In this document: positions 1-23,596 of the stretch, one piece after another | Numbering within the stretch: position 1 is the first letter of the stretch | Layout of the letters: each line of letters begins with the position of its first letter | IMG/VR virus record: IMGVR_UViG_3300045912_000952 | Location: 1-23,596 of that record | Direction: 5' to 3' (one strand) | DNA: 23,596 nt | Origin: a virus | Made by a program: the position numbers and the translations under genes | The notes under the pieces: generated by a model | What the model was told of the DNA's origin: nothing | What the model saw: only the letters and a program-made list of their open reading frames with translations | The model's database searches: none

Positions 1-669
1 TCAGCCCTCTCTTGTCAGATCGGTGTAACCGAGCTGTTCCAGGACCCAAGGATCAGCGCGGCGCACCACACCGGTCCGCATGTTGTCGGGGTACTCGGCC
101 AGATACCGGCGCTGCGTGTAGTAGTCGAAGTCCATCGACCGGCGCTGTAGCAATTGCGAGTTGTTCACGCGGCGCTTGAACACGTGGACATGACCGCCTC
201 GCCGCCGCAACGAGAAATGTTCGCCGATCCGCAGGTACTGCCGGCGGGCGTCGTCCAGCGACATCATGTCCTCGCTGCGTACCGCGATGCCGCGTTCCGG
301 GTGCGCCTGGAGCCACTCCAGGTAATGCCGGTTGACGGCATTCCAGCGGTCCAGCGGCGTTGGCCAGTCGTAATGCCGGTTGGTCAGGAAGTCGGCAAAC
401 GGCCACCCCTTGCGAAAGTGCGGACAGCCGTCGCGGTCGCCGGAAAAGCTCCAACGGTACATCGACACCAGCCAGGCCAACGGCTCCCGGAAGCAGCAGA
501 TGATGACCGGGATGTCGTCGCCGGACCGACCAATCTTGCCGTGCTTCCATTCGCGGCCGCGCTCCCGGCTGGTCACGAAGAAGTTCGCCTTCAGCCCCTT
601 GAGCACCACGTTGGTACATGTCCGTTGCAAGCCGAACATCTTGACGGACGGAACGGGTTCAGCCGGCAT
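1..669 (-). CDS. PAPS-dependent sulfotransferase-like protein
   Basis: A 222-aa protein of the sulfotransferase P-loop fold, expected to move a sulfo group from PAPS to an acceptor, probably a sugar. The 5'-phosphosulfate loop is GLQRTCTN at residues 13-20, a variant of the usual QRSGTN. The 3'-phosphate site is the R-x7-S pattern of the family: Arg61 to Ser69 in FREPLAWLVS, followed by MYRW. The start at 669 was chosen because GGAGA lies 5 bases upstream and it overlaps the glycosyltransferase end by 11 bases; a longer frame back to 756 would run deep inside that gene. It is short for the family and ends at the window edge with TGA. Fold is fairly certain; the acceptor is unknown. The coupled glycosyltransferase suggests a glycan product. 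Confidence 0.78.
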   Translation of the reverse strand: MPAEPVPSVKMFGLQRTCTNVVLKGLKANFFVTSRERGREWKHGKIGRSGDDIPVIICCFREPLAWLVSMYRWSFSGDRDGCPHFRKGWPFADFLTNRHYDWPTPLDRWNAVNRHYLEWLQAHPERGIAVRSEDMMSLDDARRQYLRIGEHFSLRRRGGHVHVFKRRVNNSQLLQRRSMDFDYYTQRRYLAEYPDNMRTGVVRRADPWVLEQLGYTDLTREG

Positions 670-2008
670 GGTCGGTCTCCAGCGGAATGAACTCGACGGG
701 CATCCTTTCGTGTTCGAGCCATTGCCCGTGCCAGGAACCGTCGCCATTGCGCTCAAGGTGACAGGTGGGCCGGTCCAGCCGGCTGAGCGTCAGGATCGCC
801 CGGCCGTCTTCGATGTTCACGTCCCAGCGGCGCTCGCACTCGGCCGCGCCTTCGCCAACTTTTCCGGCTCGCTCCAGACGCATCGGCCGCTCATCGTGGC
901 CAACCCGCCGATACAAGAAGCGCCGGCCGGCCAACTCTTCGATGGCCCGCTGCTCTTCGGGCGTCGGGTCCAGGTTGTGCCAGAGGACGCCGTCCCAGCG
1001 CTTGCGGAGGTCAGCGACGAGGTTGAAGCACAGTTCCTCGTTGGCCAGCGAGTTGTTGCGGCGGTTGCCGGCCAGCCGCCACTTGTCCTGGCAGCGGTGC
1101 TGAAAGACGATCTGGTCCTGGAAGTCATACTGCACGATGGTGTGCTGGTTCCAGCCAGGGGCCTTGCGCGGCATCGCGTACTCGGTCCCCAGGAACCGCC
1201 AACCCAAGTGGAAACATTCCTTGTCGCCATACACGACCCGGAACACGAAGTCCGAATGCTCGGCGTACCACAGCGCCATTTGCAGTTCGCGCCAGCAGCG
1301 AATCTTGTCGATCAGGTACTGGCCAGACTCGAAGGCGATCTCCTTCTGCGCCTGGGGAACCATCCAGTCCATGCCGAAGATGGTCCAGACCTCCGGCTTC
1401 AGCGTCCAGCAGGCGTAGTCGGGCCAGAAGATCGCACCGTGCTCCCGGAACTGCGGCGTGTCGAAGAGGTAGCTCACGTCCCGCACCGGCCCGTTGTCGG
1501 CGTCGAGGAAGAGGACCTGGGCGAACGGCGAGTGGAGCGTCGAATACGGCTTCAGCTCCCAGCCGCAGAGAATGCGGCAGGGAAAGTCCTTCTCCAACTT
1601 GCGGGCATCGACACATTCGACGCCGAAGGGCTTGAGCAGCCGCTTCATGTACGGATCGCATTCCGCGTCGCCCAGATACCAGAGCTGGATCGGCAGCTTG
1701 CAGCCGAAATGCCGGACCAGGTTGACGCCGACCCACACGTTGGGGAAATACTTGAGGCCGCCTCCGGCGATGACGATGCCGCGCTCCTCGGCGTAGGCAT
1801 GCCGCCCTGGCGTCAGATTGTCGGCAAAGCGCCGGGCCATGACGCGGTGGGCTTCGTTGACGTTGGGCCAGGATGCCCAACCTGAGGGCCACGGGCCAGG
1901 CGGGGCGTGCTCGATCAACCGGATCATCTCTTCGACCGACACGTCCGGCGTGGCCGAGGCGCACTTGGTCCAGTCGATGGCGGTTTCTTGCATGGCGGTT
2001 GTGCTCAT
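659..2008 (-). CDS. Mnn1/GT71-like glycosyltransferase
   Basis: A 449-aa protein resembling the alpha-mannosyltransferase MNN1/MNN2 family (GT71, nucleotide-sugar dependent). Residues 77-115 give the Rossmann-like start (GIVIAGGGLKYF, then LPIQLWYLGDAE). The metal/nucleotide-sugar DxD motif is LFLDADN, Asp169 and Asp171, followed by an FWPDY segment. The last 80 or so residues look beta-rich and may be an accessory domain. The start at 2008 is fixed by an ATGA overlap with the upstream Ser/Gly-repeat gene and a GGGAG site 5 bases before it; an in-frame ATG at 2020 is less likely. It has no signal peptide or membrane segment, so it should act in the cytoplasm. Family is fairly sure; donor and acceptor are unknown. 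The flanking genes suggest it decorates the fibre or makes a glycan that is then sulfated. Confidence 0.75.
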   Translation of the reverse strand: MSTTAMQETAIDWTKCASATPDVSVEEMIRLIEHAPPGPWPSGWASWPNVNEAHRVMARRFADNLTPGRHAYAEERGIVIAGGGLKYFPNVWVGVNLVRHFGCKLPIQLWYLGDAECDPYMKRLLKPFGVECVDARKLEKDFPCRILCGWELKPYSTLHSPFAQVLFLDADNGPVRDVSYLFDTPQFREHGAIFWPDYACWTLKPEVWTIFGMDWMVPQAQKEIAFESGQYLIDKIRCWRELQMALWYAEHSDFVFRVVYGDKECFHLGWRFLGTEYAMPRKAPGWNQHTIVQYDFQDQIVFQHRCQDKWRLAGNRRNNSLANEELCFNLVADLRKRWDGVLWHNLDPTPEEQRAIEELAGRRFLYRRVGHDERPMRLERAGKVGEGAAECERRWDVNIEDGRAILTLSRLDRPTCHLERNGDGSWHGQWLEHERMPVEFIPLETDHAG

Positions 2009-3750
2009 AAAGGCTCCCATGTGAAATCAAATTGCCAGTACGCGCCGACGTGGTAGAGCGGGTCGTTGGTGCTGGAATAGAGCTCGATCAGATGATCGCC
2101 GGCGGGCAGGTCGATGGAGCCGTCAGCGTTGACGGTGGTCATGGCGCAGCCGAGGTCCTCGCCGACCGAACCGCCCGATGCGACGAGCGCACCGTTGACG
2201 CGGGTTTCGCCGTAATCGAAGCCGAAGTCTTGCCGCTCCACGTTCCCGGTCATGTGGACGGTCAGGCGCTTGGGAGCGTTGAGGCAGACGCGGCGCGAGG
2301 CCGTGCCGGATTGCGTGTTGGCGTTCGGGCCGCCGCAGACGTAGGAATTCTCGAAACTGATGCGGACGGACCAGCCGTCGCCGGACCAGGATGCCCCGCC
2401 AGACGCTTGCATCTCCCAGGGGTTCTCGGGGCAGGGGCTGCCGCTCGATGGGCCGCTGGCCGAGCCAGGACCAGACGAACCGCCAGGTGCCGAACCAGAG
2501 CCGCCAGAGCCGCCGCTTGAACCCGCGCCGCCGCTCGACCCCTGGCCACTGCTCGTACCGGAGCCACCAGGCGCGGAGCCGCTGGCCGCGCCCGACGATC
2601 CCAGGCCGGACGAGCCGACACCACTGCCCGAAGCCGGGCCACTTCCCGATGCGGAGCCTGAGCCGGGCGAGCCGCTCGATGCCGACCCGCTTCCCGACGC
2701 GCCCGGGGCCGATCCTGATCCGCTTCCCGACGAGCCGCCGATCCCACTCGACGCGCCCGAGCTGTCGATGCCGCTGCCCGACTGCGACCCGCTCGACCCC
2801 GAAGCGCCGCTGGTGCCCGAACTTGGCCCGCTGGTCCCTGACATGCCTTCGCTGCCGGAAGCCGAAGCGGACCCAGAACCGCTCGCCGACCCGCTGGGGC
2901 CGAAACTCGCGCCCGAGGAGCCGCTCGATCCGGGACCGCTGCCGGACGAGCCACTGACACCGGACGACCCGCTGACGCCAGAGCTTTCCCCCGACAAGCC
3001 GCTTGTGCCGGACGATACACCGGAGGAGCCAACCGATCCCGACGATCCGCTCGGACCGGAACTTTCACCAGACGACCCGGACAGGCCTGACGATCCGCCG
3101 ATGCCCGAGCTGGCCCCGGATGAGCCGGAACCTTCTCCCGACGAACCGCTTGCCCCCGAACTTTCCCCCGACGAACCGGACAGTCCCGAGGAACCGGACG
3201 ACCCGCTGATGCCCGAGCTTTCACCGGAGGAGCCGCTGAAACCAGAACTTTCGCCGGACGATCCACTGACGCCAGAACTCTCTCCCGATGAACCGCTGAT
3301 GCCAGAACTCTCGCCGGACGACCCGCTGAAACCTGAGCTTTCCCCTGAAGAGCCGCTTTCGCCCGACGAGCCGCTGAACCCAAAGCTTTCTCCCGAAGAC
3401 CCGCTTTCCCCGGAGGAACCACTGAACCCCGAACTTTCTCCCGATGATCCGCTCTCGCCGGACGAACCGCTCGACGATTCCAAGCAGCAGCCCAGTGCGT
3501 ACACCGGCATGCCGTCTGCCGCCATGCCGACGAAGCGCATCAGGTAGCGGCCGATGCGCGGGAACTCGCAGGTGGAGTAGCCGTAGAGCGGCAAATCATC
3601 GACAAGTCCCAGGAAGCTGGCCAGCAGCCGGGGCACGGAGGCCTGGAACGCCGCCGGCCCCGAACCCGAGCCGGGGCAGCCGATGGCGAACAGCGGCACA
3701 TCACCTTTCGGCCCCAGGTAACGCGCCAGGTATCGCTGCCGCTGGATCAT
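2005..3750 (-). CDS. Ser/Gly-repeat fibre-like tail protein
   Basis: A 581-aa three-part protein. Residues 1-91 hold three copies of a motif close to G...D.PL(F/Y)..GC, at about 11-25, 46-61 and 73-88, each ending in cysteine. Residues 92-439 are an almost pure Ser/Gly/Glu tract built from 10-residue units (xSGSSGESSG) and 6-residue units (SSGESG), degenerating toward the C-terminal side. Residues 440-581 form a globular, probably beta-sandwich domain with four Cys and a closing YWQFDFTWEPL. The start at 3750 is set by an ATGA overlap with the gene upstream; a longer frame to 3945 is arginine-rich shadow. Its place after the tape measure and two tail genes suggests a tail fibre or adhesin. 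I recognise no named family. The Ser-rich stalk is an obvious possible glycosylation target for the coupled downstream enzymes; that is inference. Confidence 0.72.
   Translation of the reverse strand: MIQRQRYLARYLGPKGDVPLFAIGCPGSGSGPAAFQASVPRLLASFLGLVDDLPLYGYSTCEFPRIGRYLMRFVGMAADGMPVYALGCCLESSSGSSGESGSSGESSGFSGSSGESGSSGESFGFSGSSGESGSSGESSGFSGSSGESSGISGSSGESSGVSGSSGESSGFSGSSGESSGISGSSGSSGLSGSSGESSGASGSSGEGSGSSGASSGIGGSSGLSGSSGESSGPSGSSGSVGSSGVSSGTSGLSGESSGVSGSSGVSGSSGSGPGSSGSSGASFGPSGSASGSGSASASGSEGMSGTSGPSSGTSGASGSSGSQSGSGIDSSGASSGIGGSSGSGSGSAPGASGSGSASSGSPGSGSASGSGPASGSGVGSSGLGSSGAASGSAPGGSGTSSGQGSSGGAGSSGGSGGSGSAPGGSSGPGSASGPSSGSPCPENPWEMQASGGASWSGDGWSVRISFENSYVCGGPNANTQSGTASRRVCLNAPKRLTVHMTGNVERQDFGFDYGETRVNGALVASGGSVGEDLGCAMTTVNADGSIDLPAGDHLIELYSSTNDPLYHVGAYWQFDFTWEPL
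2434..3477. repeat. Degenerate 30-bp coding repeat array
   Basis: The tract encodes the Ser/Gly stalk of the fibre-like protein. The basic unit is 30 bp (10 codons), interspersed with 18-bp units; regularity is best at 3100-3477 and fades toward 2434. Neighbouring units differ mainly at third codon positions: Gly as GGG or GGT, Ser as TCG or TCA, Gly as GGC or GGA. The protein has therefore been kept while the DNA drifted. There is no spacer/repeat alternation, so this is not a CRISPR array. Confidence 0.9.
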
Positions 3751-4430
3751 TGGTTGATGTCCACCACCTTGCACTCGAACAGCGTTTGCCAGGTCTTCGT
3801 GTCTACGTCGTAGCGCTGCACGACGCCGGGGTAATAGCCGTCGTCGTCGGGCACGTTGCTGGTGATGAGCACATGGGCCTGGTAGTCGCCGTCGTCCAGC
3901 CGCACCACGGCCCAGCGCTCGGTGGAACCGGTGTCCTCGACCCACAGCACCCTCGCCGAGCCGTGCGGAACGTTTCGCAGAGCGCCCGTCTCTCCCGCTT
4001 GCACTTCGGCGAAATCGTAAAGCTGGTCTGGGTTGACCCGCAGGCGCACCGGCGTCACGCCCGCAACAATCCCCCGGCCGATGGCATCCTTGGCCAGCGG
4101 TTCCAGCAGGACGGCGTAACGCCCGCTGCGCGGCGGGTCCTCCGGCACGTCGCCGTCAAAGTTGACCCGGTTCTTGAACTCCCGCAGGTTGTCGGCCGGG
4201 CCAATGATCGGGTCTTGCAGTGCCAGGATGCTGTACCGCTGCTGATCCAAGCCCGTGATGTTGCGGACCTTGACGATCCCGGTCTGGCGAATCTCCTCGC
4301 CCGACTGCGACTCGTTGCTGTGCTGTCGGGCGCGGACGTAACGCGAGGCGTCGAGGAAGGCGTTGAACGCCTCGGCGGGAATCTGCAGCCGCTGCCCAGG
4401 CTGCACCTTCTTGAGCGGGTCGCCCGGCAT
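3747..4430 (-). CDS. Tail-region protein of unknown function
   Basis: A 227-aa soluble protein without signal peptide or membrane segment. It opens with MPGDPLKKVQPGQRL, then a probable helix (IPAEAFNAFLDASRYVR, about 17-33), then mixed beta-rich sequence with acidic loops to the C-terminus. I do not recognise a named family. It starts one base after the end of the upstream gene, with GGAG about 8 bases before the ATG. Its own stop is inside the ATGA of the fibre-like gene, so it belongs to the tail operon and its product is probably made in a fixed ratio to the fibre. A minor tail, baseplate or fibre-attachment role is a guess from position only. Confidence 0.6.
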   Translation of the reverse strand: MPGDPLKKVQPGQRLQIPAEAFNAFLDASRYVRARQHSNESQSGEEIRQTGIVKVRNITGLDQQRYSILALQDPIIGPADNLREFKNRVNFDGDVPEDPPRSGRYAVLLEPLAKDAIGRGIVAGVTPVRLRVNPDQLYDFAEVQAGETGALRNVPHGSARVLWVEDTGSTERWAVVRLDDGDYQAHVLITSNVPDDDGYYPGVVQRYDVDTKTWQTLFECKVVDINQ

Positions 4431-4431
4431 G

Positions 4432-5223
4432 TCAGACTCCGATCCCCAGCAAGGAGAGGTCGCCCTCCTCGTAGACCTTCTCGACGTAGGCCGCGATCGG
4501 CTGCTTCACGAGCGTGTTCTCGTCTTCCGCGTCGGCGTAGCGGACCCACAGGTATTCCCAACCCTTCTTGTCGATCCCGACGATGTCGCCGACGGTCAGG
4601 CCGGTCGCATTCGGGCTGGCGGCAAAGCGGAAGGTGATCTCCCAGTCTTCCTGACCGCGCTGCGAGCCGGAAGCGCCCATGAACAGAACCTCGCCCGGGG
4701 CGAAGCCCTTGAACGGGGCGTTGTTCACCCGGCCGGTGAGGAAGAAGAGAATTGCCTTGTACGCGCCGGTGACGAGCGGGACGGGGATGTAGTGGGTTTC
4801 GGTGAAGTTGTAGACGGGGATCGTGATGTCGGTCCCCTCGACACTATCGGTGTTGACGCCGATCGCACCCTTGAAATCGGGCGGATCCTCGCCCGGCAGC
4901 GCGTAGCTGTTGACCGTCTGAAGGCTCTGGGTGATGTGCTGCGTGCCGCCGCCGGTGTCAAAGCTGAAGCTCGACTCGCCCGGTTCCTTTGGCTCTTTCT
5001 TGCCATAGCGGGCGGACGCCTCCCAGACGCCGCCGCCCTGGTGGGCGATGTGGTAGCTCTGGAAGACCAGGCCGGCGTAGAACGCGGGCACCGTGGCCTC
5101 GACCAGCGCCTCGACCTCCACATCGTCCTCGGTGCCCAGCACCATGAACTGGAGATCGACGGAAGGGCTTTCGATGCCCACCGTTGCCTCGCGGCTCTCG
5201 AATTTCTCAATGATGATCGCCAT
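4432..5223 (-). CDS. Tail-region protein of unknown function, after tape measure
   Basis: A 263-aa protein, beta-rich by eye, starting MAIIIEKFESREATVGIES. The ATG at 5223 was chosen because GAGG lies about 7 bases upstream; an alternative GTG at 5235 would overlap the tape measure stop as GTGA and add four residues. There are no membrane segments or recognisable catalytic motifs. It sits directly after the tape measure gene, where siphoviruses place distal-tail or tail-tip components. That position makes a tail-tip role plausible, but no homology supports it. The region around GEVLFMGASGSQRG to DWEITFRFAAS looks like consecutive beta strands of the kind seen in phage tail proteins. Confidence 0.6.
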   Translation of the reverse strand: MAIIIEKFESREATVGIESPSVDLQFMVLGTEDDVEVEALVEATVPAFYAGLVFQSYHIAHQGGGVWEASARYGKKEPKEPGESSFSFDTGGGTQHITQSLQTVNSYALPGEDPPDFKGAIGVNTDSVEGTDITIPVYNFTETHYIPVPLVTGAYKAILFFLTGRVNNAPFKGFAPGEVLFMGASGSQRGQEDWEITFRFAASPNATGLTVGDIVGIDKKGWEYLWVRYADAEDENTLVKQPIAAYVEKVYEEGDLSLLGIGV

Positions 5224-5231
5224 GCCATCCC

Positions 5232-7211
5232 TCACGCGAACACGAGTCCGCCGTCCCTGGCCTTTTCGAGCAGCTTCTTGGTGTTGGCCGCGACCTGTTC
5301 GGTGGCCCGCGCCGTGCGCTCCGCGAGGCTTTCGCCGCCGAGGCCGCGCACGGCGAGCGGATTGAACGTGCCCTGGATGTCCACTTTCTTCCGCGTCGTA
5401 TCGACCGCCTCCTCGAGTTCGGGGAAATCAGGCCTGCGCAGGCGCTCGGGGGCGCGGGCAGCCTCTGCCTCCTGGCGCTTGCGGGCCGCTTCCGCCAGGG
5501 CTGCCTCCCATTCCCTGCGGGCCTCAGCCAGGGCGTCTTCTGATTCCTGGAGCTGGGCCTGGGCGGCGGCTTGCCGTGCGGCCCGCTCCTCCTCCTGCAT
5601 GCGGTTCAGTTCCTGCTCGACGCCGGCCCGTTCGCGTTCGATCTCGTTCCGCCGCCGCTGCCGTTCCTGTTCCCGCCCTTGCAGGACCGCGTCCCGCCGG
5701 GCGTTGATGGCCTGGTCCTCGCGGGCGATCTCCTCGTTGATCCGGGCGATCTCGGCGTCGGCATCGGTGTCGCTGAACACGCTCTTGACCCGCGCCCAGA
5801 CCTTTTGGAAGAAGCCGGAGAAGCGGTTCCAGCCCTTTTGCAGGAAGCTGATGAAGCTGGTCCAGGCGTTGGACAGGAAGGTGGTCGTCTCGACCCAGGC
5901 GACTTGCAGGCCCGACCAGGCGTCGTTCATGAAGCGGGAGATGGCGAACACGGCCCGGAAGAACGTGTCCACGAAGAAGTTCTTGAACTCCAGCCACTTC
6001 TCTTCGAGCCAGAGGACGCCTTTCTGCCATTCCATCTTGAGCGTCAGCCAGACGATCTTGGCGGCCAGGGCGATGTCGCCCGCAGCCAGGGCGTCGGCGA
6101 TCCCTTGCCACGCCGCCAGCGCCGTGTCCTTGAGCGCGTTGAACTGCTGGCCCAGCCATTCGAGCGCCTGACTCCCCGTGTCGGTTGCCAGCAGGAAGAA
6201 CGCCGCCAGCGCCGTCAGCCCCGCGATCACCAGGCCGATGGGCGAGAGCAGCGCCCCGATGACGGAGCCGATCACGCCAATCGCCGTGCCGATTCCGGAG
6301 ATGATCGTGACCACGGCCCCGATGGCCGCGCCGATGGCCGAGAAGGCTGCGCCGAGGGCGATCAGGGCCAGGCCGCCGGCGAGCACGGCGGCGGCGATCT
6401 GGAAGATGGTGACGACGAGGTCCTTGTTCTGGCCGATCCAGTCGGAGATGTTCTTGACGGTGCGGGTGATCCACTCGGCCAGGTCCTTAAGCGAAGGTGC
6501 CAGGGCCGAGCCGATGGTAAAGACTGCTTTCTTGAGCACCTTCCAGAGCGTGTCGATGGCGTCGCCGAACGCCTCGGCGGCCTGGGCGTCCTCGGTCGAG
6601 ATGGTTAGCCCCAGCGCGCGGGCCTGTTCCTGCAGCTCCTCGATCCCCTTGGCCCCGCCCGACAGAAGCGGTAACAGCCGCGTGCCCGACTTGCCGAAGA
6701 TGTCCATCGCCAGGGCAGCGCGAAGAGTCGGGTTCTCGATGGCGCTCAGTTTGTCGGCAATCAGCTTGAACTGTTCGTCGGGCGACAGTGCCTTCAGATC
6801 GGCCACAGTCAGGCCAAGGCGCTGCAATGCCTGGCGGGCCTCGGCCGACCCGCCGGCCGCTTCGACGATCAGCTTCTGCATCCGGCGCAGGCCGCCTTCG
6901 AGCGTCTCCATGTCCGCGCCGGACTGCCCGGCCGCGAACCCAAGCTCGGACAGGGCCTCGACGGTCACGCCGGTCCGCTGGCTCATATCGACCAGGTCGC
7001 TGCCCATGTCGGCAAAGACCTTGGCCGCGCCGAGGAACGGCGTGAGAAGGGCAACCCCAAGCCCTGCCATCTGGGTGCCGATGCCCATGAGGCTCGCGCC
7101 AAAGGCCTTCAGCTTTTGCGCGGCGGCGGCGAGGCCTTTCACCAGGCGGTTGTCCTTGGTGTAAAGCTCGACGTAGGCTGCGCCGGCACGAATTCCCTGG
7201 GCCGATGCCAT
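5232..7211 (-). CDS. Tail tape measure protein
   Basis: A 659-aa tape measure protein, which sets tail length and is threaded inside the tail tube. The N-terminal 240 residues are a TP901-type core with repeated Ala/Leu helices and the phrase AMDIFGKSGTRLLPLL (168-183), typical of the family. Residues about 264-342 are a hydrophobic Gly/Ala/Ile/Val stretch able to form several membrane helices. Aromatic-rich helices follow (350-480), then a long Arg/Glu coiled coil (about 482-590) and a C-terminal tail. The start at 7211 has AGGGAA upstream. It lies just after the chaperone frames, as in lambda-like tail operons. At the general rule of about 0.15 nm per residue, it implies a tail near 100 nm, which fits a siphovirus; that length is inferred. 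Confidence 0.93.
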   Translation of the reverse strand: MASAQGIRAGAAYVELYTKDNRLVKGLAAAAQKLKAFGASLMGIGTQMAGLGVALLTPFLGAAKVFADMGSDLVDMSQRTGVTVEALSELGFAAGQSGADMETLEGGLRRMQKLIVEAAGGSAEARQALQRLGLTVADLKALSPDEQFKLIADKLSAIENPTLRAALAMDIFGKSGTRLLPLLSGGAKGIEELQEQARALGLTISTEDAQAAEAFGDAIDTLWKVLKKAVFTIGSALAPSLKDLAEWITRTVKNISDWIGQNKDLVVTIFQIAAAVLAGGLALIALGAAFSAIGAAIGAVVTIISGIGTAIGVIGSVIGALLSPIGLVIAGLTALAAFFLLATDTGSQALEWLGQQFNALKDTALAAWQGIADALAAGDIALAAKIVWLTLKMEWQKGVLWLEEKWLEFKNFFVDTFFRAVFAISRFMNDAWSGLQVAWVETTTFLSNAWTSFISFLQKGWNRFSGFFQKVWARVKSVFSDTDADAEIARINEEIAREDQAINARRDAVLQGREQERQRRRNEIERERAGVEQELNRMQEEERAARQAAAQAQLQESEDALAEARREWEAALAEAARKRQEAEAARAPERLRRPDFPELEEAVDTTRKKVDIQGTFNPLAVRGLGGESLAERTARATEQVAANTKKLLEKARDGGLVFA

Positions 7212-7214
7212 CGA

Positions 7215-7430
7215 TCACGTTCCCTTCGCGGGCCGGTCCACGAACACTTGCTTGAGCACGCTGATCCCCACCTTGGCGACGACCGGCTCCTTGCGGCGCA
7301 GGTGGGGGTTGAAGTCAGCGGGCTTGAACACCCGCCCTTTTTTCGGATCGCGGTGGACGTTGGCGAGCATGGCCAGGATCGCGGACGTGTGCGCCCAGCG
7401 CTGCTGGCTGCGCGCCTCGGCCATCGTCAC
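7215..7430 (-). CDS. Tail assembly chaperone second frame (GT-like T part)
   Basis: Downstream frame of the chaperone locus, ending in TGA just before the tape measure. The minimal reading starts at a GTG at 7430 that overlaps the first-frame stop as GTGA, giving 71 aa. Protein-like sequence in this frame continues upstream to about 7504 (VWQLAGIVGIDPGPFTLREL), with no ATG, GTG or TTG there, so it may be expressed as a fusion by -1 frameshifting, as lambda G/GT does. The body, MAEARSQQRWAHTSAILAML then NVHRDPKKGRVFKPADFNP, matches my recollection of planctomycete phage proteins at this spot. The T part in known phages binds the tape measure. Presence is fairly sure; the mode of expression is not. 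Confidence 0.65.
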   Translation of the reverse strand: MTMAEARSQQRWAHTSAILAMLANVHRDPKKGRVFKPADFNPHLRRKEPVVAKVGISVLKQVFVDRPAKGT

Positions 7431-7924
7431 GAGTTCGCGGAGGGTGAAGGGACCGGGGTCGATGCCGACGATGCCCGCGAGCTGCCAAACGAGGCGATCA
7501 AGCCGTTGGCTTCCCGCTCCGGGTCGATCTTCTCGATCAGCGTCTCCGCGTGATCGAGCAGCCGGTCCCGGACCTTGCGTCCCGCCGACACGACTTTCCG
7601 CAGGCTCGCCCGCGCCCGGGCATCGGGGAAAAAATCGATCAGCTCCTCCACGAACGCCTCGGCGGCGAGCGTGATGGCATCGCCTCCGAGCGCCCGGCCA
7701 AAATCCTCGTCGGTGATTTGCTTGCCGTCGGCTTCTTCCTTGCACAGGCAATAGAGAACGTCGGCGAGCTGCACCGGGTCGCTGATCAGCGCGGCCAGCG
7801 GCTTGAAGCCGTCATCCACCAGTTTGTACAGATCGACGTTAACCAGGCCGCGCACGCGCTTGACGGCCGCCACGTTGATCGTGATCGTCCAGGTCCGGCC
7901 GGCGTTGTCCTTGAAGCTTTGCAT
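7427..7924 (-). CDS. Tail assembly chaperone (G-like)
   Basis: A 165-aa protein in the position of lambda gpG, between the tail tube and tape measure genes. It should coat and deliver the tape measure during tail assembly and be absent from the finished virion. It starts MQSFKDNAGRTWTITINVAA, with AGGAAGG just upstream of the ATG at 7924. It has a folded part to about residue 140 (VEELIDFFPDARARASLRKV, then RDRLLDHAETLIEKIDPE) and a low-complexity Ser/Ala/Pro end (from about residue 145). That end looks like the wrong-frame reading of the conserved second frame. This pattern is what a frameshifting chaperone gene shows. The function is inferred from position and layout. Confidence 0.7.
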   Translation of the reverse strand: MQSFKDNAGRTWTITINVAAVKRVRGLVNVDLYKLVDDGFKPLAALISDPVQLADVLYCLCKEEADGKQITDEDFGRALGGDAITLAAEAFVEELIDFFPDARARASLRKVVSAGRKVRDRLLDHAETLIEKIDPEREANGLIASFGSSRASSASTPVPSPSANS

Positions 7925-7932
7925 TACCTTCC

Positions 7933-8163
7933 TCACGGTCGTTGCGGGAACCACAGGTGCCCGATGAGCGTTCCCAGGACCAGCCCGACAGCCAGGCCCA
8001 GCAGTGCCGGCAGCCAGGGATGTTGCTGGCCCGCCTCCAGGCACCAATCGCTGATGGTCCTGGCACCGCGCCGGGCCAGGATGATGTCGCACGTAATCAG
8101 GACTGCCGCCCCGAGACACAGCAGGTAGCCCAGTGCAGCGCCGACGATCCCACGCCAGGTCAT
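7933..8163 (-). CDS. Small two-helix membrane protein
   Basis: A 76-aa protein with two clear hydrophobic helices: about residues 5-28 (IVGAALGYLLCLGAAVLITC) and 49-70 (WLPALLGLAVGLVLGTLIGH). They are joined by a polar loop with ARRGARTISDW. A strong AGGAGG site lies 6 bases before the ATG at 8163. The gene sits between the tail tube and the chaperone, an unusual place for a membrane protein in a lambda-like order. Two-helix topology and size are compatible with a class II holin, but nothing in the sequence identifies one and no endolysin is visible nearby. A role in superinfection exclusion is another possibility. Confidence 0.65.
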   Translation of the reverse strand: MTWRGIVGAALGYLLCLGAAVLITCDIILARRGARTISDWCLEAGQQHPWLPALLGLAVGLVLGTLIGHLWFPQRP

Positions 8164-8182
8164 GGCTCGCCTCCTACCTGGC

Positions 8183-8623
8183 CTATGGCACCACAACCCA
8201 GATGGGCGGGTTGACGGAGTAGGTTGGCTTGACGGTGACACTGACCGTGATGGCCTCCTCCAGCGCCTCGTTGCGGCTGAAGTTGGTGACCATGCAGGTC
8301 GCCCGCAGGCCCTGCGAGCCGGCCACGGTGATGTCGCCGTCCATGACGGCGAACTCCATCGCGGCGCGGTTGAGGAAGGTGTCGCGGATCGAGCCGAAGT
8401 CATCGTCGGCCGTGTCCCAGACCATCTCGAACTCAATGGAGCCGTCCTTGAGCGTGGCGACCGTAGCCCGCCAGCCGTTGTTGCCGCGCGTGGTCACGTC
8501 GGCTTCGCCGGCTTCCAGGTTCAAGGTGAGGTCCTTGACGTTCTTGACCTCGTTCCAGACCGGGGCGGCGAAGGTGCCCGTGTTGCGATACAGCTTGGCG
8601 TCGAGGCCGAGTTTCACTGCCAT
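8183..8623 (-). CDS. Major tail tube protein
   Basis: A 146-aa tail tube protein of the TP901-1/HK97-type fold, which polymerises into the hollow tail. It reads MAVKLGLDAKLYRNTG, then a beta strand run with VKNVKDLTLNLEAGEADVTT (about 27-46), and the typical phrase DGSIEFEMVWDTADDDF. The closing ALEEAITVSVTVKPTYS resembles the last strands of the tube fold. An AAGGAG site precedes the ATG at 8623; the stop is TAG. It lies between the gp10-like gene and the chaperone block, its expected position. It lacks an obvious Ig-like C-terminal extension. Confidence 0.82.
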   Translation of the reverse strand: MAVKLGLDAKLYRNTGTFAAPVWNEVKNVKDLTLNLEAGEADVTTRGNNGWRATVATLKDGSIEFEMVWDTADDDFGSIRDTFLNRAAMEFAVMDGDITVAGSQGLRATCMVTNFSRNEALEEAITVSVTVKPTYSVNPPIWVVVP

Positions 8624-8635
8624 GAGATCGTCTCC

Positions 8636-9067
8636 TTATCGGACCGAGTCGCGCCACAGGGCGGGCAGCTTGGGCTTTTCCTGCTCGAAGGCCGGCCCCA
8701 TGAACGGGCGCGGCCGGTAGCGCAACCGCCGGCGTTTACCCTCCACTTCGGCAACCGTCTCGCCGCCGTGCTCCAGGAGCCGGGGCGCTTCGGACCCTTC
8801 CTTCGTCAGCGTCGGGCCGATAACGACCGATTTGCGGTCGGCGTCATAGGCGAACAGGATGAACCGCCGGAGCAGGCCCACGTGCGAATGCGGCGGTTGG
8901 CCCGGCGGACTGATCCCCTTGCGCCGGCGGATGGAAGTCCTGGCCCGCTGGCGCACGAACGCGCCGAACTTCGACAGCACTTTCCGCGTGCCGGCGTCCA
9001 CCGCTCGCTTGACCTTGTCGCGGTCGAAGAACCCTTGCTTGGCGGCTTTGAACGTCAGGCCGATCAT
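8636..9067 (-). CDS. HK97 gp10-like tail completion protein
   Basis: A 143-aa basic protein resembling the HK97 gp10/Mu gpG-like neck family, which connects or completes the tail. The N-terminal helix region (FKAAKQGFFDRDKVKRAVDA) is followed by AFVRQRARTSIRRRKGISPP and GQPPHSHVGLLRRFILFAYD, the conserved family pattern of a basic helix then GxPPxxHtG. It ends with RYRPRPFMGPAFEQEKPKLP, also typical: PRPFMxPAxE. The start at 9067 has GGAGG nearby. It lies immediately upstream (in transcription) of the tail tube gene, as expected. Confidence is good for family and moderate for the exact neck role. Confidence 0.78.
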   Translation of the reverse strand: MIGLTFKAAKQGFFDRDKVKRAVDAGTRKVLSKFGAFVRQRARTSIRRRKGISPPGQPPHSHVGLLRRFILFAYDADRKSVVIGPTLTKEGSEAPRLLEHGGETVAEVEGKRRRLRYRPRPFMGPAFEQEKPKLPALWRDSVR

Positions 9068-9070
9068 GGA

Positions 9071-9496
9071 CTACCTCCACACACGGAAGGTCAACGTGAC
9101 AACGCTGGTGAACTGGCGGAACTCGTCCAGATGTTCCAGCGCGTAGACCGGCTCGTTTTTCACCTCGGTGCAGCGGGCGTTCGGATAGCCGGTCAGCGGC
9201 TGCGTCCGAAAGTGATCGGCGATCTCCTCGACCAGCGTCATCAACGCATCGAGGGCCGCCTGGCTCATGTCGGTCTTTTGCTGCACCGCGACGTCGATCT
9301 GGTAGTCGAAGCTGTCACGGCTGCGATCCAGCGACTTCGACGCCAGCGACCGGGGCACGACGCTGACCTTCAGCTCGGTCATCTCGGACAGCTCGAACTT
9401 CGGCTGGAAGTGCCGCACGGCCGTCACCGGCTGGCTGAACGTGGCGGCATTGATCTGCGTCACCACCGCGTCGGCGATGTCCAGGATTACGGCCAC
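9071..9496 (-). CDS. Putative tail terminator protein
   Basis: A 141-aa alpha/beta protein in the place of the tail terminator (lambda gpU-like), which caps the tail tube where it meets the head. Visible are an N-terminal helix (DIADAVVTQINAA), a strand segment around ELKVSVVPRS, a helix with ALDALMTLVEEIADHFRTQP (about 81-100) and final strands FTSVVTLTFRVWR. The start is GTG at 9496, right after the upstream TAA, with GGGAGGG about 7 bases before it. Its neighbours, a gp10-like protein and the tail tube, fit the role. The name rests on position, size and strand/helix order, not on a decisive motif. Confidence 0.6.
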   Translation of the reverse strand: MAVILDIADAVVTQINAATFSQPVTAVRHFQPKFELSEMTELKVSVVPRSLASKSLDRSRDSFDYQIDVAVQQKTDMSQAALDALMTLVEEIADHFRTQPLTGYPNARCTEVKNEPVYALEHLDEFRQFTSVVTLTFRVWR

Positions 9497-9769
9497 TTAT
9501 TTGCCCTCCCGCCGTGCGGTCGTTCCGGCCACTTTTTCCAGGGCGACCGTGTTGCGTTCCAGCGCTCCCAGAAGCGTGTCACGGACCCAGCTCTGGTGCT
9601 TTTGCAAGTCCTCGCTCATGCGCCGCTCGCGGTGCCAGTCGCGCCACATGGTGTAGCCGACGACCATGCCGGCCAGGCCCCATTGCGCCCAGACGCCGGG
9701 ATCGCCGCCGACCGGCACCGCCGCGATCAACAGCAGGCCCATTCCCAAACGCATTGCCGAGGCGGTCAT
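9497..9769 (-). CDS. Small membrane protein, holin-like topology
   Basis: A 90-aa protein. Residues about 5-21 (AMRLGMGLLLIAAVPVG) and 27-41 (WAQWGLAGMVVGYTM) are hydrophobic and could span the membrane. They are followed by a charged cytoplasmic tail with WRDWHRERRMSEDLQKHQSW and a short amphipathic helix. A GGAG site lies before the ATG at 9769. Two helices plus a charged C-terminus would suit a holin. Location among head and neck genes, with no lysozyme or amidase in view, makes this uncertain. It could also be an exclusion or head-associated membrane protein. Confidence 0.6.
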   Translation of the reverse strand: MTASAMRLGMGLLLIAAVPVGGDPGVWAQWGLAGMVVGYTMWRDWHRERRMSEDLQKHQSWVRDTLLGALERNTVALEKVAGTTARREGK

Positions 9770-9772
9770 GGG

Positions 9773-10153
9773 TTACTCCACTCCGATCTGCTTGGTATGA
9801 ATCCGCAGCAGCTTCCGGTAAACGTCCGACCAGCGCCACGGCGGCTCCTTGCCGGGGGCCATGACCTCGTACACGAAGGTCCTGGTCGCCTGAGTCTCGC
9901 GGATCACATCGCCCCGCTCGGGCAAGGACGGCGAGCCGTCCAGGACCAGGTCCGCCGCCTGGATCAGGAAATCGCGGTCGGTCCACTCCATCCGCACGCC
10001 GCCGTAGCCATCGTCCAGCTTGAGCAGCGTGCGTCCAATCGTGCATTGCACCGCCGCCTCGTCTGCGCCACGCCGGTAGACGACCGGACGCGAGACGTGC
10101 GTCTTGAGCTGGTCGGCCAGCCAGTCGGAGCCGGTTTGCAGCAAGTCGGCCAT
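9773..10153 (-). CDS. Head-tail connector/neck protein (putative)
   Basis: A 126-aa protein in the neck gene block, between the capsid decoration gene and the tail completion genes. Its start MADLLQTGSDWLADQLKTHV resembles proteins seen at the head-completion position, and the middle QAADLVLDGSPSLPERGDVI is the turn-rich pattern of the ATP-binding-sugar-transporter-like/head-tail joining family. It is beta-rich, with no membrane segments. GAGG precedes the ATG at 10153. Function is assigned from order and general pattern; the exact ring (adaptor or stopper) cannot be told. Confidence 0.6.
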   Translation of the reverse strand: MADLLQTGSDWLADQLKTHVSRPVVYRRGADEAAVQCTIGRTLLKLDDGYGGVRMEWTDRDFLIQAADLVLDGSPSLPERGDVIRETQATRTFVYEVMAPGKEPPWRWSDVYRKLLRIHTKQIGVE

Positions 10154-10160
10154 CGTCGCC

Positions 10161-10490
10161 TCACTGACTGAGCCGCACGCGGACGGTCGCGTCGGCAGCG
10201 GCTGCGGCGCGGACTACCTTGCCGAGCTGCTTGTTGCCGGCGGCCACGTTGGTTGCGACGTTGGCGGCGTCGTCCCAGTACACGATGGTCCCGACCGGCA
10301 AGACGAGGGCCGCGAGCTTGGTGAAGTCGAACACGCCGCACACGGCCAGCGCCCCGAGCTTGTTGGCCTTGATGTCCAGCTTGGCCACGCCGATCAGGTC
10401 CACTTGCACGACCACGTCGCCTGCGGCCACGTCCGCCGCCGGGGTGTAGTCAATGGACCCGCCTTCGTGAACGAAAGTTGCTTGAGGCAT
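10161..10490 (-). CDS. DUF2190-type capsid decoration protein
   Basis: A 109-aa protein of the DUF2190 family (in some databases misleadingly named RecA/RadA). These small beta proteins are thought to decorate or stabilise capsids. It starts MPQATFVHEGGSIDYTPAAD, then VAAGDVVVQVDLIGVAKLDI and later DDAANVATNVAAGNKQLGKV, all typical of the family: YTPaadvaaGdVV early, and a GxxxGxv beta turn late. AAGGAG lies before the ATG at 10490. It is encoded right after the major capsid gene, the standard position for a decoration protein. Confidence 0.85.
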   Translation of the reverse strand: MPQATFVHEGGSIDYTPAADVAAGDVVVQVDLIGVAKLDIKANKLGALAVCGVFDFTKLAALVLPVGTIVYWDDAANVATNVAAGNKQLGKVVRAAAAADATVRVRLSQ

Positions 10491-10515
10491 GGATCAGTCT
10501 CCTTGCAAAAGGCGG

Positions 10516-12567
10516 TTACGCGCCGGCACTCTTGACCGTCGCCCGGAAGTCCTGCATAGCGACGCCGAAGTCGAAGTAGCCGCGCCACTTCATGCCCAGA
10601 GTGTCGAAGTCGGTCTCGCCCGATTCGATGGTCGGCGTCCGCTGCCCGCGCAGGTAGGCGATCTCCATCGCCGCCACGTCGGCCGGGTTGGCGAACAGAT
10701 ACCACGCCGTGGAACTGCTGCCCGGCAGACCCTGCGAGTTCAGGTACGGCGAGGCCAGCGGAATCCACTTGCCCGCGTGCGGGTTGTTGGCCGGCTTGGG
10801 CGGTCCGGTGAACTCGTTGATGCGCGTCTCGGTCATGAGCTGCTGGGCGACGACCTTGAGGGCAGACGGCACGAGCAGAATGGCCGGCGAGATCAGGATC
10901 GGCTTGCCGTCCTTGTCGGTCTGGTCCATGAACAACTGCTCGGCCAACGTCAGCGAGTTGATCTGCAGCGCCGACGTTGCCCCGGAGAGGAAGTTCTTGT
11001 TGGCCGCGCTGTAGAAGCCGCCGGGGTTGGAGAGCAGCAGGGTGAACACCGCCGACTCGACGGCCAGGGCCGATTGCCGGCCGAGGATGCGCGGGATTTG
11101 CAGGAACGCCCCCAGGTCGTCGTTGATGATCATCTGCCGGGTCAGCGCGATCATCTTGCCGTAGGTGTCGATCTGGTTCGTGTAGGCTTCTTCCGTGAGC
11201 TGGGCGTGCTTCAGCTCGCCGTCCGGGCCGACCTTCTCGAACGTGCCCTGGCCGGTCATGCGGTAGCGCGTCACCTGCTTGAAGTCGTTCACGTCGGTCT
11301 GGGCGCAGATGCGGCCCGCGATGCTCTCGACGGCGCTGTAGGCTTCGAGTAGCGCCTTGTTGGCGACGTTGGAGAGGATGCCCGACAGGCTGATCGTGGA
11401 GAAGCCGCCCCCGGCCGCACGCAGGGTCCGGTCCGACTCAAACGCCGTGCGAATGGTGTCGTCATTCATGCGGCCCGGCCGGGCGTGCCCGCCGGCGGCA
11501 TGGATGACGTGGTAGAACAGCTCGTGCAGGCCCATGCCGCGAAGGTCGCGGGAGCGGGCGGCCTCGACCGCCTGCTCGCCATACCAGCCGACGACCTTGG
11601 CCTCGGGCATACGCACCGACAGGCACAACGCCGCTTCGATGGCGGTGGCATTGTGAGACTTGTCGCCGGCCTGGATCGCTGGCCCCTGCGGCCGGGAAGC
11701 CCGCAGCACTTCTAGCTCGGCGCGGGTGGCGTCCCAGCCTTCTTCGATGGCCCTGGCCTCGATGTCGCCATGCTTGCTGCACACCTTGCGGATGGCGGCG
11801 ATGCGCTTGCTCTCGGCCGCCGCTTCGGCGCGGATGGTCGCGGCGGGGTTCGGATCATCCCCTTCGGGCAGCGTCGGTGCCGGCTTGCCGGCCTGGGCGT
11901 CGAAGATCATCCGCAGGCACTTGGCCTGCTGCTCGTTCAGGGCGTCCACGGCGAAGCCCTGCGACTCGGCCCACTGCGCAAAGTCCATGTCGTTGCTCTC
12001 CTTCGATTCGCTGGCGGCGATCTGGGCGGACGTATTCTCATCCGCGCCAAGCACCACGAAGCTGATCTCGCCCAGCGTGGCCCGCCGGGCGATGTTGACG
12101 GGGCCGGGGAACTCCCGGCCGTTGGCCTGCGATGTCTTTCCCTCCGGCACGAACTCGACCTGCTCGGCCCGCGCCCCGATGGACGCTTGCCACGAGAAGC
12201 CCCTGTCGTTGAGGGCGACCACTTGCTTGGCTTTCGGAGAGTCACCCATGACCTGGCCGGCGACGACGAGCTGGTCGTTCATCACCGCGATGGAATCCGT
12301 CTGCCCCATCACGAAATCCACGTCGCGGGTGTGGTCGAGCAGGATTGGACGCCGCTGCTTGCCGACTTGCAGCCCTTGCAGATCGACGACCACCGGGTAG
12401 CGCCAGCCTGCCAGCTGCATGGCCCCGCCGGTGTAGGCGGTCATGGTGAAACGGCGCAGCTTCTGGGCGTCGCCCTCGGCCGGGGCCGCTTCCAGCTCGA
12501 CCGATGCCGCCAGCAGGTTCAGCGAGCGATTGTCAGGCGGCTTGTTCTTCGAGTTCGCCTTGATCAT
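10516..12567 (-). CDS. Fused prohead protease and major capsid protein
   Basis: A 683-aa fusion. The first 200 or so residues are a prohead (maturation) protease: RRPILLDHTRDVDFVMG carries the likely catalytic His79, and FSWQASIGARA the likely catalytic Ser129. These match the H...SxG layout of HK97-type and Mu-like phage proteases. Residues about 200-310 form an acidic/helical linker, probably a delta or scaffold-like region (EAAAESKRIAAIRKVCSKHG). Residues about 310-683 are the capsid domain, ending in TLGMKWRGYFDFGVAMQDF. The start at 12567 has AGAGGAA upstream and overlaps the portal end by 35 bp. The protein presumably cuts itself during maturation to free the capsid subunit. Separate scaffold and protease genes are absent, which fits the fusion. 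Confidence 0.87.
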   Translation of the reverse strand: MIKANSKNKPPDNRSLNLLAASVELEAAPAEGDAQKLRRFTMTAYTGGAMQLAGWRYPVVVDLQGLQVGKQRRPILLDHTRDVDFVMGQTDSIAVMNDQLVVAGQVMGDSPKAKQVVALNDRGFSWQASIGARAEQVEFVPEGKTSQANGREFPGPVNIARRATLGEISFVVLGADENTSAQIAASESKESNDMDFAQWAESQGFAVDALNEQQAKCLRMIFDAQAGKPAPTLPEGDDPNPAATIRAEAAAESKRIAAIRKVCSKHGDIEARAIEEGWDATRAELEVLRASRPQGPAIQAGDKSHNATAIEAALCLSVRMPEAKVVGWYGEQAVEAARSRDLRGMGLHELFYHVIHAAGGHARPGRMNDDTIRTAFESDRTLRAAGGGFSTISLSGILSNVANKALLEAYSAVESIAGRICAQTDVNDFKQVTRYRMTGQGTFEKVGPDGELKHAQLTEEAYTNQIDTYGKMIALTRQMIINDDLGAFLQIPRILGRQSALAVESAVFTLLLSNPGGFYSAANKNFLSGATSALQINSLTLAEQLFMDQTDKDGKPILISPAILLVPSALKVVAQQLMTETRINEFTGPPKPANNPHAGKWIPLASPYLNSQGLPGSSSTAWYLFANPADVAAMEIAYLRGQRTPTIESGETDFDTLGMKWRGYFDFGVAMQDFRATVKSAGA

Positions 12568-13996
12568 CGACGGGTTCCTCTTTCTGGTCTGTCGAGGTCG
12601 GCTGGGTCTGCGCCGGCGTCAGCCCCAGCTCCTGCATGAGCGCGATTTCCTTGGCCCGCTGGCGCAGGGCCTCCTCCCAATCCCGGCCCTGCCGGGCGTA
12701 TTCGTGGGCCAGCGTGGTCGTGTGGTTGGCCAGGCGCGTCGCCTGTGCCGACGCTTCCTTGGCGGGATCGACGTGCTCCTGGCCGTCCCAGAACCACTGG
12801 TGCGGCCAGTCGGCGAACGGGCCGAGGCCTGCGGGCAACAGGCCCGGAATCAACGCCGCTTCATCAAGCCACGCCGCCAGGATGCGGTCGAGGACGACGC
12901 CTTCGAGATGCGCCTGATCGACGCGGATGGCCTTGAAGTAGGTCTGGTGGTCGAGTCGGCCGGAGGCGTAGTTGTAGCCCGACGAGTTGCCCGCCGCGAC
13001 GTTGAACGGCATGTTCAGGCAGCGGGCGATCTCGTTGAGAATTTCCTTCTTGAACTCGGCGTAGGTCGTCGCCGGCTGCTCGGCCTGCAACTGGCTCATC
13101 TTCCAGCCGCCGGGCATGGTTACCAGTGCCCGCTGCTCCAGTTCAATCGGCTCGAACGGTTCGGCCGCTTCCGACTCGCCGCCCGCCGGGGCGTCAGTGT
13201 AGAGAATGCCGGCGAAGTCGGCGGCGGTCTCGGCAGCGGCAATCACGGCCAGCGTGAAGCGCCGCAACTGAGCGAAAAGCGGCAGCGCCGGCATGATGTC
13301 CGGGATGCCGCGCGCCTGGCCCGGCCGGTCGGCGCGGAACCAGTGGATCATCGACGCCGCGGGAACGCGGTCGTAGTCGAGAAAGAACTGCCGGGCCGTG
13401 TCGCCGGGGTGCTCTTTCAGCACGTGGTACTCGACCGGGTTGCCGGCCTCGTCGAAGACAATCCCGTCAACGGCATTTGCATTGAGCGACACAAGGTCCG
13501 GCGTGCAAACCTGGTCGGCCTCGACGAGGCGCAGGTCGAGCTGCACCGGCGTCGGCAGCTTTGGGTTGCTGGTCAGGACGGCGAACCCCTCGCCATCCTC
13601 GGCTCGCGCCGTCCGCAGCGTGCGGAGCTTCTCAGCCAGGTTGACGGCCTTGGACCAAGTGGCGAACGCGCGCTCGATGCGACGGTTCGCCTCGCCGTCC
13701 TCGGTGAGCATTTGCAAGCGGGGACCGGTGCCGATCACGTCGTTGGCGAGTGTCAGCACGATGCCGCGTGCATAACTGTTGTTGGCGACCTCGTAGCGCG
13801 ACCGGTTCCGCAGCACGCGCCGCACCTCGGCGCTGTTGGCAGCGTTGGCCGACAGACCATCCGCATTGGCCCAGTGCCGGCGGTTGTCGTCGTTGGTCAC
13901 CGCCGCGTCGTAGCGGGCGCGGAGCCAGCGAACCGTGCGCCCATGCACGGGAGCAGTCGGCTTGGCCGTGAACAGGTTGGAGAGCCAGCGGAACAC
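12533..13996 (-). CDS. Portal protein, lambda family
   Basis: A 487-aa portal of the lambda gpB family, the dodecameric DNA gate at the capsid vertex. It starts at a GTG (13996) that overlaps the upstream TAG by one base, with AGGAG 7 bases before it. Family marks include NNSYARGIVLTLANDVIGTG (about 72-91), HWFRADRPGQARGIP (about 218-232) and MPFNVAAGNSSGYNYASGRL (about 329-348), the latter typical of lambda portals (aGxxxxSyssgR). The C-terminal 35 residues are acidic and Gln-rich and overlap the start of the capsid gene. Its neighbours, terminase and capsid, confirm the call. Confidence 0.95.
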   Translation of the reverse strand: MFRWLSNLFTAKPTAPVHGRTVRWLRARYDAAVTNDDNRRHWANADGLSANAANSAEVRRVLRNRSRYEVANNSYARGIVLTLANDVIGTGPRLQMLTEDGEANRRIERAFATWSKAVNLAEKLRTLRTARAEDGEGFAVLTSNPKLPTPVQLDLRLVEADQVCTPDLVSLNANAVDGIVFDEAGNPVEYHVLKEHPGDTARQFFLDYDRVPAASMIHWFRADRPGQARGIPDIMPALPLFAQLRRFTLAVIAAAETAADFAGILYTDAPAGGESEAAEPFEPIELEQRALVTMPGGWKMSQLQAEQPATTYAEFKKEILNEIARCLNMPFNVAAGNSSGYNYASGRLDHQTYFKAIRVDQAHLEGVVLDRILAAWLDEAALIPGLLPAGLGPFADWPHQWFWDGQEHVDPAKEASAQATRLANHTTTLAHEYARQGRDWEEALRQRAKEIALMQELGLTPAQTQPTSTDQKEEPVDDQGELEEQAA

Positions 13997-14193
13997 TACG
14001 ATGCTCCTGGCGGAACGAGTTTGTTGAGGCGCAATCCGCGTTTCTTGGACTCGGCAGCTTCCTTCGATGCGAGGTAACGATCCGCCTCGATCTGGTCGGG
14101 CAGCGGGTGCTGCTCCACGCTACCGGCATCGCCTGCGGCCTTGGCCGGCCCCTTGGCGTTCTGGCGGATCGTGTCGTCGAGTTCGTCGGCCAT
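13996..14193 (-). CDS. Small head-tail joining protein (gpW position)
   Basis: A 65-aa charged protein beginning MADELDDTIRQNAKGPAKAA and ending GLRLNKLVPPGAS. The segment QHPLPDQIEADRYLASKEAA (about 30-49) is the best-conserved-looking part, from memory of planctomycete phages. The start at 14193 was chosen for its GGAA site; an ATG at 14217 is in frame but would add an unlikely eight residues. It ends at TAG, which overlaps the GTG of the portal gene. In lambda, gpW lies exactly between large terminase and portal, so a head-tail joining role is likely by order. Sequence homology to gpW itself is not evident. Confidence 0.62.
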   Translation of the reverse strand: MADELDDTIRQNAKGPAKAAGDAGSVEQHPLPDQIEADRYLASKEAAESKKRGLRLNKLVPPGAS

Positions 14194-14224
14194 GTCGGTT
14201 CCGGGTCGCAACAGCATTGGCGAA

Positions 14225-14243
14225 GCCGCAGCGCCGGCTGCGG
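14225..14243. other. Perfect hairpin in operon gap
   Basis: CCGCAGC (14226-14232) and GCTGCGG (14237-14243) form a seven-base stem around the four-base loop GCCG, and flanking AGCCG/CGGCT bases can extend it. It lies in the 135-base gap between the zinc-ribbon gene and the small joining gene. There is no T-run after it on the minus strand, so it is not a normal terminator. It could slow transcription or protect mRNA, or be chance in GC-rich DNA. Confidence 0.4.
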
Positions 14244-14328
14244 TCGGCTGTCTGTTACGTATGCCGTCCCGAAGCGATGTGTCCGCGACCGGGGAGATGC
14301 AGGAGGGATCGTGCTACAGGTAGCAATC

Positions 14329-14511
14329 TCAGCCGATTGCAGCCGGCGTCGCCTCGAACGTGACGATCTTGCGACCGCAATGGCGACAGTGTTTCCGCCG
14401 GCGAATGCGGCCGTCGCGCAGCGGCTCGGTGTTGGTGGTCTTGAAGTGCCGACAGCCACACTGCGGGCAGCGGATGCCGAGATCGGATCGTTTGGCTCGC
14501 TTCTCCTTCAT
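14329..14511 (-). CDS. NrdR-like zinc ribbon protein
   Basis: A 60-aa protein made of one zinc ribbon: CPQC at residues 15-18 and CRHC at 42-45. The GRIRRRKHCRHCGRKIVTFE stretch strongly resembles the zinc finger of the ribonucleotide reductase repressor NrdR (RRRRxCxxCgxRFTTyE). The ATP-cone domain of NrdR is absent, so this is only the finger. The start at 14511 is fixed by an ATGA overlap with the terminase stop and a GGAGGG site. Being coupled to the terminase suggests a late role, perhaps DNA or RNA binding at packaging or in late transcription. It is unlikely to control nucleotide reduction by itself. Confidence 0.75.
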   Translation of the reverse strand: MKEKRAKRSDLGIRCPQCGCRHFKTTNTEPLRDGRIRRRKHCRHCGRKIVTFEATPAAIG

Positions 14512-16772
14512 CGCCGGGCCCTCCGTTGCAGCTCGGCGAAGCTGACGCGCTCGCGCTTCGCCGGGGCCTGGCCGTCCGTCCCTTGCAGCACGGCTCCCTG
14601 GATCGACGCGGCCACGGCGCAGCCGACCAGGCAGTCGAACCAGTGGTTGTCCCCCCGCTCGGGACGCATCTTCCATTCGTCCACCGTCCGGCCCCGGCCC
14701 TCGGTCTTCACGCGATACTCGGCGGTCAGATGCTCGGCGAACAGACGATGCTGCTCGGCCTTGTCGCCGAAGAGCGAGAGGCAGCCCCGGTCGCCCATCG
14801 CCACGGCCAGGCGAGCGTGGATGAAGGACTTCCAGTAGTTGGTGTCGAACAGGGCATGGCGCACAGCCCGCTTGCCATGCACGTTGGGCATGCGCCAGTT
14901 GTGCCCCACGCGGTCGCCGGGCTTGCGCCGGTACTCGGAGAATGGCTGGCTCGACGCGCCCACGAACCGGCCGTGGCTGGGCAGCACGATGCCCGCGTGC
15001 GCCGACTGCCGGCAGAACTGGTAGACCACGTCCGTGGCCGAGCCCCAGTTGGCGTCGATCAGGCAGCGCTCGACCCGCAGCATCGCGCCATCGTCACGCC
15101 GCCACTCGCGGCCAAAGTAGTCCTTGGTAAGCTGCTCCAGGCCCGCGTAGATTGCTCCTTCCAGCCCGCTCGCCTTGGTAACGGCAGCGAGGGTCAGCCG
15201 GGCATCGCGGAGCGTGAAGTAGGCGCGCTTCTGATCCGGGAGCGTACCGTAGTCGATGACGTAGCCGGTGAAATCGTCCTCCCAGGCCGCGACCACGAAG
15301 AACAGCAGGTTGGCCTGCACGTCGATGAACATGGTTACGTGATTGCAACCGATGGGCACCTCGTAGCGCTTCATGCGGTTCAGCTTGCCCGCGATCTGGT
15401 CCGCCGTGAGTTCGTCGGCGTCCACCGTTTCTGCGGGCAGCGGCTCGTTCTGGTACTCAGCGAAGAACGCGGCCTCGTCCTGGAGCTTGAGGTTCATCGC
15501 GTGCTGGATGGCCGACAGCTCGTCGTGGTTGAAGCGCTCGGGCCAGGCGATCAGCGAACCCTCGTCCATCGCCTCCCGGTTCTGGCGGTAGAACTCGGTC
15601 GCCTCCTCGCCGGCGTTTCCCTGCCGCATGCTCTCGCCGCGAATTTCGGCGTAGCGCTGCCACAGCTTCTCGCTGGCGGGAAATGAGTAGACCATCTTGG
15701 TCCGCTCGCCATTCCACTCCGGGTGCTTGTCGCGGTCGAGGATGACGTCGGCCATGTCGCCCGGCCGAATGACCGTACAAGGCATGATGCCAGAGATCTT
15801 CTTGCCGGGTCCGGCCAGGCCCAGAACGGCCCCGGCCAGGATGCTTTCGCGCGTGGCGCACTGCGAGAGCGACCGCGCCGACTCATCGGTTTGCGGGTCG
15901 TCGAGAACGACGAGTGTCGGCCGGACCGTCTTGCCATCGGCCCGCTTGTACTTCATGCCGCGAATCCGCCCGGTGATGCCGGCGACCTTGATGATCGCTC
16001 CGCTTGCCTTGCTGCCAGCAATGGTAGGCAGCACGATCTCGCGGGCAGTCCAGCCGATGTGCGTCCGCTCGCCCTTGTAGAGCTGGCCGTTGCAGCGGTT
16101 GGCGATCCCGTCGAGGCACTGGATCGGGTAGACGACCTCCGGGTAGTCTTCCAGGAGCAGGTCGTTGCCGTCCAGCTCCATCTTGATCGCATCGAGCATG
16201 TCCATCGCGTGGCCCTCGTCGCTGCCGATCAGGCAGACGAACTCGCGGTGCCCATTGAGGACCGCCCAGATGCAGGCGCACTCGCAAATGGTGCTCTTGC
16301 CAGAGCCGCGCGGCATGGCCATCGCAAACAGGCCGCCTCGCAGCACGGCCTGCTCGATCTTGGCGATGACCTTGAGGTGGTCCCGCGACCAGGGCAGGTG
16401 GAACGTTAGCGGAAAGTACTGCTCGCAAAAGAATCGGAAATCGGACGCCGCCCGCTCTTTCCGCTCTGGGTTCACGACTGCCGGCAAGTCGCCGATGTCC
16501 CGGCCGGCCAGAGACAGCGCGATGTTGCGGGCACGGGCGCGTCCCTTCAGCGTCTCGTAGGGATCGCCATCCGGCTCCGGCCTCGGCGCGTGTCGGACCT
16601 GGACCAGCCAGGCGACGTAGCGCACCAGGTCCACGTGCCGGGCGTCGCCGATCCGCAGGCCCGCGCGCGTCCGATGGCGATGAAGCTGCCGTTCGCCGAT
16701 CACCTCGCCCAGCGGGGTCGAGTTGAGCAGGCGGCACAGCTCGCTCGGTCGCAGTTTGCGCGGATCAATCAC
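14508..16772 (-). CDS. Terminase large subunit with N-terminal TerS-like domain
   Basis: A 754-aa DNA-packaging motor. Residues 8-58 form a small helical domain (LRPSELCRLL to LVRYVAWLV) that matches the separate small-terminase candidate encoded just upstream. The ATPase has Walker A MPRGSGKST (153-161) and Walker B LVVLDDPQ (287-294). The nuclease half shows MFIDVQ (Asp484), LIDANWG (Asp573) and GDNHWFD (Asp708, Asp713), the acidic set for metal-dependent cutting. It resembles the lambda GpA-type large terminases in its overall motif order. The GTG start at 16772 overlaps the upstream stop and has GGGA a few bases before it; a longer frame to 16835 would run into the upstream gene. Confidence 0.93.
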   Translation of the reverse strand: MIDPRKLRPSELCRLLNSTPLGEVIGERQLHRHRTRAGLRIGDARHVDLVRYVAWLVQVRHAPRPEPDGDPYETLKGRARARNIALSLAGRDIGDLPAVVNPERKERAASDFRFFCEQYFPLTFHLPWSRDHLKVIAKIEQAVLRGGLFAMAMPRGSGKSTICECACIWAVLNGHREFVCLIGSDEGHAMDMLDAIKMELDGNDLLLEDYPEVVYPIQCLDGIANRCNGQLYKGERTHIGWTAREIVLPTIAGSKASGAIIKVAGITGRIRGMKYKRADGKTVRPTLVVLDDPQTDESARSLSQCATRESILAGAVLGLAGPGKKISGIMPCTVIRPGDMADVILDRDKHPEWNGERTKMVYSFPASEKLWQRYAEIRGESMRQGNAGEEATEFYRQNREAMDEGSLIAWPERFNHDELSAIQHAMNLKLQDEAAFFAEYQNEPLPAETVDADELTADQIAGKLNRMKRYEVPIGCNHVTMFIDVQANLLFFVVAAWEDDFTGYVIDYGTLPDQKRAYFTLRDARLTLAAVTKASGLEGAIYAGLEQLTKDYFGREWRRDDGAMLRVERCLIDANWGSATDVVYQFCRQSAHAGIVLPSHGRFVGASSQPFSEYRRKPGDRVGHNWRMPNVHGKRAVRHALFDTNYWKSFIHARLAVAMGDRGCLSLFGDKAEQHRLFAEHLTAEYRVKTEGRGRTVDEWKMRPERGDNHWFDCLVGCAVAASIQGAVLQGTDGQAPAKRERVSFAELQRRARR

Positions 16773-16989
16773 GGCTTCCCATCTCCCGAACCAGCCAGGC
16801 GGCATAGTGGACCAGGTTGATCGTTCCGTCGGCATTGGCCGGCGCGCCCGCCGCGAGGTCGGCCTGGAGCATTTCGACGGTGACGGGCTGGCCGCCAGCC
16901 CTGGTCAACAGCCGGGCGGCGTTCGCCAACGTCAGCGCATTCGGGTTCAGGCCTCCCGTCGGCGAATGTTCACGGTCCTCGGCCATCAT
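16765..16989 (-). CDS. Small terminase candidate
   Basis: A 73- or 74-aa protein; two adjacent ATG codons at 16989 and 16986 share a GGGGG site, and the first is used here. It has a short acidic N-terminus, then LTLANAARLLTRAGGQPVTV and DGTINLVHYAAWLVREMGS. It lies immediately before the large terminase, where small terminases usually are, and the same pattern occurs at the N-terminus of that enzyme. The expected role is recognition of phage DNA for packaging. It is much shorter than classic small terminases and lacks an obvious coiled oligomerisation region. Longer readings (to 17274) run through the divergent intergenic region and are not credible. Confidence 0.6.
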   Translation of the reverse strand: MMAEDREHSPTGGLNPNALTLANAARLLTRAGGQPVTVEMLQADLAAGAPANADGTINLVHYAAWLVREMGSRD

Positions 16990-17128
16990 CCCGCCCCCGA
17001 AAAACCTGCGAAATTCCTCTCGAACTCGGCTGGATGTCTCCCGGAACCCGAGGTAACTGACTGACCCTGACGTTGCATCGCGATGTCCGCGATGCCGATT
17101 TCCGCACCCCCGTATTGGGAGACGCAAC
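16990..17128. promoter_or_regulatory. Divergent control region
   Basis: The 139 bases lie between the minus-strand late operon and the plus-strand two-gene cassette. Both flanking genes start here, so promoters in both directions are expected. I see no confident -35/-10 pair on either strand. A perfect GCATCGCG/CGCGATGC inverted repeat sits in its right half (separate entry). Confidence 0.5.
17075..17095. promoter_or_regulatory. Operator-like inverted repeat
   Basis: GCATCGCG (17075-17082), five bases, then CGCGATGC (17088-17095): a perfect 8-bp inverted repeat 34 bases before the plus-strand HARE-HTH start. The left arm also forms the 10-base palindrome CATCGCGATG with the spacer. Symmetric sites between divergent genes are typical operators. 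The binding protein is unknown; the adjacent HARE-HTH protein is one candidate. Confidence 0.45.
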
Positions 17129-17473
17129 ATGGCAACGAAGAAGACCGCGAAGACGAAGGCCACGGCGGACGCCGCCAAGAAGGCCCCGAAGGCCAAGGCC
17201 GCGAAGCCCGGCAAGACCAAGCCCGAGGCCCCGGCCAAGCCGAAGAAGCTCGGCTGCCTGGACGCCGCCGCCAAGGTGCTGGGCGAAACTGGCCAGGCGA
17301 TGACCTGCCAGGAGATGATCGACGCGATGGCCGCGAAGAGCTACTGGGCCAGCCCCAACGGCAAGACGCCCTCGGCCACGCTTTACGCCGCGATCCTCCG
17401 GGAGATCACGACCAAGGCCAGGGAGTCCCGCTTCAGCAAGACCGAGCGCGGCAAGTTCGCGCTCGCCAACTGA
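17129..17473 (+). CDS. HARE-HTH domain protein with Lys/Ala-rich tail
   Basis: A 114-aa protein. Residues 1-40 are a Lys/Ala/Pro tail like that of histone H1-type bacterial proteins. Residues about 41-114 are a HARE-HTH winged helix: LGCLDAAAKVLGETGQAMTC, then EMIDAMAAKSYWASPNGKTP and the closing FSKTERGKFAL. HARE-HTH domains bind DNA and occur in restriction and chromatin-linked proteins. GGGAG lies 8 bases before the ATG. It faces against every other phage gene and shares a transcription unit with a zinc-ribbon gene. It probably coats or regulates DNA. It may be a host-derived accessory (moron) gene; planctomycete chromosomes often carry similar proteins, from memory. Confidence 0.85.
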   Translation: MATKKTAKTKATADAAKKAPKAKAAKPGKTKPEAPAKPKKLGCLDAAAKVLGETGQAMTCQEMIDAMAAKSYWASPNGKTPSATLYAAILREITTKARESRFSKTERGKFALAN

Positions 17474-17487
17474 AAGGAACTCGAACC

Positions 17488-17646
17488 ATGACGACCAACA
17501 ACAACATCGAACCCGACGATTACGACCGCGTGGCCCCCGGCTTTGCCTGCCCGAAGTGCGGCGAGGATGACATTGATTCGCTAGTCTGGATCGACGACGA
17601 CAAGGTCCGCTGCACGAGCTGCGGGACCATCTACGATCCGAACTAG
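17488..17646 (+). CDS. Acidic zinc ribbon protein
   Basis: A 52-aa acidic protein that follows the HARE-HTH gene after 14 bases, with AAGGAA upstream of the ATG. It has one four-cysteine zinc ribbon: CPKC (about 23-26) and CTSC (about 43-46), enclosing DDIDSLVWIDDDKVRCTSCG, and ends GTIYDPN. This is the rubredoxin-like knuckle of small regulatory zinc ribbons. No catalytic residues are visible. Its stop lies about 45 bases before an intrinsic terminator. It likely acts with the HARE-HTH protein, but the function is unknown. Confidence 0.8.
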   Translation: MTTNNNIEPDDYDRVAPGFACPKCGEDDIDSLVWIDDDKVRCTSCGTIYDPN

Positions 17647-17690
17647 CCGGACGCCAAGACGTAGCCCGCCCCGACAACCCCATCGCCCGT

Positions 17691-17721
17691 GAGACCCCCT
17701 GGCGGGGTCTCTTCTCGTTGG
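17691..17721 (+). terminator. Intrinsic terminator of plus-strand cassette
   Basis: GAGACCCC (17691-17698), a five-base loop, then GGGGTCTC (17704-17711), followed by T-enriched TTCTCGTTG. This 8-bp GC-rich stem, 45 bases after the zinc-ribbon stop, ends the two-gene unit. The minus-strand side has no T-run, so it acts in the plus direction and keeps the cassette separate from the oncoming minus-strand genes. Confidence 0.75.
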
Positions 17722-17733
17722 TCGCGTTGGCGT

Positions 17734-18180
17734 TCACCCCGGCACCTCCGACGCGACGTGGGCCAACGTGGGCGGGCAGTCGGCCCCGTTGGGCGTCGGG
17801 TCCGCCTCCGGGGGACCGGACGCGACGTGGGCCAACGTGGGCGAAACGGGGGCCAACTCCGGGGCCAGATACCGCACCGGCTTGCCCATCGCCCGCGCAA
17901 GCCGAATCTCCTCCCGCACGCCCACGCTCTCCTCCCATCCATCCAGCATCAGAACCACGACCTCGTCGCACCGCTCCAGCAGCTCCCGGTCGTAGCGCTG
18001 CCAGAACGACCAATCCGCCGGCAGGCCATACTCCACGAGCGGATGGCTATGCGCGATGGGCGAGAAGACTGGCTGTCCCGCCAGCAACAGCGCTGCGGCC
18101 GCGCGGCAAGCGGCCCGATACCGCTCCTCGCGCACGGCCGGGTCGGGATGCGAATACGGACTTGCCAGGTACGCGATCAT
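17734..18180 (-). CDS. DUF1937-type nucleotide-binding protein
   Basis: A 148-aa protein of the DUF1937/DUF4406 group, related in fold to nucleoside 2-deoxyribosyltransferases. It reads MIAYLASPYSHPDPAVREER, then VFSPIAHSHPLVEYGLPADW, then RCDEVVVLMLDGWEESVGVR, all marks of the family (SPY, P.SH, D-E-V-V-V-L, G...S.G). The start at 18180 forms an ATGA with the methyltransferase stop and has GGAGGAGG before it. The last 40 or so residues are an unusual Pro/Ala tail with PTLAHVAS twice, coming from an exact 25-bp DNA duplication. Nucleotide metabolism or base/nucleoside handling next to a DNA methyltransferase is plausible. Confidence 0.8.
   Translation of the reverse strand: MIAYLASPYSHPDPAVREERYRAACRAAAALLLAGQPVFSPIAHSHPLVEYGLPADWSFWQRYDRELLERCDEVVVLMLDGWEESVGVREEIRLARAMGKPVRYLAPELAPVSPTLAHVASGPPEADPTPNGADCPPTLAHVASEVPG
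17750..17843. repeat. 25-bp direct repeat in coding tail
   Basis: The same 25 bases, beginning GACGCGACGTGGGCC, occur at 17750-17774 and 17819-17843, 69 bp apart. The spacing is 23 codons, so the reading frame is kept and the repeat encodes the duplicated PTLAHVAS of the DUF1937-type protein. It looks like a recent tandem duplication or a slip within that gene's end, with the copies still identical. Confidence 0.8.
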
Positions 18181-19490
18181 GCCGTGGCCTCCTCCGACGC
18201 GGGAACCCGTTCGGCCTTCTTGCCTGTGAACTTCTCGAACCTCTGGACGATGACGTCGCAATACAACGGGTCCAGCTCCATCAAGAATGCCTTGCGGCCC
18301 GTCTGCTCCGCGCCGATGAGCGTCGAGCCGGACCCGCCGAAGAGGTCGATCACATTCTCGCCAGCCCGCGACGAATACTGCATCGCTCGCACCGCCAGCT
18401 CGACTGGCTTCTCGGTCAAGTGGATCATCGACTGCGGATTGACCTTCTTGATGGACCAGACATCGACCGCATTGTTCGGGCCGAGGAAGACGTGCGCCGC
18501 GCCCTCGCGCCAGCCGTAGAAGCACCACTCGTGGTTGCCCATGAAGTCCTTGCGGGTGAGGACGGGATGCTCCTTGACCCAGATGATTGCCTGCGAGAAG
18601 TACAGCTCGCAGGCCTTCAAGACCGGTGGGTAGTTGGCGACGTTCGCATAGCCGCCCCAGATGTAGAAGCCCCGCCCCGGCAGCAGCACGCGGGCCAGGT
18701 TGCCGAACCAGGCATGCAACATCTGGTCGAAGGCCTCGTCCGAAACGAAGTCGTTGGCGAGGGGCCGGTCCTTGGGCCGCAGCTTCTTGCCGGTCGGTTT
18801 CGCTTTCTCGGGGTGCCGGACCACGTCGAGCTTCTGGTGGTGCGTGACCTCGAACGACGACAGGCCGGCGGCGATGGCGTTGTTGGAGCGTGGCTCGACC
18901 TTCACGTTGTACGGGGGGTCGGTGTTGACCAGATGGATCGCCGCGCCGTCGAGCAAGCGGTCCACGTCTTCGGGCTTGCTGCTGTCGCCGCAGAGCAAGC
19001 GGTGGTTACCCAAGAGCCAGAGGTCGCCAGGCCGCGTCGTCGCCTCGTCGGGCGGGGCCGGCACTTCGTCGGGATCGCACAGGCCGTCCTTGACACCGGG
19101 GTCGAGCAGCTTGGCCAGCTCGTCCTGGTCGAAGCCAAGGAGGCCGAGGTCGTAGTTCATGCCTTTCAACTCGCCCAGCTCGATGGGCAGCAGGTCGTAG
19201 TTCCAGTCCGACAGTTCGGCGGTTTTGTTGTCCGCGATGCGGTACGCCTTGATCTGTTCCGGCGTCAGATCCTTGGCGATGTGGACGGGCACCTTCTCCA
19301 GACCGAGCTTGAGCGCGGCCTTGTAACGGGTATGCCCGCAGATGATGACCCCCTCGGCGTCTACCACGATCGGCTGGCGGAACCCGAACTCGCGGATCGA
19401 CGCCGCCACGGCCTCGACCGCATCGTCGTTGAGCCGGGGGTTGTTCTCGTAGGGTTTGATGTCGGACAGCTTGCGTAGCTCGATTTTCAT
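18177..19490 (-). CDS. ParB-like/DNA methyltransferase fusion
   Basis: A 437-aa protein. Residues 1-90 are a ParB/Srx-type domain (LSDIKPYENNPR, then IICGHTRYKAAL at 49-60). Residues about 155-425 are a DNA N4/N6 methyltransferase with motif IV DPPY (191-194) and the AdoMet motif FGGSGST (384-390). DPPY before FxGxG is the beta-class order, as in CcrM-type adenine enzymes. The start at 19490 was set by an ATGA overlap with the HNH gene and an AAGGAGGAG site. No partner restriction enzyme is next to it, so it is probably a phage orphan methyltransferase protecting its DNA or timing replication. Target sequence is unknown. Confidence 0.9.
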   Translation of the reverse strand: MKIELRKLSDIKPYENNPRLNDDAVEAVAASIREFGFRQPIVVDAEGVIICGHTRYKAALKLGLEKVPVHIAKDLTPEQIKAYRIADNKTAELSDWNYDLLPIELGELKGMNYDLGLLGFDQDELAKLLDPGVKDGLCDPDEVPAPPDEATTRPGDLWLLGNHRLLCGDSSKPEDVDRLLDGAAIHLVNTDPPYNVKVEPRSNNAIAAGLSSFEVTHHQKLDVVRHPEKAKPTGKKLRPKDRPLANDFVSDEAFDQMLHAWFGNLARVLLPGRGFYIWGGYANVANYPPVLKACELYFSQAIIWVKEHPVLTRKDFMGNHEWCFYGWREGAAHVFLGPNNAVDVWSIKKVNPQSMIHLTEKPVELAVRAMQYSSRAGENVIDLFGGSGSTLIGAEQTGRKAFLMELDPLYCDVIVQRFEKFTGKKAERVPASEEATA

Positions 19491-19750
19491 GACTCTCCTC
19501 CTTCCGGGTGCCGCGTGGCGTTTTCGACAACCTCGCGGCAAAGTTGCACAAACTCCTCGTTGGTCATCGTGGACTTGGCACGATTGACCTCCTTGTGCAG
19601 TACCTGCACGTTCTCGATGCGGTGCTCACCGCCGTTCCGCACGGGTACGACGTGGTCCAGCGACGCCATATCGGGCGTGAGCGGTCGGCCGGTCAGGGCG
19701 CAGCGGTAGCCCTGCCACTCCAGCAGTTGCAGGACGTTGCCCGTGGTCAC
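19487..19750 (-). CDS. Small HNH endonuclease
   Basis: An 87-aa protein with a compact HNH fold: LLEWQGYRCALTGRPLTP, then SLDHVVPVRNGGEHRIENVQ and LHKEVNRAKSTMTNEEF. The metal-finger residues are Asp32-His33, Asn47 and His52/Asn55. The start is a GTG at 19750 that overlaps the upstream stop as GTGA; a longer frame to 19972 overlaps the preceding gene and is rejected. HNH proteins of this size help phage DNA packaging when next to the terminase, but here it is coupled to a methyltransferase, so it may cut or nick during replication or act with the modification gene. It lacks the zinc CxxC pairs of the larger HNH group. Confidence 0.78.
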   Translation of the reverse strand: MTTGNVLQLLEWQGYRCALTGRPLTPDMASLDHVVPVRNGGEHRIENVQVLHKEVNRAKSTMTNEEFVQLCREVVENATRHPEGGES

Positions 19751-20106
19751 AGGTCCGTGCGGCCGCACCGGTTTCGCAGGGGTACATAGCGCTGATCCAA
19801 TCGAGGCAGATGGCCTGCCCAGAACTTCCATGTCGTCGGGTCGAGCAGTCGAGTCCTCAGGCGAGCATCCAATGACCCCTTCATGCTCCGAGCGGCAGCG
19901 TTCCATGTGGTGAACCTCCCCTTGAATTGACGGACATGGGCAATTCGTCCCTGGCTGATGATGTTCCGCCAACCCTGAACCATGCAGTGGGCGGCCCGCG
20001 CCCAGGGATCGGCGAGCATCCGGTGGTTGCGGTGATCGACATCCAGCCGGGCTTTCAATTCGGCGGCGGCGTGCTCCCAGGTTGTGGTGCGTGGGTTGGT
20101 GTTCAT
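19747..20106 (-). CDS. Unknown protein with internal duplication
   Basis: A 119-aa basic protein I do not recognise. Its two halves share a motif: TTWEHAAAELKARLD at 8-22 and TTWNAAARSMKGSLD at 66-80, eight of 15 residues the same without gaps, each followed by a short (R)(M/L)L..P segment. Trp-rich helices lie between (DPWARAAHCMVQGW). It could be a DNA-binding repeat, but that is a guess. It has no clear Shine-Dalgarno site, yet its TGA makes a GTGA with the HNH gene, which supports translation. It is the first gene after the 236-base gap, so a promoter may lie upstream. Confidence 0.6.
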   Translation of the reverse strand: MNTNPRTTTWEHAAAELKARLDVDHRNHRMLADPWARAAHCMVQGWRNIISQGRIAHVRQFKGRFTTWNAAARSMKGSLDARLRTRLLDPTTWKFWAGHLPRLDQRYVPLRNRCGRTDL

Positions 20107-20342
20107 GGCAAAAGTTCGGTCAAGTGAAAGAAACTGTCCTTACCTTGGCGGCTGTTCCCGCCGGGGTCAAAAAGCGCAATAAGGCCCGGAAGTACCTAGC
20201 CGGCAAGGGAAACGAGGGAGAGAGAGGAGAGAGAAGACTTCTTGTTGTTATTGCCTACCCCTCTCGCAGACCATTTCCCTCTCTCCTCTCGCTCTCATGG
20301 GTGAAGCCCCGCGCAACAACAGCAAGAAGCGCAATAAGTCCT
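20107..20342. other. AT-richer non-coding gap with interleaved inverted repeats
   Basis: 236 bases between the primase-helicase stop and the next gene. It holds a 24-base all-purine run (20214-20237), a 12-bp perfect inverted repeat (20222-20233 with 20279-20290), a second imperfect one (20238-20252 with 20315-20329, 13 of 15), and a 12-bp direct repeat AAGCGCAATAAG (20172-20183 and 20327-20338). The arm order left1-left2-right1-right2 is a pseudoknot arrangement. The neighbouring primase gene suggests an origin or a regulatory RNA. No ORF in it is credible. Confidence 0.6.
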
Positions 20343-22511
20343 TCACGACGTGTCCTCTTCCTCGCTCGGGCTGGTCGGAAGCAGGCGGTACACCGCACCG
20401 GGGCGGCCGCGCGTCTGTACGGTGCGAGCTTCGATGAGCCGCTGCTCCAACAGCGTGGCCCGGACCTCCTCGTGCTCCCGATTGGTCCACGGCAGCCGCC
20501 GGTTGATGCGCCAGAACGGCATCCACTCGTCGCCGTGCAGGTCGCGCCACTGGGCCAGCACTTCCAGCAGCCGCTTGCGCTTGGCGTCGAACTCGCTCTC
20601 GCTGGCATGGCAGCCGGCCATGAACAACATGCGGCGGGTCTGGTGGTCCACGAACGACCCCGCCCAGGCGACCGCCTCCGGGCCGATGACCGGATCGACG
20701 TGGTTGGCACTGCAGGCGTGGAGCAGCGCCAGGCGGCGGGCCTTCTCGTAGGCCCGCGCCCAGATGGCCATCGCCACGGTGTCGTTGCGCGTCTCGGCCA
20801 GCGCGTAGGCCGCATCGGCCTGCTCGCGGAGCTTGCGGAACTGTTCCCTGGCGTCGTCGGTCTGCGACACCAGGCGCGGCTCGGGGTGCCAGTCGCTGAG
20901 GTTGCCCGGCGCGGCCCCGGGCCGGAATTCGGCCCACCAGCGGGCCGTGTCCAGGATCGAGGCGGGCAAGGGTCGGTCGCCGTCTTCGCGGCCGGTCCCC
21001 CGGCGGCGGCATTCGAGCACGACCATGCGGGCCAGGAAGCCGTTTGTCAGAAGCCGCCGCGACAGCGCCTCATAGAACTGCTTGGGCACGGCGGTGCCGA
21101 AAATCGACAAGGACGGCTGATCGATGACGGTCCGCTCCCGGCCGGCCTTGGCGCGCATCACGTAGACGCCGCTGGCGCTCGAATACATCTGCAGCAGCAT
21201 CGACACGATCTGCTCGTGCCGCGCGTCCCTGGCCTGGCTGACCCGCAGCAAGAGGCCGTCGATTTCGTCCACCTGGTAGAGGACGGCAGGCTGGACAAAC
21301 AGCCGGTCCTCGATCCCCTCGCCGCTGGCGAAGCTGTTGCCCAGGCACTCGGCCAGGCCCGCCTCGTAGAGAATGCGCTGGTTCACCTTGCGGGCGTGGT
21401 CCTTGCCGACGCCGGAGTTGGCCAGGCCCAGGATGTACAAGTTTGTTCGGTTGCCCATCGGGTCGCGGACCTTGCGCCCGGCCAGCGCGGCCTGCAGCGC
21501 CAGCGCCCCGCAGAAGGCCATGACCCGTTCCGGGTAAGGGGCGGTGTCGAGCGTGTAGGCCATCACCTCGTCGATGAAGCCCGGCACGCGGAGCAGGTCG
21601 TCAGAGATCGGGCCGGGGTCCTTCGCATCGGCCTCCTCGTTCGGCGTTGCCTCGGCATACATCTGGTCCCAGTGGTTCTCGGCCAGGGCAACCGCGACCT
21701 GGCCCGGCTCGTACCTGGCGACGCTGGCGGCGATCCGTTCCACCTCGCGCGGCGACAGTGCGGGCACGCACCGATCCGTGTTTACGCGCAGCAGCGCGGC
21801 CACGATCTCCGCCTGGGACATCCCCACCCGGCGCATATTCCCGCCCAGACGCGCCAGGGTCGCGTTCCGTTGGCCCTCCGGGATCGCGTTCGCCTGGGGC
21901 GGACCGGCCACGACGTGGGCGTGCGCAGCTGGCGTTCCGTTGGCCGATGGCGCGGCCTGGCCGGACTTCGCGGTAGCCCCGGCCAACCCGTCAAGTTCCT
22001 GGGCCAACCAGGGCGGCGGCTCGGGCAAGCGGTCGGGCGGCTCGTCGAGTTCCCGGCCCGGTGCCCAACGGTAGGCCTTTCCGCCCTCGACCACGGACGG
22101 CGGGGCCACGATGTAGCCGCCGTCGGCCCGCGTATCGACCTTCGGGGCCAGCCGGCCTTCGGTGCAGCGCCAGTGCTTGCCCGCCGGCTGCCGGAACAGG
22201 CGGTGGCTGCCGCCGCGCGGCGTCAGTGCCATCGGCCCCGCCGCCAGGTCGAGCATCCGCTCGGGATCGTCGCCGGGCCAGGGGTTGCCGCCGCCGTCGA
22301 TGTCGATGACCACCAGCCCCTCGGTAGGGATGCCGATGTTGGCGCTGGGGTGCTGCGTCCACCAGCGCTCGATCTGCTCGGGATCGACGGTCGCGTCGTG
22401 GAAACCATGTTCGGTAAGCGGTGCCTTGCCCCCCGGCGCGCAGGGAAAGACCGGGTAGCCCATCTCCGCATAGCGGAGCGCAGCAGCCAGCAGCTCGCCC
22501 TGCGTCACCAC
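20343..22511 (-). CDS. Primase-polymerase/helicase replication protein
   Basis: A 722-aa phage replication protein. Residues 1-145 are a bifunctional primase-polymerase (AEP) domain: GKAPLTEHGFHDAT (28-41), metal-binding VVIDIDGG with Asp70/Asp72, PRGGSHRLF (98-106), and VDTRADGGYIVAPPS (125-139). Residues 212-267 are a PriCT-like helical domain. Residues about 305-600 are an ATPase with Walker A GLANSGVGKDH (362-372) and Walker B LYQVDEID (411-418), resembling DUF3987-type helicases. It should lay down primers and unwind phage DNA. The GTG starts at 22511 and 22508 both follow GGAGGAGG; the second overlaps the upstream TGA. A disordered Ala/Pro linker lies at 175-210. Confidence 0.9.
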   Translation of the reverse strand: MVTQGELLAAALRYAEMGYPVFPCAPGGKAPLTEHGFHDATVDPEQIERWWTQHPSANIGIPTEGLVVIDIDGGGNPWPGDDPERMLDLAAGPMALTPRGGSHRLFRQPAGKHWRCTEGRLAPKVDTRADGGYIVAPPSVVEGGKAYRWAPGRELDEPPDRLPEPPPWLAQELDGLAGATAKSGQAAPSANGTPAAHAHVVAGPPQANAIPEGQRNATLARLGGNMRRVGMSQAEIVAALLRVNTDRCVPALSPREVERIAASVARYEPGQVAVALAENHWDQMYAEATPNEEADAKDPGPISDDLLRVPGFIDEVMAYTLDTAPYPERVMAFCGALALQAALAGRKVRDPMGNRTNLYILGLANSGVGKDHARKVNQRILYEAGLAECLGNSFASGEGIEDRLFVQPAVLYQVDEIDGLLLRVSQARDARHEQIVSMLLQMYSSASGVYVMRAKAGRERTVIDQPSLSIFGTAVPKQFYEALSRRLLTNGFLARMVVLECRRRGTGREDGDRPLPASILDTARWWAEFRPGAAPGNLSDWHPEPRLVSQTDDAREQFRKLREQADAAYALAETRNDTVAMAIWARAYEKARRLALLHACSANHVDPVIGPEAVAWAGSFVDHQTRRMLFMAGCHASESEFDAKRKRLLEVLAQWRDLHGDEWMPFWRINRRLPWTNREHEEVRATLLEQRLIEARTVQTRGRPGAVYRLLPTSPSEEEDTS

Positions 22512-22942
22512 GGAATCTCCTCCTCCGCGGCAACCGCGTTGTAGCCGAACGGGAAGTCGAGCGCGTCCGCCGGCAGGTCCTGGTCGCCCAGTTCCAGCGG
22601 CGGCGGAACGTCGCCCAGCTCGTAGCCGATGATCCGGTCGTATTCATCACCCGAAACGCTGCGGACGGTGATTGCGTGCGTGGCGGCCAGGCGTCCTGCC
22701 TGCGCCAGGGAGACTGCCTCCTCGGCCGTCTCCGGGACCGGCTCGGGCGAACGCCGTCTCCACCACTGCACTGCTTTCTGCCGGGCGTAACCATCGTGCT
22801 CGAAGCAGACCCATTCGGTCTGGAACTTGTTCCAGCCGAGCTTGTAATCGACACGCATGGTACGGGGCGCGTCGTCGCCCGTGCCGCGCTTCTTGTGAAC
22901 GCTGTAGAAGACGTCCTCCACCGTGTACTTCGTGGTCGTCAC
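22505..22942 (-). CDS. Helicase C-terminal domain, severed by TAG
   Basis: A 145-aa frame, in the same frame as the helicase before it and separated from it only by TAG at 22964-22966 and seven codons (reading AGILSGQ). It has the phage-helicase tail pattern: VFYSVHKKRG, RTMRVDYKLGWNKFQTEW, VCFEHDGYARQKAVQWW and RSVSGDEYDRIIGYE. In many phage helicases, from memory, this domain is fused to the C-terminus. A GTG at 22942 could start it, but there is no ribosome binding site there. It may be a readthrough product, an internally started subunit or the end of a broken gene. It overlaps the next gene's GTG. Confidence 0.65.
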   Translation of the reverse strand: MTTTKYTVEDVFYSVHKKRGTGDDAPRTMRVDYKLGWNKFQTEWVCFEHDGYARQKAVQWWRRRSPEPVPETAEEAVSLAQAGRLAATHAITVRSVSGDEYDRIIGYELGDVPPPLELGDQDLPADALDFPFGYNAVAAEEEIPW

Positions 22943-22963
22943 CTGGCCGGACAGGATGCCGGC

Positions 22964-23596
22964 CTAGCTGGCCTTGCCGTCATGCTTCTTGCGCTCCGGC
23001 GGCGGGAACTCGTAGCCGCAGTCGGGGCATCGCGCGTAGCCGGCGGCCACGACCGACAGGCACTCGGGGCATTCCTTGGCCGGGGCCTGGCCGTTGCCAT
23101 TGCCGGCGTGTTCCTTGACGCGGACTTGATCGACCGGGCCGTGCCGCAGCACATTGCCGCCGAAGTCCAGGACGAGGCAGTTCTGCTTGCTCGGATGAAG
23201 GCGAAAGCCCCGGCCGACCATCTGGTAATAGAGCCCTGCCGAGAGCGTCGGCCGGATCAACGCAACGCAGTCGATGTTCGGGGCGTCGAAGCCGGTGGTC
23301 AGCACGTTGACGTTGCACAGGTACTTGAGCCGGCCCGCGCGAAATTCATCCAGCAGCGCGTCGCGTTCTCCGACCGGCGTCTCGCCAGTGACGAAACCGC
23401 AAACGATGCCGTGCTTTTCCTTCAGCACGCGGACGATGTGTTCGCCGTGCTTGATGCCGCTGGCGAAGATCAGCACTGCCTTGCGGTCGCCGGTGTAACC
23501 GACCGTCTCGCCACACGCAGCCTCAACGAGCCGGTCGTCGTCCATGAGGACTTCAACCTCGTCGGCCACGAACTCGCCGGCCCGCACGTGCAGCCG
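22964..23596 (-). CDS. DEAD/DEAH-box helicase, C-terminal part (5' end outside window)
   Basis: The last 210 codons of a superfamily 2 helicase; its start and ATP-binding half lie beyond 23596. The helicase C lobe shows VLIFASGIKHGEHIVRVL, then GFVTGETPVGERDALLDEF, then CNVNVLTTGFDAPNIDCVAL and YYQMVGRGFRLHPSKQ (motifs V and VI with Q..GRG.R). A four-Cys zinc finger (CPECLSVVAAGYARCPDCG) lies before the end. The frame closes at TAG, followed in the same frame by sequence of the normal helicase tail domain (next entry). It opens a minus-strand replication operon with the primase-helicase. Identity as a phage-type helicase is secure; completeness is not. Confidence 0.92.
   Translation of the reverse strand, partial: RLHVRAGEFVADEVEVLMDDDRLVEAACGETVGYTGDRKAVLIFASGIKHGEHIVRVLKEKHGIVCGFVTGETPVGERDALLDEFRAGRLKYLCNVNVLTTGFDAPNIDCVALIRPTLSAGLYYQMVGRGFRLHPSKQNCLVLDFGGNVLRHGPVDQVRVKEHAGNGNGQAPAKECPECLSVVAAGYARCPDCGYEFPPPERKKHDGKAS

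Follow-up and report, generated by a model that had tools for sequence, protein, structure and literature searches.

A phage tail stalk gene coupled to a glycosyltransferase gene and optional methyl- and sulfotransferase genes: a candidate virion self-glycosylation cassette in phages of Planctomycetota

The window, i.e. the whole stretch of DNA that was analysed, comes from IMG/VR, where it is a virus record with a length of 23,596 bases; every visible phage gene in it lies on the minus strand. From the translations we named a helicase, a primase, a ParB/methylase, a terminase, a portal and a protease-capsid gene, and profile matches identified the tail tube (PF06199) and the tape measure (PHROG 2e-49). 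Behind the tape measure gene lie two more tail genes, followed by the stalk gene, a glycosyltransferase (GT) gene and a sulfotransferase (ST) gene. The second of the two tail genes (3747..4430, 227 aa) shares an ATGA overlap (3747-3750) with the stalk gene, which starts with an ATG at 3750, extends over 2005-3750 and encodes 581 aa. Another ATGA (2005-2008) joins the stalk gene to the GT gene (659..2008, 449 aa), and the GT gene in turn overlaps the ST gene (1..669, 222 aa) by 11 bp (659-669). The sequence-only reading, which had proposed three adjoining genes coupled by ATGA and 11-bp overlaps, was thus borne out in arrangement and place, all three genes lying on the minus strand; its coordinates were correct, as were the motifs that it had named, DxD in the GT (D169-A-D171) and R-x7-S in the ST (R61/S69). 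Since the contig terminates exactly at the ST stop codon, the operon probably continues beyond it.

The stalk protein can be divided into an N-terminal domain (SG_N, 3478..3750), a Ser/Gly stalk (2440..3477) and a C-terminal tip (2008..2439). SG_N consists of three repeats of ∼30 residues with the pattern R-Y-L-x-R-x-x-G...P-L-Y...C, and its alignment over 13 phages (A3) shows 21 invariant columns. The stalk (residues 92-437), the candidate glycan acceptor, contains 156 Ser and 116 Gly in 346 aa (78.6% S+G), in agreement with the ∼350 residues initially estimated, and lies far outside the other window proteins tested, which contain 8-17% S+G and no 60-residue segment above 0.28. All six Ser codons are used in the stalk, so it is the protein repeat and not a DNA repeat that is kept. 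A tRNA-SeC called by ARAGORN at 2474-2555 was rejected, as it lies inside the repeat ORF and is almost surely a repeat false positive. The tip was modelled as a jelly-roll beta-sandwich (AlphaFold2, pLDDT 88.6, pTM 0.86), a fold similar to that of carbohydrate-binding modules and of the tips of phage fibres: Foldseek returned CBM6/35/61-like matches from the PDB (E 1e-5 to 1e-4, at low TM-scores of 0.35-0.5) and a resemblance to tail and minor structural proteins among the BFVD viral models. This C-terminal part varies between phages, as receptor-binding parts do, and is exchangeable. Relatives of the tip are also encoded without a stalk (L194:9001-9588 and L205; tblastn E 1e-12 to 4e-13), which indicates that the tip also serves as a module of its own.

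By its sequence the GT is a clear member of PF11051, the GT71-like mannosyltransferase family (E 1.3e-29, 103.8 bits vs a curated cutoff of 22, residues 80-216). Its DxD motif (∼1496-1504) lies within LFLDADNG and is invariant in 11 sequences. A sequence search of the PDB with the GT gave no match, and homologues of GT and ST were absent from 50,697 phage records, where ST matches at E∼2 were rejected as chance. The GT is encoded in 37 viral contigs and 16 genome loci, mostly labelled Planctomycetota (Gemmatales, Isosphaeraceae, Pirellula), and relatives occur in viral contigs as well as in Planctomycetota MAGs. To our knowledge, few phages of this phylum have been described. The GT of the Pirellula-type group continues into a fused second domain, which is GT-A-like (weak Glyco_transf_8 match, 0.011). 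The GT gene of one contig (L010:899-2871) is interrupted by an ORF that has been inserted and looks, by eye, like a response regulator; the opposite end of this contig (L073) bears SG_N, and the contig appears to be circular with stalk and GT adjacent.

The order tape measure, first tail gene (g4432), second tail gene (g3747), stalk and GT is kept in ∼30 contigs. An FkbM methyltransferase gene (PF05050, 7e-17) lies downstream of the GT gene in 27 of the 37 viral loci, the other 10 contigs ending too early. The ST gene was found only in the window and in two further contigs, L006 and L039. Since the order in L039 is GT-ST-FkbM and the window breaks off with the last codon of the ST gene, an FkbM gene probably follows beyond the end of the window contig too. 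Presence of the ST is patchy: the GT of the window groups with those of the ST-less L002 and L003, while the ST-bearing L006 falls outside that group. The ST is optional, and the tailoring slot holds FkbM, ST (three phages) or the fused second GT (Pirellula-type). Of the three genes that had been read as one cassette, the stalk and GT genes are inseparable over ∼35 loci, while the ST gene is optional. The refuting condition of the sequence-only reading, independently distributed genes, thus gave a split outcome. Host genes begin directly behind the cassette in several MAG prophages, so that it forms the phage end there. Defence genes were observed behind the FkbM gene of some cassettes (L004:10436-16219, L044:11220-15455, L015:11761-15840), with matches to Druantia DruE (E 0), BREX BrxF/BrxC (3e-50, 0) and Qat QatA/QatC (7.5e-100, 1.2e-96), and in Planctomycetota this end of the prophage may serve as a hotspot for defence genes.

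A scan with SG_N yielded 50 viral loci, in which the Ser/Gly stalk follows wherever the sequence continues (as a remnant in L071); in the loci that reach far enough the GT always comes after the stalk, without counter-example. L148, which holds an SG_N start and a truncated FkbM gene without stalk and GT, was rejected as such, because unrelated DNA has replaced its middle and the locus is decayed. Divergent GTs are preceded by other repeat types, namely GSAS (L035), SGVSGTSG (L010) and GPSSGPSS (L030). A wider set of loci was obtained by scanning with the preceding tail protein (the 3747..4430 product). In a second phage lineage the Ser/Gly stalk is fused to this upstream tail protein itself and directly followed by a non-homologous GT-B (PF00534, 5e-11 to 8e-11) and then by radical-SAM-like, methyltransferase-like and GT2/FkbM genes. 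In L186, L187 and L189 the radical-SAM-like gene lies between two GT genes (e.g. L186:9841-10701). A third lineage (L210:7001-11926) carries in a row a Thr/Pro mucin-like tail stretch, a GT2, a TOD1/MUCI70 GT, an ST-like gene, assigned by motif only (IPKTAG), and a methyltransferase, and L192 combines a collagen-like repeat with GT2-methyltransferase.

Most tail relatives without a stalk are also without a GT, and the 23 downstream ORFs of eight such loci gave no Pfam match; exceptions are L199, with a GT2 but no low-complexity stalk, and L200, with a collagen-like stalk but no Pfam-recognised GT. Among distinct loci with enough sequence, which were classified by hand and are phylogenetically nested, the counts for stalk vs GT were 32/1/1/6 (Fisher p 1e-5); collapsed to lineages they were 4/1/1/3 and not significant (p 0.2). 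It is not the count that makes the association strong, but the conservation of the pairing and the fact that stalks were paired anew and independently with non-homologous GTs. That stalk and GT are inseparable supports a glycosylation of the stalk.

The window ST by itself gave no match in searches of Pfam, PHROGs, NCBIfam or the PDB, nor in 392 Planctomycetota genomes (a set without positive control), and an alignment-based scan of viral contigs found no further relative. A viral ST family with the motifs FGLQRSGTN...WKH...KNPYxWxxS was recovered by a motif-pattern scan. Of its 16 aligned members 11 match Sulfotransfer_3 and 8 Sulfotransfer_1 (best 3e-8), and one member (L120) scores above the curated cutoff. 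The window ST and its two close relatives (L039, 67% identity; L006, 65%) align with this family in hhalign with 98.4% probability (E 8e-15, 194 columns). Since the window ST has no Pfam match itself, its assignment rests on the viral homologue family, and by transitive homology it is a divergent member of the sulfotransferase superfamily with an FGLQRTCTN loop, WKH and R61-x7-S69. The identity first suggested for this protein holds through the profile match to the viral family, and not through a direct match to a sulfotransferase profile. The predicted activity is uncertain, because a Cys replaces the usual Gly of the PAPS loop (5'-PSB) in the window and L039 (RTCTN); L006 has RSGTN. The R-x7-S of the 3'-PB is present in the window ST. 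AlphaFold2 models of the ST, for which three sequences were tried, reached a pLDDT of only 39.6.

Genes resembling the ST were also seen elsewhere. A 'hypothetical protein' from an exopolysaccharide cluster of Phaeobacter inhibens (L137; NC_018421.1, 9288-10055) shows weak similarity and shares the GTN...WKH...P..W..S motifs without a Pfam match; it may be an unannotated sulfotransferase. On a marine-type contig (L112:811-2120) a related ST lies beside an FkbM-like gene, and on two others (L115:6199-8887, L124:3677-6285) related STs lie among methyltransferase-like, second sulfotransferase-like and GT25-like genes, all these neighbours being named by eye.

Judged from the sequences, we consider it somewhat probable that the phage O-glycosylates its own tail stalk and finishes the glycan with interchangeable caps, methyl or sulfate groups. 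In a Planctomycetota phage the locus would form the last part of the late (tail) operon, devoted to fibre decoration, and the stalk protein would be a tail fibre or tail-tip spike, attached by its N-terminal domain and bearing on the Ser/Gly stalk a tip of glycan-binding-like type. This protein would be co-translated with a cytoplasmic GT71-type glycosyltransferase, which may add a sugar to the stalk serines before assembly. The enzymes encoded next would tailor this sugar, i.e. the FkbM O-methyltransferase in most relatives and here additionally a PAPS-dependent sulfotransferase, and the methylated or sulfated sugar could result in a hydrophilic, charged and protease-resistant stalk. Gene order, homology, co-occurrence and the fold of the tip are what the analysis shows; the location in the virion, the stalk serines as acceptor and the placement of the sulfate on the glycan are inferences. 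Neither signal peptides nor TM-like segments were observed in stalk protein, GT, ST or FkbM; this suggests cytoplasmic enzymes and fits a modification of a virion protein.

The glycosylation part of this explanation is compatible with the proposal that the third gene encodes a decayed or repurposed P-loop enzyme, which would leave glycosylation and methylation but no sulfation. The exchange of the PAPS-loop Gly for Cys in the window and L039, the lack of an own Pfam match and the patchy presence point in this direction, whereas the open frame, the 65-67% identity between three phages, the retention of the invariant WKH and R-x7-S and the profile match to the family argue for a working enzyme. 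We regard a loss of sulfation as possible, though on the doubtful side.

The main rival to stalk glycosylation, a change of the host surface as the sequence-only reading had also mentioned, is lysogenic conversion or superinfection exclusion, in which GT, FkbM and ST alter a glycan or glycoprotein of the host surface and thereby hide the receptor; the adjacency to the fibre gene would then be coincidental. Such a role appears unlikely to us given the translational overlap with the stalk gene, the strict co-occurrence with the Ser/Gly stalk, the convergent pairing in the second lineage and a cassette without flippase or membrane protein. It nevertheless fits the several MAG prophages in which the cassette borders host genes, the usual site of lysogenic-conversion genes, and the weak similarity of the ST to the Phaeobacter exopolysaccharide-cluster protein. 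Bacterial polysaccharides are common substrates of FkbM proteins and of sulfotransferases.

Alternatively, the enzymes might glycosylate a virion protein other than the stalk, i.e. capsid or tail tube, for which mycobacteriophages with glycans at the C-termini of capsid and tail-tube proteins provide a precedent (Freeman et al. 2023, as summarised in PMC12619734). This seems quite improbable, as the pairing tracks the stalk and not capsid or tube, and stalk-less relatives are mostly without GTs. That the genes are metabolic passengers or glycosylate DNA, unrelated to the tail protein, is very improbable: phage GTs can modify DNA (PMC12619734), but a GT for DNA modification was rejected because no modified-base synthesis gene was recognised in the window, and the constant tail-operon position across ∼30 contigs speaks against passenger genes.

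Beyond the self-glycosylation of a single stalk, we tentatively suggest, with rather less confidence, that Planctomycetota phages coat their tail-fibre stalks with a phage-built, mucin-like O-glycan whose cap is varied as a surface-variation system. The enzyme set would combine GTs, either GT71 or unrelated ones, with a sugar O-methyltransferase, and an exchangeable slot would hold the ST or a second GT. If true, the virus itself would produce glycoproteins with sulfate and methyl groups for its tail, comparable to mucins but made by a bacterial virus, and the unexplained phage sulfotransferases would gain a function; swapping of caps between phages might have consequences for adsorption, protease resistance or recognition. 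The ST stands in a fixed context behind a stalk and an obligate GT, which offers a defined acceptor to test, and the loci supply host-assigned relatives in Planctomycetota.

Serine-rich repeat glycoproteins (SRRP) of Gram-positive bacteria likewise carry a Ser-rich stalk encoded beside their own glycosyltransferases GtfA/GtfB, with a binding domain on the stalk. The analogy to SRRP drawn in the sequence-only reading holds for function but not for the characteristic components: the stalk protein contains no hydrophobic segment (max KD19 1.22) and no LPXTG in its sequence, a test for GtfA/GtfB matched only PF11051, and the match in NCBIfam is weak, compositional and far under the cutoff (20.7 vs 325 bits). 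Unlike the SRRP system with its export signal, anchor and GtfA/B, the locus is a virus tail operon.

The nodZ, noeI and noeE genes of Rhizobium NGR234 decorate the Nod factor (PMC4881576) and resemble the cassette in that separate enzymes for sugar transfer, O-methylation and sulfation act on one molecule; a weak match to NoeE (0.006) was obtained for one member of the ST family. Their acceptor is a lipo-chitooligosaccharide and their GTs belong to other families, whereas the presumed acceptor here is a phage protein. OM43 phages carry Sulfotransfer_3 genes, whose role in phages is stated to be unclear (PMC10580990). The window ST aligns with such phage sulfotransferases by profile comparison, but its gene lies in a fibre-glycosylation context. 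A phage sulfotransferase near GT or methyltransferase genes is not unique to this phage, since other contigs show it and phage sulfotransferases have been reported (PMC10580990). No description of this cassette was found in the literature searched, an absence that is weak evidence. The cassette also resembles mycobacteriophage virion glycosylation, in which phage-encoded GTs are thought to decorate structural proteins, and here too the GT gene sits in a structural operon. It differs in the Ser/Gly fibre stalk, the GT71-type enzyme, the methyl-/sulfotransferase and the Planctomycetota hosts.
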